64,000 nucleotides of DNA, taken from Naumannella halotolerans (GTDB lineage: Bacteria > Actinomycetota > Actinomycetes > Propionibacteriales > Propionibacteriaceae). Below, one piece after another: positions 1-64,000 of the stretch. Each line of letters starts with the position of its first letter. Positions within the stretch are counted from its first letter, which is position 1. Where the stretch lies: contig NZ_SOAW01000001.1 of the NCBI RefSeq assembly GCF_004364645.1, positions 1,178,001-1,242,000 of the forward strand. The letters are read 5' to 3'. A program made the translations under genes and the position numbers. Below the pieces are notes generated by a model. That model searched no databases. It was not told the origin of the DNA and was given only the letters and a program-made list of their open reading frames with translations.

Positions 1-496
1 CGTCGGCGCCATGATCATCGGTTTCGACCACGTGATCGGCCAACCGCTGGTAGGTCGGCGTCCGTGCGTTCAGCAGGCTGACCAGTCGGCTGCGCACATT
101 CCCCAGCAGCAACGGCCGGGCGACGTTCAGGCCGACCCGATCCGCGGCGGCCCCGGGACTGACCTTCAGCCACACCACATGGTGCGGTGCCAGCGCCTCG
201 GCGATCGCCTCGGTCATCGGTGCCCCGCCCCCCAGGGAGACCACCTGCTCCTCACTCCCAGCCAGTGCCGCGACGGTGGCCGCACGCTCCAACTCCCGGA
301 AGGTCGCCTCACCGTCGGTGGCGAAGATGTCGGCGATCTCCCGCCCGCTGGTCTGCTCGATCAACTGGTCGACGTCGACGAAGGGCAGGGACAGACGGTT
401 CGCCAGCCGCCGCCCGACCGTCGACTTCCCGGCGCCGGGGGCACCGATCAGCACCAGCATCCCGACCTGCTCCGCCGAGACTTCGGTACCGCTCAT
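1..496 (-). CDS. aroK: Shikimate kinase (3' end outside window)
   Basis: Phosphorylates shikimate with ATP in the chorismate pathway, in the cytosol. The reverse strand from the ATG at 496 reads [20 protein letters not shown] followed by [12 protein letters not shown], a Walker A loop, then DVDQLIE with the shikimate-binding Asp, FRELE, and the SLGGGAP glycine motif. About 165 residues are visible, close to the usual 165-190, so only a short tail is missing beyond position 1. Its ATG overlaps the aroC stop codon by four bases (ATGA, 493-496), so the two are translationally coupled. The next gene outside the window is probably aroB, by analogy with other actinobacteria; that is an inference. 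Confidence 0.95.
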
Positions 497-1695
497 CGTC
501 CGGGGGTGACCGCGAGCCCGCGCTCGGCGATCTCTGCCAGGTAGGCCTCGGCATTGCGCCGGGTCTCGGCCACCGAGTCGCCGCCGAACTTGTCCAGCAC
601 CGCCTCGGCCAGCACCAGCGCCACCATCGCCTCGGCCACCACACCGGCGGCCGGGACGGCGGTGACATCACTGCGCTGATGATGGGCCTTGGCCTGTTCA
701 CCGGTGGCGGTGTCGAGGGTACGCAGTGCGCGCGGCACCGTGGCGATGGGCTTCATCGCCGCCCGGACGCGCAGCGCCTCCCCGGTCGACATACCACCCT
801 CGGTGCCACCGGCATGGCCGGAGGCGCGCTGCACCCCGGGGTGGGTGGGCAGGATCTCGTCGTGGGCCTGCGAACCGCGGAGTCGGGCCAGTTCGAACCC
901 GTCGCCGATCTCGACGCCCTTGATCGCCTGGATGCCCATCAACGCACCGGCCAGCTTGGCGTCCAGCCGCCGGTCCCCCTGGATGTGGGAGCCCAGGCCC
1001 GGCGGCACACCCCAGGCGACCACCTCGACGACACCGCCCATGGTGTCCCCGGCCTTCTGGCAGGCGTCGATCTCGGCGACCATCGCCGCCGAGGCCTCGG
1101 GGTCGAAACAGCGGACCGGGTCGGCGTCGATCGTGGCCAGGTCCTCGGCACCGGGAAGCCGCGGCGGGTTGGCCCGGATCGGCCCGAACTCCACCACATG
1201 GGAGACGATCTCGATCCCCAGCACCTGCCGGAGGAAGTTCGCCGCGACCGTGCCGAGGGCCACCCGGGCAGCGGTCTCCCGGGCCGAGGCGCGCTCCAGG
1301 ATCGGGCGGGCCTCGGTGTGGGCGTACTTCTGCATGCCGACCAGGTCGGCATGTCCGGGCCGGGGTCGGGTCAGCGCCGCCCCGCGAGCCTGCGCGGCGA
1401 GCAGTTCGGGATCGACCGGGTCGGGTGACATCACGGTCTCCCACTTCGGCCATTCGGTGTTGCCGATCTCGATCGCGATCGGCGAGCCGAGGGTACGCCC
1501 GTGGACGATCCCGGCGAGCATCCGTACCCGGTCGGCCTCGAACTTCATCCGGGCGCCGCGGCCGTACCCCAACCGCCGCCGGGCCAGGGCGGCCGAGATC
1601 TCCTGGGTGGTCACCGAAATGTGTGCCGGCAGGCCCTCGATGGTCGCCAGCAGCGACTCACCGTGGGACTCCCCCGCGGTCATCCAACGAAGCAT
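493..1695 (-). CDS. aroC: Chorismate synthase
   Basis: Converts EPSP to chorismate with reduced FMN, the last step of the shikimate pathway. The 400-residue protein starts [17 protein letters not shown], the family's N-terminal signature, and carries [15 protein letters not shown] and [16 protein letters not shown]. The longer reading frame extends to 1755, but the family begins at the ATG at 1695. It lies 64 bases downstream of aroE and overlaps aroK by ATGA. It is the middle of an aroE-aroC-aroK run. Nothing is missing or disrupted. Confidence 0.97.
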
Positions 1696-1759
1696 GGGCC
1701 TCAGTTTGTCACGGCTTGGCCGACCTGCCCATTTGCGTCCAGGGCATCCGGCCACGGGC

Positions 1760-2575
1760 TCAACCGCGCCCGGCCAGCTCGGCCCGCGCCGCGGCCGACA
1801 ACAACTCGGCGGGCACCGTGCGGCCGGTCATCAGCTCCAACTGCAGTACCGCCTGGTCGGCCAGCAACTCCAGCCCGTCGAGCACCGTCACGCCGTCCGC
1901 GGCAGCGTAGGCGAGGGTGCTGGGCCACGGGTGGTAACTGATGTCGAAGAGCACCGGGACCCTCGCCAGCAGTGCGGCATGGGCGTCGTCGAGGCTGCCT
2001 CCGGGCAGGGTCGAGATCACCAGCTCGGCGGCGTCCGGAGGCTGCTGGCCCCAGGGCAGTTCACGCAGGTCGACCCGCAGTTCGTCGGCCAACGGGCCCA
2101 AGGCCACGATCTTGTGCGCCGACCGGGCGGTCACCCAGATCCGTTCGGTCCCGGCATCGGCCAGGCCGATCATCGCCGAACGGGCGCTGGCACCGCTGCC
2201 GACCACCACTGCCTCGGCGAAACGGTGCCCGGGCAGCCGGCGCTGCAGGGCCCGACCGAATCCGCCGATGTCGGTGTTGTCGACCCGCAGGCGATCCTCG
2301 TCGAGGATCACGGTGTTGCCCACCCCGGCCCGGCGGGCATTGTCGCTGACCTCCGCCCGGGGCAACTGCAGCAGTTCCGGTTTCAACGGCATGGTGACGC
2401 TCAGCCCGCGCCAGGCCACGTCCAGCCCGGCGACGAACTCCGCGACCCGACCGGCCGGTACCTCGATCGCCTCATAGGTCCAGTCCAGGCCGAGCGCGGC
2501 ATAGGCGGCGCGATGCATCGCCGGGGACAACGAGTGCGCGATCGGCGACCCGATCACCGCACATCGGCGGCTCAC
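1760..2575 (-). CDS. aroE: Shikimate dehydrogenase
   Basis: NADP-dependent reduction of 3-dehydroshikimate to shikimate. The 271-residue protein begins [21 protein letters not shown], with the shikimate-binding SLSP motif, then VTMPLK with the catalytic Lys, a DNTDIGG stretch, and a nucleotide-binding GSGASARSA segment around residue 130. The GTG at 2575 is chosen because the frame upstream is only the shadow of mltG. It lies 19 bases after the mltG stop, so it is probably cotranscribed with alaS-ruvX-mltG. The Rossmann loop reads GSGASA rather than GAGGA, a common actinobacterial variant, so cofactor preference is not certain. Confidence 0.93.
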
Positions 2576-2594
2576 GCCACGCCACCGGCGTGGA

Positions 2595-3746
2595 TCAGCA
2601 CTTGCCCTGGTTGTCCCAGCACCACTGCCGGTACTCCTCGACATTGGCCTGGTGACCGGCGGCGTCGTCGGCGAACTTCGTCTCACCGGTCTCCAGGTCG
2701 ACGGCCACGAAGTACAACCAGTTGCCGTCGGCCGGATTCGCCGCGGCCTCCAGGCCGGACTTGCCCGGCGCGCCGATCGGGCCCGGCGGGAGCCCCTCGT
2801 ACAGGTAGGTGTTGTACGGGGAGTCGAACTTGCGCTCCTCCTCGGTGGTCTGAGAGTTGCCACGAACACCATTCGCGTACTTGACGGTGGTGTCCAACTG
2901 CAGGGGCATCCCCTGCTCCAGGCGGTTGTAGAGCACCCGGGCGACCTTCGGCCGGTCCTCGTCGCGACGTACCTCGGCTTCGATGATGGAGGCGACGACG
3001 ACGAGTTCGCGCGGGGTGTAGCCGAGTTCCTCAGCCCTCTTCTCCAACTCCACATCGTCGGCCACCGACTCGAACTGGGTCGCCATCGCCGACAGGACCG
3101 GGATCGGGCCGGCGGCGGTCTGCACGTTGTAGGTGTCGGGGAACAGGAACCCCTCGGGATTGCCCTCGGCCCACGGCGACAGGCCGTAGGCCTCACCGTC
3201 GGCACCGGCGGCCTCCAGTTCCTCGACGGAGAAGTCGGTCGCCTCGGAGATCTCCTCGTACTGCTCCTCCAGGCGCAGCGCCTCGCGAACCGTCACCTTC
3301 TCCTGGTCCAGGGCGTTCGGGTCGAGCATCCGGTCCAGGGCCTGTTCGGCACTCATCTGGGTCAGCATCTGGTACCAGCCGGCCTGCAGGTTGACCTCCT
3401 CCTCGGCCGCGTTGACCGCGTCGCTCCAGGCGTCGGTGGAGCGGATCACATCGTGCTCGACCAGGATCGACCCGATCTCGCTGACCCCTGCCCCGCTCGG
3501 CACCTCGATCAGGATCTCCTCCTCGCCGGGTCCCAGGTAGTCCTCGGAGGTCAACGCCTCCCGCAGTTGGCTCTGCACGGTGGACAGGGCGAACCAGCCG
3601 CCGCCGACCAGCACCACCAGGGCCACGATCACCGCCGCAGCGCTCTTGCCGTGATAGGCGAGATTGCGCAGGTTGAATCCCTTCGGCGGCTCGGAGAACT
3701 CCTCCCGCGCACGCTCGGACGGTCTGGTGTCGAGATGATCGCTCAC
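2595..3746 (-). CDS. mltG: Endolytic murein transglycosylase MltG
   Basis: Membrane-anchored lytic transglycosylase that cleaves nascent peptidoglycan strands and so limits glycan length. The 383-residue protein has about 30 cytoplasmic residues, one membrane segment (about residues 34-54, SAAAVIVALVVLVGGGWFAL), a LysM-like region, then the YceG catalytic domain. That domain has IIEAEVRRDEDRPKVARVLY, which includes the catalytic Glu, and the family signature LPPGPIGAPG near the C terminus. It starts with GTG at 3746, overlapping the ruvX stop as GTGA. The alaS-ruvX-mltG-aroE order is conserved in actinobacteria. Confidence 0.95.
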   Translation of the reverse strand: MSDHLDTRPSERAREEFSEPPKGFNLRNLAYHGKSAAAVIVALVVLVGGGWFALSTVQSQLREALTSEDYLGPGEEEILIEVPSGAGVSEIGSILVEHDVIRSTDAWSDAVNAAEEEVNLQAGWYQMLTQMSAEQALDRMLDPNALDQEKVTVREALRLEEQYEEISEATDFSVEELEAAGADGEAYGLSPWAEGNPEGFLFPDTYNVQTAAGPIPVLSAMATQFESVADDVELEKRAEELGYTPRELVVVASIIEAEVRRDEDRPKVARVLYNRLEQGMPLQLDTTVKYANGVRGNSQTTEEERKFDSPYNTYLYEGLPPGPIGAPGKSGLEAAANPADGNWLYFVAVDLETGETKFADDAAGHQANVEEYRQWCWDNQGKC

Positions 3747-4243
3747 GCGCCAGCCTCCCCGCTCGGCGGTTGCCGAACCCTCAGTTCCTCGCCCGGCGGT
3801 GTGCCGGTGCCACGCTCGGCGTCGAGCGCATTGTCGAGAATCGCCACTGCTGCGGCCTGGTCGATCACCGATCGTTGACGCTTCGCGCTGCGGCCCTGGC
3901 CGGACAACATGCGCGAGGCGCTGACGGTGGTCAGCCGCTCGTCGACCAAACGTACCCGAACATCGGACCCGACCCCCGAATTCGCCACGGCCACGGCCAG
4001 GGCCGCCGCATGATCCCGGATCCGCGCGGCCGCCGGCCCCTCACCCCCGGAGAGCGAGCGCGGCAGCCCGACCACGATCTCGATCGGTTCGTACTCGGCG
4101 ACGATGTCCAGCAGTTGCGCCAGTGCCCGGTCCCCGGCCGGTACGGTCTGCACCGGGAAGGACATGGTCCCTGCCGGGTCGCACGCGGCGACACCGATCC
4201 GGGCCTCACCCCAGTCGATGCCGAGTCGTCTGCCGATCCGCAT
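3743..4243 (-). CDS. ruvX: Putative Holliday junction resolvase RuvX/YqgF
   Basis: RNase H-fold nuclease, linked to Holliday-junction resolution or to rRNA 5' maturation. The 166-residue protein opens MRIGRRLGIDWGEARIGVA with the first catalytic Asp. It continues with IVVGLPRSLSG and LVDERLTT (catalytic Glu), and ends in IDQAAAVAILDNAL, which holds the last conserved Asp. It begins 11 bases after alaS ends and overlaps mltG by GTGA. The usual length for the family is about 140-165. Confidence 0.94.
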   Translation of the reverse strand: MRIGRRLGIDWGEARIGVAACDPAGTMSFPVQTVPAGDRALAQLLDIVAEYEPIEIVVGLPRSLSGGEGPAAARIRDHAAALAVAVANSGVGSDVRVRLVDERLTTVSASRMLSGQGRSAKRQRSVIDQAAAVAILDNALDAERGTGTPPGEELRVRQPPSGEAGA

Positions 4244-4254
4244 CCGGTCGCCGT

Positions 4255-6942
<2,688 letters not shown>

Positions 6943-7136
6943 CGCGGTCCTGTCTGGGTCGGGTCCATGCTGTGGTCGTGGGTGCACGACCGGCGTCCAG
7001 ACTACCGTCGAAGGCACCCGGATCCGCCACTGCGATACCCGGCGGCCGACCCGCTCACCGCGAACGGCCCGGTGGTCGTATCGTCACCTCTGCACCCCCG
7101 TACCGCATTGTCGATCCGTATCCCGAAGGACCGTCC

Positions 7137-8336
7137 ATGAGCCTCGACGTCGCCGCGATCCGCGACCAGTTCCCCTCCCTCGCCTCCGGTATCGCCCATT
7201 TCGACGGCCCCGGAGGTACGCAGACCCCGGCGATCGTCGGCGAGGCGATCGCGAAGACCCTCACCGGCCCGTTGTCCAACCGGGGAACGGGCACCGCCAG
7301 CGAGGACAATGCCACCGCCGCGGTCGGCGCCTTCCGCGCGGCGGTGGCGGATCTGCTCGGGGGTGTGCCCGAGGGTGTGGTGTACGGGCGGTCGGCGACG
7401 CAGATCGTCTACGACTTCTCCCGGCATCTGGCGAAGGGCTGGCGGCCCGGGGACGAGATCGTGGTCAGCCAGCTCGACCACGACTCCAATGTCCGTCCCT
7501 GGATCCAGGCCGCCGAGGCGGTCGGTGCGACCGTTCACTGGCTGCGCCTGGACCCGGCCACCGCGGACCTGGACCTGTCCGCGCTGGAGGAGGTGATCGG
7601 CGAGCGGACCAGGCTGGTCGCCCTGACCGCCGCGTCGAACCTTCTCGGCACGAAGCCGGCGGTGGCGCGCGTCGCCGCCCGGGCCCATGCGGTCGGCGCC
7701 CTGGTCTGGGTCGACGGGGTCCATTACACCGCCCACGCGGCGGTCGATGTCGCCGCCCTGGGCGCCGACTTCTTCGTCTGCTCGCCCTACAAGTTCTTCG
7801 GTCCGCACTGTGCGGCACTGATCGCCGATCCGGCCCTGTTGCAGACGATCACCCCGGACAAGTTGCTGCCGTCGACCGATCTGGTGCCGGAGCGTTTCGA
7901 GTTCGGCACCCTGCCGTACGAGATCATGGCCGGGGCAACGGCGGCGATCGACTTCATCGCCTCGCTGAGTCCGGTCGACGGTTCGCGTCGGGAACGGATC
8001 CTCGCCGCCGAGCAGTCGATCGATGACCACGAACTGGCGCTGCGCCGGCGGATCGAGCAGGGGCTGGCCGAGCTCGGGGATTCGATCACGCTGCACTCGG
8101 TCGCCGCCGACCGTACCCCGACGCTGTTCTTCACCCTCCGGCGCACCGAGGCCGAACAGGTGTACCGGAGCCTGCAGCAGCGCGACATCCTGGCCCCGGC
8201 CGGTGACTTCTACGCCTACGAGACCTTCCGCGCGCTCAACACCGGCAAGCCGGCCGGGATCCGGGTCGGTCTTGCCCCCTACAACGACGACGCCGAGGTG
8301 GACCGGCTGCTGACCGCCCTGCACGAACTCGTCTGA
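7137..8336 (+). CDS. Cysteine desulfurase-like PLP-dependent aminotransferase (class V)
   Basis: A 399-residue fold type I PLP enzyme of the cysteine desulfurase-like group. Visible features are HFDGPGGTQTP near the N terminus, GRSATQIVYDFSRHL, the PLP-binding DGVHYTAHA region and the Schiff-base Lys in CSPYKFFGPH (about residue 220). I see no conserved active-site Cys loop as in true IscS/SufS. No suf or isc genes are nearby, so the substrate is unknown. The ATG at 7137 is chosen over the longer open frame because upstream codons shadow the alaS leader. It is transcribed alone, divergently from alaS. Confidence 0.85.
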   Translation: MSLDVAAIRDQFPSLASGIAHFDGPGGTQTPAIVGEAIAKTLTGPLSNRGTGTASEDNATAAVGAFRAAVADLLGGVPEGVVYGRSATQIVYDFSRHLAKGWRPGDEIVVSQLDHDSNVRPWIQAAEAVGATVHWLRLDPATADLDLSALEEVIGERTRLVALTAASNLLGTKPAVARVAARAHAVGALVWVDGVHYTAHAAVDVAALGADFFVCSPYKFFGPHCAALIADPALLQTITPDKLLPSTDLVPERFEFGTLPYEIMAGATAAIDFIASLSPVDGSRRERILAAEQSIDDHELALRRRIEQGLAELGDSITLHSVAADRTPTLFFTLRRTEAEQVYRSLQQRDILAPAGDFYAYETFRALNTGKPAGIRVGLAPYNDDAEVDRLLTALHELV

Positions 8337-8419
8337 CTGCGAAGCGATCGCGGCGATTCCTCGGCCGGGATCACACCGCCGGGGACAACTCCGCGGGAAC
8401 GTCCTACGAGCAGGAGCCC

Positions 8420-9208
8420 TCAGGCGAGCGCGGTACGGGCCTGCGACCGGCGCCCACCGAGCAGGGTGACTGCCAGCACGCCGAGGGCAACTGCCACCGC
8501 GGTCACACCGACCAGCGCCGATTCCGGCTCGCCGGTCAGGCGACCGAAGGCCAACCAGCCCAGGCCCCAGGCCATCGCCAGGGCGACGGTCCACCGGGTT
8601 CCGGTCCGGCGGGAGATGAACCAGGCCAGCCCGATCACCAGCAGCAGCACCGCCGAGGCCACCCAGGTCGCCGCGGGTGGTTGCAGACCGGAGCTGGTGC
8701 CGGCGGCGGCCACATTGGCGAAGGCCGCGACCGAGACCCAGCCGGTGTACAGGCCGATCGTCCCGTCCAGCACGATCTGCTCCTCGCGGCCGTGCGGTGG
8801 CTGTTTCGCCAACGCCTGCAGGATCAGGCCGAGGACGATCGCCAGGGCGAGGATCACGACCACGCTGAGCCAGATCCATCCCTGCTGGGTGACCAGCAGC
8901 CAGGTCGCATTCAGCAGCATGCTGGTCGCCACCAGGTAACCGGTGCGGCGCACCCGCGGGCGTACCGCCACCGACGGGAACCACTGCCAGACAGTGTAGG
9001 CGGCGAGCCCGAGGTAGATCACCGACCAGATCGAGAAGGCCGGTCCGGCCGGCGCCAACAAGGTTGCGTCGGCGGACAGCGCACCACCGGAGGATTCGGC
9101 GACGCGGGTGCCGATCACCCCGGTACCCACCAGGGTGCCGAGGATGCAGGCAACCTCGCTGACGGTGACGACCAGTTGGCGGGTCCGGTCGCTTCGGTTC
9201 GGCGTCAC
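8420..9208 (-). CDS. TspO/MBR-family (tryptophan-rich sensory) membrane protein
   Basis: Polytopic membrane protein of the TspO-like group, implicated in tetrapyrrole/porphyrin binding or stress response in other bacteria. The 262-residue sequence contains PAGPAFSIWSVIYLGLAAY, matching the TspO core, plus NATWLLVTQQGW and several hydrophobic segments. It is longer than classical TspO (about 160), like other actinobacterial members. The start is GTG at 9208, 7 bases after the terC stop, so the two are probably cotranscribed. It converges with the PLP enzyme; 8337-8419 holds no clear hairpin. Confidence 0.8.
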   Translation of the reverse strand: MTPNRSDRTRQLVVTVSEVACILGTLVGTGVIGTRVAESSGGALSADATLLAPAGPAFSIWSVIYLGLAAYTVWQWFPSVAVRPRVRRTGYLVATSMLLNATWLLVTQQGWIWLSVVVILALAIVLGLILQALAKQPPHGREEQIVLDGTIGLYTGWVSVAAFANVAAAGTSSGLQPPAATWVASAVLLLVIGLAWFISRRTGTRWTVALAMAWGLGWLAFGRLTGEPESALVGVTAVAVALGVLAVTLLGGRRSQARTALA

Positions 9209-9215
9209 GGAGAGC

Positions 9216-10364
9216 TCAGCGGTCCTCGTGGTCGTTCGGATGGGTACCGCCGGCGTGATGCGTTCCCTCGGTCCGGTCGTCGTCGGTCATGGTGGGCCAT
9301 CCGGCGCCGTCGTCGTTGCGGTCGGTCGTACCGGCCGTCGCGCCCGAGCCTCCGGCCGCTGCTTCCTTGCGGGCATCGGAGCGGCTCTTGATCAGGCTGG
9401 CGATGGTGGTGATGGTCAGGATGCCGATGATCACGCCGAGCGACACCGAGATCGGGATGTCAGGTGCCCATTCGATGTGCTCGCCGCCGTTGATGAACGG
9501 CAGTTCGTTCAGGTGCATCGCGTGGAAGATCAACTTCACGCCGATGAAGGCCAGCAGCACCGACAGGCCGATGCCCAGGTAGACCAGCTTCTGCAGCAGA
9601 CCACCGATCAGGAAGTAGAGCTGCCGCAGACCCATCAGGGCGAAGATGTTGGCCATCAGCACCAGGAACGGGTCTTGGGTCAGACCGAAGATCGCCGGGA
9701 TCGAGTCCAGGGCGAAAAGCAGGTCGGTCAGGCCGAGCGCGATGATCACGATCATCATCGGGGTGAAGACCTTCTTGCCGTTCTCCACCACCCGCAGCTT
9801 GGTCCCGTGGTCCCAGGACTCGGTGAACGGCAGCCGCTTCTGCACGAAGCTGACCACTGCCGGAACCTCGTCCTCGTCGTCATCATGACCGCCGATGTTC
9901 TCCATCGCCAGCTTCACCGCGGTGTAGATCAGGAAGGCGCCGAAGAGGTAGAACACCCACGACCACTGGTTGATCGCCTGGGCGCCGACGAGGATGAAGA
10001 TCGCCCGCAGGACCAGGGCGATGACGATGCCGACCAGCAGGGCGAACTGCTGGTACTTCCGCGGCACGCCCAGCTTGGTCATGATGATGATGAAGACGAA
10101 GAGGTTGTCGATCGACAACGAGTACTCGGTCAGCCAGCCGGCGTAGTACTCGACAGCGAGCTGTGAACTGCCGGCGAACCAGACATAGACACCGAACAGC
10201 AAGGCAGCGCTGATGTAGACACCGAGGGCGATCCCGGTCTCCTTGTTCGACGGCACGTGGGGCCGGCGACCGAGCACCATCACATCGAAGATGAGCACCA
10301 CGATGGTCACGCCGACGACCAGGCCGATCACCCACAGTGGGGCGAAGGAGTTCGCGAAAGCCAC
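9216..10364 (-). CDS. TerC/Alx-family integral membrane protein
   Basis: Multi-pass membrane protein of the TerC family, associated with tellurite resistance or Mn2+ efflux/metalation of exported proteins. The 382-residue sequence holds LTEYSLSIDNLFVFIIIM with the conserved Asp-Asn, DLLFALDSIPAIFGLTQDPF and IFALMGLRQLYFLIGG, and ends in a charged, His-rich tail (HHAGGTHPNDHEDR). A GTG at 10364 is chosen because GAGAGGA sits about seven bases upstream; the open frame reaches 10406. It is followed by the TspO-like gene. Confidence 0.9.
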   Translation of the reverse strand: MAFANSFAPLWVIGLVVGVTIVVLIFDVMVLGRRPHVPSNKETGIALGVYISAALLFGVYVWFAGSSQLAVEYYAGWLTEYSLSIDNLFVFIIIMTKLGVPRKYQQFALLVGIVIALVLRAIFILVGAQAINQWSWVFYLFGAFLIYTAVKLAMENIGGHDDDEDEVPAVVSFVQKRLPFTESWDHGTKLRVVENGKKVFTPMMIVIIALGLTDLLFALDSIPAIFGLTQDPFLVLMANIFALMGLRQLYFLIGGLLQKLVYLGIGLSVLLAFIGVKLIFHAMHLNELPFINGGEHIEWAPDIPISVSLGVIIGILTITTIASLIKSRSDARKEAAAGGSGATAGTTDRNDDGAGWPTMTDDDRTEGTHHAGGTHPNDHEDR

Positions 10365-10516
10365 GTTCTGATTCCTCTCGTCACGACCGGCAGGGCTGGG
10401 GAACAAGTGCCGAATCGGTCCGGCACATTCTGTCAGAAGATGCCCGTCGGCACCGAATGTCGCACCGATCCGGCGGCTGGCGCAGCGCTGCGCCGGACAC
10501 CTCGCCGCAGTGCCAT

Positions 10517-10539
10517 CGGGCCGAGGAAAACCCGGCCCG
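10517..10539 (-). terminator. Hairpin after the DUF948 pair
   Basis: CGGGCCG at 10517-10523 pairs perfectly with CGGCCCG at 10533-10539 across a nine-base loop. On the minus strand it follows the stop of the 94-residue membrane protein at 10549. It probably ends that transcript, although no U-tract follows. Confidence 0.45.
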
Positions 10540-10548
10540 GGTCAGCGC

Positions 10549-10833
10549 TCAGGCCTGGCGACGCGCCTGCGGAACGACCTCGTCGGGGTCCAGCACCGGC
10601 GCCATACCCAGTTCGGCGCGAAGCTCTGATTCGCGGCGCCGGGTGTTCACCCGGACGTCGTCGATGAAGTCGGCCACCTGGTCGCCGGCATTCTGCGCGC
10701 TCCGGGCGACCCGGCTGACGATCGCATCAGGCCGGGCCTGGGCGACCAGCTCATCGAACTTGCGCAGCAACCAGCGGAACAGCAGCACCCCGGTGACCGC
10801 ACCGAGGGTGAACAGGATCACATTGCGGATCAC
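10549..10833 (-). CDS. Small membrane protein paired with DUF948 protein
   Basis: A 94-residue protein with one N-terminal membrane helix (MIRNVILFTLGAVTGVLLFR), then a charged helical cytoplasmic part and an Arg-rich end. The GTG start overlaps the DUF948 stop as GTGA (10830-10833), so the pair is translationally coupled. In many actinobacteria a similar small protein sits between a DUF948 protein and alaS. Here the pair is separated from alaS by the TerC/TspO and PLP genes. Molecular function is unknown. Confidence 0.8.
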   Translation of the reverse strand: MIRNVILFTLGAVTGVLLFRWLLRKFDELVAQARPDAIVSRVARSAQNAGDQVADFIDDVRVNTRRRESELRAELGMAPVLDPDEVVPQARRQA

Positions 10834-11276
10834 CGGGTCTCCAGATCGCTGCGCTGCACGGTGGTGGCACGGTCGCGGCGACCGCCGCTTCCCGAGCTGC
10901 TCCCCCGGCGTTTCCCGGCCGCCATCTTCAAGCCCTGGACGAAGGCGGTGACCCGGATGATCGGACCGCCGATGGAGGTGGTCAGCAGGTTCGACAACTG
11001 CGCACCGTTCTCAGCGATCGTGCTGACACTGCCCGACAGCTTGGACGCGTCGTCGGTGACCACCGCGACCTTGGTCAGTTCGACATTGGTGGCCTGCACG
11101 GTCCCCTGCAACTCGGTGAGGATCGGCACGGATTCCTCACCGAGCTCGTCCACGGTCTCCTTCATCGCGTCGAACAGCTTGCCCAGCTTGTACAGCGGTA
11201 CGGCCAGGAAGCCGACCAGGATCAGCAAAGCGATCGCGGCGAGGAGCCCGGCGATTCCGCCCAAGGTCAAAGTCAT
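10830..11276 (-). CDS. DUF948 family membrane-anchored protein
   Basis: A 148-residue protein with an N-terminal membrane helix (about residues 7-27, GLLAAIALLILVGFLAVPLY). A long coiled-coil-like region of heptads follows (ELGEESVPILTELQGTVQA, VAVVTDDASKLSGSVSTIAE), and the tail is Ser/Gly/Arg-rich. This is the pattern of DUF948 proteins, whose function is unknown but which are linked to envelope stress or division in Gram-positives. The ATG at 11276 begins MTLTLGGIAG; codons upstream are a shadow. It is coupled to the small gene at 10549. Confidence 0.82.
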   Translation of the reverse strand: MTLTLGGIAGLLAAIALLILVGFLAVPLYKLGKLFDAMKETVDELGEESVPILTELQGTVQATNVELTKVAVVTDDASKLSGSVSTIAENGAQLSNLLTTSIGGPIIRVTAFVQGLKMAAGKRRGSSSGSGGRRDRATTVQRSDLETR

Positions 11277-11286
11277 GAGGCCGAGA

Positions 11287-13287
11287 CTAGCGAGCCGGAC
11301 CGGTTTCGCCCCAACCGGTGGCGGCGAACCATTCCCGTTCGAACTGCGGAACTGCCGATTCGAGGTAGGTACGGGAGATGTGGTGGCCGTCCAGATAAAC
11401 CCCGACATTGCCGATCGCTGCCTGACAGGCATCGTCGGGACAGAGCAGGAAGGTCAGGTCCATGCGCGTCACCCCGGGCACGGCAGCGAGTTCGGTGAGC
11501 GGGGACTCCTCGGCCAGCTTGTCGCCCAGCGGCGCGGCACAGACACCGGGGGCGTCGGCGTTGCGGGCCAGGCATTCGGGCGGGTTGGTCAACCAGCGCG
11601 GGTTGTCCCGCAGGGCGACCACGTCGATCCCGGCCTCCTGCCAGGGCTGCACCGCGTCGGCGTACCCGGGCACCAAGATCTCCTCCGGCCCGTCCCAGGC
11701 CGAGCGGGTGGCGACGGTCAGCACCACATCGGCGTCCTCGTCGATCACCTTGGCCGTGGCGGCCTCGTTGAAGGCCCGGCAGTCCTCGGCGGCCTCGTCG
11801 AGTTCGCCCCGGAACTCGCAGTCGGCCATCTCCAGCTGCAGCAGCCGCCAGCCGTGCTCGGTGGCCAGGGGCAGCAGTGCACCCACCCATTGGGCGGCAT
11901 GGGAGCTGCCGACCACCGCGACGGTGGCATTGGCCCCGCCCTCGGGTTCGTACAGCTTGCAGCGGGCGTTCACCGGCTCGGGGTAGTAGAAGTCGGGACA
12001 CACCTCGATGTCGGGGGCCCATTCCTGATCCAACCGGCTGGGCAGCGGCAGCAGCACCCCGTCGTACTCCTCGGGGTTGGCATAATCGGCCTGCAGTGCC
12101 CGCGCCCCCGGGTTGGCCGAAGCCGGCTGCGCGGCTGCCCGGCTCGCCTCGGCATCGTCCCAGCGCTGCAGGCTGAAGACGAGCCCGACCACCAGCACCA
12201 TCGCTACGCCGGCCAGTACGGTCTGCCCGATCCACTTCGGCATCCGTACCGCCTGCGGATGCCACCGCTTGACCGGTACCTCCACGAAACGGTGGGTCAG
12301 GTGGGCCAGCGCCAGCGCCGCTGCGATCACCGCGGCACCGTCCAGCACCCCGGCCTGGGGCCGATGGCTGAGGCTGAGCCAGAAGATCAACAGCGGCCAG
12401 TGCCACAGGAACAACCCGTAGGAACGGTCGGCCAGCCAGGTCAGCGGCGCGCTCTGCAGGAACCGCCGAGTGAACCCGACACCACCCTCGGAGACGATCA
12501 CCGCCACGGTGGCCAGGGTCGGGACCAGGGCCACGACGCCCGGATAGCGCACGTCCAGCGGCAGCACGAAGGCCGCACCGATCAGCACCGCCAGGCCGGC
12601 GGTGCCGACCACGGCCGCGGTACGGGCGCCCAACCGGATCCGGTCGACCAGGATCGCCAGCAGGCCACCCAGGGCGAACTCCCACAAGCGCGCGGCGGTG
12701 GAGAAGTAGGCAACCGTCGGGTTCTGTGCGGTGAACCAGACCCCGTAGCCGAAGGAGGCGACCAGCAGCACGCCGAAGGCGGCCGTCACCAGCCAGCGCA
12801 TCGCCCGCGGGTCGCGTACCCGGGTCAGCAGACCCAGCCCGAGGCAGAAGGCGATGATCACCTGTCCCTGGATCGACAGCGACCAGAAGTGCTGCAGCGG
12901 ACTCGCCAGTTCCGAGGCCCCGGCGTAGTAGTCGACCGCGGAGTCGATCAGGACGAAGTTGTTGCGGAACGTCAGCGACGCGACGGCCTGGTTCCAGACC
13001 GTGGCCCACAAGGTCCCGGGCAGCAGCCATGGGGTGAGGGCGACCACGGCGGCGATGGTCACCGCAGCCGGCGGGATCAGTCGTACCAGCCGTCCGGCCA
13101 GCACCCGGACCGGAGCGGGGTCCTGACCCCGCTCATGTCGGCGCAGGAAACTGCCGGTGAGCAGGAAGGCACCGATCAGCAGGAAGGCGTCGATACCACC
13201 GGAGATGCGACCGAACCAGACATGGTGCAACACGACCAGCGCGATCGCCACGGCGCGGACGCCATGGACCTCGCTGCGGAATCCCAT
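11287..13287 (-). CDS. Acyltransferase 3 / SGNH hydrolase fusion (OafA-like)
   Basis: Predicted O-acetyltransferase that modifies cell-surface glycans. The first about 380 of 666 residues form the multi-pass acyltransferase_3 domain, starting RSEVHGVRAVAIALVVLHH with its conserved Arg and His. A periplasmic SGNH domain follows, with the nucleophile block VAVVGSSHAAQW (about residue 455) and the catalytic DGHHIS pair near residue 633. Both parts look intact. It lies between the DUF948 pair and rarA on the same strand. The acceptor glycan cannot be told from the context. Confidence 0.9.
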   Translation of the reverse strand: MGFRSEVHGVRAVAIALVVLHHVWFGRISGGIDAFLLIGAFLLTGSFLRRHERGQDPAPVRVLAGRLVRLIPPAAVTIAAVVALTPWLLPGTLWATVWNQAVASLTFRNNFVLIDSAVDYYAGASELASPLQHFWSLSIQGQVIIAFCLGLGLLTRVRDPRAMRWLVTAAFGVLLVASFGYGVWFTAQNPTVAYFSTAARLWEFALGGLLAILVDRIRLGARTAAVVGTAGLAVLIGAAFVLPLDVRYPGVVALVPTLATVAVIVSEGGVGFTRRFLQSAPLTWLADRSYGLFLWHWPLLIFWLSLSHRPQAGVLDGAAVIAAALALAHLTHRFVEVPVKRWHPQAVRMPKWIGQTVLAGVAMVLVVGLVFSLQRWDDAEASRAAAQPASANPGARALQADYANPEEYDGVLLPLPSRLDQEWAPDIEVCPDFYYPEPVNARCKLYEPEGGANATVAVVGSSHAAQWVGALLPLATEHGWRLLQLEMADCEFRGELDEAAEDCRAFNEAATAKVIDEDADVVLTVATRSAWDGPEEILVPGYADAVQPWQEAGIDVVALRDNPRWLTNPPECLARNADAPGVCAAPLGDKLAEESPLTELAAVPGVTRMDLTFLLCPDDACQAAIGNVGVYLDGHHISRTYLESAVPQFEREWFAATGWGETGPAR

Positions 13288-13413
13288 ACTGGTGTGCTCC
13301 TGGTGTCGGACGGTTGCTCCTGTTCCGGACCGGCGGGCACCACAGGGGAAGGGCCTCGACGCGCCCTGCAGCCGACCTTGGGCAGGCAGCGCGATCCGGT
13401 TCGGTCGACCAGT

Positions 13414-14775
13414 CTAACGGACGCGGCCCAGCAGCTGGTCCAGCGCACGCAACCGTTCGGCCATCGCCGCCTCCCGACCGTGGTCGGTCGGCCGGTAGTA
13501 GCGGGCATCGCTCAGCTCGTCGGGCAGGTACTGCTGCGCCGCCACACCGTGCGGGGCGTCATGGGCGTAGAGATAACCCTGGCCGTGGCCCAACTTCTCC
13601 GCGCCTGCGTAATGGGCATCGCGAAGATGCGGCGGGACCTGCCCGATCCGGCCGGCCCGGACATCGGCGATCGCCTCGTCCAGGGCCAGGTAGGCCGCAT
13701 TCGACTTCGGCGCCAGGGCACAGGCGACAGTGGCCTGGGCGAGGGGGATCCGGGCCTCCGGCATCCCGATCAGCTGCACCGTCTGCGCCGCGGCCACACA
13801 CAGCGGCAGAATCGTCGGGTCGGCCATCCCGATGTCCTCCGAGGCCGAGATCATCAGCCGCCGGGCGACGAACCGGGGATCCTCGCCGGCCACCAGCATC
13901 CGCGCCAGGTAGTGCAAGGCGGCCTGCACATCGGAGCCGCGGATCGACTTGATGAAGGCACTGATCACGTCGTAGTGCTGGTCGCCGTCCTTGTCGTAGC
14001 GCACGGCCACGACGTCGATCGCCGATTCGATCACCTCGGTGGTGATCTGCTCCAGACCGTCGGCAGCAGCCCCGGCGGCGGACTCCTCGAGGAAGGTCAA
14101 GGCCCGCCGCGCATCGCCACCGGCCATCCGCAACAGCGTCTCCCGGGCCTCCCCGGTCAGCTCGAACCGGCCGTCCAGTCCCCGGGAATCGCTGACAGCA
14201 CGATCGATCAGCGCTCCGATGTCGTCATCGGTCAGCGGTTTCAGGGTCAGCAGCAACGACCGGGAGAGCAGCGGGGAGATCACCGAGAAGCTGGGGTTCT
14301 CGGTGGTGGCGGCGATCAGGGTGACGATCCGGTTCTCCACCGCCGGCAGCAGCACATCCTGTTGCGCCTTGGAGAACCGGTGCACCTCGTCGACGAAGAG
14401 CACGGTCGGCTCGCCCCGGGCCAGGTCCGCCCGGGCGGTGTCGAGGATCTGCCGTACCTCCTTCACCCCGGCGGTGACGGCCGACACCTCGACGAACTTC
14501 GACTTCGCGCTGCGGGAGACCACGCTGGCGATGGTCGTCTTGCCCACCCCCGGCGGCCCCCAGAGGAAGACCGACATCGCCGTGTCGCCCGAAGCCAGGC
14601 GGCGCAACGGCGCCCCGGGAGCCAACAGATGCTGCTGGCCGAGGATCTCGTCGACCGAACGCGGGCGCATCCGTACCGCCAACGGCAGCCGGTCGTGATC
14701 GGCGTCCAGGCTCCCGCCCCGGGGGCCGCTGCGTACCGGCTCCGGGGTGGAATTGCCGAACAGGTCCTCGCTCAT
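13414..14775 (-). CDS. rarA: Replication-associated recombination protein A (RarA/MgsA AAA ATPase)
   Basis: Clamp-loader-like AAA+ ATPase acting at stalled replication forks. The 453-residue protein has [20 protein letters not shown], Walker [13 protein letters not shown] (about residue 75), Walker [11 protein letters not shown], sensor AATTENPSF and the RarA-specific C-terminal part ([17 protein letters not shown]). The start is ATG at 14775, [10 protein letters not shown]. It overlaps the end of the upstream esterase gene by ATGA, so the two share a transcript. Confidence 0.96.
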
Positions 14776-15410
14776 GCAGGACTCTGGAGGAAGGCGTTCA
14801 GGTCGGTGATCACCCGGCCGTCGATCGAATGCGCCAGCCCCGGGTAGACCTTGGCGGTCAGCTCCGCCCGGCCGTCCAACCACCGTGCGGTGGATTCGAT
14901 CCAGCGCTGCGGGATCATCGGGTCGGCATCACCGCGGCCCCAGAAGACCCGCGGCAGGGGTGCCTCCGGCGGCGCCTCCCGACCGGTGGGTACGGCGAAG
15001 CCCGACAGCACGATCCAATCCGCGGCCGCCGTGGGCCGCTGGGCCATGGCCGCCAGCGCGACACTCGAGCCCTGGGAGAACCCGCCGACGCTGACCCGCT
15101 CGGCCGAGAGCCCCTCCAGCCATCGGTTCAGGGTCGCCGCGTTCTGTGCCGCGGCCGTGGCGTAACCCGGTTCGTCGACCACCCCGGTCTGGCTCAACTG
15201 CAGCGGGTACCAGGCACGCCCGCCCCAGGGCAGTTGCACCGGTGCCCGCGGGCAGGCCAGGACCGTACCGGCGGGAAGGTGCGGGGCCAGCGACAGCAGG
15301 TCGTTCTCGTCGGCGCCGAACCCGTGCAACAGCACCACCAAGTGGTCGTCGGGCTGCAGCGGCGCCGACCAGGCGACGGTCCAGTCCTCGCCGGTCTCCG
15401 GTGTCGTCAT
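14772..15410 (-). CDS. Phospholipase/carboxylesterase family alpha/beta hydrolase
   Basis: A 212-residue cytosolic hydrolase of the YpfH/carboxylesterase type. It shows [16 protein letters not shown] (oxyanion region), the nucleophile elbow GGFSQGSS, the catalytic Asp in [10 protein letters not shown], and the His in GLAHSIDG. The start is most likely ATG at 15410 ([10 protein letters not shown]); an alternative in-frame ATG lies 14 codons upstream at 15452. The leader contains four repeated ATGACGAC-like motifs that make the start ambiguous. It is coupled to rarA by ATGA. Confidence 0.88.
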
Positions 15411-15477
15411 GCTCGGGTTCCTGTCGTCATACCGCGACTCTCCTGTCGTCATGCCCCGGCTCGGGTCGGGTCGTCAT
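15403..15477 (-). repeat. Four ATGACGAC motifs around the esterase start
   Basis: On the minus strand ATGACGAC occurs at 15410, 15430, 15452 and 15477 (first base), spaced 20, 22 and 25 bases apart. The copies at 15430 and 15452 continue identically as ATGACGACAGG. The copies at 15410 and 15452 are in one frame; the others are not. The spacing fits a degraded short tandem duplication of the translation start. Confidence 0.7.
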
Positions 15478-15529
15478 CTCCCGGCTCGGGTCCCCATCCC
15501 CGCGCCATACCAGCACCTTCGTCTCCTCA

Positions 15530-15588
15530 TCCGTTCCGCAGGATCGGCACTTCTGGCGTACCTATTGATGCGTGTGCTGCGGAACGGA
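15530..15588. repeat. 59-nt inverted-repeat element, copy 1
   Basis: The left arm (15530-15550) begins TCCGTTCCGCAGGA; the right arm (15570-15588) ends GTGCTGCGGAACGGA. A near-identical 59-nt structure sits at 43274-43332, and a half-element lies at 32631-32664. It lies between the esterase leader and the aspS stop. Confidence 0.7.
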
Positions 15589-15629
15589 TGGGAGAGGTGA
15601 TGCGTGTGCTGCGGAACGGATGGGAGAGG
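15566..15629. repeat. Perfect 32-bp tandem duplication beside aspS stop
   Basis: Two identical 32-base units, 15566-15597 and 15598-15629, each containing the right arm of the neighbouring 59-nt inverted repeat (TGCTGCGGAACGGATGGGAG). The second unit ends two bases before the aspS stop codon. This is a recent slippage or unequal-exchange event. Confidence 0.9.
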
Positions 15630-15631
15630 GG

Positions 15632-17506
15632 TCAGGACTTCGGGGTCGCCGGGTCGGCCTGATCGGCTCCTGCCCGCTCCGGCGACTTCTCCCCGGCCAC
15701 GCCCGGTCCGGGCGCAGCGGGGGCGTCGTCGCCCTTGCGCTGGGGCTTGGCGTCGACACCGGCCTCCTTGCGCTGCTGGGCGGTGATCGGGGCGGGTGCA
15801 CCGGTCAGCGGGTCGAACCCGCCACCGGACTTGGGGAAGGCGATCACGTCGCGGATCGAGTCGTTGCCGTTCAGCAACTGCACCACCCGGTCCCAGCCGA
15901 AGGCGATCCCGCCGTGCGGCGGTGCGCCGTAGGCGAAGGCCTCCAGCAGGAAGCCGAACTTCTCCTGGGCCTCCTCCGCGCTCAGCCCCATCACCTTGAA
16001 CACCCGCTCCTGCACTTCTCGGGAGTGGATACGGATGGAGCCGCCGCCGATCTCGTTTCCATTGCAGACCAGGTCGTAGGCATAGGCCAGGGCGTGACCG
16101 GGGTCGGTGTCGAAGCTGTCGATCCATTCCGGCTTCGGCGAGGTGAAGGCATGGTGCACCGCGGTCCACGCACCCTCACCGACGGCCACGTCGCCGGCGG
16201 CCACAGCCTGCGCAGCAGGCTCGAACAGCGGCGCATCGACCACCCAGCAGAAGGCCCAGGCATCGGGATCGATCATGTCGGTACGGCGGGCGATCTCCAC
16301 CCGGGCCGCGCCGAGCAACTCCTGGGAGGAGGGTCGCTCCCCGGCACCGAAGAAGATCGCGTCACCGGGTTTCGCCCCGACCTGAGCTGCCAGGCCCTCA
16401 CGCTCGGCCTCGGTGATGTTCTTCGCCACCGGACCGCCCAGCGTGCCGTCCTCGGCGACCGTGACATAGGCCAGGCCCTTGGCCCCGCGCTGACGGGCCC
16501 ATTCCTGCCAGGCGTCGAACTGCCGGCGGGGCAGCGAGCCTCCCCCGGGCATCACCACGGCGCCGACGTACTCGGCCTGGAACACCCGGAACGGGGTGTC
16601 GGCGAAGTACTCGGTGACCTCGGTGAGTTCGTTGCCGAAGCGCAGGTCCGGTTTGTCCGAACCGTAGCGATCCATGGCATCGCGGTAGGTGATCCGCGGG
16701 AACGGCCGCGGCAGCTCCACCCCGATCAGGGTCCACAGGGCCGCCGTGATCTCCTCACCGAGGGCGATCACGTCGTCCTGGTCGACGAAGCTCATCTCGA
16801 TGTCGAGCTGGGTGAACTCGGGCTGCCGATCCGCCCGGAAGTCCTCGTCCCGATAGCAGCGCGCGATCTGGTAGTAGCGCTCCATCCCGGCGACCATCAG
16901 CAGCTGCTTGAACAGCTGCGGGCTCTGCGGCAACGCGTACCACGATCCCGGGGAGAGCCGTGCGGGTACGACGAAGTCCCGGGCACCCTCGGGGGTGGAA
17001 CGGGTCAGCGTGGGGGTCTCGATCTCGGTGAAGTGGTGGGCGTCGAGCACCTGCCGGGCCATCTTGTTCACCGCCGAACGCAGGCGCAGCGCGTCCCCGG
17101 CGGATTTGCGGCGCAGGTCGAGATAGCGGTACTTCAACCGCGTCTCCTCGCCCACCCCGGAACGGTCGTCGATCTGGAACGGCAGCGGCGCGGACGGGTT
17201 GAGCACGGTCAGCTCGCTGGTGACCACCTCGATCTCACCGGTCGGCAGGTCGGGGTTGGCATTGCCCTCGGGCCGCAGCTCGACCACTCCGGTCACCTTG
17301 ATCACGTACTCGTTGCGGAGGTCGTGCGCACCGGAGGCCTCCAGCACCTCGTCACGGACGACGACCTGGGCGATGCCGGAGACGTCACGGAGGTCGAGGA
17401 AGGCCACTCCCCCGTGATCTCGGCGGCGGGCCACCCACCCGGCGAGGGTGACGGTGGTTCCGGCATCGGAGGCGCGAAGGGTTCCTGCATCATGGGTACG
17501 GATCAC
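15632..17506 (-). CDS. aspS: Aspartate-tRNA ligase (probably non-discriminating, Asp/Asn)
   Basis: Class II aminoacyl-tRNA synthetase, 624 residues. It has an N-terminal OB-fold ([18 protein letters not shown]) and the catalytic core with [31 protein letters not shown], the [19 protein letters not shown] motif 2 region, the bacterial GAD insertion and motif 3 GIAFGWDRV. The RDHGG loop carries His rather than Leu. In known families this marks enzymes that also make Asp-tRNA-Asn for GatCAB; I infer that here. The tail after about residue 585 is Lys/Ala-rich and variable. Confidence 0.96.
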
Positions 17507-17631
17507 GGGTACGGCTATTCCTCTCGGGTCACCCCGTATCGACGGTACGGGCGCATCTCGATGCTATGCCCGTCGACCCCATCGGCGCATCTCGGAATCG
17601 CTCCCGGGTCGATCGGCCCGGTCGCCCCGGA

Positions 17632-17679
17632 CCGACTAGAACCAGACCCGGCTAGAACCAGACCCGACTAGAACCAGAC
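17632..17679. repeat. Three 16-bp tandem repeats spanning a stop codon
   Basis: Units at 17632-17647, 17648-17663 and 17664-17679 differ at one base (CCGACTAGAACCAGAC against CCGGCTAGAACCAGAC). The stop codon and last codons of the gene at 17668-19080 lie in the third unit. The TCTGGTTCTAG end of the gene therefore recurs twice downstream. Confidence 0.9.
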
Positions 17680-19080
17680 GATGTCAGGCTTGTCGCTGGT
17701 GACACCGTCCATGATCATCGTGAAGGTCTGCTTCCCGGTCTGCGCCCGGCTGAAGGTCGCCTGCTGACCGTTCACGGTGCCACTGGCCTGGAAATCCCAG
17801 TCAGCCTCGATCTGCAAGGAGGCGGTATCGGGGGCATAGGTCACGTCGATATCCCCGCCCCAGGGGTCACCCTTGATCGTCCGGCTGATGCTGTCGGTGT
17901 TCACCTCCTGGCCGCCGCTGGCCTGGATCGCCATCGGACAGCCCTGCGGCGCGAGCTCCTTCTTCTTGGCGCAGGAGTCCAGCGCCTTCTTGCCCTCGTC
18001 GATGATGAACTTGCGCCCCTTGTCGGTCAGCGCCAGCTGGCTGGACCAGGTGCTGCCGGCCTGGTCGAGCACCAGTGCCGAATCGTTCTCCCAGGCCGTG
18101 CGGTCGGTGCCGGTACCCATCGAGTACACACCGGGGAAGACCGGCAGCGCCGAGCCGCCCTGCACCTCGACCCCGTTCACCTCCACCGGATCGGCGCCCT
18201 CGAGGGTCAGCACCGGCAGTTCGCTGGTCACCTGCCACGCCTCACCGGCGCGGCTCAACTGCAGATCCCACTCGGCGGTCTCACCACCGGCCGCGACCAC
18301 CGCGGTGGCCCGGGCCTGGCTCAGGTCGTCGGTGACCGTCGGCTGGACGTCGGAGATGGTCAGCGGCTCGTCCCCGCGGGCAGCCTCCAACACCTCGTCG
18401 GTGAGCAGGGTGGTGTCGGTCGGCTCGGCCGACAACATACCCAGCACCTCGTCGGCACTGCCGGCCGACAGCGCCTGGCCGTAGGCGTTGACCGTCTCGG
18501 TGACCGCGGTGCGCTGCTGCGCCAGGTCGGCAGCATGCTGTTCGGCCGCGACCTGTTCCTGGTGCCGCTGATAGGCGAAGACGGCAACCACGGCGAGGAC
18601 GAGCACCAACACACCGGCACCGATCCCGAAGAGCAGCTTGCGGGAAACCTTCTTCTTCGGCTGCTGCTCGGCCTGTCCGGGACCGCCCGGTTGCCCGGGA
18701 GGGTTCTGTCCCGGACCCCCGGGCCCCTGGTTGCCGCCCGACCAGCCGGCGGCACCGGCTCCGGCGGCCGGTCCCCACCCCTGGCCGGGTTGGCCCGGCG
18801 CCCGGCCCGGTTGCTGCGGGCCCTGGTAGTTCGGCTGCCCCGCTGGCGGAGTGTTCGGCTGCTGTCCGGGGCGAGCCCACTGTCCCTGCTGGCCCCACTG
18901 TCCCTGCTGGCCGGGGTTGCCGTACTGCCCGGGGTCTCCCTGGCCACCGGGCTGACCCGGTTGCTGGGGTCCCCGCGGTTGCGACTGGTTGTATCCGGGC
19001 GGGACGGGTGAACCGTTCCCTCCAGCGGAGCCGGGCGACCACTGCGGTCCACCTGGCGGCGGCTGGGGTGGCTGATTCAT
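17668..19080 (-). CDS. Membrane-anchored protein with Pro/Gln/Gly-rich cytoplasmic N terminus
   Basis: A 470-residue protein of unknown function. Residues 1-140 are low complexity (PQQPGQPGGQGDPGQYGN-type repeats). A KKKVSRK stretch precedes one membrane helix at about residues 150-172 (LLFGIGAGVLVLVLAVVAVF). The rest is predicted outside the membrane: a helical part followed by a beta-rich domain with two Cys (DSCAKKKELAPQGCP) that could form a disulfide. The layout resembles actinobacterial surface proteins with a DUF4878-like domain, but I do not assign a family. It lies alone between hisS and aspS. Confidence 0.8.
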   Translation of the reverse strand: MNQPPQPPPGGPQWSPGSAGGNGSPVPPGYNQSQPRGPQQPGQPGGQGDPGQYGNPGQQGQWGQQGQWARPGQQPNTPPAGQPNYQGPQQPGRAPGQPGQGWGPAAGAGAAGWSGGNQGPGGPGQNPPGQPGGPGQAEQQPKKKVSRKLLFGIGAGVLVLVLAVVAVFAYQRHQEQVAAEQHAADLAQQRTAVTETVNAYGQALSAGSADEVLGMLSAEPTDTTLLTDEVLEAARGDEPLTISDVQPTVTDDLSQARATAVVAAGGETAEWDLQLSRAGEAWQVTSELPVLTLEGADPVEVNGVEVQGGSALPVFPGVYSMGTGTDRTAWENDSALVLDQAGSTWSSQLALTDKGRKFIIDEGKKALDSCAKKKELAPQGCPMAIQASGGQEVNTDSISRTIKGDPWGGDIDVTYAPDTASLQIEADWDFQASGTVNGQQATFSRAQTGKQTFTMIMDGVTSDKPDIVWF

Positions 19081-19174
19081 CGGATTCCTCCCACTTCACG
19101 GATGCTGCGATGAAGCGTACTGACCGAGGGGCCCGATCCACCAGATTTGGATCCGCCGGGTCCTTCGCGGCCGC

Positions 19175-20509
19175 TCAACCCAGCTTCACCGTGGCGGTAC
19201 GGTCGGCTGCCGGCGGCTCCCACCGCGTGGGGTCGGCCTGCACCTGCTCGCCGCTGCGGATGTCCTTCACCTGATCGGTGCCGAACCAGACGAACGGGAT
19301 CCCCCGGCGTTCGGCATAGCGGATCTGCTTGCCGAACCGGTCCGCCCGCGGTGCGACCTCGGTGGCGATGTCGTTGGCGCGCAGTGCGGCGGCCACGGCG
19401 AGTGCCTCACCGCGCTGCTCCTCGTCGGTCACCGCCACCAGCACCACGCTCGGCACCGAGCGCGATGCACTCGCCGTACCGTCGGCGACCAGCGGGCCCA
19501 GCAGCCGGCTGACCCCGACGCTGATGCCGACACCGGGATAGGTCTGCTTGCCGTCGTCGGCCAGCGAGTCGTAGCGGCCGCCGGAGCAGATCGAACCGAG
19601 CTCGGGATGGCCTTCGAGCACGGTCTCGTAGACGGTGCCGGTGTAGTAGTCCAGTCCGCGGGCGATCCGCAGGTCGGCGACCAGTCGTCCGGGGCGATAG
19701 GTCTGCGCGGTCTGCACCACCTCGGTCAGCTCGGCCAGGCCCACGTCGAGCAGTTCGTGTTCCACCCCGAGCGCGCGTACCCGGTCGGCCAACTCGACCC
19801 CACCGGACCGGATCTCGGCCAGGGCCAGGCACTTGTCGGCCACCTCGGCGGCCAGACCGAGCTCGTCGGTCAGCAGCGCTGCCACCTTCTCCGGTCCGAT
19901 CTTGTCCAGTTTGTCGATCCGCTGCAGCACCGCACCGGTCTCGGTGATGCCGAGCCCGCGGTAGTAGCCCTCGGCGAGCTTGCGGTTGGAGACGTGCATG
20001 GTCACCGGCGGCAGTCCCAGTTCGTCCGACATCCGCGCGAACGCACCCAACATCACCAGCGGGATCTCCAGGTCGTGGTGGGTGGCCAGCGAACCGGCGC
20101 CGACGATGTCGATATCGGCCTGGGTGAACTCGCGGTAACGGCCCTGCTGGGGGCGCTCCCCCCGCCAGACCTTCTGGATCTGGTAGCGACGGAAGGGGAA
20201 GTTCAGCTTCCCGGAGAACTCGGTCACATAGCGGGCGAAGGGGACGGTGTTGTCGTAGCGCAGGCCCAGTTCGTCGGCGGTGGCCTCATCAGCGTGCAGC
20301 CGGCGTACCGCATAGACCTCCTTGTCGATCTCCCCCTTGCCCGCCAGCACCGACAACGGCTCCACGCTGCGGGTCTCCAGCGACGCGAAACCGTGCAGCT
20401 CGAACTCGTGGCGCAGCAGGTCCAGGACACGCTGTTCCACGATGCGTCCTACGGGAAGGAACTCGGGGAAGCCGGACAGTGCTCTGGGACGGGAATTCAC
20501 AAGGGCCAA
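19175..20509 (-). CDS. hisS: Histidine-tRNA ligase
   Basis: Class II synthetase, 444 residues. It shows FPEFLPVGRIVEQRVLDLLR, motif 2 (FRRYQIQKVWRGERPQQGRYREFTQ region), the histidine-binding ARGLDYYTGTVYE and SGGRYDSL (motif 3 region), and an anticodon-binding C-terminal domain (VVLVAVTDEEQRGEAL). The start is uncertain: TTG at 20509 gives MALVNSRPRAL, while GTG at 20500 gives VNSRPRAL. Neither has a convincing ribosome site. It is divergent from the DUF349 gene at 20671. Confidence 0.95.
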   Translation of the reverse strand: MALVNSRPRALSGFPEFLPVGRIVEQRVLDLLRHEFELHGFASLETRSVEPLSVLAGKGEIDKEVYAVRRLHADEATADELGLRYDNTVPFARYVTEFSGKLNFPFRRYQIQKVWRGERPQQGRYREFTQADIDIVGAGSLATHHDLEIPLVMLGAFARMSDELGLPPVTMHVSNRKLAEGYYRGLGITETGAVLQRIDKLDKIGPEKVAALLTDELGLAAEVADKCLALAEIRSGGVELADRVRALGVEHELLDVGLAELTEVVQTAQTYRPGRLVADLRIARGLDYYTGTVYETVLEGHPELGSICSGGRYDSLADDGKQTYPGVGISVGVSRLLGPLVADGTASASRSVPSVVLVAVTDEEQRGEALAVAAALRANDIATEVAPRADRFGKQIRYAERRGIPFVWFGTDQVKDIRSGEQVQADPTRWEPPAADRTATVKLG

Positions 20510-20670
20510 CTCTAGGACACCGGCGCGAGCGGTTTCCGCCTTCGTCGCCGACGAGTTCGTCGTCCGGCAGGCCCGGGGCCGCGCCCGTACCGGCGATTCC
20601 GCGCGATCGGGAGCGTCCGGGCCCTGCAGGTCTCGAACGGGCGGGCGGTGAATACGGCAAGATGGGCCTC

Positions 20671-22029
20671 ATGAGTGAGTCCGACGTGCCAGACCCCGGC
20701 CAGACCCCGGCCAGCGACAAGCCGACCCGGGCTGCCGCGCCGACACCTGCGTCCTCCCCGGCCAATCTGGCGGCCGCGGCCGATGGCGCGCGGAGCGCCG
20801 ATCCCCGCAGCTTCGGCCGGGTCGATGACGACGGCACCGTCTATGTCCGTACCGACGACGGTGAGCGGGCGGTCGGTCAGGTTCCCGATGCGACACCGGA
20901 GGAGGCGCTGACCTTCTTCACCCGCCGCTTCGATGCGCTCGCCCTGGAGGTGCAGTTGCTGTCGACCCGGGTGGGCAATGGCACCGTCGGTCCCGATGAG
21001 GCACGCAAATCGGCGTCGGCCCTGCGCAAGAGCATCGCCGAGGCAAACGCGGTCGGCGATCTGGCCGCCCTGAGCCGCCGCCTGGAGTCACTGACTCCGG
21101 TCCTGGAGGAAGCCCAGGCCAAGCGGCGCGAGGAGAAGGCCCGCTCGATCGCCGAGGCCAAACAGGCCAAGGAGAAGATGGTCGCCGAGGCCGAGAAGCT
21201 GGCCGCCGGGAACGACTGGCGTGGCGGGGTCAACCGGTTCCGGGCACTGCTGGACGAGTGGCGTGCCCTGCCACGCATCGACAAGGCCACCGACGACGAG
21301 TTGTGGCACCGTTTCTCCTCCGCCCGCAGCAGCTACACCAAGCGCCGCAAGGCCCAGTTCAGCCAGCAGGCGAAGCAGCGTGCGGAGGCGCAGACGGTCA
21401 AGGAACGGATCATCGCCGAGGCCGAGGGACTGGCCACCTCCACCGACTGGGGCCCGACCGCTGGCGCCTTCCGGGAGCTGATGAACCGGTGGAAGGCCGC
21501 CGGACCCGCGCCCCGGGAGGTCGACGACAAGCTCTGGGCACGTTTCCGCGGCATCCAGGATCAGTTCTTCGGTGCCCGCAATGCCGAGCTGGACAAGCAG
21601 AACGAGGAGTTCCTCACCAACCAGAAGGCCAAGGAGGAACTGCTCGCCACCTACGAGCCGAAGGTACGCCCGGAGGAGGACCTGAGCGGATCCCGGGCGG
21701 CCTTCCGGGAGTTCCTGGAGCGCTGGTCGGAGATCGGCAAGGTTCCGCGGGAGGCGATCCGGCCGCTGGACCAGCGAGTGAAGGCGATGGAACGTTCGCT
21801 GAGCTCGGTGGAGCAGGCCGAGTGGAAGCGTACCGACCCCGAGGCGCGGGCCCGGGCCGAGGACACCGCGGCGAAGCTGCGCAACCAGATCGAGGAGCTG
21901 GAGGCGAAGGCGTCGAAGGCCGAGGCCCGTGGGGATGCCTCGGCGGCAAAGAAGGCGCGGGAGTCGGCCGAGACCTACAGGACCTGGCTGGAACAGGCCG
22001 AGAAGGCGGTACGCGACTTCTCCGCCTGA
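20671..22029 (+). CDS. DUF349 domain protein
   Basis: A 452-residue cytosolic, highly charged helical protein with three or more DUF349 repeats. The repeats are marked by paired W residues (AGNDWRGGVNRFRALLDEWR, STDWGPTAGAFRELMNRWK, SGSRAAFREFLERWSEIG). The C-terminal part is coiled-coil-like (LRNQIEELEAKASKAEAR). The function is unsettled in this family. A start at ATG 20671 (MSESDVPDPG) is favoured; ATG 20662 is an alternative, and the frame is open to 20479. Actinobacterial genomes often keep this gene between hisS and rel, as here. Confidence 0.88.
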   Translation: MSESDVPDPGQTPASDKPTRAAAPTPASSPANLAAAADGARSADPRSFGRVDDDGTVYVRTDDGERAVGQVPDATPEEALTFFTRRFDALALEVQLLSTRVGNGTVGPDEARKSASALRKSIAEANAVGDLAALSRRLESLTPVLEEAQAKRREEKARSIAEAKQAKEKMVAEAEKLAAGNDWRGGVNRFRALLDEWRALPRIDKATDDELWHRFSSARSSYTKRRKAQFSQQAKQRAEAQTVKERIIAEAEGLATSTDWGPTAGAFRELMNRWKAAGPAPREVDDKLWARFRGIQDQFFGARNAELDKQNEEFLTNQKAKEELLATYEPKVRPEEDLSGSRAAFREFLERWSEIGKVPREAIRPLDQRVKAMERSLSSVEQAEWKRTDPEARARAEDTAAKLRNQIEELEAKASKAEARGDASAAKKARESAETYRTWLEQAEKAVRDFSA

Positions 22030-22123
22030 GCCGTTGGGGCGATCCACGCCCGGTCGTGTCACCGCCACCGGTCTGTCGACCGCGACACGAGCACGCGACG
22101 AACGCCGTCGACCTCGCGAGTCG

Positions 22124-22216
22124 GCACAAGACAAACGTCACACTCGATCGTCGTTTCCCGCCCCACGCGCCAAGATCCGCGGGTTTCGCTGATCGAGTGT
22201 GACGTTTGTTCTGTGC
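22124..22216. repeat. Hairpin element copy A (26-nt arms, 41-nt centre)
   Basis: The left arm 22124-22149 and right arm 22191-22216 are inverted repeats with a one-to-two base difference (core ACAAACGTCACACTCGATC). The 41-base centre has its own small stem (CGCG-ccaagatc-CGCG). It is similar in length and structure to copies B and C. It occupies most of the gene-free stretch 22030-22384, in which I see no gene. Confidence 0.85.
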
Positions 22217-22384
22217 CCGTCGACGGTCCCGCCCGTCTGGCCCCAGGCGAACTTGCGCCCGTACCGTCAGCCGCAGCCCCGCCCGTCGGGACCAGCCGCA
22301 AACCCCGCCGATGTGCCCGCACGGTGGGTCGATTCATCCCTGAGTCGCTGGTCTTCCGGCCGTTCAGCGGGTTGAATCGCTGGT

Positions 22385-23053
22385 GTGGACCTTGCCAGCT
22401 TGATGGATCAGATCACCGCAGCAGTCGAATCGGTGGCTGGCACCTGGTGGGTCTACCTGGCGATCTTCGGCTTCACCACGATCGACGGGTTCTTCCCGCC
22501 CGTACCCAGTGAGTCCCTGGTGGTGTCGTTGGCGGCATTGTCGATGTCGTCAAGAGAGCCGTCACTGGCCCTGCTGTTCCTGGCCGCCGCCGGTGGCGCG
22601 ATGGCCGGGGACAACATCGCCTACCAGATCGGCCACGTCGTGCATCCCAGCGACGACCGGGGACCGGTCTGGCTCCGCGGGCCACGGATGCAACGTACCT
22701 TCGCCTGGGCTCGCCGGGCGCTGGACCGCCGGGGGGCGATGATGATCCTGGTGGCCCGGCACATCCCGGGGTGCCGGGTGGCGGTGAACATGATGGCCGG
22801 CGCGACCGGGTACCCGCGCCGCCGATTCGTGGCGCTGACGCTCGTCGCGGCCGTCCTCTGGGCGGCCTATGGGATAGGTATCGGCGCCGTGGCCGGGCAC
22901 TGGATCAAGGATGAGCCGCTGCTGGCCGCCGCCCTCGCCGTGGCGGTGGCGATCGTGCTCGGTGTGGTGGTGGACCGGATCTTCGCCGTCGTCCAACGCC
23001 GTCGGGGCCGGCGGCTCCCCCACGAGGCCGAGGAGCCGATCAGCCAGTCCTGA
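22385..23053 (+). CDS. DedA family membrane protein
   Basis: A 222-residue polytopic membrane protein of the SNARE-associated/DedA group, linked to lipid scrambling and membrane-potential homeostasis. It has FFPPVPSESLVVSLAAL, the GDNIAYQIGH segment, and FAWARRALDRRGAMMILVARHIPGCRVAVNMMAG, which matches the conserved FxRHxPxxR region with R and P kept. The start is GTG at 22385; an ATG six codons later is possible. It is flanked on both sides by hairpin-bearing intergenic DNA. Confidence 0.9.
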   Translation: MDLASLMDQITAAVESVAGTWWVYLAIFGFTTIDGFFPPVPSESLVVSLAALSMSSREPSLALLFLAAAGGAMAGDNIAYQIGHVVHPSDDRGPVWLRGPRMQRTFAWARRALDRRGAMMILVARHIPGCRVAVNMMAGATGYPRRRFVALTLVAAVLWAAYGIGIGAVAGHWIKDEPLLAAALAVAVAIVLGVVVDRIFAVVQRRRGRRLPHEAEEPISQS

Positions 23054-23118
23054 AACCGTCGGGACCGGCGAGCTTCGCGGACCACAGACCGGCAGCCGGC
23101 CGACGTTTCCCCACCATG

Positions 23119-23472
23119 CCCCGACGTCAACTAAGACAAACGCACACTCGATCACCCGTCCCCGCCGAAAACGCCCAAATCAGGCGATTCCGCTGATCGA
23201 GTGTGACGCTTGTTTGAATCCCCACCCGCGCGCTGGGACACCCGTGGATGCTCGACCAATTCGCCTACCCAGAGTCGGCAAACCCGTCATCGACGCCCCA
23301 CGAGCGCGACACCCGACGGTCCTGCGCCCCTCACGAGGGAGTCTTCACCTCGCGCCCAAGGACCTCCCGGGCAACAGCTCGATCCCTTAACTCGATCCCT
23401 TAAGACATCACCCGGAACACGTCATAGACACCCTCGACCCGGCGGATCGCCTTCGCCAGCGCATCCCGATGC
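23119..23472. repeat. Direct duplication, copy 1 (contains hairpin B and a rel 3' fragment)
   Basis: This stretch is nearly identical to 23558-23918, starting at CCCCGACGTCA and ending inside a copy of the rel 3' end. It differs by scattered substitutions and by a doubled CTCGATCCCTTA near 23389. The gene-free region 23054-23845 consists of these two copies and an 84-base unique segment (23473-23557) between them. Confidence 0.88.
23133..23215. repeat. Hairpin element copy B
   Basis: Arms at 23133-23153 and 23195-23215 (core CACACTCGATC / GATCGAGTGTG) around a 41-base centre with an inner stem CGCC-caaatca-GGCG. The left arm lacks one T present in copies A and C. Confidence 0.82.
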
Positions 23473-23543
23473 CGCTGGTGGCGCCGGCAGAAGTAGTTAC
23501 CGGGGTTGATCGCCCAGCGGTGCAACCCACAGGCACCAGGCAT
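23400..23543 (-). pseudogene. Duplicated 3' end of rel fused to a short CxxH-CxxH peptide frame
   Basis: The minus strand from ATG 23543 reads 47 residues. The last 22 ([21 protein letters not shown] and one preceding residue) match the C terminus of the rel product at 23846 with one change at the end. The first 25 (MPGACGLHRWAINPGNYFCR and following) come from the unique 84-base segment and contain two CxxH motifs. There is no good ribosome site. Most likely it is a duplication scar, not an expressed gene. Confidence 0.6.
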
Positions 23544-23557
23544 TGCGACAGCAAGGA

Positions 23558-23918
23558 CCCCGACGTCAGCAAGACAAACGTCACACTCGATCGCCCATCC
23601 CCGCCGAGAACGCCCAGATCGGGCGATCTCGCCGATCGAGTGTGACGTTTGTTTCACTCCCCACCCGCGCGCTGGGACACCCGTGGATGCTCGACCACTT
23701 CGCCTACCCACAGTCGGCAAACCCGTCATCGACGCCCCACGAGCGCGACACCCGACGGTCCTGCGCCCCTCACGAGGGAGTCTTCACCTCGCGCCCAAGG
23801 ACCTCCCGGGCAACAGCTCGAACGGTCCCTCCCAGGCGTCACCCGCTAAGACGTCACCCGGAACACGTCATAGACACCCTCGACCCGGCGGATTGCCTTC
23901 GCCAGCGCATCCAGATGC
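23558..23918. repeat. Direct duplication, copy 2 (parent, extends into rel)
   Basis: Second copy of the approximately 355-base repeat. Its last about 70 bases are the true 3' end of the rel gene, so this copy is the likely parent. The start-to-start distance between the copies is about 440 bases. Confidence 0.88.
23571..23654. repeat. Hairpin element copy C
   Basis: Arms at 23571-23592 and 23634-23654 with core ACAAACGTCACACTCGATC; the 41-base centre has an inner stem CGCCC-agatc-GGGCG. It lies downstream of rel and could end its transcript, but copy A is not placed after a minus-strand gene end in the same way. Confidence 0.85.
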
Positions 23919-26197
23919 TTCGGGTCGGAGGTCTCGAAGCTCATCTTGATCTTGCAGACCCGGTCCCGATTGGTGGTCAGGCTGGCCGAGACGATGGACA
24001 CATGCAGATCGGTGACCGAACGGGTGATGTCGGAGAGCAACCCGTGCCGGTCCAAGCCCTCGATCTGCAGGGAGACCAGGAACCTGCTCTGCGCATTCGG
24101 CGCCCAGTGCACATCCACCAGCCGCTCGGGCTGGGCCAGCAGGGAGGCAGCGTTCGTACAGTCCCGGCGATGCACCGACACCCCGGCGCCACGGGTGACG
24201 AAGCCGATGATCGGGTCACCCGGTACCGGCGTGCAGCATTTGGCCAACTTGGTCCACAGGTCGCCGGCGCCGTCCACCTCGACCCCGGACCCCGATCCCG
24301 GTTCGGAGCGGTAGCTGCGATTCGGGGCGGCGAAATCGGTCTCGTCCTCCTCGGTCTCGGCACTCTCCAGACCGACCAGGCGTTGCACCACCGATTGGGC
24401 GCTGACCGTACCCTCGCCGATCGCGGCATACAGCGCGTCGACGTCCCGCAACCGGTGGAAGGTGGCTGCCTCTGCCAGATGGGCCTGGGTCATCAGCCGC
24501 GACAACCCGGCCTTGCGGATCTCCTTGGCCAGCGTCTCCTTGCCCGACTCGACCGCCTCCTCGCGGCGCTCGCGGGTGAACCACTGCCGGATCTTGTTCC
24601 GCGCCCGGGGGCTCTTGACGAACTGCAGCCAGTCCCGGCTGGGGCCGGCGTTCTCGGCCTTGGAGGTGAGGATCTCGACCACGTCGCCGTTGCTCAGCGC
24701 CGACTCCAGCGGCACCAGTCGACCGTTCACCCGGGCACCGATGCAGCGATACCCGACCTCGGTGTGGATGGCGAAGGCGAAGTCGACCGGGGTGGCACCG
24801 GTCGGCAGCGCCTGCACATCACCCTTCGGGGTGAAGGCGTAGACCTCGGTGGTGTTGATCTCGTAGCGCAGGGAGTCGAGGAATTCGCTCGGGTCCGAGG
24901 TCTCGGACTGCCAGTCGGTGAGCGACCGGATCCACGACAGTTCGTCACCGGGCAGGGCCTGGGACTCACCGGCTCTCTTCGCCTCCTTGTACTTCCAGTG
25001 GGCGGCGACACCATACTCGGCCTTGCGGTGCATGTCCCAGGTACGGATCTGCAGCTCGACCGGTTTGCCCCGCGGGCCCAGCACGGTCGTGTGCAGCGAC
25101 TGGTACATGTTGAACTTCGGGACCGCGATGTAGTCCTTGAACCGCCCGGGCAGCGGATTCCAGCGCACATGCATCACACCCAGCGCGGCATAGCAGTCGC
25201 GCGGGTTGTCGACCAGGATCCGCAAGGCGACCAGGTCGTAGATGTCGGAGAAGTCGCGCCCGCGGACCACCATCTTCTGGTAGATCGAGTAGTAGTGCTT
25301 GGGTCGTCCCTGCACGGTCGCCTTGATCTTGGCATCACGCAGGTCGGCATTCACCTGCGCGGTCACCTCCCGCAGGAAGCTCTCCCGCGACGGCGCCCGC
25401 TCGGCCACCAGGTGCACGATCTCGTCATAGATCTTCGGGTGCAGCACCGAGAAGGACAGGTCCTCCAGCTCCCACTTGACGGTGTTCATGCCCAGTCGGT
25501 GGGCCAGCGGGGCGAAGATGTCGAGGGTGTCGCGAGCGATCCGGCGCTGTTTGTCGGGCCGCAGGAACTGCAGGGTACGCATGTTGTGCAACCGGTCGGC
25601 GAGCTTGATCACCAGCACCCGGATGTCCCGCGACATCGCGATGACCATCTTCCGGATCGTCTCGGCCTTCGCCGAGTCGCCGTAGCGGACCTTGTCCAGC
25701 TTGGTCACCCCGTCGACCAGCTGGGCCACCTCGGCACCGAAATCGGCCTCCAGCTGGGCCAGGGTGTAGGAGGTGTCCTCCACCGTGTCGTGCAACAGCG
25801 CTGCACACAGTGTGGGCTCGTTCATGCCCAGCTCGGCGAGGATCGTGGTGACCGCCAGCGGATGGGTGATGTAGGCGTCGCCGCTCTTGCGGGTCTGTCC
25901 GGAGTGGTAGTGCTCGGCGGTACGGTACGCGCGCTCGATCAGCGCCGTGTCGGCCTTCGGGTGGTGGGAGCGGATCACCTTGAACAGCGGGTCCAGCACC
26001 GCCATCTGCGGACTCCGGGAGGCACCGAGGCGGGCCAGTCGCTGACGCATCCGCAACCGTGGTTGTTCCGGACCGGAGCTCAGCCTGCTCTGGGTCGGTT
26101 CCGACAACGGTTCGGCGAGGATGTCGACCGGTCGGGCGTCACGCGTCGGGACGCGCCGCAGTTCCTCCTGACCGCTCTCGCGTCCCAGTTCGGCCAT
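23846..26197 (-). CDS. rel: Bifunctional (p)ppGpp synthase/hydrolase (Rel)
   Basis: Stringent-response enzyme, 783 residues. Domain order: HD hydrolase ([28 protein letters not shown] with the intact HDxxED), synthetase ([31 protein letters not shown]), TGS ([20 protein letters not shown]), a zinc-finger-like helical region with CCTPVPGD and HRRDC, then ACT ([15 protein letters not shown]). Both catalytic halves look active. The start is ATG at 26197, preceded by GAAGGGGG; the frame is open to 26281. Its last codons are duplicated downstream (23400-23472). Confidence 0.96.
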
Positions 26198-26347
26198 GCA
26201 ACCCCCTTCGTGACCACCTGAGTCTACTCCCGCGTAGCGAATCACACTGCCCAAGCAGACGAGCAGCTGGGGGTGGGTCACCGATCCCCCGGAATCCGCC
26301 GCTGTCGGGACTCGACAGGCAGATCCGCAGCCTCGGAATCACACCTC

Positions 26348-27460
26348 TCAGTCGAGTTCGCTGCGCTGATGTCCTTCGCGCATCGCGGGCGAGCCGGCCG
26401 CACGCTGGCGGGCGGCATCGGCCTCGGAGCGGCGGACCACGATCAGCTGGTCACCGGTGGACAACTGCTTCACCGACGGGTCGTAGAAACGGCGCAGGGT
26501 CTTGTTCCGGACCACGCCGAGGACCTGCTCGCCGTTGACCTCCAGCGGTGACCTGCCCACCTCATCGGGGCGTACCTGCCGCTCGGCGACCTCCAGGCCC
26601 TCACCGGAGGCGAGCAGATCCTCGATGGTGGTGCCGATGTCGGGGCTGACCGCGGACAATCCGAGCAGCCGGCCCACCGCATCGGAGGAGGTGACCACCG
26701 AGTCGGCACCGGACTGGCGCAGCAGCGAGCCGTTCTCCTGCTCACGGACCGCCACCACGACATGCGCGCTCGGATTCAGCTGCCGCACCGTCAAGGTGCA
26801 GAGCATCGCCGCATCGTCGCGGTTCAAGGTGATGATGACCTCCTTGGCCTTGGAGATCTCGGCCCGCCGCAGCACATCGCGCCGCGTACCGTCACCGTGG
26901 ATGGAGGCCACCCCGTCATAGGCGGCATCCTCGATGCCGACCGGATTGGAGTCGATCACCACCACCTTGCCGAGGTCGGACTCGTGGCGTTTCAACGTGG
27001 CCACCGCACTGCGGCCCTTGGTGCCGTAACCGACCACCACCGTGTGATTGCGCATGTTCTTCCTCCAGTGGCTGTCGATCCAGATCCGGCGGCCCTGATT
27101 GGCCAGCACCTCCAAGGTGGTGCCGACCAACAGCACCAGGAAGGCGATCCGCAACGGCGTGATGACGATCGCGTTGATCAGCCGCGAGTGCGGAGCGATC
27201 GGGGTGATGTCGCCGTACCCGGTGGTGGTGACGGTGACCGTCGAGTAGTAGATCGCGTCGATCAGCGTCACCGTACCGTCGTAGTTGTCGGTGTAGGCGT
27301 CCCGGTCGAACCAGACCAGCAGGGTGGAGACGGTCAGCAGGCCGAGCGCGATGAGCCCGCGGACCAGCAGCTGCCGCAGCGGTGAGGCGTCACGGAACGG
27401 CAGGTTGACCAGGATCCGCTCACTGCGCCAGTCCCCCTTGCGGCCCGCGACGACGCCCAT
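26348..27460 (-). CDS. Two-TM potassium channel with RCK/TrkA domains
   Basis: A 370-residue channel protein. An N-terminal pore module has one hydrophobic helix (about 33-50), the selectivity filter TVTVTTTGYGDITPI, and a second helix (FLVLLVGTTLEVL). A TrkA-N Rossmann domain follows (VVVGYGTKGRSAVATLKRHE, IHGDGTRRDVLRRA) and then a C-terminal TrkA-C part. It probably conducts K+ and is gated by nucleotide. It starts two bases after the apt stop and precedes rel, so it was inserted into the usual apt-rel order. Confidence 0.9.
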   Translation of the reverse strand: MGVVAGRKGDWRSERILVNLPFRDASPLRQLLVRGLIALGLLTVSTLLVWFDRDAYTDNYDGTVTLIDAIYYSTVTVTTTGYGDITPIAPHSRLINAIVITPLRIAFLVLLVGTTLEVLANQGRRIWIDSHWRKNMRNHTVVVGYGTKGRSAVATLKRHESDLGKVVVIDSNPVGIEDAAYDGVASIHGDGTRRDVLRRAEISKAKEVIITLNRDDAAMLCTLTVRQLNPSAHVVVAVREQENGSLLRQSGADSVVTSSDAVGRLLGLSAVSPDIGTTIEDLLASGEGLEVAERQVRPDEVGRSPLEVNGEQVLGVVRNKTLRRFYDPSVKQLSTGDQLIVVRRSEADAARQRAAGSPAMREGHQRSELD

Positions 27461-27462
27461 CG

Positions 27463-28016
<554 letters not shown>

Positions 28017-28020
<4 letters not shown>

Positions 28021-29192
28021 CGCGACTTCCTCTCACTTCGGGTCTGCTTGCGCGGCTGCGGGCGCCCCGATGCGCCCGTGCTCCGCCCCTCATCCTTCAA
28101 CAGCTTCTCGGCCTCGGTCCGGTCGACGGTGAGCACCGACGCAGCCGACGGTACGCCGTCGGCGGTGGTCGAGTCGATGTGCACGGCCGGGGCATCGGCG
28201 TCGGCGCGCTTGCGTTCGGCGTCGGTGCGCTTGCGCAGGATCTTCGAATCGCTCCGGGCCACCTCGGCCTCCCGGCGCTTCAGGTCGACCACCAGCGGGG
28301 TGGCGATGAAGACCGAGGAGAAGGCGCCGGCGAGCATGCCGACCAGCAGCGCCAGACCGACATCGGCCAATGGTCCGCTGCCCAGCAGCACCGACCCGGC
28401 GAACAGCAGCGCAGCGACCGGCAGGACACCGATCAAGGTGGTGTTCAACGACCGGATCAGCACCTGGTTGATCGCGGCATTCGCATTCTCGGCATAGGTC
28501 TTCTTGGTGTCCCGCCCGGTGTTCTCCCGCAGTTTGTCGAAGACCACGACGGTGTCGTAGATCGAGTAGCCGAGGATCGTCAGCACCGCGGTGACGGTGG
28601 TCGGGGTGACGCTGAAGCCGACCAGGGCGTAGACACCGATGGTGATCACCAGGTCGTGCAGCAGGGCGACGATCGCGGCGATCGAGTACTTCCAGTCGCG
28701 GAAGTAGATCGCGATCATCACCATCACCAGGGCGAGGAAGATCACCAGGGCGATCAGTGCCCGATCGGTGACCTGATCACCCCAGGAGGCGCCGATCACG
28801 CTGCTGGCCACCTCGTCGGGCGAGATGCCCAGCGCGGTCGCGATGGCGTCGCGGATCACCGGGGTCTGCTCGGTGGTCAACGACGGGGTCTGCGCCCGGA
28901 CGCTGTCACCGACGATCTGCGCGGTGACCTCGTTGGAGGCGACGATCCCGGTCGAGTCGATCGCCTCGGTGACCTGTTCGGCAGCGGTGGCGGTGTTCGC
29001 CGCCGGTGCGGTGAAGGCAGCTCCACCGGTGAACTCGATGCCCAGGTTCAGTCCGCGGGCGAGCAGCGCGACGATGCAGATGGCGATCAGCACGCCGGAG
29101 GCGATGTACCAGCGGCGACGGTTGGCGATGAACTCGAAGTCGAGCCTGCCGCTCCAGAACTTGCCGAGCAGTCCGGTCGATTCCCTGGCCAT
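28017..29192 (-). CDS. secF: Protein translocase subunit SecF
   Basis: Membrane subunit that with SecD uses the proton gradient to assist Sec export. The 391-residue protein has a first membrane helix ([20 protein letters not shown]), the signature [14 protein letters not shown], the periplasmic P1 head, and five further helices including [22 protein letters not shown] charged cytoplasmic tail of about 90 residues ends [10 protein letters not shown]. The start is ATG at 29192, one base after the secD stop; apt overlaps its end. Confidence 0.96.
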
Positions 29193-29193
29193 C

Positions 29194-30807
29194 TCAGGCC
29201 TCCTCTCCGGCCGTCGCGGGTCGCCGACCCGGCAGCCCCCGCACACCCATGTGGTCGGCACTCAGACCGGAGAACCGGTGCTTGCCGGAGCCGAAGTACT
29301 GGGTCCTGGCCAGCAGCGTCATCAGCGGTTTGGTGAACCAGAACGCCACCGCCAGGTCGATCACCGTGGTCAGGGCCAGGGTGAAGGCGAACCCGCGGAT
29401 CGCGCCGATGGCCAGGATGAAGAGCACGACCGCCGAGAGCAGGGAAACCGCATTGGCGATCAGGATCGTCCGTTTCGACTTGTCCCAGCCGGTCTCCACC
29501 GCCGATCTGAGCGTTCTGCCGGCCTGCACCTCGTCACGGATCTTGGCGTAGAAGATCACGAAGGAGTCGGCTGTCAGACCGATCGCCACCACCGCACCGG
29601 CCACGGCCGGCAGGTTCAGCGCGAAACCGGTGACCGGGCCCAGCAGCACCATCGCCTGGTAGGTCAGCACCGCCGCCAGGGACAGGGTGCTGAACACCAC
29701 CAGCGCCAGGGCGCGGTAGTAGAGCACGCAGTAGGCCAACACGATCAGCAGGCCGACCGCACCGGCGATCAGACCCGCATTGAGCTGTTCGGCGCCGAGT
29801 GTCGGGGAGACGGTGTCGACCGAGTCGACGGTGAAGGACAGCGGCAGCGCGCCGTAGCGCAGCACCTGTGCCAACGACTCCGCACTGGCCTGGGTGAAGC
29901 TGCCGGAGATCTGCGCCTGCCCGCCGGGGATCGCCTGATCGACCGAGGGGGCGGAGATGGTGTTGCCGTCCAGCACGATGGCGAACTGGTTCTGCGGTGA
30001 GGACTTGGCCGCCAGCTGGCGGGTGGCCTCCTCGAACTGCGCCGAACCCTCGCTGTTGAACTCCAGGCTGACGACCCACTCGAACTGCCCCTGCGGGATG
30101 CCGGACTGGGCGTCGGTCACCTGTTCGCCGCTGATGATGGTCGGGCCGAGCAGGAACTTGGTGGTGCCCGCCTCGTCGCAGGAGAACAGTGGCTGGTCGG
30201 CCACGTCGGGGAACTCCTGGCCACAGGTCCACTGGGCGAAGTCGGACAGGTCCTGCTCCGAGGGCTGCCAGGCCAGCGCCTGGTCCGGTGCGGTGGCCCC
30301 CTCGGCCCCCTCGGTCGACGGCCGCGGGGCCAGTGGCTCCGGTGGGGCGGTCGGCAGGCCGGGGGCAGGCCGGTTGTTGCCGTCCTCGGGCTCGGCGGTC
30401 GGCTCGGCATTGGGATCGACGGCCGGGGTCACCGACTCCATCGTGTAGACCGGCCGGAACCGCAGCTGGGCGGTGGTGCCGACGAGTTCGACCAGTTCGT
30501 CCTGGCCGACGTTCGGCACCGCGACCACGATCTGCCGGTCACCGGAGGTGGTGATCTCGGCTTCGCCGACTCCGAGTCCGTTCACCCGCTGCTCGATGAT
30601 GCTGCGTGCCTGTTCCAGGCTGTTCGGGTCGATCAGGCCACCACCGGTGACGTTTTCGGCGGTCAGCGTGATGGTGGTACCGCCACGAAGGTCCAGACCC
30701 AGCCGCGGGGTCCAGACCTTCAGTGCCGCCATACTGCCGAAGAGGGCCGCCACGACGACCGCGAAGACGATCAGCGTGCGTACCGGATGCACCTTGCGTG
30801 CTGCCAC
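29194..30807 (-). CDS. secD: Protein translocase subunit SecD
   Basis: Partner of SecF, 537 residues, GTG start at 30807. It has an N-terminal helix (TLIVFAVVVAALFGSMAAL), then LGLDLRGGTTI (the conserved DLRGG). The periplasmic domain has a low-complexity Pro/Glu/Asn insert (AEPTAEPEDGNNRPAPGLPT, about residues 135-160) typical of actinobacterial SecD. Six-helix core motifs include AGAVVAIGLTADSFVIFYAK. It lies 25 bases from yajC and one base before secF. Confidence 0.96.
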   Translation of the reverse strand: MAARKVHPVRTLIVFAVVVAALFGSMAALKVWTPRLGLDLRGGTTITLTAENVTGGGLIDPNSLEQARSIIEQRVNGLGVGEAEITTSGDRQIVVAVPNVGQDELVELVGTTAQLRFRPVYTMESVTPAVDPNAEPTAEPEDGNNRPAPGLPTAPPEPLAPRPSTEGAEGATAPDQALAWQPSEQDLSDFAQWTCGQEFPDVADQPLFSCDEAGTTKFLLGPTIISGEQVTDAQSGIPQGQFEWVVSLEFNSEGSAQFEEATRQLAAKSSPQNQFAIVLDGNTISAPSVDQAIPGGQAQISGSFTQASAESLAQVLRYGALPLSFTVDSVDTVSPTLGAEQLNAGLIAGAVGLLIVLAYCVLYYRALALVVFSTLSLAAVLTYQAMVLLGPVTGFALNLPAVAGAVVAIGLTADSFVIFYAKIRDEVQAGRTLRSAVETGWDKSKRTILIANAVSLLSAVVLFILAIGAIRGFAFTLALTTVIDLAVAFWFTKPLMTLLARTQYFGSGKHRFSGLSADHMGVRGLPGRRPATAGEEA

Positions 30808-30832
30808 AGCTCAGCTACCTTCCCGCCCGGTC

Positions 30833-31330
30833 TCAGCGACCGGTCGACTTGTCGTCGGTGTCGCCGGATCCCTCGGCAGCGGTGTCGGTGGAATCGCGGG
30901 TGGTGGATCGATCGGTCGCCCGGGGGTCGACGCTCGAGGTGTCGTTCGTTAGGGGCTCGTCGGTGGTGTCGAACCGGTCGACGGAGTCGTCAGCATCGAA
31001 GTCGTCGTCGAACTCGGGGTCGCGCTCGAGCATCGTGTCGGGGTCGAGGAATTCGTTGGCCTGCTCGTCGGGGAGGACCTGCATGATCGCCTGCCGGACG
31101 ACGGTCATGTACACCTCGGGGGCGATCTCGATCATCACCTGCCGATCACCGGTGCGGTGGATCCGGCCGACGATGCCGGTGGTGGTCATCACCCACACCC
31201 CGGGGGTGGCCGACTCCAGGGTCTTCGCCTGTTCCTTCTGCCGGTTCCTGGTCGGCCGGATGATCAGGAAGTAGAAGCCGACGACCATCAGCGCAATCAA
31301 CCCGAGAGTGGTCAGGTTCTCGAGGTTCAT
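30833..31330 (-). CDS. yajC: Preprotein translocase subunit YajC
   Basis: Small Sec accessory protein, 165 residues. It has one membrane helix (LGLIALMVVGFYFLIIRPTR), the family region TPGVWVMTTTGIVGRIHRTG, and an Asp/Ser/Thr-rich acidic C-terminal tail (about residues 100-165) longer than in proteobacteria. It is the first gene of the yajC-secD-secF-apt run; 129 bases separate it from ruvB upstream. Confidence 0.92.
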   Translation of the reverse strand: MNLENLTTLGLIALMVVGFYFLIIRPTRNRQKEQAKTLESATPGVWVMTTTGIVGRIHRTGDRQVMIEIAPEVYMTVVRQAIMQVLPDEQANEFLDPDTMLERDPEFDDDFDADDSVDRFDTTDEPLTNDTSSVDPRATDRSTTRDSTDTAAEGSGDTDDKSTGR

Positions 31331-31459
31331 GGGTCTCCTGCAGTCGTGTATCGGTACGCCGGTCGGCGCTGGACAGATGTCGTCGGAGGAGTTTCCTCCC
31401 CCGACCGCGGGAGTCTACCCAGACAATTGATGAATTGCCGCACCGAGGCGACGGCGCGG

Positions 31460-32569
31460 CTAATCCTCACCGTCGAACAGGCTCGGCGCGCCGGCTGCCG
31501 GCGAGGGCGATGCCGACGGCGGGGTCAACCCCAGGTGGGCCCAGCCGGCGGGGGTGGCTGCGCGCCCTCGGGGGGTACGCATCAAGAACCCCTCGCGGAC
31601 CAGGAACGGCTCTGCCACCTCTTCGACCGTCTCGGCCTCCTCGCCGACGGAGATGGCCAGGGTCGACAGGCCGACCGGTCCGCCGCCGAAGCGGGTGCAC
31701 AGTGATTCCAGGACCCGTCGGTCGAGGCGGTCGAGGCCGCGTTCGTCGACCTCGTACAGTTTCAGGGCCGCCCGGGCGAGTTCGCGGGTGATGTGCCCAT
31801 CGGCCTTCACCGCGGCGTAGTCACGTACCCGACGCAGCAGCCGGTTGGCGATCCGGGGGGTGCCCCGGGAACGTCCGGCGATCTCGGCGGCCGCATCAGG
31901 ATCCAGACCGACACCCAGGCGGCGGGCGGAGGTGACGACGATCTCGGTCAGCGCCTCGGGTGCGTAGAAGTCCAGCTGCGCGGTGAAACCGAAGCGGTCC
32001 CGCAACGGACCGGGCAGCAGCCCGGCGCGAGTGGTCGCACCGACCATGGTGAAACGCGGGATCTGCAACGGGATGGCGGTCGCCCCCGGCCCCTTGCCGA
32101 CGATCACGTCCACCCGGAAGTCCTCCATCGCCAGGTAGAGCATCTCCTCCGCGGCCCGCGACATCCGGTGGATCTCGTCGAGGAAGAAGACCTCCCCCTC
32201 GGCCAGGCCGGACAGGATCGCCGCCAGGTCACCGGCGTGCTGGATCGCCGGGCCCGAGGAGATCCGCAGCGGCACCCCGAGTTCGTTGGCGATGATCCCG
32301 GCCAGGGTGGTCTTGCCCAGTCCGGGTGGCCCGGACAGCAACACGTGATCGGGTACGTGGGCCCGGTTCCTGGCCGCGGCGAGGACCAACCCGAGCTGTT
32401 CTGCCACCCGCGGCTGCCCGCGGAACTCCGCCAGCGTGTGCGGTCGCAGAGCCGCCTCGGCGGCTGCCTCGTCGGGCTGGGCGTGGGCATCGACCATCGG
32501 GTCGGCGGCATTCACCGGATCCCGCCGGACGGCATCGGGATCGCTGTTGGAATCACCCACCGAAGACAC
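31460..32569 (-). CDS. ruvB: Holliday junction branch-migration ATPase RuvB
   Basis: AAA+ motor of the RuvAB complex, 369 residues. It shows [19 protein letters not shown], Walker [15 protein letters not shown], Walker [13 protein letters not shown], sensor [11 protein letters not shown] with the arginine finger in PLRDRFGF, and a winged-helix end [20 protein letters not shown]. The GTG at 32569 (VSSVGDSNS) is chosen; GTG 32560 is possible, and upstream codons read through the intergenic repeat. ruvA lies 159 bases away, an unusually wide gap. Confidence 0.95.
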
Positions 32570-32630
32570 CGTGCCATTGTGACAAAGAACCCTGCGACGG
32601 CCCGGCATCTGCTGCGCGGGGCGCGTACCC

Positions 32631-32664
32631 CTCCCGGATCCGTTCCGCAGCACCTGCACCCTCA
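32631..32664. repeat. Half copy of the 59-nt inverted-repeat element
   Basis: The stretch GGATCCGTTCCGCAGCACCT (32637-32656) matches one arm of the elements at 15530 and 43274. I see no partner arm here. It lies in the ruvA-ruvB spacer. Confidence 0.6.
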
Positions 32665-32728
32665 CCGGGCCGGAAGCTGCGAAAGCTGCCGAACAGCTGC
32701 GGCGACACCGGACCGGGGGCCCTTCGAC

Positions 32729-33325
32729 TCACTTGCGTGCCAGGGTCTGCAGTGCCGCGCGCATCAGCTCGGCCACCGACTCGGTGCCGGTGGCGTCCTC
32801 GGCGACCCGGTCGCAGGCGGCTTCGGCGTCCTTCGCCGACCAGCCGAGGCCCTGCAGCCCGAGCATCACCTGGTCGCGCCAGGTGTCGACGGGTTCGGAT
32901 GCGACCGATTGTCCGGTACGGATCGGCGGCCCGACCTTGTCCCGCAGTTCGAGGGAGATCTTCTCCGCCCCCTTCCTGCCGATCCCCGGCACCTTGGTCA
33001 ATGCTGCGAGATCGGCTTCGGCGATGGCCAACCGGAGGTCGTCCGGTCCGTGCACGGCCAGAGCGGCCTGGGCCAGTTTCGGGCCGACGCCGTTGGCGGT
33101 GATCAGCAGCTCGAAGAGGTCCCGCCCGGCGGCGTCGGCGAATCCGTAGAGGGTCATCGAATCCTCTCGGACCACCAGGGAGGTGGCCAGGGTGACCTCG
33201 GTGCCGATCCGCAGCCCGCTGGCGGTGGCCGGGGTGACCAGGACCGCCATCCCGAAGCCGTTGACGTCGATCACGGCGCTGGTCATGCCGACGGTGACGA
33301 CGGTTCCCCGTACCTGGGCTATCAC
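32729..33325 (-). CDS. ruvA: Holliday junction branch-migration subunit RuvA
   Basis: DNA-binding tetrameric subunit, 198 residues. An OB-fold N terminus ([10 protein letters not shown] with GTG start at 33325) is followed by [32 protein letters not shown], helix-hairpin-helix [19 protein letters not shown], and a C-terminal RuvB-binding domain ([20 protein letters not shown]). It is coupled to ruvC by GTGA overlap at 33322-33325. Confidence 0.95.
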
Positions 33326-33915
33326 TGGACTCCTCGATCGGTTCTGCTCAACGGGTTCTGCCGCCGCCGGGCCTCGGCCACGGCCTGGGCGTAACCGTTG
33401 GTGCCGGGACCTGCAGCAGCAGCTTCGGCATAGCGACTGGCTGCCCCGCCACGCCAGATGTGGCAGATCGCCAGTGCCAGCGCATCGGCGGCATCGGCCG
33501 GCTTCGGGGCTGCGTCGAGCTGCAGGATCCGGGTCACCATCTGCCCCACCTGCTTCTTGTCCGCCCGGCCGGAACCGGTGATCGCCGCCTTCACCTCACT
33601 CGGGGTGTGCAGCTCCACCGGCAGGCCCTTGCGTGCCGCCACCAGCATCGCCACCCCGGCGGCCTGCGCGGTCCCGACGACGGTCTGCACATTGTGCTGG
33701 GCGAACACCCGCTCCACGGCGACCTTCTCCGGGCGGTACTCGATGATCCATTCCTCCAGTGCCGCCTCGATCTGCACCAGCCGGCGGGCCGGGGGTAGTT
33801 CGGCGGCGGTACGGGCGACACCGACCGCCACCAGCCGCGGCGGCCGGCCGAGGCCGCCCTCGACCACGCCGAGCCCGCAGCGGGTCAGACCGGGATCGAT
33901 CCCCAGCACCCGCAT
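33322..33915 (-). CDS. ruvC: Crossover junction endodeoxyribonuclease RuvC
   Basis: Holliday-junction resolvase, 197 residues. It shows [19 protein letters not shown] with the first catalytic Asp, [14 protein letters not shown] with the Glu, and [12 protein letters not shown] with the C-terminal acidic pair. It is the first gene of ruvC-ruvA-ruvB, downstream of the yebC-type gene, from which it is separated by a strong hairpin at 34053. Confidence 0.96.
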
Positions 33916-34052
33916 CAGTCCCGGCTCCTGTTAGAACACACGTTCGGATGTTAGCGATCCGGCCACGCGATGGCCGGAAGCCACGCCGTCAGCGACATCT
34001 GACTGCGACTCCTGGCCCCCATGGCCTCGATCGGGATTGTCCGGGCGCAGCA

Positions 34053-34080
34053 ACGGCCGGATGATCGCTCATCCGGCCGT
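34053..34080 (-). terminator. 12-bp perfect hairpin after the YebC gene
   Basis: ACGGCCGGATGA (34053-34064) and TCATCCGGCCGT (34069-34080) form a perfect stem with a four-base loop. It lies 20 bases downstream of the YebC-type stop on the minus strand. It probably separates that gene from ruvC. Confidence 0.75.
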
Positions 34081-34099
34081 CGTCGAGGTCCGTTCGGGA

Positions 34100-34858
34100 T
34101 CAGGCGTCGGCCAGTTCCTCATCCGGTACATCGGCATTGGTGAACACGTTCTGCACGTCGTCGGAATCCTCCAACGCGTCGACGATCTTCTCCAGCTTCG
34201 CGGCACCCTCGGCGTCGACGTCCTGGGTGTAGTCGGGTACGAACCCCACCTCGGCCGACTCGTAGTCGTAACCGGCGGCCTGGATCGCCTTGCGTACCTC
34301 GACCAGTTCGTTCGGGCCGGAGATGATCTCGAACACCTCACCCAGGTCGTTCACCTCCTCCGGGCCGGCCTCCAAGGTGGCCTCCAGCAGATCGTCCTCG
34401 GTGAGCGTCTTCTCCCCCTGCTTCTTCTCCAGCACCACCACACCCTTGCGCTGGAAGATCCGCGAGGTCGAGCCGACATCGGCCATGGTGCCGCCGTTGC
34501 GGGTGACCGCGACCTTCACATCCGAGGCCGAACGGTTCCGGTTGTCGGTCAGGCACTCGATCAGCAGCGCGATACCGGCCGGGCCGTAGGCCTCGTACAT
34601 GATCGTCTCGTAGTCCGCACCGCCGCCGTCCAGACCACCGCCGCGCTTCACCGCGCGGTCGATGTTGTCGTTCGGCACGCTGGACTTCTTCGCCTTCTGG
34701 ATGGCGTCGTACAGCGTCGGGTTGCCGGCCGGGTCGGGCCCACCGAGCCGTGCCGCGACCTCGACGTTCTTGATCAGCTTGGCGAAGAGCTTGCCGCGCT
34801 TGGCGTCGATGGCCGCCTTCTTGTGCTTGGTCGTCGCCCATTTGGAATGTCCACTCAT
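34100..34858 (-). CDS. YebC/PmpR family protein (transcription or translation factor)
   Basis: A 252-residue cytosolic protein of the YebC/TACO1 family, described as a DNA-binding regulator and more recently as a factor for ribosomes stalled on proline stretches. It starts [20 protein letters not shown] and contains [30 protein letters not shown], the [14 protein letters not shown] motif and a C-terminal acidic half. The gene precedes ruvC, the usual position in bacteria. Confidence 0.95.
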
Positions 34859-34876
34859 AGCCCCACCATCCTATAG

Positions 34877-35875
34877 TCAGCTGCCCGTATGCCGTGCACG
34901 GCGCGGCGAGACGGCGTCGCGGCCGTACTGGATGACGGTGTCACTGGGCCGATAACCCAGCGATTCGTACAGCGTCAGCCGCTGCTCGGTGCTGTCGGCG
35001 CCGAGTCCCGCTCCGTCCAGACCCGCCTCGGCGAAGGAATCCAGGCTGCGCCGCAACAGGGCCCGGGCGATACCGCTGCCCCGCCAGTCCGGATGGACGC
35101 CGATCCGGTCGGTCCACCCCTCGGCATAACCGTCGCGGCCACCACCGGGGGCCAGGGAGTTCAACGCATAACCCACCACCTGCGGGCCGGCCAGGGCGAC
35201 CCAGGACCACTCGGGCCGGGCGGCCTCGCGGCGCAGCGAACGCTCCCACTCCTCCGGCGGGATCGGGCCGGCGCCCCATTGGTGGGCGAACGCCGCATGG
35301 TGCACCAGGCGTACCTGTTCGCTCAGTTCGGTGCGGAACGGTACGAGGGTCACCGGCGGCGGCACCGCATCGGGGAGCCGGTCCAACTCGGTCAGGTCCC
35401 GGTGCAGATCACTGAGCCAGCGGGTCGGGGTGAAGCCGTTGCGTTCGTAGAGTCTGCGGCGGCTGCCCAGATGATCGTCGCTGTAGGCCTCCAGGCTGAG
35501 CCCGGCGTCACGCCCTTCGGAGTAGTACCAGGCATGGGCCCGCGACAACTGCCAGGCGAAGATCGCCCGCCCCAGCTTGTCGTAGCGCCAGCCCGGATGC
35601 ACCACCCCGGCCAGGGCGACCCGTGCCCGGCCGTTCTCGAACCGCGGATGGTTCCAGCCGTAGACGATCGCCGAGTCACCCTCCCAGCCGACCACCGCAT
35701 GCTCGGCGGGATCGGTCGCGGACTCGACGAAGGTCCGGCGGAGTTGGCCGAGATCGTGGCGTTCGGCGGTGTCGTCGAGATGCTCGGCGGCTTCGATCAA
35801 CTCGGCCAGAGGCTCCAGATCGGAGGCCCGCAATGGGCGCCAGTCCAGTGCCGTGTCGGTCAGTTCAGGGATCAC
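34877..35875 (-). CDS. Tandem GNAT-fold N-acetyltransferase
   Basis: A 332-residue protein with two GNAT-like halves. The first (about 1-160) has VALAGVVHPGWRYDKLGRAI and LYERNGFTPTRW. The second (about 175-320) has the acetyl-CoA loop DRIGVHPDWRGSGIARALLR and LYESLGYRPSDTV. The layout is like mycothiol synthase MshD, but diagnostic similarity is not evident to me, so the substrate is open. The start is GTG at 35875 (MIPELTDTAL). It ends 18 bases before the YebC-type start, so cotranscription is possible. Confidence 0.82.
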   Translation of the reverse strand: MIPELTDTALDWRPLRASDLEPLAELIEAAEHLDDTAERHDLGQLRRTFVESATDPAEHAVVGWEGDSAIVYGWNHPRFENGRARVALAGVVHPGWRYDKLGRAIFAWQLSRAHAWYYSEGRDAGLSLEAYSDDHLGSRRRLYERNGFTPTRWLSDLHRDLTELDRLPDAVPPPVTLVPFRTELSEQVRLVHHAAFAHQWGAGPIPPEEWERSLRREAARPEWSWVALAGPQVVGYALNSLAPGGGRDGYAEGWTDRIGVHPDWRGSGIARALLRRSLDSFAEAGLDGAGLGADSTEQRLTLYESLGYRPSDTVIQYGRDAVSPRRARHTGS

Positions 35876-35958
35876 CGTTGATCCTCTCCCCCTTCGGTCG
35901 TACCCATTGAGGGTGCGCGATCAGGTTACCCGGGGAGACCAACCATGACCCGGACCGA

Positions 35959-35992
35959 CGGCGGGAAGCCGCAGGACCGCCGATTCCCGCCG
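35959..35992 (-). terminator. Hairpin after the his / acyl-reductase operon
   Basis: CGGCGGGAA (35959-35967) pairs with TTCCCGCCG (35984-35992), a nine-base perfect stem with a 16-base loop. It starts seven bases after the stop at 36000 on the minus strand. It probably ends the his transcript. Confidence 0.5.
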
Positions 35993-35999
35993 CGCCGGT

Positions 36000-38411
36000 T
36001 CAGCGCCAGACCGAGATGCTCGGGTCGTCACCGCGCGACGATGTCCCGGCTGTCAGGTCGCGGACCTCGGCCGGCTCCTGCCCCGGCTTGGCCCGGTTCC
36101 ATTCGACCACCGGCCATCCCTGGGCATCGGCGGCCCGCAACAGACCGAGGTCGGGACTGACCGCCACCGGCCGGCCGACCGCGGTCAGCATCGGCTCGTC
36201 GGCGTGGGAGTCGGCATAGGCGTAGCTGCGTTCGAGGTCGAGGCCGTGCAGCTGGGCATAGTGCCGCAGCCAGGCGCCGCGCGATTCCCCGACCATCGGC
36301 GGACCGGTCAGGAACCCGGTGCAGATGCCCTTGTCGTCGGTCTCCAAATCGGCGGCGACGATCACGTCGAACCACCGGCGCAATGGCCGGGTGAGTGGCC
36401 GGACGGCACCGGTCAGCAGCACCGTGGTGTGCCCGGCGGCCCGATGCTCCTCCACCCGGGCCAGCGCATCGGGGGAGATCCGGGAAAGGATCTGCGCATC
36501 CAGCTCGGTGTCCACCAGCTTCTCCAGCGCCGCCAGTTCGGCACCGGCGTAGCGGCGGTAGAAGCTGCGCAGGAAGGTTCCGCGGTCCCGACTCTCCGCA
36601 CTCAGGTACGCCGGAAGTCTGCGGACCAGCCCGGCCAGTTCGCCCAGCCTGCCGGCCGCGCTCAGCTCCGGCATCCGCGCCCACAGGTAGGTCTCGACCA
36701 CATTCGTCGACAACACGGTGCCGTCCAGGTCGAAGGCGGCCAGCACGTCGTCGGCACTGGGCAGCGGTGCGGTGCCCTTGGCCACGCTCTCCTGGCGTCG
36801 GCGGCGGTGCTCACCGCGACGGACCGGGCCGGTGACGCTCGGGGCATGCACCTCGGCCATGTAGTACGGCCAGGTGAAGGTGGCGGAGTCGAATCCCCAC
36901 TCCGGCGCGTCGGCCGGGTCCAGCGACTGGTGCAGGGACAGGGTGCGGTCGTCGACGAAGTGCAGTTCGGACTGCAGGTACTCGCCGTAGAGGACCAGGT
37001 AGCGCTGCAGGAAGTCGGCCTGCCGGGAGGCCTTGTCCACCTTCCGCGCCCACCCCCGTACCTGCTTGGACCGCGGCAGCAGGACCAGCCCGCGGCGGGC
37101 GGCGTCGATCCCGGTGCGGTACCAGTGCAGCCGCCGTTCGACGGCCTCGGCACCGGGGAAGGTCCATTCGGGCAGCTCGGGGTGCTTGCCGTTGATCTCG
37201 AACGGATGTTCCAGGAAGTAACCGCGGATGATCTGGTACAGCCGGGCGTAGGTGAGCGGGTTCCGGGCGCCGGAGTTGAGGTGGAAGTACTCCGGGACCC
37301 CGACCTCGGGATCGGTGGCGCAGACGGCCAGGGTGGCATTGACCACCAGGTCGACCGGGATGATGTCGATCACCGAATCGGGCGAGGCGGAGAACTCCGG
37401 CATCTGCCCCTTGCCGTAGGCCATGATCAACGGTTCGGCCATCTTGAAGCCCTCGATCCAGCCGGGGTACGGCTGGCTCAGCGCCGACTCCACGATCGCC
37501 GGCCGGACGATGCTGACCTTGATCTTCGACCCGAGGTCCTCCACGGTCCGCTCGGCCATCGCCTTGGCGAAGGTGTAGACATCGGTCCAGCCCAGCGAGC
37601 GGGCCCGCTCGGTACCGGCTTCGACCAGTTGCTCGTTGACCCATTCCAGGCGGCGCCGCTCGGTGTCGCGGGAGGTGGTCAGGTAACCGGCCTTGCGGTG
37701 TTCCCGCTCCGCGGCCCGGCGCAGTTCGGCGAGCTGTTCGGGGGTACGGGACTGCTTCTCGATGGTCTCGCTCATCGCCAGCGCCTGCTGGGTCTCGGCG
37801 CGGTAGTCGACATCGTGGTCGTGGGCGGCCTCGGGGATCGCCCCGCGCCGCCGGCCGGCGGTGTAGGCGGTGGAGACGTGCACGTAGTGCGGGATCCGGG
37901 TCAGCTCACCGTCGGTCGAGCAGGCCTCGACGGTACGTTCGATCAGCGCCTTGGTTCCGAGCACATTGGTCAGGAAGGCCTTGTCGATCGGCGGATCGAA
38001 GGACACATCACCGGCACAGTGCAGCACGATGTCCAGGTCGCTCGGCAGCGCCGGCACCTCGGGCAGATCGCCCTCGACGACCTGCACCCGCTCGGCCATC
38101 AGCACCGCCACACCGTCGGGTTCGGCCTCGGTCGCCGCGGCCTCGCGGACCTCGGCGAAGATCTGCTTCTGCAGCAGTGCCCGGACCCGCGTCGCGGCGT
38201 CCCGCTTGCCCTTGCGCCGGACCAGCACGGCCACCTTGGTGTCGGGCAGCGAGGAGAGGATCTTCCACAACAGCAGCTCGCCGATGAATCCGGTGACCCC
38301 GGTCATCACGATCTTCTTGCCGGCCAACAGCTCCGACAGGCGGCCGTCCAGGACCGCTGCGGGCGTGATGGCGCCCTTGCCGAAACTGTCGGCGGGTGCG
38401 TACGAGGTCAT
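36000..38411 (-). CDS. Fatty acyl-CoA reductase-like SDR fused to a HAD-IB phosphatase
   Basis: An 803-residue two-domain protein. The N-terminal part is an extended SDR of the male-sterility/FAR type: [12 protein letters not shown] at residues 37-48, [22 protein letters not shown], the catalytic YTFAKAM near residue 278, and a [10 protein letters not shown] segment. From about residue 555 a HAD-IB phosphatase follows: [14 protein letters not shown] with the nucleophile Asp, VLLTGA, and [11 protein letters not shown]. It may reduce an activated acyl chain and dephosphorylate a partner; the substrates are unknown. Its ATG overlaps the hisA stop (ATGA), an unexpected place at the end of a histidine operon. 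Confidence 0.87.
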
Positions 38412-39226
38412 CGGCGGGGTTCTCCTTCACCCGGGATGTCCCGGGCCTGATCGTGATCGGCCGGGTCGGTTCCGGCCGGTTCGTGGGGTGAAGTCGGGTC
38501 CTCACCGCGGCAGACGGCCAGCGCGTCGGTGAGGGAGAAGTTGCCGACGTAGAGGGCGGTACCGACGATGGCTCCCTCGACGCCGATCGGCACCAGTCCC
38601 CGCAGCTGCCGCAGGTCCTCCAGGGTGGAGATGCCGCCGCTGGCGACCACGGCCGCATCGGTCCGGGCGCAGATGTTGCCCAGCAGTTCGTAGTTCGGGC
38701 CGCTGAGCATTCCATCGGAGTTCACATCGGTGACCACGAATCGCTCGCAGCCGGCGTCGGTCATCCGGGCCAGGGTCTCGTAGACGTCTCCGCCGTCACG
38801 GGTCCAGCCGCGGGCGGCGAGGGTCTCGTTGCGGACGTCCAGGCCGATCGCGATCCGGTCACCGTGTTCGGCGATGATCCGCTCGCACCATTCGGGATTC
38901 TCCAGCGCGGCCGTACCGATGTTCACCCGCCGGCAGCCGGTGGCCAGCGCCCGCTCCAGGCTGGCGTCGTCGCGGATGCCACCGGACAGCTCGACCTGCA
39001 GCGGCATCGCGGCCGCCACCTCGGAGAGGATCTCGGTGTTCGCACCGTGGCCGAATGCCGCATCGAGGTCGACCAGATGCAGCCACCGGGCACCGGCGTC
39101 GGCCCAGCGCTTGGCCGCGGCGAGGGGGTCGCCGAAGATCTTCTCGGTGCCGTCGACGCCTTGGACGAGCTGTACGGCCTGGCCGCCCTTGACGTCGACC
39201 GCCGGCAGCAGTTCGAGTTCGAGCAC
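38408..39226 (-). CDS. hisA: Phosphoribosyl isomerase HisA/PriA
   Basis: TIM-barrel isomerase converting ProFAR to PRFAR; in actinobacteria the same protein (PriA) usually also does the TrpF step. The 272 residues include [18 protein letters not shown] (catalytic Asp), [32 protein letters not shown] (second Asp) and [12 protein letters not shown] hydrophilic tail of about 30 residues ([20 protein letters not shown]) is longer than usual. The start is GTG at 39226. The end overlaps the acyl-reductase fusion. Dual function is inferred from taxonomy, not seen. Confidence 0.93.
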
Positions 39227-39297
39227 CCGCCGACCTTACTCGACAGGCGGCCTCACGGGCCAAGTCGAGCACCCTGCGGGCAGGCGCCGACGGCGGT

Positions 39298-39972
39298 TCA
39301 GAACCGCTTGTCGAAGCCGTCCAGCCAGTTCCGCAACAGCCGTCCCCCGGCCTCGCCGGACTTCTCGGGATGGAACTGGGTGCTGGACAGGCCGTTCCAC
39401 TCCACGGCGGCGACGAACCGGTCACCACCGACCTCGGCCCAGGTGACGATCGCATCGGCCGGCAGGCCGCTCGCATCGCGTACCGCGTAGGAGTGGACGA
39501 AGTAGAAGAACTCGTCGGCGACGCCGTCGAACAGGCGGCTCCCCGGCCCGGCCTCGACGGTGTTCCAGCCGATGTGCGGCAACCGCGGAGCGTGCAGCTT
39601 CTCCACCAGTCCGGGGTAGAGCTGGCAGCCGGTGCTGGCCACCCGGTGCTCCACCCCGCTGGAGAACAGCACCTGGTGGCCGACGCAGATGCCCAGGACG
39701 GGTCGGCCGTCGGCCAGCGCATCGGCGATCAGCGACGGGCCGTCGACGTTCACCAGTCCGTCCATGCACGCGGCAAAGGCGCCGACCCCGGGAACCACCA
39801 GGCCGTCGGCTGCGGCGATCACCTGCTGATCGGCGGTGATCTCCACCCGCGCGCCGACACTGGCCAGGGCCCGGGAGGCCGAGTGCAGATTGCCCGAGCC
39901 GTAGTCCAACAGGGCGACCCGCGGCCCACGCCGCAGGCTGAAACCGGGCGGGCTGACCGACTCCGAGGTCAC
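39298..39972 (-). CDS. hisH: Imidazole glycerol phosphate synthase glutaminase subunit HisH
   Basis: Glutamine amidotransferase that feeds ammonia to HisF. The 224-residue protein has VALLDYGSGNLHSASRAL, the nucleophile GICVGHQVLFSSG, LPHIGWNTVE and the His/Glu of TQFHPEKSG. The GTG at 39972 (VTSESVSPPG) is chosen because GGAGG lies six bases upstream. It is 52 bases from hisB and 71 from hisA. Its partner hisF is not next to it in this window. Confidence 0.94.
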   Translation of the reverse strand: MTSESVSPPGFSLRRGPRVALLDYGSGNLHSASRALASVGARVEITADQQVIAAADGLVVPGVGAFAACMDGLVNVDGPSLIADALADGRPVLGICVGHQVLFSSGVEHRVASTGCQLYPGLVEKLHAPRLPHIGWNTVEAGPGSRLFDGVADEFFYFVHSYAVRDASGLPADAIVTWAEVGGDRFVAAVEWNGLSSTQFHPEKSGEAGGRLLRNWLDGFDKRF

Positions 39973-40024
39973 CGGCCACCTCCGGAGCTCGGCGGCGGCC
40001 GGTGCCCGGGGACAAGGGGCATGC

Positions 40025-40639
40025 TCACAGGGCGCCCTTGGTGCTCGGCACACCGTCGACGCGCGGATCGGGCTCCACCGCGGCGCGCAGGGCGCGGGCC
40101 AGTGCCTTGAACTGGGACTCCACGATGTGGTGCGGGTCGCGGCCGGCGAGCAGCCGCAGGTGCACACAGATCCCGGCGTGGAAGGCCAGCGACTCGACCA
40201 CATGGGCGGTCAGCGAACCGGCGTACGGTACGGTTCCGCGGCCTCCGCCGATCAGCGCATAGGCCTGCCCCTCGGGCTCACCGGAGATCACGCTGTAGGG
40301 GCGACCGGAGACGTCGACCACGCAATGGGCCAGTGCCTCGTCCAGTGGCACGGTGGCCTCGCCGAATCGACGGATCCCGGCTTTGTCCCCCAGCGCGCTG
40401 CCCAAGGCCTGGCCGATCACGATCGCGGTGTCCTCGACACTGTGATGGGCGTCGATCTCCACGTCGCCGATCGTCTCCACCTGCAGGTCGATCAGCGAGT
40501 GCTTGCCGAGCGCGGTCAGCATGTGGTCGTAGAACGGCACCCCGGTGGAGATCGAGGTGCTGCCGGTGCCGTCGAGGTCGAGCCGTACCCGGACCGTCGA
40601 CTCGGCGGTCTCTCGGGTGAGCTGCGCGGTTCGGGTCAT
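40025..40639 (-). CDS. hisB: Imidazoleglycerol-phosphate dehydratase
   Basis: Mn-dependent dehydratase of histidine synthesis, 204 residues, stand-alone (no phosphatase domain, as in actinobacteria). It shows [51 protein letters not shown] and [17 protein letters not shown], which hold the metal-binding His and Glu residues. It overlaps the hisC stop by ATGA. Confidence 0.96.
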
Positions 40640-41844
40640 CGGGAGGCCTCCTGGGCGTTCGTCTGGTCGGCGGCGACGGCCTGCGGCAGACCGAGGTCAC
40701 GCGCCACCGAGTCCATAGCCTGCCGGAAACCGGCCATTTCCTCAGCCGTACCCGCCGAGACCCGCAACCATCGGTCCGGACCGGTCTCCCGGATCAGCAC
40801 CCCGCGCTCCAGCAGGCCGGAGAACACCGCATGCCGGTCGTCGAAGGTACCGAAGTAGACGAAGTTGGCATCGCTCTCGGCGACCTCGTACCCCCGGCCG
40901 CGCAGCCAGTCGGTGAGCCGGTCACGCTCGCTACGCAGCGCATCCACCTTCTCCAGCAACGCATCGGTGTGCCGCAGCGCCACCCGGGCGGCGAGCTGGC
41001 TCAGCGCCGACAGGTGGTACGGCAGGCGGACGATCCGACAGGCGTCGACCACGGCCGGGGACGCCGCCAGGTAGCCGAGCCGGCCACCGGCGAAACCGAA
41101 GGCCTTGGACATGGTGCGGGTGACCACCAGTCGCGGGTGGTCGGCCAGCAGTTCCAGCGCAGACGGCGTACCCTGGCGGGCGAACTCGGCATAGGCCTCG
41201 TCGACGATCACCATGCCGGGCGCGGCCTCCACCAGGGCGGCCAGGACCTCGGGATCGGTCGCGGTTCCGGTCGGGTTGTTCGGCGAGGCGATCATCACCA
41301 CCGCGGGTTGTTCAGCCGCGATCGCCTGCCTGGCGGCCTCGAGGTCGATGCTGAAGTCGGCTGCCCGGGGCGCGGTGACCACACCGGTGTGGGTGTTGCG
41401 TGCGTACTCGGGATACATCGAATAGGTCGGCGGGAACAGCAGCAGGCTGCGTCCCGGGCCGCCGAAGGCCTGCAGCAGGTGGGTCATCACCTCGTTGCTG
41501 CCGTTGGCCACCCAGATGTTGTCGGCGTTCAGCGGAACGATCCCGGGGTTGGTGCGGTTGAGGTAGTTCGCCAGGTCAGCGCGCAGGGCTCGTGCCTCCC
41601 GGTCGGGATAGCGGTTCAGGTGCGCAGCCTCGGCAGCGGCTGCCTCCCCCAGCTCGGCGCTCATCGCGGCCGGCGCCGGGTAGGGGTTCTCGTTCACGTT
41701 CAACCGGATGGCCACGTCGAGTTGCGGTGCACCGTAGGGTTCGGCGCCCTGCAGTTCCGGGCGCAGCGGCAGGTCGGCCAGCCCGAGGGTCGGCTCCTTC
41801 ACGGTGCGGTCGGTGGCGGGCTGGGTCTGCTTCGGCGTGCTCAT
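40636..41844 (-). CDS. hisC: Histidinol-phosphate aminotransferase
   Basis: PLP enzyme, 402 residues. It has [20 protein letters not shown] and [12 protein letters not shown] (substrate loop), then [19 protein letters not shown], and the PLP-Lys motif [17 protein letters not shown]. The N terminus [20 protein letters not shown] is variable. Both ends overlap neighbours by ATGA (hisD upstream, hisB downstream), so the operon is tightly coupled. Confidence 0.96.
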
Positions 41845-43211
41845 CGGCGTTCTTCTGCTGGCTCGGAGGAGGAATCGGGGGCCGTGACGGGCTGGGCGAT
41901 CTCGAAACGGGCGGCGACGGCGGCACCATGGGCGGGCAGTTCCTCGGCCTCGGCGAAGGTGACGATCGCCCCGGCCACCGCGGCCAGAGCGGGGGCGTCG
42001 TAGTCGATCACGTGCACCGCCTTCAGGAACGACCGCACACCGAGTCCGGAGGAGTGGCAGGCGCACCCGGCGGTCGGCAGGACGTGGGTGCTGCCGGCGA
42101 CGTAGTCACCGAGGGAGACCGGTGAGTGCGGACCCAGGAAGATCGCGCCGGCATTGGTGATCCGGGCGGCCACCGCACCGGGGTCGGCGGTCTGGATCTC
42201 CAGGTGTTCGGCGGCATAGGCATCGGCCACCGCGACCGCGGCGTCGAGGTCGTCGACCAGCACGATCGCCGACTGCCCCCCCGAGAGCGCGGCGGCGATC
42301 CGTTCGGCATGTCTGGCCTGCGGTACGCGGGCGGCCAACTCGCCGCGTACCCGTTCGGCCAGGTCGAGGCTGGTGGTGATCAGTACCGCACCGGCCAGGG
42401 GATCGTGTTCGGCCTGGGAGATCAGGTCGGCGGCGACGAATCCCGGCTCGGCGGTCTCGTCGGCGAGCACGGCGATCTCGGTCGGGCCGGCCTCGGCGTC
42501 GATCCCGATCCGGCCGCGCAGCAGCCGCTTGGCGGCGACCACGTAGATGTTGCCCGGGCCGGTGACCAGGTCCACCTTCGGGCAGACACCGTCCACACCG
42601 TGGGCGAACATGGCGATCGCCTGGGCACCACCGACGGCGTAGACCTCCTCGACCCCGAGCAGTCCGCAGACCGCCAGCACGACCGGGTGCGGCCAGCCGC
42701 CGAAGTCCTTCTGCGGTGGTGAGGCGACGGCGATCCGGCCCACGCCTGCCACCTGGGCCGGTACGACATTCATCACCACACTGGACGACAGTGGCGCCAA
42801 CCCGCCGGGAACGTAGAGACCGACCCGGTTCACCGGTATCAGGCGCTGGGAGACCCGGGCGCCGGGTGCGACCTCGACACCGGCATCGCGCTCCCCTGCC
42901 TCCACCGCGGCCACCGCCCGGCGGCGGGAGATCGAGGTCTCGATCGCCGACCGCAGCGCGGGGTCGAGGTCGGCCACCGCCTGCTCGATCATCGCCACCG
43001 GCACCCGGAAGCTCTCCGGCACCACCTGGTCGAACCTGGCCGAGTACTCGGCCAGCGCCTCCGCGCCGCGCTCGGCGACCTCGGCGATCAGCGGCGCCAC
43101 GACCGCGGTGGCGGCGTCGACATCGAACGGCGCCCGCGGGACGATGCTTCCCAGGTCGAGTCCGTCCAGATCGCTTCCGCGCAGGTCGATGGTGGCAATC
43201 ACGGGTCCCAT
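41841..43211 (-). CDS. hisD: Histidinol dehydrogenase
   Basis: NAD- and zinc-dependent oxidation of histidinol to histidine, 456 residues. It shows [51 protein letters not shown], the active-site AAEHLEI region and [15 protein letters not shown]. The ATG at 43211 ([12 protein letters not shown]) is preferred; the frame is open to 43262. It is first in hisD-C-B-H-A. A 59-nt inverted repeat lies upstream, between it and divergent ybaK. Confidence 0.96.
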
Positions 43212-43273
43212 CGTAGGAGTTCTCGCCGACCTCGCACGTCCGATATCGGCCCGGCGAGACACCCCCCTTGGCG

Positions 43274-43332
43274 TCCGTTCCGCAGGAATCGCACCTCAGA
43301 GTGGGCCTAGAGTGCAGGTGCTGCGGAACGGA
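43274..43332. repeat. 59-nt inverted-repeat element, copy 2
   Basis: The left arm (43274-43294) begins TCCGTTCCGCAGGA; the right arm (43312-43332) ends GTGCTGCGGAACGGA. It has the same total length and arm sequences as 15530-15588. It sits between the divergent hisD and ybaK, so it is not a simple terminator. Confidence 0.7.
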
Positions 43333-43390
43333 TGCACCGCGGGCACCCGGGATCGAGGGCAAGCAGTGGGCAGCGAAGCGGGCACAGTAA

Positions 43391-43426
43391 CGGTCAGAGA
43401 ACCGGTCAGAGAAGCCGTCAGAGAAC
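43391..43426. repeat. Three 12-bp tandem repeats in the ybaK leader
   Basis: CGGTCAGAGAAC at 43391, CGGTCAGAGAAG at 43403 and CCGTCAGAGAAC at 43415, in direct succession. They end 15 bases before the ybaK ATG, just upstream of an AGGAG ribosome site. Confidence 0.85.
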
Positions 43427-43441
43427 AGGAGTGAGCAGAGG

Positions 43442-43915
43442 ATGGGTACAGCGACCCCGGCCACGAAGGTGTTGGACGCTGCCGGCACCGCGTACACCCT
43501 GCACAGCTACGACCACGACCCCCGCGCGGCCTCCTTCGGCGCCGAGGCGGCCGAGGCCCTGGGCACCGACCCCGACCAGGTCTTCAAGACCCTGCTCGCC
43601 CACGGCACCGGCGGACTCGTCTGTGCCGTCGTACCGGTGTCGGGTCAGCTGGACCTGAAGGCACTGGCCGCGGCCTGCGGCAGCAAACACCTGACGATGG
43701 CCGACCCGGCCACCGCCGAACGCAGCAGCGGGTACGTGGTCGGCGGCATCTCGCCGCTGGGACAGCGCACCCGGCTCCCGACCTTCATCGACGAGACCGC
43801 CCAGTTGTGGGACACGATCCACGTCTCCGGTGGCCGTCGCGGGCTGGAGATCGAACTCGCCCCCGACGACCTGTTGCGCCTCACCGGCGGTGCCTGGGCC
43901 GCGATCGGCCGCTGA
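43442..43915 (+). CDS. ybaK: Aminoacyl-tRNA deacylase YbaK/EbsC
   Basis: Trans-editing protein that hydrolyses misacylated tRNA, typically Cys-tRNA-Pro. The 157-residue sequence matches the YbaK fold: ATKVLDAAGTAYTLHSYDHD, DQVFKTLLAHGTGG with the key Lys, VVPVSGQLDLKALAAACGSK, and VVGGISPLGQRTRLPTFID. The start is ATG at 43442 with AGGAG about nine bases upstream. It is alone on the plus strand and converges with the gene at 43949; a CGACAGCTGTCG palindrome lies in the 33-base gap. Confidence 0.95.
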   Translation: MGTATPATKVLDAAGTAYTLHSYDHDPRAASFGAEAAEALGTDPDQVFKTLLAHGTGGLVCAVVPVSGQLDLKALAAACGSKHLTMADPATAERSSGYVVGGISPLGQRTRLPTFIDETAQLWDTIHVSGGRRGLEIELAPDDLLRLTGGAWAAIGR

Positions 43916-43948
43916 GCGTCGCGACAGCTGTCGACGGGCAGTCCGGGG

Positions 43949-44611
43949 TCAGCCGTTGCTCCGCCACGGCAGACGCAGCGGCTTCGGCTCCTCCTCATCG
44001 GGTGCCAGCGACGACCACAGCAGCACCGGGATGATCCCGCCGAGCATCCAGGCCAACAGTGCCGCCGGGCCACGGACGGTGAGTTCGATCGGCACCAGCT
44101 CACCGGGTTGGGCCACCGCGATCCGGTTGCCGAAGTCGCTCGGCCCGAGCAGCCAGCCGACGCCCCAGCACAGGAGTCCGGCGACCAGGGCGCTGATCAC
44201 GGCGACCAGGGTGACCGGCCAGCCGATCCGGTTCAACAACCGCCAGCAGACGATCCCAAGCCCGATCCCGACCAGCAGGCCGAGGACCACGAACCAGGCG
44301 TCGGAGGCGTAGTAGTTGGCGAGCCCCCGCTGATTGGTCACCGCCCGCCCGTCGGGTTGGATCTCGTAGACGGTCAACGGCACCAGCAGGTACCACACGA
44401 CACCGATCACGGCCCCCACACCGAGGGCCAGTCCCAGCATCACGCCGAGCCGACGCAGCAGCTGGCCGGTGCCGAGCTCCGGCAGCGTCGGGGCCGGTTC
44501 GAAGTCGTCGGTGATCACCGGGATGGACCCGGTGGTGACTGCGTCCCCGACGTAGCGGACACCGGGCTGTTCGGCGGCCTCCCGCTCCTGTGGGTGTTCC
44601 GGACCGACCAT
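43949..44611 (-). CDS. Four-helix membrane protein coupled to dnaE (DUF2567-like)
   Basis: A 220-residue membrane protein of unknown function. After an acidic N terminus (about 45 residues) there are four hydrophobic segments: MLGLALGVGAVIGVVWYLLV, WFVVLGLLVGIGLGIVCW, LVAVISALVAGLLCWGVGWL and LLAWMLGGIIPVLLWSSL. The loop between helices 1 and 2 contains YEIQPDGRAVTNQRGLANYY. The pattern resembles the actinobacterial DUF2567 group, a tentative match. Its ATG (44611) shares a base with the dnaE stop (TGATG), so it is coupled to dnaE. Confidence 0.72.
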   Translation of the reverse strand: MVGPEHPQEREAAEQPGVRYVGDAVTTGSIPVITDDFEPAPTLPELGTGQLLRRLGVMLGLALGVGAVIGVVWYLLVPLTVYEIQPDGRAVTNQRGLANYYASDAWFVVLGLLVGIGLGIVCWRLLNRIGWPVTLVAVISALVAGLLCWGVGWLLGPSDFGNRIAVAQPGELVPIELTVRGPAALLAWMLGGIIPVLLWSSLAPDEEEPKPLRLPWRSNG

Positions 44612-47600
44612 CAGCTGGCCAGACAGGAAGGCCCGAGCAGTGCCTTCAGATCGGCGATCAGCGGTGCCGACGGGGCGACCCGCAGCGAGTCGGGCAGACG
44701 CCACCGCTGCCTCGTACCGGTCCCGGCGACCACCACCACCTGCACGTCGGTCGTACCCGGGTAGCGCCGGAGCACACTGCGCAGTTCGTCGGCGTTGTGC
44801 AGGTTGATCCGGGTGGGGTTCAAGGTGAGCACCACCGGGCCTGCCGGCCCGGTCTCGAGATCGGGCAGGGTCATCTCCTGGCCGATGATCTCGAGCGTGT
44901 CCTCCTTCGCCCGGGCCCGCCCCTTCACCCGGACCACGGTGTCGGTGGCGAGCACATGGGCCACCAGTTGGTAGGACTTGGGGAACATCAGTACATCGAC
45001 CGAGGCCTCCAGGTCCTCCACGGTGACCACTGCCCAGGTGTCACCGGCCTTGGTCACCCGCCGGTTCACCGCGGTGATCATCCCGGCGATGGTCACCATC
45101 GCGTCCCGCGGGCCTTCCTCCCCGATCAGGGTGCCGATGGAGACATCGCGTTCGGCGGCCAGCACATGCTCCAGGCCCTGCAGCGGGTGGTCGCTGACGT
45201 AGAGGCCGAGCATCTCGCGTTCGAACGCCAGGCGGGTCCGCTTGTCCCATTCCTCGACCTCGGGCAGCACCACCGACTGGCTGCTGCCGCCGTCCTCCAC
45301 CCCGGCGAACTCGCCGAAGAGGTCGTCCTGACCGTTGGCCTCGTTGCGCTTGAGTTCCACGATCTGGTCGATGGAGGTCTCGAAGACCTCCATCAGGGCA
45401 CGCCGTTTGTGTCCCAGGGAGTCGAAGGCCCCGGACTTGATCAAGGACTCGGTGACCCGCTTGGAGCAGGCGATCAGCGGCATGTTGGCCAGGTACTCCC
45501 CGAAATCCTTGGCATGACCGTTCTCCTCCCGCCCGGCGATGATCCCGCTGACGACGTTGCCACCGACATTGCGGATCGCGGTCAACCCGAAGCGGATGTC
45601 GTCACCGACCGGGGTGAACCGAAAATCGGACTCATTGACATCGGGGGGCAGCACCTTGATCCCCATGTGCCGACATTCGGACAGGTAGACGGCCAGCTTG
45701 TCCTTGTCGTTCTTCACCGATTCCAGCACCGCGGCCATGTACTCGGCCGGATAGTGGGCCTTCAGGTACGCCGTCCAGTACGAGACCAGGCCGTAGGCCG
45801 CGGAGTGGGCCTTGTTGAAGGCGTAGGAGGAGAAGGGGACGAGGACTTCCCACAGCGCCTTGATCGACTCCAGGGAGAAGCCGTTGGCGAGCATGCCCTC
45901 GCTGAACGGGACGAACTCGGCCTCCAGCACCTCCTTCTTCTTCTTGCCCATCGCCTTGCGGAGCATGTCGGCTCGACCGAGGCTGTAGCCGGCCAGTTGC
46001 TGGGCGATCTTCATCACCTGCTCCTGGTAGACGATCAACCCGTGGGTCTCGCCCAGGATTGGTTCCAGCGCCTCGGCCAGTTCGGGGTGCAGGTACTCGA
46101 CCTCCTGCATGCCGTTCTTCCGCAGCGCGTACTTGGTGTGCGATTCCGCACCCATCGGACCCGGCCGGTACAACGCACCGAGGGCGGAGATGTCCTCGAA
46201 GTTGTCCGGTCGCATCTGCCGGCACAACTGGCGGTAGCCGCTGGAGTCGAACTGGAACACACCCAAGGTGTCGCCGCGGGTCAGCAGTTCGTAGACCTTC
46301 TCGTCGTCCAGGGTCTTCGACAGGGCGTCCAGATCGACGTCGATCCCGCGGTTGGCCTTCACATTGCGTACCGCGTCGTCGAGGATCGTCAGGTTCCGCA
46401 GGCCCAGGAAGTCCATCTTGACCAGGCCGAGCGTCTCACACGTCGGGTAGTCGAACTGGGTGATGACCGCGCCGTCGGTCTCCCGCTTCATGATCGGGAT
46501 GATGTCCAGCAAGGGATCACTGGACATGATCACACCGGCCGCGTGGACACCCCACTGACGCTTCAGGCCCTCGATGCCCATCGCCTTGTCGACGACGAGT
46601 TTGGCCTCACTGTCGGTGTCGTAGAGGGTACGGAACTCGCCGCCCTCGTGGTAGCGGTCGTGCTGGGGGTTGAAGATGTCGCCGAGTGGTACGTCCTTGC
46701 CCTGCACCGCCGGCGGCATCGCCTTGGTGATCCGCTCACCGGTGGCGAACGGATATCCGAGCACCCGGGAGGCGTCCTTCACGGCCTGCTTGGCCTTGAT
46801 CGTGCCGTAGGTGACGATCATCGCGACCCGGTCGTCGCCGTACTTCTCGCTGACGTAGCGGATCACCTCCGGGCGCCGGCGGTCGTCGAAGTCGACGTCG
46901 AAGTCGGGCATCGACTTGCGCTCGGGGTTCAGGAAGCGTTCGAAGATCAGGCCGTGCTGCAGCGGGTCGAGGTCGGTGATCCGCATCGCATAGGCACACA
47001 TCGATCCGGCGCCCGAACCACGACCGGGGCCGACCCGGATGCCGTTGTCCTTGGCCCAGTTGATGAAGTCGGCGACCACCAGGAAGTACCCGGGGTAGCC
47101 CTTGTTGACGATCACCTCGGTCTCGAACTCCGCCTGCCGGCGTACCTCCGAGGGAATGCCGTCGGGGTAGCGGTAGTGCAGACCGCTCTCCACCTCCTTG
47201 ATGAACCAGGAGGTCTCGTCCTCACCCTCGGGCACCGGGAACTTGGGCATGAACCTGCCCTCACCCTCGGTGAACTCGACATTGCACCGTTCGGCGATCT
47301 CCAGGGTCGAGTCACAGGCTTCGGGGAGTTCGGCGAAGAGCTCGCGCATCTCCGCGGCCGACTTCAGGTAGTAGCCGTCGCCGTCGAACTTGAACCGCTT
47401 CGGGTCGTCCATGTTGGAGCCGGACTGGACGCACAACAGCACCTCGTGGGCCTGCGCGTCCTCCCGCCGGGTGTAGTGCAGGTCGTTGGTCGCGACCAGC
47501 GGCAGGTGCAGGTCCTTGGCGATCCGCAACAGATCGGCGCGGACCCGGTTCTCGATGTCCAGGCCGTGGTCCATCAGTTCCACGTAGTAGTTCCCGGCAC

Positions 47601-48156
47601 CGAAGATGTCCCGGAACTCCGCCGCCGAGGCGCGGGCGGCCTCGTACTTGCCCAGCCGCAGCAGGGTCTGCACCTCACCCGAGGGACAGCCGGTGGTGGC
47701 GATCAGCCCCTTGCCGTAGGTGTTCAGCAGCTCTCGGTCCATCCGGGGCTTGTAGAAGAAACCCTCCAGTGAGGCCCGCGAACCCAGCCGGAACAGGTTG
47801 TGCATGCCCTGGGTGGTCTCGGCCCACATCGTCAGGTGGGTGTAGGCACCGGATCCGGAGACGTCGTCGCCACCGCCATTGCCCCACTGCACGCGCTTGC
47901 GCTCACTGCGGTGGGTGCCGGGGGTCAGGTACCCCTCGAGGCCGATGATCGGCTTCACCCCGGTGCCCTGGGAGGCCCGGTAGAACTCGTGGGCACCGAA
48001 GAGGAAGCCGTGGTCGGTCATCGCCACCGCGGGCATCTGCTCGGCCGCGGCGGTGGAGAACAGGTCGGGTACGCGAGCCGCACCGTCCAGCATCGAGTAT
48101 TCCGAGTGCACGTGGAGGTGGACGAAGGAATCTCCGTTGCGGGCATCACGCGGCAT
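44611..48156 (-). CDS. dnaE: DNA polymerase III subunit alpha (DnaE)
   Basis: Replicative polymerase, 1181 residues. The N-terminal PHP domain begins FVHLHVHSEYSMLDGA, with intact metal ligands that suggest proofreading as in mycobacterial DnaE1. The polymerase core has RVGPGRGSGAGSMCAYAM, the catalytic PDFDVDFDDRRRPEVI, GVHAAGVIMS and VKMDFLGLRNLTILDD. A tandem HhH part, an OB-fold (VTIAGMITAVNRRVTKAGD) and a tau-binding tail follow. The ATG at 48156 (MPRDARNGDS) is chosen; the frame is open to 48234. The length fits the main DnaE1 type, not DnaE2. Confidence 0.96.
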   Translation of the reverse strand: MPRDARNGDSFVHLHVHSEYSMLDGAARVPDLFSTAAAEQMPAVAMTDHGFLFGAHEFYRASQGTGVKPIIGLEGYLTPGTHRSERKRVQWGNGGGDDVSGSGAYTHLTMWAETTQGMHNLFRLGSRASLEGFFYKPRMDRELLNTYGKGLIATTGCPSGEVQTLLRLGKYEAARASAAEFRDIFGAGNYYVELMDHGLDIENRVRADLLRIAKDLHLPLVATNDLHYTRREDAQAHEVLLCVQSGSNMDDPKRFKFDGDGYYLKSAAEMRELFAELPEACDSTLEIAERCNVEFTEGEGRFMPKFPVPEGEDETSWFIKEVESGLHYRYPDGIPSEVRRQAEFETEVIVNKGYPGYFLVVADFINWAKDNGIRVGPGRGSGAGSMCAYAMRITDLDPLQHGLIFERFLNPERKSMPDFDVDFDDRRRPEVIRYVSEKYGDDRVAMIVTYGTIKAKQAVKDASRVLGYPFATGERITKAMPPAVQGKDVPLGDIFNPQHDRYHEGGEFRTLYDTDSEAKLVVDKAMGIEGLKRQWGVHAAGVIMSSDPLLDIIPIMKRETDGAVITQFDYPTCETLGLVKMDFLGLRNLTILDDAVRNVKANRGIDVDLDALSKTLDDEKVYELLTRGDTLGVFQFDSSGYRQLCRQMRPDNFEDISALGALYRPGPMGAESHTKYALRKNGMQEVEYLHPELAEALEPILGETHGLIVYQEQVMKIAQQLAGYSLGRADMLRKAMGKKKKEVLEAEFVPFSEGMLANGFSLESIKALWEVLVPFSSYAFNKAHSAAYGLVSYWTAYLKAHYPAEYMAAVLESVKNDKDKLAVYLSECRHMGIKVLPPDVNESDFRFTPVGDDIRFGLTAIRNVGGNVVSGIIAGREENGHAKDFGEYLANMPLIACSKRVTESLIKSGAFDSLGHKRRALMEVFETSIDQIVELKRNEANGQDDLFGEFAGVEDGGSSQSVVLPEVEEWDKRTRLAFEREMLGLYVSDHPLQGLEHVLAAERDVSIGTLIGEEGPRDAMVTIAGMITAVNRRVTKAGDTWAVVTVEDLEASVDVLMFPKSYQLVAHVLATDTVVRVKGRARAKEDTLEIIGQEMTLPDLETGPAGPVVLTLNPTRINLHNADELRSVLRRYPGTTDVQVVVVAGTGTRQRWRLPDSLRVAPSAPLIADLKALLGPSCLAS

Positions 48157-48318
48157 CGGCTGCGGCCTCCTGAAGGTGGTGGGCGGTGATCGCCGGTCTG
48201 TCGTGACGGTGCCGGGCGACCTTCTCGAGGCCACCGGCTCCGGGGGTCATCGGGCGATGGACCGCCAGCCTAATCCCGTCCACTGCCGGACCGGAATATC
48301 GGCACGCCGGGACCGGTC

Positions 48319-48447
48319 TCACGGTCGGCTGTTGCGCTCCAACCAGCGGGTCACCAGCTTGCGCAGGATCCAGATCATGAAGACGATCACCGCGAGCATC
48401 ACCAGGCAGGCGAGGACCAGCGTGATCACGCTGCCGCTCGAAGTCAT
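48319..48447 (-). CDS. Small 42-residue single-pass membrane protein
   Basis: The minus strand from ATG 48447 reads 42 residues: MTSSGSVITLVLACLVMLAV, then IVFMIWILRKLVTRWLERNS and RP. One membrane helix is followed by a basic amphipathic end. A strong GGAGG lies seven bases upstream, which supports expression. It lies 162 bases upstream of dnaE on the same strand. Function is unknown; small proteins of this type often assist transporters or stress responses. Confidence 0.65.
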   Translation of the reverse strand: MTSSGSVITLVLACLVMLAVIVFMIWILRKLVTRWLERNSRP

Positions 48448-48609
48448 CCAGTCCTCCAGATCGGTCGAGGCCCCTCCTCACCGGTCGAGGTCGGGCCCTC
48501 ACCGGGCCCGGGTACCTGACAGGAAAGCTAGCAGCCGTGGCCGCACCGACCGCGACGTGGCGCGCCGCCGCCGTGCGGATCGGCGGCCGCGGCGCCATGA
48601 CGCTTGCCC

Positions 48610-49768
48610 TCAGTGCCGAAAACCCGGCAGGGAGACGCTCAACCGGGGTGCCAGGATCCCGGCCACTGCGGTCAGCAGCGACATCAGGGTGAGCAGCAGC
48701 GCCGCCGGCCACCAATGGTTGCCGGCAGCGGCACCAGCGCGGTCGCCACCAGCGGCAGGAACCCGGCCAGCACACCCGCGGCGTTCTGGGCGAAGGCGAC
48801 CCCGGTGAACCGGGTGGTGGCCGGGAACAGTCCGGTGAGCACGGTGCCGGATGCGGCGTCGGGGAAGGACAGGGCAGAGACGGCGATCGCCATCCCGGCC
48901 ACGACCAGCACCGGCTGCCCGCTGACGATCAGCAGGAAGCTCGGCGGCGTCAGCACGGCGCTGGCAATACCGCCACCGATCACCACCCGGCTGGCACCGA
49001 AGCGCTCCCCCAGCCGGCCGCCGATCAGCAGCACCCCGATCTCCAGCGCCGCGGCGATCATGCTGCCGAGCAGCATCAGACTCGAGGAGTAACCGAGGAT
49101 GTTCACGCCGTACCAGACGACGAAGGTGGTCACCAGGTAGAAGCCGGCGACGCCGAGCACGGCCACCAGCATGCCGACCAGGATCTGTCGCCAGCTCTCC
49201 CGCAGGGTCTGGCTCACCGGTGAGGTCACGGTCTGGCCCGATTCCACCAGTTCGGTGAAGACCGGCGACTCCTCCAACCGGCTGCGGATCACGATCGCCA
49301 CCCCCAGCAGGGGTATCGCGGCCAGGAAGGGAACCCGCCATCCCCAGGCATTGAAGTTCTCGGCGGAGAACACCAAGGTCATCACGAAGAAGCCACCCGA
49401 GCTGAGGATGGTGCCGATCGGCGAGCCGATCTGCGGTACGGCGGCGTAGCGGGCGCGTTTCTCCAACGGCGCGTTCTCCACCACGATGGTCATCGCGCCC
49501 GACCATTCGCCGCCGACGAACAGGCCCTGCAGGATCCGCAACAGCACCAGCAGGATCGGCGCGGCGATCCCGATCGCCTCGTAGTTCGGCAGCAGGCCGA
49601 TCAGTCCGGTGATGATGCCGATGCCGACGATGGTGATCATCAGCACGTTCCGCCGACCGATCCGGTCACCCAGATGCCCGAAGACCATCCCGCCGACCGG
49701 CCGGGCGACCAGTCCGACGCCGAAGGTGGCGAAGGAGGCCAGGGCCGAGGCCGTGGCGCGCGCCTGGG
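48610..49768 (-). pseudogene. MHS-type MFS transporter, 3' part (5' end separated, frameshifted)
   Basis: Most of a metabolite:H+ symporter-type MFS protein: SALASFATFGVGLVARPVGG, MVFGHLGDRIGRRN, LRILQGLFVGGEWSGA and RLGERFGASRV. It lacks the first membrane helix. At about 49768 homology stops, and the plus strand becomes a PAPS-reductase remnant. Near 48715-48735 the frame ends early (PLPATIGGRRRCCSP), while the next frame continues as NHWWPAALLLTLMSLLTAVA to a stop at 48610. This is a one-base-type frameshift. The missing first codons are at 59615-59812 on the same strand. Confidence 0.85.
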
Positions 49769-49770
49769 AC

Positions 49771-50271
49771 CATGCACAGCAACGTCGGCCCGTGCCGAAC
49801 CTGCACGGAGTGTTGATCACCGAACCCGCGGCCCGGGCACACCGCGACCACGGTGTTGGCGAGCTGTGGGGTGTTCGCGCAGCAGAGGCCCACGGCCGGC
49901 GCGTGATGTACGCCCGGGCGCTCACAGCCAGCGTCGAACGTGACTGTGACGGCTGCTGCAGCGACCGGACAGACCAGCGCCGCCAACACGGGGGCACGGT
50001 GTCCCGGGCCGACCAGACCGTCGCCTACGGCCCGATCTGGGACTGGACCGACGACCAGGTGTGGAACTACACCGCGCATCACCGACTGCCGGTACATCCG
50101 GTCTACGCCAAGCTCCGGCGGCTCGGTGCTCCCGACCACGCGCTACGGATCTCGCAGATCCTCGACGGCAGCCATCTCGAAGCCGGCCGGTTGACCTGGC
50201 TGAAACGCGGCTGGCCCGACCTTTACCACGATCTACGTCAGGTGCTGCCGCGCATCGACGAGTTCACCTGA
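49771..50271 (+). pseudogene. PAPS-reductase-family protein remnant (5' truncated)
   Basis: The C-terminal part of a phosphoadenosine-phosphosulfate-reductase-fold protein: VGELWGVRAAEAHGRR, a Cys pair in DCDGCC, QTVAYGPIWDWTDDQVWNY, LPVHPVYAKLRRLGAPD and a terminal WLKRGWPDLYHDLRQVLPR. The N-terminal ATP-pyrophosphatase SGGKDS loop is absent because the frame meets the MFS remnant at about 49770. It cannot be catalytically complete. It stops seven bases before the nuclease-like gene at 50278, so the two were probably one operon. Such proteins accompany DNA modification and defence genes elsewhere (DndC, BREX), a link only inferred here. Confidence 0.72.
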
Positions 50272-50277
50272 CCAAGG

Positions 50278-52104
50278 GTGTCTGAGGGGTCCTACCTGGC
50301 GCGGTACGCCAGACTTTGGTCGATGGGAAGCCAACCAACCAGCAGCATCGACTGGGACAGCATGGGGCAACCGGAGTTCGATCGAATCGTCGAGGCGTTG
50401 ATCCATCGGATTGAGCCGGCAGACGCAACAGTGCGGGCCTACGAGGGCCGCGGAGGCGACGGCGGCAAAGACGTCGAGGTGCTGTACCCCGCGGGCAACC
50501 GGAAGGTCTACCAGCTGAAGTACTTCCTCGGGCGTGAAACCGGCATGGGCGTCAGCCGCCGACGCCAGGTCAAGAAGTCGCTCAAGAAGGTGATGGAAGG
50601 TGACGTGCCCCCCGAGGAATGGGTCTTGGTCGCTCCGTGCAAGTTCACTCCTGCCGACTACACGTTCATCGACCAGCTCGTTGCGGATTATCAACTGGAA
50701 CATGCGGTGTGGGACCGGCCGAAGCTCGATGAGTTGCTGGCGCGGCATCTCGACCTGGCAGCCAATCACCTACGCCATGACTACGCGCTGGAGATGATAA
50801 AGATCGCGGGAATGGAGGCGGCTGCTCTGACCAATGGAGCCGCTGACGTCGTCGACAGGATGCACTCTCTGGGTTCGGTGATCGACGGTGTCGATCCCAA
50901 TTGGGGTATGGACGTCTCGCGTGTTGACGGTTTGGTGTGCGTCAGCCCTCGCGCGAAACACTCCCGGTCTGCCGAGGTGGCGCCGATCAGCATCACGACT
51001 GAGGTCGAGTTCGGAGCTGAAGATCATGTTCTCCGAGACGCTTTTCGGAAGTCGGTTGGGTTTGGTAGTTCCAGGCCGGTTCGCATACCGGCCGAGAACG
51101 TACGAAGCTTCAAGATCGAAGGCCCACCCCTGTTCGCCCGGGAAGGGAGAAACGGCGAGATCGAACTCGGCATCCATAGCGAGGCGCGCCTTGTCGATCG
51201 TCCGGTGAATGTACGGCTGCTGGGTGGGGGCGGCCAGTTCATCGGGGGTTACGTGGGAGTGACGAAGCACGTCGGGCGCGGAACCGAAGGGGTGACACTC
51301 GAGCTCGGGTTTGCCTCCAATCTTGTGACGCTGGAAATGCAGTTCGTGCCGACCAGTCCGAACTCCCCAGTGTCGGCAGCACTGAGCTATGAGGTTCCGG
51401 AGGGGCTGATGCCGGAAGTGCACCTTGAAGCCACCCGCCTGATGTTGGACCTACGGACAACGGAGGTGCTGGAACTGGAGGTCGATGGGATGCGGGCCGG
51501 CAGGTTCGCAGGCGTCGGTTCAGGGCTACTCGCAGACACCGAGTTCGTGGACGTGCTGCGGACGGTGAACCAGGCGGCCGAGGACCTTGTCGTGGTGCAG
51601 CGGGTCACCAACGATCGATTCGCGATGCCGCCCGAGCTTGATGGTCGGTCGCGGGCATGGTGTCGAGCGATCAGGCTCATCAGCGAAGGCAGGTGTGTGC
51701 TGGCGCCCGATTTGTGGCGACCCACTATGACCCTGACCCCCGCGGAGCAAGTTGGAGACAGCGACCCGTTCTACCAAGGACAACCGGTCACCTTCTATGC
51801 GCGCCGAACACCCTTCACCGTCGAAATCTATGGACGGAAGATCATCGCCATGCCGATCGAGATGTGGCACCCCGCGGTCCGTGTTGTGGATGCGGCATCG
51901 GCACGCCAATCTCTGCTCGCGGGCGAGCAAGTAAAGGTGGCCCTGGCTGCGGCTGAACCAGAGCAACGGTGGTGGCTGGTCGACGCAGAGAAGTACGTGG
52001 GAGCCGACCCCCTTCAGCTGACCGCCTGGGATCTCGAGGGGATCGACAACCCGCCCGTACCGAGTTTCGTGGCTGAACTCCCTTCCGAGGTCTCGGGGGA
52101 GTGA
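50278..52104 (+). CDS. Large protein with N-terminal PD-(D/E)XK (Mrr-like) nuclease signature
   Basis: A 608-residue protein not recognised as a named family. Residues 26-83 carry a restriction-endonuclease-like pattern: W26, PEFDRIVEAL (31-41), then YEGRGGDGGKDVEV with Asp65 and YQLKY with Gln79 and Lys81, the D...QxK active site. About residues 90-150 continue an alpha/beta fold. The remaining about 430 residues look beta-rich and may sense a ligand or partner. No helicase or methylase is adjacent. The start is GTG 50278, with ATG 50323 or 50362 as alternatives. Codon use is less GC-biased than in the core genes. It follows the PAPS-reductase remnant and precedes an IS3 element. A defence role is inference. 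Confidence 0.65.
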   Translation: MSEGSYLARYARLWSMGSQPTSSIDWDSMGQPEFDRIVEALIHRIEPADATVRAYEGRGGDGGKDVEVLYPAGNRKVYQLKYFLGRETGMGVSRRRQVKKSLKKVMEGDVPPEEWVLVAPCKFTPADYTFIDQLVADYQLEHAVWDRPKLDELLARHLDLAANHLRHDYALEMIKIAGMEAAALTNGAADVVDRMHSLGSVIDGVDPNWGMDVSRVDGLVCVSPRAKHSRSAEVAPISITTEVEFGAEDHVLRDAFRKSVGFGSSRPVRIPAENVRSFKIEGPPLFAREGRNGEIELGIHSEARLVDRPVNVRLLGGGGQFIGGYVGVTKHVGRGTEGVTLELGFASNLVTLEMQFVPTSPNSPVSAALSYEVPEGLMPEVHLEATRLMLDLRTTEVLELEVDGMRAGRFAGVGSGLLADTEFVDVLRTVNQAAEDLVVVQRVTNDRFAMPPELDGRSRAWCRAIRLISEGRCVLAPDLWRPTMTLTPAEQVGDSDPFYQGQPVTFYARRTPFTVEIYGRKIIAMPIEMWHPAVRVVDAASARQSLLAGEQVKVALAAAEPEQRWWLVDAEKYVGADPLQLTAWDLEGIDNPPVPSFVAELPSEVSGE

Positions 52105-52317
52105 CGCCTTACGGCAGTGGCGTCGGGAGGTGGAGTTCGTACTGGCGGGCGGGATGCATATAGGGGGGTCGGATGCCAGCGGTGCCGGTGCCGCCGTCGA
52201 CGGGTGGTGCGGTGATCTGGGCGAGACATGCGGCGGGTGTTGGCCGGCCGGGTCTGCTGCACGAGTAGGTGACAACCGATCTGTGGTGCTGAGAGGTGCC
52301 GCTGGAAGGATGTCGCT

Positions 52318-52611
52318 GTGCCCAAGCCGTACCCCAAGGAGTTCCGTGACGATGTCGTCCGAGTCGCCCGCGACCGAGAGCCTGGTCAGCATCTGAAAGA
52401 CATTGCTGCTGACTTCGGGATCAGCGAGTCGTGTCTGACGAACTGGATGAAGACCGCCGACGTCGAGGCCGGGGTTAAGCCCGGCACGACAGCGTCTGAG
52501 AACGCCGAGTTGCGAGAAGCCAAGAAACGGATCCGACTGCTCGAGCAGGAAAACGAGGTGCTGCGCCGTGCGGCTGCCTATCTGTCGCAGGCGAACCTGC
52601 CGGGAAAATGA
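52318..52611 (+). CDS. IS3-family transposase OrfA
   Basis: A 97-residue helix-turn-helix protein that binds the IS ends. It begins MPKPYPKEFRDDVVRVARDR (GTG start), has the HTH LKDIAADFGISESCLTNWMK and a leucine-zipper-like end (KKRIRLLEQENEVLRRAAAY). Its stop overlaps the orfB start in GGGAAAATGATG, a place where coupling or a -1 frameshift could give the OrfAB fusion. Confidence 0.93.
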   Translation: MPKPYPKEFRDDVVRVARDREPGQHLKDIAADFGISESCLTNWMKTADVEAGVKPGTTASENAELREAKKRIRLLEQENEVLRRAAAYLSQANLPGK

Positions 52612-53510
52612 TGTACCCGCTCGTCCGCGTGCTGGCTGTCGACGGGATCCCCGTCACGGTGACGTGTCGGGTGCTCAACATCGCTCGCCAGCCCTACTAC
52701 CGTTGGCTGGCCTGCCCGGTGACCGACGCCGAGCTTGTCGAGGCCTACCGCTCCAACGCTTTGTTCGACGCCCACAAGGACGACCCTGAGTTCGGCTACC
52801 GGTTCCTGGTCGACGAAGCGAAACAGGCCGGCGAAGCGATGGCGGAACGAACCGCATGGCGGATCTGCTCCGAACTCGGTTGGTGGTCGGCGTTCGGCAA
52901 ACCCAAGCGGGGCAAGGCGAAGAAGCCCGGGCCGCCGGTCCACGACGACCTATGCGCCGTGGTCGACCCCCACGGCGTGGTCCGCCACGTCTTCAACGCG
53001 GATGGGCCGAACAAGCTGTGGGTCGGCGACATCACCGAACATCGGACCGGCGAAGGCAAGCTGTACGTCTGCGCGTTCAAAGACGTCTACTCCAACCGGA
53101 TCGTGGGCTACTCGATCGACTCGAGGATGAAGGCTCGAGTCGCCGTCGCCGCGGTCAACAGCGCCGTCGCCAGGCGCGGTGACGTGGCCGGTTGCGTGGT
53201 CCACACCGATCGTGGATCGCAATTCCGTAGCCGACAATTCGTGGCCGCGCTCAACCGTCACGACATGGTCGGATCCATGGGTCGCGTCGGTGCCGCGGGT
53301 GACAACGCGGCGATGGAGAGCTTCTTCTCGCTGCTCCAAAAGAACGTCTTGGACCGCCGAGCCTGGGCCACCCGCGAGGACCTACGGATCGCCATCGTGA
53401 CCTGGATCGAGCGCGCCTACCACCGGCGTCGTCGCCAAGCCAGTCTCGGCCGATTGACCCCCATCGAGTACGAGACCATCATGACCACACCAGCCACTCA
53501 GGCTGCGTGA
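52608..53510 (+). CDS. IS3-family transposase OrfB (DDE integrase)
   Basis: A 300-residue catalytic subunit. It has an HTH_21-type N-terminal region (FGYRFLVDEAKQAGEAMAER) and the rve core with DDE residues in KLWVGDITEHRTG, VVHTDRGSQFRS and AAMESFFSLLQKNVL. The terminal LGRLTPIEYE is a standard IS3 ending. The frame is intact, so the element could still move. It begins at ATG 52608 or 52611. Confidence 0.93.
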   Translation: MMYPLVRVLAVDGIPVTVTCRVLNIARQPYYRWLACPVTDAELVEAYRSNALFDAHKDDPEFGYRFLVDEAKQAGEAMAERTAWRICSELGWWSAFGKPKRGKAKKPGPPVHDDLCAVVDPHGVVRHVFNADGPNKLWVGDITEHRTGEGKLYVCAFKDVYSNRIVGYSIDSRMKARVAVAAVNSAVARRGDVAGCVVHTDRGSQFRSRQFVAALNRHDMVGSMGRVGAAGDNAAMESFFSLLQKNVLDRRAWATREDLRIAIVTWIERAYHRRRRQASLGRLTPIEYETIMTTPATQAA

Positions 53511-53544
53511 CCCAACCTGTCACCCGATCGTGCAGCAGACCCTG

Positions 53545-53726
53545 CCGACGGCGGAGCGGTCATCACGTTCACTTCTGAAGTCGGTATTGACGCTGAGGTC
53601 GAGCGTCTGCAGCAGGCCGGGGTGAATTTTCCTGGGGGCATCAGCGACCACCCGTGGGGTCGAATCGCACCCTTCAAAGACACCGAAGGTAACGATCTTC
53701 AGTTCTACGCGAGCCCGCAGAGCTGA
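53545..53726 (+). pseudogene. VOC/glyoxalase-family protein fragment cut by the IS
   Basis: Immediately after the right IS end the frame reads DGGAVITFTSEVGIDAEVER, LQQAGVNFPGGISDHPWGRI, and ends in KDTEGNDLQFYASPQS. This is the last half of a vicinal-oxygen-chelate protein, with the metal-binding Glu likely in DTEGN. Its N-terminal half is not on the other side of the IS (52105-52249). The stretch 53727-53962 that follows has no gene I can support. Confidence 0.75.
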
Positions 53727-53962
53727 AAGACGCACGGGCGTAGTTTGCCCCTGTCGCCGAGCGAGTAGGTCGCCGGGGTAAGTGGGTCAGGGCCCGCTTG
53801 GCTCACGTACCCTTGGGGACCGTCCACTCGACGAAATCGTCAGCGTCGCGAGTACGACCTCGACGTGCTTCGAGCGCTGTGCTGCGTAGCCTAGGTCAAT
53901 CGGGCGCCCGGGTGGCATCGCGTGCCTGGTCAGCCCTCGCCAAGTGCGAGAGCGGTCGGTAC

Positions 53963-54991
53963 TCATCGTTTCTCGTTGTGCGCTGTTGCGTCTGAGCTTC
54001 GGTCGGCAGTCGCAGTTGATCTGGGTGTGGTGTCGGCTTTGACGGCGTCGCGCTGTCCGAGGGGTTCTTCTTCGCCCTGGGTGCTGTCCCGGATGGTTTG
54101 TTGTTCGGATTCGGCGTTGATCTCTGCGCCGAGCAGGATCGCGAACGACGTCAGCCACAACCACAGCAGGAGCACGATGATCCCGGCGAATGCTCCGTAG
54201 GTCTTGGCGTAGTTGCCCAGGGTGGTGACGTAGATCGAGAAGCCGATCGAGGCGAGGAGCCAGATCGCGGCGGCGACGACAGCGCCGACCGACACCCATC
54301 GGAATCTCGGCGCGTCCCGGTCCGGGGCAAGGCGGTACAGCACGGCGAGGGCGGTGACCACGACGACTGCGAGCACGAGGTAGCTCACGATCTGAAGGAT
54401 GATCCTGACTGCCGGGCTATCGCCGAGGAGTGATTGCAGAAGTGGCGGGACCGCGGTGATCAACGCCAACACGAGCAGGAGGACGATGATAGCGCCGATG
54501 GTGAGGAGGAGGGCCAGACCACGCTTCTTGATGAAGTTGCGGGTCTCGTCCTCGTCGTAGGCGGCATTGACGGCGGCGATCAGGTTGTTCATACCGCCCG
54601 AGGCGCTCCACAGGGCGACCAGGATCGAGATGATCACCCCGATGCCGAGTCCTTGGCGGCCGGTGGAGGTCAGCGATGCGATCTGGTCGGTGATCAGGGC
54701 GCTCGCCTGGGGCGGCAGAGCTTGGGTGATCTGCTGGACCTGGGTGGCGATGGTCGCCGGATCGGCGAACAGCCCGTACATGCCGACCATCGCGGCCAGG
54801 GCGGGAAACAGGGCGAGGAAGGCGAAGAACGCGACCCCGGCCCCGAGGAGCGGTACCTGGTCGAGGGTCGCTTCGGCCCAACCACGCTTGACGATCTGGA
54901 GCCAACCTTGTGGGGGGATCTCGGTGGGTGTCGTCGCCTGCTCACCTGGAATGTCGTCACCGCGGGCGGTAGGACCGTGTAGCTTCGTCAC
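53963..54991 (-). CDS. YihY/virulence factor BrkB family membrane protein
   Basis: A 342-residue polytopic membrane protein. It has AGVAFFAFLALFPALAAMVG, ALWSASGGMNNLIAAVNAAY (family core), FIKKRGLALLLTIGAIIVLL, LYRLAPDRDAPRFRWVSVGA and GAFAGIIVLLLWLWLTSFAI followed by LLGAEINAE. These are the characteristic YihY features with six helices. The last about 55 residues are hydrophilic. The start is GTG at 54991. A 15-bp hairpin separates it from the upstream DUF3618 gene. Function is unsettled in the family despite the former RNase BN label. Confidence 0.93.
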   Translation of the reverse strand: MTKLHGPTARGDDIPGEQATTPTEIPPQGWLQIVKRGWAEATLDQVPLLGAGVAFFAFLALFPALAAMVGMYGLFADPATIATQVQQITQALPPQASALITDQIASLTSTGRQGLGIGVIISILVALWSASGGMNNLIAAVNAAYDEDETRNFIKKRGLALLLTIGAIIVLLLVLALITAVPPLLQSLLGDSPAVRIILQIVSYLVLAVVVVTALAVLYRLAPDRDAPRFRWVSVGAVVAAAIWLLASIGFSIYVTTLGNYAKTYGAFAGIIVLLLWLWLTSFAILLGAEINAESEQQTIRDSTQGEEEPLGQRDAVKADTTPRSTATADRSSDATAHNEKR

Positions 54992-55018
54992 GGGCTGTCA
55001 TCTCCTCAGACACGGGGG

Positions 55019-55063
55019 CCCGAGCGCACCCGCAGTGTTGGAAGGGGCGCGGGTGCGCTCGGG
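55019..55063 (-). terminator. 15-bp perfect hairpin between DUF3618 and YihY genes
   Basis: CCCGAGCGCACCCGC (55019-55033) and GCGGGTGCGCTCGGG (55049-55063) form a perfect stem with a 15-base loop. It begins six bases after the DUF3618 stop on the minus strand, so it may end or attenuate that operon before yihY. Confidence 0.8.
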
Positions 55064-55068
55064 AGCCG

Positions 55069-55719
55069 TTAGTTGTCGCGAGACTCGCGGACGTTGGCTG
55101 CCCCGGTCTGTGCCTGGTCGCGGACATCGTCAGCAGCGGTGCTGGCTTCGCCCTTCACCGTGTCGGCTGCCTCGGTGGCGGTTTGCTTGACCGATTCGAC
55201 AGCCTCTTGTGCTGGCTGTTGCAGGTTCTCGCCCAGCTTCTGCACCCCCCGTTTCGCTTCGGCGGTGAGAGGTTCGGCCCGTTCGGCCAGATCGGAGACC
55301 ACACGCTGCTCTCGCTGGCTGGCCGGGATCAGGCTGGCGATAAGCACACCGGCCCCGAAGGCGATCAGACCAGCAGCCAGCGGGCTGCCCTGATAGTTGG
55401 CCTTGGCCTTGTCCGGCGCCTGGGTGACGACCTTGCCCACCTCGTGTGCGGCGCCACTGACCGCTTCTCGGGCATCGCGGCCAGCACCTCCGGTGGTGTG
55501 GTGGCCGCTGTCGGGGCTACCCATCACCTTCTCGGCCACCCCGGCGACGGCGTGCCGGGCCTTCTCACCTTGGCGTCGGGCGATGTTCTTCGGGTTCGCG
55601 GTGTCGGCCAAGGTGTTCACGTCATCGCTGAGCGAGATTCTGGTCTCGGCGATCTCGGCACGGATGCGATCGGGATCGTTACTGCTGACCGGCTCCCGGG
55701 TGGGATCGATGTTGCTCAT
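55069..55719 (-). CDS. DUF3618-containing membrane protein
   Basis: A 216-residue protein. The N-terminal DUF3618 segment is DPDRIRAEIAETRISLSDDV. A helical stretch and one hydrophobic helix (LAAGLIAFGAGVLIASLIP, about residues 125-143) follow, then an amphipathic LEA-like tail (AQEAVESVKQTATEAADTVK). The start is ATG at 55719 with a strong AGGAGG. The start overlaps the DUF1469 stop by ATGA. It is last in the three-gene operon; similar trios are envelope-stress associated in other actinobacteria. Confidence 0.87.
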   Translation of the reverse strand: MSNIDPTREPVSSNDPDRIRAEIAETRISLSDDVNTLADTANPKNIARRQGEKARHAVAGVAEKVMGSPDSGHHTTGGAGRDAREAVSGAAHEVGKVVTQAPDKAKANYQGSPLAAGLIAFGAGVLIASLIPASQREQRVVSDLAERAEPLTAEAKRGVQKLGENLQQPAQEAVESVKQTATEAADTVKGEASTAADDVRDQAQTGAANVRESRDN

Positions 55720-56165
55720 CTGTTGTCCTCCTCGTGACCTTTCACGGCGTTCGGGATCTTGCTCAGGGTCTCGGTGGTGCCCGAGAGGCCTCGTATTCGC
55801 TGCAGCTCCGCCCGACCGGCGAGGGCCAACACTCCTGCGATGACAGCCCAGATCAGCGCGACGATTAGTGCTGACCACTGGTTGCCGATGAACTGGCCGA
55901 GTCCCCACCAGGCGCTGACCGACAAGAACACCAGCAGCAGCAGGCCTGCGATGGCCGCCCCGACGAACATGCCGACGCCTTTGCCGACCTTGGTGACCGA
56001 CTGCTGGGCCTCGGCCTTGGCCAGCGCGATCTCTTGGCGCATCAGCTTCGACACATCACCGGCGATGTCACCCATCACCTCGCCCACGGAGCGACCGTCA
56101 GCAGCCTGTAGTGCTCCACGGTCCTTGCCCGCGGGCTGGGGAGGTTGGGCCGGATGCTGGCTCAT
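55716..56165 (-). CDS. Phage holin-like DUF1469 (Act_hol) family membrane protein
   Basis: A 149-residue protein. About 55 cytoplasmic residues include GEVMGDIAGDVSKLMRQEIA and LAKAEAQQSVTKVGKG. Two membrane helices follow (VGAAIAGLLLLVFLSVSAWW and ALIVALIWAVIAGVLALAG). A short tail begins RAELQRIRGLSGTTET. This is the actinobacterial DUF1469/holin superfamily pattern; it is not evidence of a prophage. The ATG at 56165 is chosen. Both ends overlap neighbours by ATGA. Confidence 0.88.
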   Translation of the reverse strand: MSQHPAQPPQPAGKDRGALQAADGRSVGEVMGDIAGDVSKLMRQEIALAKAEAQQSVTKVGKGVGMFVGAAIAGLLLLVFLSVSAWWGLGQFIGNQWSALIVALIWAVIAGVLALAGRAELQRIRGLSGTTETLSKIPNAVKGHEEDNR

Positions 56166-56974
56166 CGAAGACCCTCGCCCGAGGAGGTATCGCCCCACGT
56201 CGTGCCGGTGTTGATGCCGCCCTGACCGGGCTGAGGACCGACCGGATCAGCTGGTCGGCTGCGACTGCCCAGAGCTGGGGTGTCGTTCGACCCGTCCTTC
56301 TTGTTGGCCGCGATGCCGCGCACCAGCCGGCCTATGAGGAACCCGGCACCGGCGGCGCCGAGCAGGAATAGCGCGGGCTCGCGCCGGGCAAATCCGCGGA
56401 GGTCGGCCACGATGTCGGCGGGCTCGCGGGCCTCAAGCCAGCTAGCGGTCCGGCTCAATCGCTGGGCCACCTCTTGGGTGACCTCGGTCGCGATGCCGCT
56501 CTGCTGCGAGTTGCGGGCCATGTCCGACAGCTCATGTGACGCCGAGTGCAACCCCTCAGCGAGGCGCTGTTGCTGTTGCTGGCCCTGAGTGCGTACCTCA
56601 CCCTGTACCCGGCTGGTCAGATCCGCAGCCTGATCGCGAACCTCGGCCGCCACATTCGACGCCTCACTCCTGGCAGTCGCGGCGACATCCTTGCCCGCCC
56701 GCACTGCCTCGTCCTTGGTCTGGGCAGCTTCCTCGCGAGCGACGTCTTTGGTCGACCCCGAATCCGTAGAGGTGCCCGGCGTGTCAGCGGCCGGTGTCCA
56801 ACGTTCATCACCGACGACCTCGCCACCGGCTCCCTCGTCGCCGACCAGCTGGCCGCGGTCGCCGATCACGGCATCGCTGACCGGTGGCTGCTCTCGTGCC
56901 CCGGCAGACCAGGATTCGTCTCCTTGGGTGCGGTCGTCGGGGGGTGGGGTTGATCCGAACGGGAACTGACTCAT
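56162..56974 (-). CDS. LEA-like helical protein with C-terminal membrane helix
   Basis: A 270-residue protein of no named family. It is acidic and disordered for about 75 residues, then has a Lys/Ala/Glu-rich amphipathic helix (DVAREEAAQTKDEAVRAGKD, VAAEVRDQAADL). A Gln run (QGQQQQQR), a dynamin-like helical part and one membrane helix at about 205-222 (EPALFLLGAAGAGFLIGRLV) follow, with a Gly/Pro-rich end. It is first in the operon, next to the palindromic operator at 57045. It may stabilise membranes under stress; this is inference. Confidence 0.75.
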   Translation of the reverse strand: MSQFPFGSTPPPDDRTQGDESWSAGAREQPPVSDAVIGDRGQLVGDEGAGGEVVGDERWTPAADTPGTSTDSGSTKDVAREEAAQTKDEAVRAGKDVAATARSEASNVAAEVRDQAADLTSRVQGEVRTQGQQQQQRLAEGLHSASHELSDMARNSQQSGIATEVTQEVAQRLSRTASWLEAREPADIVADLRGFARREPALFLLGAAGAGFLIGRLVRGIAANKKDGSNDTPALGSRSRPADPVGPQPGQGGINTGTTWGDTSSGEGLR

Positions 56975-57020
56975 ATGTCTATCTCCTTCGTTCCAGACTG
57001 GAGGGGCCTCGGCGATAGCC

Positions 57021-57037
57021 CGAGAGCATCACTCTCG
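57021..57037. promoter_or_regulatory. Second inverted repeat in the TetR/operon divergent region
   Basis: CGAGAG-catca-CTCTCG at 57021-57037, eight bases from the main operator-like palindrome, toward the minus-strand operon. It could be an additional protein-binding site or a 5' leader hairpin. Confidence 0.35.
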
Positions 57038-57044
57038 CACAGCA

Positions 57045-57059
57045 ACTTACGGTGTAAGT
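57045..57059. promoter_or_regulatory. Likely TetR-family operator
   Basis: ACTTAC-ggt-GTAAGT is a perfect 15-base palindrome with a three-base centre, the usual form of TetR-family operators. It lies between the minus-strand membrane operon (start 56974) and the plus-strand tetR (start 57181), where a repressor would control both. AT-rich against its surroundings. Confidence 0.7.
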
Positions 57060-57180
57060 AGGCGGGAAGGGAAGGGGGTCCGCCAACAACCTCCTCGGTC
57101 AGGCACGAACGCGGACCCGCATCGGCCCTGGCCGATCAGCCAATTCCAGATCGGGCAGACTGGACACACCAGGAGGTGCC

Positions 57181-57930
57181 ATGACCGACTCAGCGAACTC
57201 CGACACCGACCAGGCCGACTCCTTGGATGCCGACCTCGACGCCATCAACGGCCGCGAGCTGCCTTCAGCACAGATTCCCCTGAGTCGTGAACGGATCGTG
57301 CAGACCGCCATCAGCTACATCAGCGATCACGGGTTGGCCAGCCTGAGTATGCGACGGCTCGCTACCACCCTCGGGGTCGAAGCAATGTCGTTGTACCGTT
57401 ACGTCGTATCACGCGATGACCTCCTCGACGCCATCGTCGAAGACCTCGTCGAAGAGATGGACAGCTATCCCGACGTCATCACCGCCCCCGATCACGGCTG
57501 GCAGGACTTCCTGCAACGTCTCGCCCACGGTGTCCGCAAAGTAGCTCTCGCCCACCCCGCCGCGTTCCCGCTCATCGCCTCCCGCCCGGCCGAGGCACCC
57601 TGGCTTCGTCCACCGCTGCGCAGCCTGCGTTGGGTCGAGTTCTTCCTCAACGGCTTGGAACAGGAGGGGTTCAGCAACCAGGCCGCCGCAGCCGCCTACC
57701 GTGCCTTCACCAGCTTCCTCCTCGGCCATCTCCTCCTCGAGGTCGCCAGCCACGGCGCCGATCTCGGACCCCTCGACGTCATCGACGACGACCACAACGA
57801 CAGCCTTGATGCCTACCCGACCGTCGAACGGCTGTCCCCCCTGCTGCGCGAGGATCATTCAGCCGCCGAGTTCGAGGAATCGCTGGAAAACCTGCTCGAC
57901 CGCATTGCCTTGATCAAATCCGAGAACTAA
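57181..57930 (+). CDS. TetR/AcrR family transcriptional regulator
   Basis: A 249-residue one-component repressor. An acidic N-terminal extension of about 30 residues precedes the HTH domain (LSRERIVQTAISYISDHGLA, SLSMRRLATTLGVEAMSLYR, YVVSRDDLLDAI). The C-terminal part resembles the TetR_C ligand-binding domain (AHPAAFPLIASRPAEAPWLR). The start is ATG at 57181 with AGGAGG seven bases ahead. It is divergent from the membrane operon and upstream of the BLUF gene (79 bases), which it might also control. Confidence 0.92.
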   Translation: MTDSANSDTDQADSLDADLDAINGRELPSAQIPLSRERIVQTAISYISDHGLASLSMRRLATTLGVEAMSLYRYVVSRDDLLDAIVEDLVEEMDSYPDVITAPDHGWQDFLQRLAHGVRKVALAHPAAFPLIASRPAEAPWLRPPLRSLRWVEFFLNGLEQEGFSNQAAAAAYRAFTSFLLGHLLLEVASHGADLGPLDVIDDDHNDSLDAYPTVERLSPLLREDHSAAEFEESLENLLDRIALIKSEN

Positions 57931-58009
57931 CCCTCGCGCGCTCTTCGAGCTAACCCACTCTCCTCGACCTGGCGGCAGTGCTTGACGTCGTCGGATAGGT
58001 TGCGAGCAA

Positions 58010-58429
58010 ATGTCATCGTTCTCGCTGGTCTACAGCAGCCAAGCCACCCGCCCACTCAACGCCGAGGGCCTGATGGCGCTCCTGGAAGAAGCCCGCGCCT
58101 TCAACGCCGAACACCAGATCACCGGCATCCTGCTCCACGAAAACGGCACCTTCCTGCAACTGCTCGAAGGCAATGAGCAGGACGTCAACGAACTCTACGG
58201 CCGAATTCGCAACGACCCCCGCCACCACGAGGTCCGCACCGTCTGGGTCAGCACCGGCGCCGAGCCACACTTCACCCACTGGTCGATGGCCTTCGCCGAC
58301 TTCGCCGACACCACCCTCGATGATCACCCAGCCTTCTCCAACCTGCTCACCACCCAGGACACGATCACCAGCAACCCGGACCGCCGTGCCGATCTCCTGG
58401 CCGTCCTTGAGTCCTCACTCAAGGCCTAA
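58010..58429 (+). CDS. BLUF-domain blue-light sensor protein
   Basis: A 139-residue stand-alone BLUF protein that should bind FAD. Photocycle residues are present at the family spacing: Tyr8 (SLVYSSQA), Asn32 (AFNAEHQITG), Gln50 (FLQLLEG), Trp91 and Met93 (HWSMAF). After the core there is only a short helical end (residues 105-139) and no effector domain. It must therefore signal through a partner. It is 12 bases before the DUF1428 gene and 79 bases after tetR, on the same strand. Confidence 0.93.
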   Translation: MSSFSLVYSSQATRPLNAEGLMALLEEARAFNAEHQITGILLHENGTFLQLLEGNEQDVNELYGRIRNDPRHHEVRTVWVSTGAEPHFTHWSMAFADFADTTLDDHPAFSNLLTTQDTITSNPDRRADLLAVLESSLKA

Positions 58430-58441
58430 AGGACCACCAGC

Positions 58442-58852
58442 ATGACGTTCGCTGATGTCACGATCGTCCCGGTGCCGGCGGACCACCGGGACGCCTACGT
58501 CGAATTCTCCCAGCGGATGGCCGATGTGTATCTCGATCATGGTGCGATCAGCGTCACCGACTACTGGCAGGTCGACGACTCGACCGAACAGCAAGAGTTC
58601 CACGCAGCCAGCGTCACCTACGGTGCCAATGAGCTACGGGGCATCGCCCGGGCAGTGAATGCCCGCAGCTCAGAGTGCCTGGTCGTGTCGGTGATCGAAT
58701 GGCCATCACAAGAAGAACGCGACCGGGGCACCGCCGCAGCGACTCGCGACCCGCGGATCCAGGAGACACTGACCGAAGAACCCGTGTTCGACGGCCGCCG
58801 TCTGATGGGCAACAGCTTCGAAGTCGCTCTCATCCGGCGACGTCACGATTGA
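58442..58852 (+). CDS. DUF1428 (YbaA-like) protein
   Basis: A 136-residue dimeric alpha+beta-barrel-type protein of unknown function. It has PVPADHRDAYVEFSQRMADV, ISVTDYWQVDD, VVSVIEWPSQEERDRGTAAA and the DUF1428 ending FDGRRLMGNSFEVAL. It follows the BLUF gene closely, so the two are an operon. The typical length for the family is about 115-125. Confidence 0.88.
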   Translation: MTFADVTIVPVPADHRDAYVEFSQRMADVYLDHGAISVTDYWQVDDSTEQQEFHAASVTYGANELRGIARAVNARSSECLVVSVIEWPSQEERDRGTAAATRDPRIQETLTEEPVFDGRRLMGNSFEVALIRRRHD

Positions 58853-59415
58853 TCAGAGAACCTGTTTGTCGCCGGTCACACCGAGCACCGTGCCCGGGAC
58901 GATAGCTCGTCTCGGCCGTAGGCCGATTCGGCGCACCGCGGCTGTCTCGCGGTCAGGCTGCTCACCGTTGAGGTCCAGGCTCACGGGGTGGGGCGCGGGT
59001 TGTGCACGGTCAGGTCAGTACCCCGACGCTCGCCGAGAGACGAGCCGCCCATGACCCTAATCTCTAGTTCTGGACCGTTGCTGCTTCTGCATCCGGCGGA
59101 AAGGACTCGGCGAGCAACCCGGGCGGTCGGGGGTGTGGGCCCGCCGCGCGGGCAGCTTGTGCCTGTCGACGCTACAGGTCCCGAACGGCCCGTCCGGGCT
59201 GGTGAGTGCTGCAATCATGGGGTCGCAGTGGGTCGTGTGCGGTGGGTGGGTTGTTGTTGGCGGGTGTGGTGGGGGTGCTTGGTGGGTCCGGGGTGGTTGC
59301 TCGGGTTGCTGCGGAGCGGGTCGGTGAGTTGGTCCCGGGGCATCCCGCGATCGGGGTTCTGGATGACGTGGCGCTGTTGGGACCGAGCCGGGCGTCTGCT
59401 GTCCTTGGTGAGTTG

Positions 59416-59570
59416 TTGATCATGGACGGCGTCAGCCGGTCCATGTTTAGTTGATCATGGACGGCGTCAGCCGGTAATGATCTTGGACCGCGACAGCGGT
59501 TAGTCTGTCCGACCCGACTGGGTCGCCACCCAACCAGGCAGAGAGTTGATCATGGAGGCCGACAGGCCGG
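59416..59570. repeat. 25-bp motif in four copies near the island boundary
   Basis: TTGATCATGGACGGCGTCAG plus CCGGT is present identically at 59416-59440 and 59451-59475. A diverged copy (AATGATCTTGGACCGCGACA plus GCGGT) follows at 59476-59500 and another (TTGATCATGGAGGCCGACAG plus GCCGG) at 59546-59570. Arrays of this kind occur at ends of some IS elements as transposase-binding sites; that is only a possibility here. Confidence 0.75.
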
Positions 59571-59606
59571 CAGCTCCGCGAGGCGCGTCAGCGCCGAGCG
59601 GCTGCC
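59569..59606. repeat. Imperfect hairpin at the right island junction
   Basis: GGCAGC at 59569-59574 pairs with GCTGCC at 59601-59606, and the inner GGCGC-gtca-GCGCC at 59583-59596 also pairs. It is directly adjacent to the point where MFS homology resumes (about 59615), so it may mark the recombination end. Confidence 0.5.
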
Positions 59607-59614
59607 CCCCTGGC

Positions 59615-59812
59615 ACCGGAGAAGTACTGGATGTTGAACACCAGCGCTGCAGCGGCGCTGAAGAGGAAGAAGTCGTACCACTCCAGCGCGTTGCCGATCA
59701 GCGCTCCGGTGGTGACCCGGCGGGCCTCCCGCTCGGTGACTCCGGCGACGGCGCGGGACTCCCTGCCTCCCTCGTCGGTGCTGGGTACGGATCCTGGCTC
59801 GGGACTGGTCAT
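59615..59812 (-). pseudogene. MHS-type MFS transporter, 5' part (first membrane helix)
   Basis: The minus strand from ATG 59812, preceded by AGGAG, reads MTSPEPGSVPSTDEGGRESR, then EARRVTTGALIGNALEWYDF and FLFSAAAALVFNIQYFSG. This is the unmistakable start of an MHS-family symporter (GNxxEWYDF motif). Homology ends at SG (about 59615); eight unrelated residues and a stop follow at 59588. It completes the fragment at 48610-49768, which lacks exactly this portion. Confidence 0.85.
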
Positions 59813-59927
59813 CGGCACACTCCTGAATCGGGGGATCCCCAGCCTTGCAGTTCCGGCCGGGCCCCGGTCCGATTTCGCCGATTCCGTCGAGTTCGACCCA
59901 GCCGGCCTCGACTCAGCCGGACTCGAC

Positions 59928-60260
59928 TCAGCCGGTCAAGGTGGCGTTGTGGGCCAGCCCGACCTCCAACCAGTGGGCCAGCGACGCGTCGTCGGTCAGG
60001 GTCGTGGTGTCCACCTCGATCCATCCGGGTCCCATCGAGCGCCCGGCCCCCATCTCGGGCTGCGCGACCCCGGGTTCGGCCAGATGCGATTCGTGGTCGG
60101 CGGCGGCGACCCGTACCAACATGGCGTCGGATCGCACACAGACGACCAGTTTCTCGTTCACCATGAACGACAGACCACCGAACATCCGAACCTCACGGAC
60201 TGTCGGCTGCTCGGCCAGCGCCGCGCGTACCCGCTCGGTCAACTCTGCATCTGCGGCCAT
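59928..60260 (-). CDS. TfoX N-terminal domain protein
   Basis: A 110-residue protein with the TfoX/Sxy N-terminal fold: RVRAALAEQPTVREVRMFGG, LSFMVNEKLVVCVRSDAMLV. It ends in LAHWLEVGLAHNATLTG. In actinobacteria such short proteins are common and are not tied to competence. The ATG at 60260 is preferred (GGGGG seven bases upstream); GTG 60266 is in frame. Confidence 0.85.
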   Translation of the reverse strand: MAADAELTERVRAALAEQPTVREVRMFGGLSFMVNEKLVVCVRSDAMLVRVAAADHESHLAEPGVAQPEMGAGRSMGPGWIEVDTTTLTDDASLAHWLEVGLAHNATLTG

Positions 60261-60369
60261 GGCCACACCCCCTGGGATCGGATCCGGTGGGACGATCCTC
60301 GCCTATCGCCGGTGCAGCTGACGTACGATCGTGGTGATCTGCCGCACAGACTCCAGCCCCGGCCATCAC

Positions 60370-60388
60370 TTAGGTTAGGCTAAGTCTG
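60370..60388 (+). promoter_or_regulatory. Probable iron box (DtxR/IdeR-type operator)
   Basis: TTAGGTTAGGCTAAGTCTG at 60370-60388 matches the first 14 of 19 bases of the classical TTAGGTTAGGCTAACCTAA consensus. It sits 36 bases before the oxygenase start. The left and central part are perfect; the right half is degenerate, so binding strength is uncertain. It suggests induction when iron is low. Confidence 0.7.
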
Positions 60389-60423
60389 GCCCTGATTCCG
60401 ATCCGTGGAGGACACCAGAACTA

Positions 60424-61527
60424 ATGAGCAATCTCACTCTCGACCATTACTCACATCTCGACACCGTGGTCCTGGCCAAGCCCAGCGACCATGACATCTC
60501 GGTGTTGAGCGACACGGTGGAGAGCCTGTACCCCGAGCTCATCGATCTCGACCATGCGGCCGCCTTCGACCGGATGGCCGCGGTCGGCGCCGATCTGCGG
60601 GAGAAGGCCCCCGAACTCGCCGAGCTGCTGGACAAGATCGCCAGCCACAGCGCCTACAAGGCGACCGTGCTGCAACTGCCCCCGCCGGCCGACGACGAGC
60701 TCCCGCCGACCCCGATCGACTACCGCAGCCAGGCCGAGAACACCCTGCTCAAGGTCGGCGTCTTCCGCGGACTGATCCTGGGCATGGCCGGGTGGTACGG
60801 CTACGGCTACACCTCGCAGCAGCCGGGCAATGTGATCAACGACGTGATCGCGATCAAGAAGCTGTCGGGTGTGCACGGCGTCAGCGCCAATGCCGCCGCC
60901 GAGTTGGGGCTGCACACCGAGGACGCCTCCTACAACCTGGCCGACGCGGTCGCCGAGGACGGAAGCCGGCTGCCGAACGACTACGACATCAGCCCGGACT
61001 GGCTGACCCTGCAGTTCCTGCGCAATCCGGACAAGGTGCCGACCTTCGTCTCCGCACCGGACCCGAACGTACTGCCCGACGAGATCCATGCGCTGCTCCG
61101 CGAACCCTGGTACATCAACCTGACCAACCCCGGTCAGGGTGGACAGGACAACAATGCCGACCTGCCGCAGGCGCTGCTCTACGACATCCCCGGCAAGCCG
61201 GAGACCTTCATCCGCGCCAACACCGCGAACCTGATCGTGGTCAAGGACGCCGACCCGAAGGCCCAGGAGGCGCTCGACGCCTTCCGGGGCATTTTGGCCG
61301 ACTTCGCCGTCGACCTGCCGACCGATCCGGGCGCCCTGGTGCTGATCGACAACCGCCGGGTGCTGCACGGCCGTCGCAACTACACCGAGGCGAAGTCCCC
61401 GCGCTGGGATGGCACCGACCGCTGGCAGCAGCGGGTCGTCTGCGCCGACGACTCGGTGCGGGTGAAGTCCTACGAGGACGCTCCGCGGATCATCAATCCG
61501 CAGAATCTGCTCGCCCGGTTGAAGTGA
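60424..61527 (+). CDS. TauD/TfdA or clavaminate-synthase-like Fe(II)/2-oxoglutarate oxygenase
   Basis: A 367-residue oxygenase. The facial triad is visible: LGLHTEDASYN (His and Glu) and the distal His in DNRRVLHGRRNY. The 2-oxoglutarate-binding Arg lies in DRWQQRVVC. The segment DISPDWLTLQFLRNPDKVPT is typical of the clavaminate synthase/VioC amino-acid hydroxylase group, so a free or carrier-bound amino acid is a plausible substrate. It stands alone: no NRPS or siderophore genes are in the window. An iron box lies upstream and a strong terminator follows. Confidence 0.85.
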   Translation: MSNLTLDHYSHLDTVVLAKPSDHDISVLSDTVESLYPELIDLDHAAAFDRMAAVGADLREKAPELAELLDKIASHSAYKATVLQLPPPADDELPPTPIDYRSQAENTLLKVGVFRGLILGMAGWYGYGYTSQQPGNVINDVIAIKKLSGVHGVSANAAAELGLHTEDASYNLADAVAEDGSRLPNDYDISPDWLTLQFLRNPDKVPTFVSAPDPNVLPDEIHALLREPWYINLTNPGQGGQDNNADLPQALLYDIPGKPETFIRANTANLIVVKDADPKAQEALDAFRGILADFAVDLPTDPGALVLIDNRRVLHGRRNYTEAKSPRWDGTDRWQQRVVCADDSVRVKSYEDAPRIINPQNLLARLK

Positions 61528-61546
61528 CCCGCTTCGCCTGAGCCTG

Positions 61547-61577
61547 CGAATGCCGCCCCGAAGCGGGGCGGCATTCG
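61547..61577 (+). terminator. Strong terminator after the oxygenase gene
   Basis: CGAATGCCGCCCCG (61547-61560) and CGGGGCGGCATTCG (61564-61577) form a perfect 14-base stem with a three-base loop, 19 bases past the stop codon. It is followed by TGTGT rather than a full T-run. Confidence 0.9.
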
Positions 61578-61709
61578 TGTGTCCGGCGGTCGTCGCCGGT
61601 TGACGAGACGGCCGGTTCTCGGTGAAGTAGCCTCGTTCGAGCAGCAGGACTCGGCGGGGGCCGAAGCGATGTCGGCCTGCGGTACAGGCCACGGAATGAG
61701 GGGTTGTCG

Positions 61710-63041
61710 ATGCGGGTAGCGATCGTCGGTTATGCCACCGACGGCCGAGCCTCGGCCCAGTACTACGCAGAGCGTGGCGACCAGGTCGAGATCCGGGACG
61801 GCAACACCGACCTCGCCGTACCGGCGGAGTTCGACTCCCGGCTGGGCCCGGACCATCTGCAGGGGCTGGACGCCTTCGACCTGGTGATCCGTTCCTCCGG
61901 TGTGCACCCCGACCGGTTGACCGAGGCGAACCCGCAGTGCCCGGACCTGGCCGAGCGGATCACCACCAGCGTCAACGAGTTCGCCAAGCACAGCCCCAGC
62001 CCGCGGCTGATCGGTGTCACCGGTACGAAGGGCAAGGGCACCACCAGCACCTTGGTCGCCGAACTCCTGACCGCAGCGGGGAAGACGGTGCACCTGGGGG
62101 GCAACATCGGCGTCGGCATGTTGTCGCTGCTGCCGCAGGTCGCCCCCGGTGACTGGTGCGTGCTGGAGCTCTCCAGCTTCCAGTTGCACGACTTCACCGC
62201 CCGGATCCCCCGGGCGGTCGGTCTGAGTGTCACCCCTGAACACCTGAACTGGCACGCCGACCTGGCCGACTACCACCGGGCGAAGGGACGCTTGTTCTCC
62301 CATCAGCATGCCCAGGACCTGACGGTCTACAACTCGCGGTCGACGGTGGCATCGGAGCTGGCAGCCCTGAGCCCGGGCCACAAGGTCGGTTTCGACGTCC
62401 CCCCGGCCGGGCGGGCGGCGACGGTACGCGAGGGCGCGTATGTGGAGGGCACCACCGTGTTCCACGGTGACACCGCCGTGATCGAGACCGCGGAGATCGC
62501 CCTGCCCGGGCGGCACAACCTGGAGAACGTCTGTGCGGCGGTCTCGGTGCTGTGGGATGTGCTCGACGGGGACGTCGGGGTGATCGCCGGGGTCCTGCGC
62601 TCCTGGACCGGGTTGGCCGAGCATCTCGAGCTCGTCCGGACCATCGATGGTGTCCGCTGGTACAACGACACCTATGCCACCGCCCCGGATGCGGCGCTGG
62701 CCGCGATGCAGGCCTTCGACGAGCCGAAGGTGATGATCATCGGCGGTATCGACAAGCAGGTCCCGCAGGACGACTTCGTCGCCGAGATCCTGGCCGATGA
62801 CTCGGTCCGGGCGGTGGTGCTGATCGATGACCTCGCACCGAAGCTGCAGCCGCTGTTCAACGGTGACGGCCGGGCCGTGCTGGGCGGTGGTTCGATGGAG
62901 CAGATCGTCGCCACAGCAGCCGATCTGGCGCAATCGGGTGATATCGTGCTGCTCTCCCCCGGTGCGGCCGGCAACGGCGGCATGTTCCGCGACAAATGGG
63001 ACCGCGGCCGCCAGTTCACCGGGGCCGTCGGCGCCTTGTGA
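61710..63041 (+). CDS. MurD-like UDP-N-acetylmuramoylalanine-D-glutamate ligase
   Basis: A 443-residue Mur ligase with a MurD-type architecture. It has an N-terminal nucleotide-binding domain (MRVAIVGYATDGRASAQYYA), the ATP loop GVTGTKGKGTTSTLVAELL, CVLELSSFQLHDF (MurD signature), the conserved VTPEHLNWH, LPGRHNLENVCAA and MIIGGIDKQVP. It stands outside any division/cell-wall cluster here, so it may be either the only murD or a paralogue. The ATG at 61710 is chosen; a TTG two codons earlier is in frame. Confidence 0.88.
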   Translation: MRVAIVGYATDGRASAQYYAERGDQVEIRDGNTDLAVPAEFDSRLGPDHLQGLDAFDLVIRSSGVHPDRLTEANPQCPDLAERITTSVNEFAKHSPSPRLIGVTGTKGKGTTSTLVAELLTAAGKTVHLGGNIGVGMLSLLPQVAPGDWCVLELSSFQLHDFTARIPRAVGLSVTPEHLNWHADLADYHRAKGRLFSHQHAQDLTVYNSRSTVASELAALSPGHKVGFDVPPAGRAATVREGAYVEGTTVFHGDTAVIETAEIALPGRHNLENVCAAVSVLWDVLDGDVGVIAGVLRSWTGLAEHLELVRTIDGVRWYNDTYATAPDAALAAMQAFDEPKVMIIGGIDKQVPQDDFVAEILADDSVRAVVLIDDLAPKLQPLFNGDGRAVLGGGSMEQIVATAADLAQSGDIVLLSPGAAGNGGMFRDKWDRGRQFTGAVGAL

Positions 63042-63064
63042 CAGACCTCGCGACAGACCTGACG

Positions 63065-63092
63065 CCGCAGGCCTGACGCCTCAGGCCTGCGG
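63065..63092. terminator. Bidirectional terminator overlapping the ABC gene end
   Basis: CCGCAGGCCTGA (63065-63076) and TCAGGCCTGCGG (63081-63092) form a perfect 12-base stem with a four-base loop. It lies between the convergent murD-like and ABC transporter genes and includes the ABC stop codon and last codons. Confidence 0.8.
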
Positions 63093-64000
63093 GTCCTCGG
63101 TCACTGCAGCGCCGGCGAACTGGGCGTTGTAGAGCCGGCGGTAGGCCCCGTCGGCCAGGGCCAGGAGTTGATCATGGGTACCCTGTTCGACCACCTGACC
63201 GTGCTCCATCACCACGATCAGGTCGGCCTCGCGGATCGTCGACAAGCGGTGCGCGATGACGAAACTGGTGCGGCTGCTGCTGAGCCTGGCCATCGCGTGT
63301 TGCACCAGCACCTCGGTCCGGGTGTCCACCGAGCTGGTCGCCTCGTCCAGGATCAGGATCGCGGGATCGGCCAGGAAGGCCCGGGCGATCGTCACCAGCT
63401 GTTTTTCCCCGGCGCTGAGGTTGTCGGCCTCCTCGCTGATCATGGTGTCGTAACCGTCGGGCAGTGAACGCACGAACCGGTCGACATAGGCCGCCGTGGC
63501 AGCCGCGCGCACTTCGGCATCGCCGGCCTCGGGCCGGCTGTAGCGGATGTTCTCCGCGATCGTGCCGTGGAACAGCCAACTGTCCTGCAGGACCATGCCG
63601 GTGACCGAACGCAGTGCGGACCGCGGTACCGAGGCGATGTCGGTGCCGTCGATGGTGATCATCCCGGCCTGGACGTCGTAGAACCGCATCAGCAGGTTCA
63701 CCACGGTGCTCTTGCCCGCCCCGGTCGGGCCGACGATCGCCACCTGCTGTCCGGGCAGGAGCTGCAGGTTCAGGTCGGTGATCAGTTCGGTCGTCTCGGG
63801 ATTGTAGGAGAAGTCGACATGCTCGAAGCGGACCTCCCCGCGCAACGGGCTCGGCAGCGATCCCTGCCGATCGGGGGTCTGCTCCTCGGCGTCGAGGATC
63901 TCGAAGATCCGTTCGGCCGAGGCCACCCCGGACTGCAGCAGGTTCGACATCGCCGCGATCTGGGACAACGGCTGGGTCAGCTGGCGGGAGTACTGGATGA
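63081..64000 (-). CDS. ABC exporter, C-terminal ATP-binding part (5' end outside window)
   Basis: C-terminal about 306 residues of an exporter with fused membrane and ATPase domains, of the multidrug/lipid type. The end of the membrane domain is seen ([20 protein letters not shown]). Then come Walker [16 protein letters not shown], the Q-loop in [18 protein letters not shown], the signature NLSAGEKQL (Ala in place of the first Gly), Walker [14 protein letters not shown] and the H-loop [14 protein letters not shown]. The substrate is unknown; such half-transporters often come in adjacent pairs. Confidence 0.92.

Follow-up and report, generated by a model that had tools for sequence, protein, structure and literature searches.

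Dispersed hairpin elements of bacteria have been described in several forms, of which the REPINs are the closest to the family reported here. In the available part of the REPIN work (Bertels and Rainey 2011, PMC3116915), this lifestyle is linked to a single family of enzymes, the RAYTs, and the elements resemble ours in showing two conserved inverted ends at a fixed spacing, a spacer constrained mainly in its length, an extragenic position, tandem clusters together with their flanks, and an enzyme gene adjoining the repeats. In contrast to the REPINs presented there, whose ends overlap a REP, the arms in our host genome are not self-folding palindromes; furthermore, this genome is without a Y1 transposase, the candidate enzyme is a fusion of an AbiEi-like and a Vsr-like domain, and relatives of the element share a conserved motif at the centre. 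GTAG- and CGTC-REPs (PMC3733652) are also short palindromic repeats in mostly intergenic positions, the CGTC type being without a known transposase, but the CGTC type has loops of 4–5 nt and a terminal tag, while the interior of the host elements spans 43–68 nt; the word Actinobacteria does not occur in the text of that paper. MITEs such as Correia elements, as far as covered by the accessible sections of PMC10969869, share terminal inverted repeats, an intergenic location, and a non-coding character, whereas in our family neither a target duplication nor a parent transposase with the same ends was seen, and the interior of the host elements is nearly random while the ends are intact. With regard to the candidate enzyme, the predicted folds of its two domains resemble the Vsr-like homing endonuclease I-Bth0305I and AbiEi antitoxins; here, in contrast, a single polypeptide combines the two domains, with hairpins framing its gene. 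A search of the literature on REPINs or MITEs in Actinobacteria and on inverted repeats in Propionibacteriaceae revealed no description of this family among the matches listed.

Our analysis started from a window of 64,000 nt of the genome of Naumannella halotolerans (contig NZ_SOAW01000001.1, positions 1,178,001 to 1,242,000), in which a preliminary description had reported three copies of a hairpin element. All three copies were found in the window, and in each of them the 11-nt cores CACACTCGATC and GATCGAGTGTG flank exactly 41 nt. The copies and the duplicated sequences around them are located as follows:

22125–22215: copy 1, arms 22125–22149 and 22191–22215, interior of 41 nt
23130–23219: copy 2, left arm about 23130–23153, right arm 23195–23219, interior of 41 nt
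23568–23658: copy 3, arms 23568–23592 and 23634–23658, interior of 41 nt, between convergent genes
23119–23382: tandem duplication unit 1 (family D1), holding copy 2
23558–23821: tandem duplication unit 2 (family D1), holding copy 3, 92% identity, spacing 439
23401–23479: partial extra copy (79 nt, family D3) of the 3' end of the presumed relA gene, 92% alike to 23847–23925

A search with the 19-nt arm, allowing up to three mismatches, resulted in five occurrences in the window, while none were expected from 100 shuffles. Copy 1 is flanked by two plus-strand genes (20662–22029 and 22385–23053 according to a simple codon-usage gene caller), and one of the convergent genes beside copy 3 is a minus-strand gene with its end at 23846, which we take from its translation to be relA. 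The left arm of copy 2 has lost one nucleotide. Since copies 2 and 3 lie inside one direct duplication of 264 nt (92% alike), they are not independent.

The genome-wide covariance search proposed in the preliminary description revealed further copies, and the REP-like element suggested there was confirmed as a dispersed family of REP-like hairpins. In the host genome (3.47 Mb in six contigs), 75 arm matches with up to three mismatches were found, compared to none in the reversed control, and all of them belonged to short pairs, to a split copy, or to one duplicated arm end. A covariance model of 37 copies recovered 37 complete copies and the split one. While the weakest complete copy reached 62.6 bits on its better strand, the copy split by an insertion sequence scored 24 bits and all further matches 14.6 bits or less; decayed copies were absent among the matches of this model, and the gap in the scores argues against simple neutral decay. 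The split copy appears to be one element with an insertion sequence inside it, at which the assembly breaks; its halves end two contigs:

End of contig C4, locus L064 from about 4430: one half of the split copy
Start of contig C2, locus L054, 1–130: other half of the split copy

The arm comprises 25 nt with sharp limits and reads AAC(A/C)A(G/A)ACAAACGTCACACTCGATC with near-invariance over 75 arms; within the host genome it is the arm sequence itself that is conserved. Outer variants of the left and right arm match within a copy (25 versus 16.1 when shuffled, P = 0.003), and no general complementarity was found in the flanks outside the 25 nt. Two results speak against the association with a RAYT-type transposase that had been put forward for verification: the Y1 transposase family PF01797 gave no matches in the host genome, in a search that was positive in 5 of 14 control genomes, and the folding of four single-arm sequences (0 to −1.2 kcal/mol) was not more stable than that of shuffles.

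None of the 39 complete or half copies was located inside a gene called by the simple caller, which overlooked the nuclease gene of locus L059 (see below). Orientation of the called genes showed no bias at the copies (classes of 11, 10, 9, and 9, with 9 of 39 copies between divergent genes). The nearest called genes were varied, with neither a common theme nor a transposase among the 50 of 59 that were scanned against Pfam, three of which had no Pfam match and one of which encodes a restriction-endonuclease-like protein (L043); the unscanned ones are three genes of L047 and those at L052:10981, L053:4216, L059:4500, L059:5603, L062:3452, and L064:1658. Target-site duplications at the presumed ends of the element did not exceed those of shuffled pairs. 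No longer element with the same arms was identified among the 75 arm matches; the hairpin-framed nuclease genes described below are candidates for an autonomous parent. At two loci (L063, 4084–4163, and L052, 12540–12661), the right arm end is tandemly duplicated directly behind the element. Tandem-repeat arrays are found in loci L037–L064, 53 of 106 within 600 nt of an element, a count without matched control.

Measured between 18-nt arms, the interior has 43–45 nt in 19 copies, 55–56 nt in 16, 49 nt in one, and 68 nt in another. Element lengths step by 12 nt (about 80, 92, and 104 nt), and 12 nt is not equal to one turn of B-DNA. Apart from an off-centre motif, which in the 44-nt class holds 15.1 bits of information versus 3.1 ± 0.4 in shuffles, interiors from different loci were mostly no more similar than shuffled sequences, and their folding was barely more stable than that of dinucleotide shuffles (mean z −0.33 ± 0.16, n = 37). 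The inner stem with compensatory change that had been described from the three window copies turned out not to be general and is weakly supported: in five local pairs, scored in both directions, 3 double changes were counted versus 1.4 expected (P = 0.18), and between copies 2 and 3 there is one pair-keeping double change by the fold of one copy and two by that of the other. By the fold z value and this P value, a reading of the interior as an RNA structure is not supported in the host genome.

Strict searches had pointed to a species-specific family. The exact arm pair was detected in none of 197 other genomes of the bacterial family, none of 393 other genomes of the class, no viral contig (where the pattern with the central motif was also absent), and no entry of a database of genome contigs, in which the exact 18-mer gave three single matches in unrelated taxa. 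This reading was overturned by near-arm matches in G011, a genome of another genus, and by two covariance models, R2 and R3. Both near-arm matches in G011 are full elements, and a looser arm-pair pattern matched the host genome and G011. Model R2 matched 9 of 198 genomes of the family, host included. Model R3 rests on 19 elements, which come from the host and two further genera. Among 391 genomes of the order, 46 had a match at E ≤ 0.01, and 24 of these belong to the family; in three of its genera other than that of the host, a single genome contained several copies, numbers that are lower bounds with ten candidates scored per genome. In 22 genomes outside the family R3 matched once each, and these matches call for caution, although long hairpins with the central motif were seen at 8 of the 10 inspected; altogether, 24 R3 match loci were inspected, with L270, L274, L275, and L277 being unconvincing. 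In genome G133, R3 matched twice (C3:635705–635803 and 636744–636844), about 0.94–1 kb apart, which is the spacing expected with a nuclease gene in between.

The sister species (genome G001) is 75–83% identical to the host in genes of the window region, and its orthologous spacers are without the element at L047, L049, and L051. Over 1.6 Mb of G001 the first model found no element (best score 15.9 bits). Weak R3 matches of 23–28 bits (best 28.3 bits, E 5e-4) were noted there:

L125, 7153–7249: weak R3 match
L109, 10600–10711: weak R3 match
L131, 8459–8757: weak R3 match

"Inside-out" dyads in the same genome are suggestive at most.

Across genera, the pairing of the arms is kept by compensatory change. 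Neither of the outcomes that the preliminary description had named as refuting, a lack of further copies and a lack of covariation, was thus observed. The outer arms are unrelated in sequence and still complementary, with 91.4% of cells paired and 16 of 22 arm pairs showing changes on both sides; the covariation score was 0.469, compared to 0.149 ± 0.019 in shuffles (reached in 0 of 500) and to 0.12 or less when the alignment was slid. The inner arm mostly reads (C)ACTCGAT. The interior measures 44–46 nt in 11 of 18 listed elements (two rows of that list, G011a and G011c, were mis-registered and left unused), and all ten elements from genomes G159, G129, and G138 have a spacing of 45–46 nt. 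Seven of these ten carry GCTGAGCGTG exactly at the centre; the ten had been detected through symmetry or with a model in which the motif stood in 2 of 21 rows, both from one G011 element entered on its two strands. The octamer TGAGCGTG occupies the centre with at most one mismatch in 23 of 32 related loci against a null of 1%, a count that is partly selected, as some loci were chosen by a motif-bearing model and R3 itself favours the central motif. In the host copies, a central TGAGCGTG is present in 28 of 37 within three mismatches, which is not clearly above chance (null 0.64), and GGCGTGTCGC is commoner than chance (23 of 37 within three mismatches, null 25%).

A profile of three DUF559-type proteins was run over the window, 28 host loci, 1.6 Mb of G001, 0.4 Mb of G138, and the related loci. 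The 64-kb window gave no match. Of the seven nuclease genes identified, six have hairpins of this or another family beside or around them, two being closely enclosed:

G017: DUF559-domain gene, frameshifted there, enclosed by two elements about 0.93 kb apart
Host genome, L059: open nuclease gene on the minus strand, end at 4627, inside a cluster of three copies, the nearest about 220 nt past its end and about 700 nt before its assumed start
G138: nuclease gene whose end overlaps a hairpin
G680 (another family of bacteria): nuclease gene with a hairpin directly upstream
G001 #1: nuclease gene enclosed by two hairpins of a different family, with 65 nt between the first and the assumed start and 8 nt between the stop and the second
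G001 #2: nuclease gene with no hairpin beside it
G001 #3: weak homologue (E = 0.038) with one hairpin 75 nt upstream

As a background, an inverted repeat lies within 100 nt of 36 of 1399 called genes in G001 (2.6%), so that two of three nuclease genes correspond to P = 0.002, and of 39 of 349 called genes in G138 (11%), where the single case is not significant alone. Only the host, G138, and G017 genes pass the Pfam cut-off for DUF559 (PF04480), the G680 gene being just under it and the three of G001 matching no Pfam family; these four rest on our own profile, with E values of 3e-7 for G680 and 1.4e-10, 3.1e-8, and 0.038 for G001, the last being #3. The G001 hairpins have loops of 4–25 nt, a geometry unlike that of the host family. 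Contig C1 of G001 (L071–L090, L107–L166) harbors further families of short-loop hairpins, each with distinct arms, with five pairs in 1.6 Mb for arm GTGTCGTCAGTTATCGCC, three for ATTGTTTCCGTAGTTATG, three for GTACCGACGTTTGCGTCA, and two for CACTTTGTGGTCA; beside its nuclease genes we noted one copy of the GTGTCGTCAGTTATCGCC family and two of the GTACCGACGTTTGCGTCA family. In G138 (C1:3140001–3540000), we repeatedly found inverted pairs of another palindrome family, CCCTGAGCCTGTCGAAGGG and its complement. Among the matches listed for the DUF559 literature, hairpins or repeats were absent from titles and abstract openings. Taken together, a nuclease of the AbiEi-like/Vsr-like type, and not a RAYT, appears to be the enzyme associated with the hairpins.

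The host protein matched DUF559 (E 1.1e-9) and REase_MTES_1575. An AlphaFold model based on six sequences had a mean pLDDT of 78.6. In this model, the structural match of residues 1–186 is an AbiEi antitoxin (178 residues aligned, rmsd 5.7, Z 13.4). Residues 189–291 match 3hrl (Z 13.1), I-Bth0305I, which is a homing endonuclease (Z 13.0), and Vsr (Z 11.8, 98 residues); the stretch of about 50–186 can also be aligned to nucleotidyltransferases, with Z values up to 9.6. The N-terminus also matched AbiEi at E 9.7e-4, AbiEi models gave E 6e-4 for the host, 1.9e-5 for G138, and 6.6e-9 for G001 #1, and a profile search of PDB sequences resulted in 3hrl at E 3e-4 and I-Bth0305I at E 0.33. AbiEi binds inverted repeats in its own promoter and thereby autoregulates, according to the available part of PMC7319586, and the DUF559 domain has been described in a Vsr-like PD-(D/E)XK enzyme (PMC12907096, available in part).

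Altogether, the family probably spreads, or is recognised, by means of an enzyme that cuts DNA and whose genes are often located next to such hairpins or between them. We see about even chances that the hairpins are non-autonomous elements of a REPIN/RAYT-like system with a different enzyme, in which arm binding, cutting, and mobility would all depend on this protein. A narrower version is tentative and stays below even chances: a mobile or homing unit in which the AbiEi-Vsr-like fusion would read the lineage-specific arms and act at the conserved central motif. In such a system, the enzyme would bind DNA through its AbiEi-like N-terminus and cut it through a nuclease of the Vsr/I-Bth0305I type (DUF559). 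The N-terminal domains of a dimer may bind both inverted arms, or the folded hairpin, and the nuclease may act at the centre of the element, the interior holding the fixed distance; repair or replication would then copy or move the element. The full unit would be a nuclease gene enclosed by two hairpins, and the dozens of single hairpins would be its offspring. Several observations stand against a REPIN-like system, namely the absence of visible target-site duplications, the Pfam cut-off being passed by only three of the seven nuclease genes, the hairpin-less gene #2 of G001, the non-significance of the G138 case alone, the distances of 220 and 700 nt at L059, a central TGAGCGTG not clearly above chance in the host copies, the short-loop geometry in G001, and the alignment of residues of about 50–186 with nucleotidyltransferases.

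The main rival is a role of the hairpins as operators only, with the AbiEi-like/Vsr protein repressing its own gene via the inverted repeats and the dispersed copies forming a static regulon or decoy sites. Autoregulation by AbiEi (PMC7319586, in the part accessible), the position of the hairpins about 45–75 nt upstream of assumed starts in G017, G680, and G001 #1 and #3, and arms that resemble protein sites, with sharp limits and intact in 37 of 37 complete copies, would all suit this. However, in G017, G138, and G001 #1 a hairpin is also located at the gene's 3' end, the 50 scanned neighbour genes are without a common theme, and the orthologous sites in the sister species, three of which were compared, lack the element, which requires spread; we consider operators alone unlikely. 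A second rival reading is that of ordinary MITE-like elements, moved by an unidentified transposase with the nuclease genes as passengers or chance neighbours, and the small, intergenic, dispersed elements with inverted ends, their absence at compared sister-species sites, and the nuclease relatives without a hairpin agree with this. Given that no longer element with these ends occurred among the 75 arm matches, that a target duplication was not seen, and that hairpins enclose the nuclease gene in both G017 and G001, such elements seem rather unlikely to account for the family.

Stem covariation combined with an apical motif that relatives conserve is a well-known hallmark of RNA, and the 3' side of the stem is U-rich, which would fit a structured RNA or a terminator working in both directions at the transcript level. 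Nevertheless, copies show no orientation bias, with 9 of 39 between divergent genes by the simple caller, interiors fold hardly better than shuffles, and the arm sequence itself is conserved within one genome. Moreover, an Rfam 15 search of the window at the gathering threshold gave no hits, a search of 13 related loci up to E 0.5 gave only a tRNA, no terminator-like matches were found in 21900–23900 of the window, and no preference for gene 3' ends was seen; an RNA function is thus quite improbable. If the REPIN-like system with a nuclease holds, this lifestyle would have been invented with an unrelated enzyme and would have evolved more than once. DUF559 nucleases, still of "unknown function" in Pfam, would gain a concrete substrate, and lineage-specific palindromic repeats of actinobacteria without RAYTs could be explained.

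In three local pairs of copies, the interiors have diverged more than the co-duplicated flanks (26 of 131 versus 13 of 366 sites, P = 4e-8):

Window, 23119–23821: divergent-interior pair (copies 2 and 3)
L039: divergent-interior pair
L048: divergent-interior pair

The arms of the same pairs differ at 15 of 148 sites (P = 0.005), and no difference in indels between interiors and flanks was detected in these pairs (P = 0.25). All nine substitutions within the element between copies 2 and 3 are transitions. Fast mutation inside the hairpin is possible, and elements with intact arms and a fast-changing interior would offer a natural record of mutation in hairpin DNA. Among 12 copy pairs less than 3 kb apart, interior similarity was above the null in nine, and the eight listed of these nine all have the same orientation, which fits tandem duplication better than local transposition.
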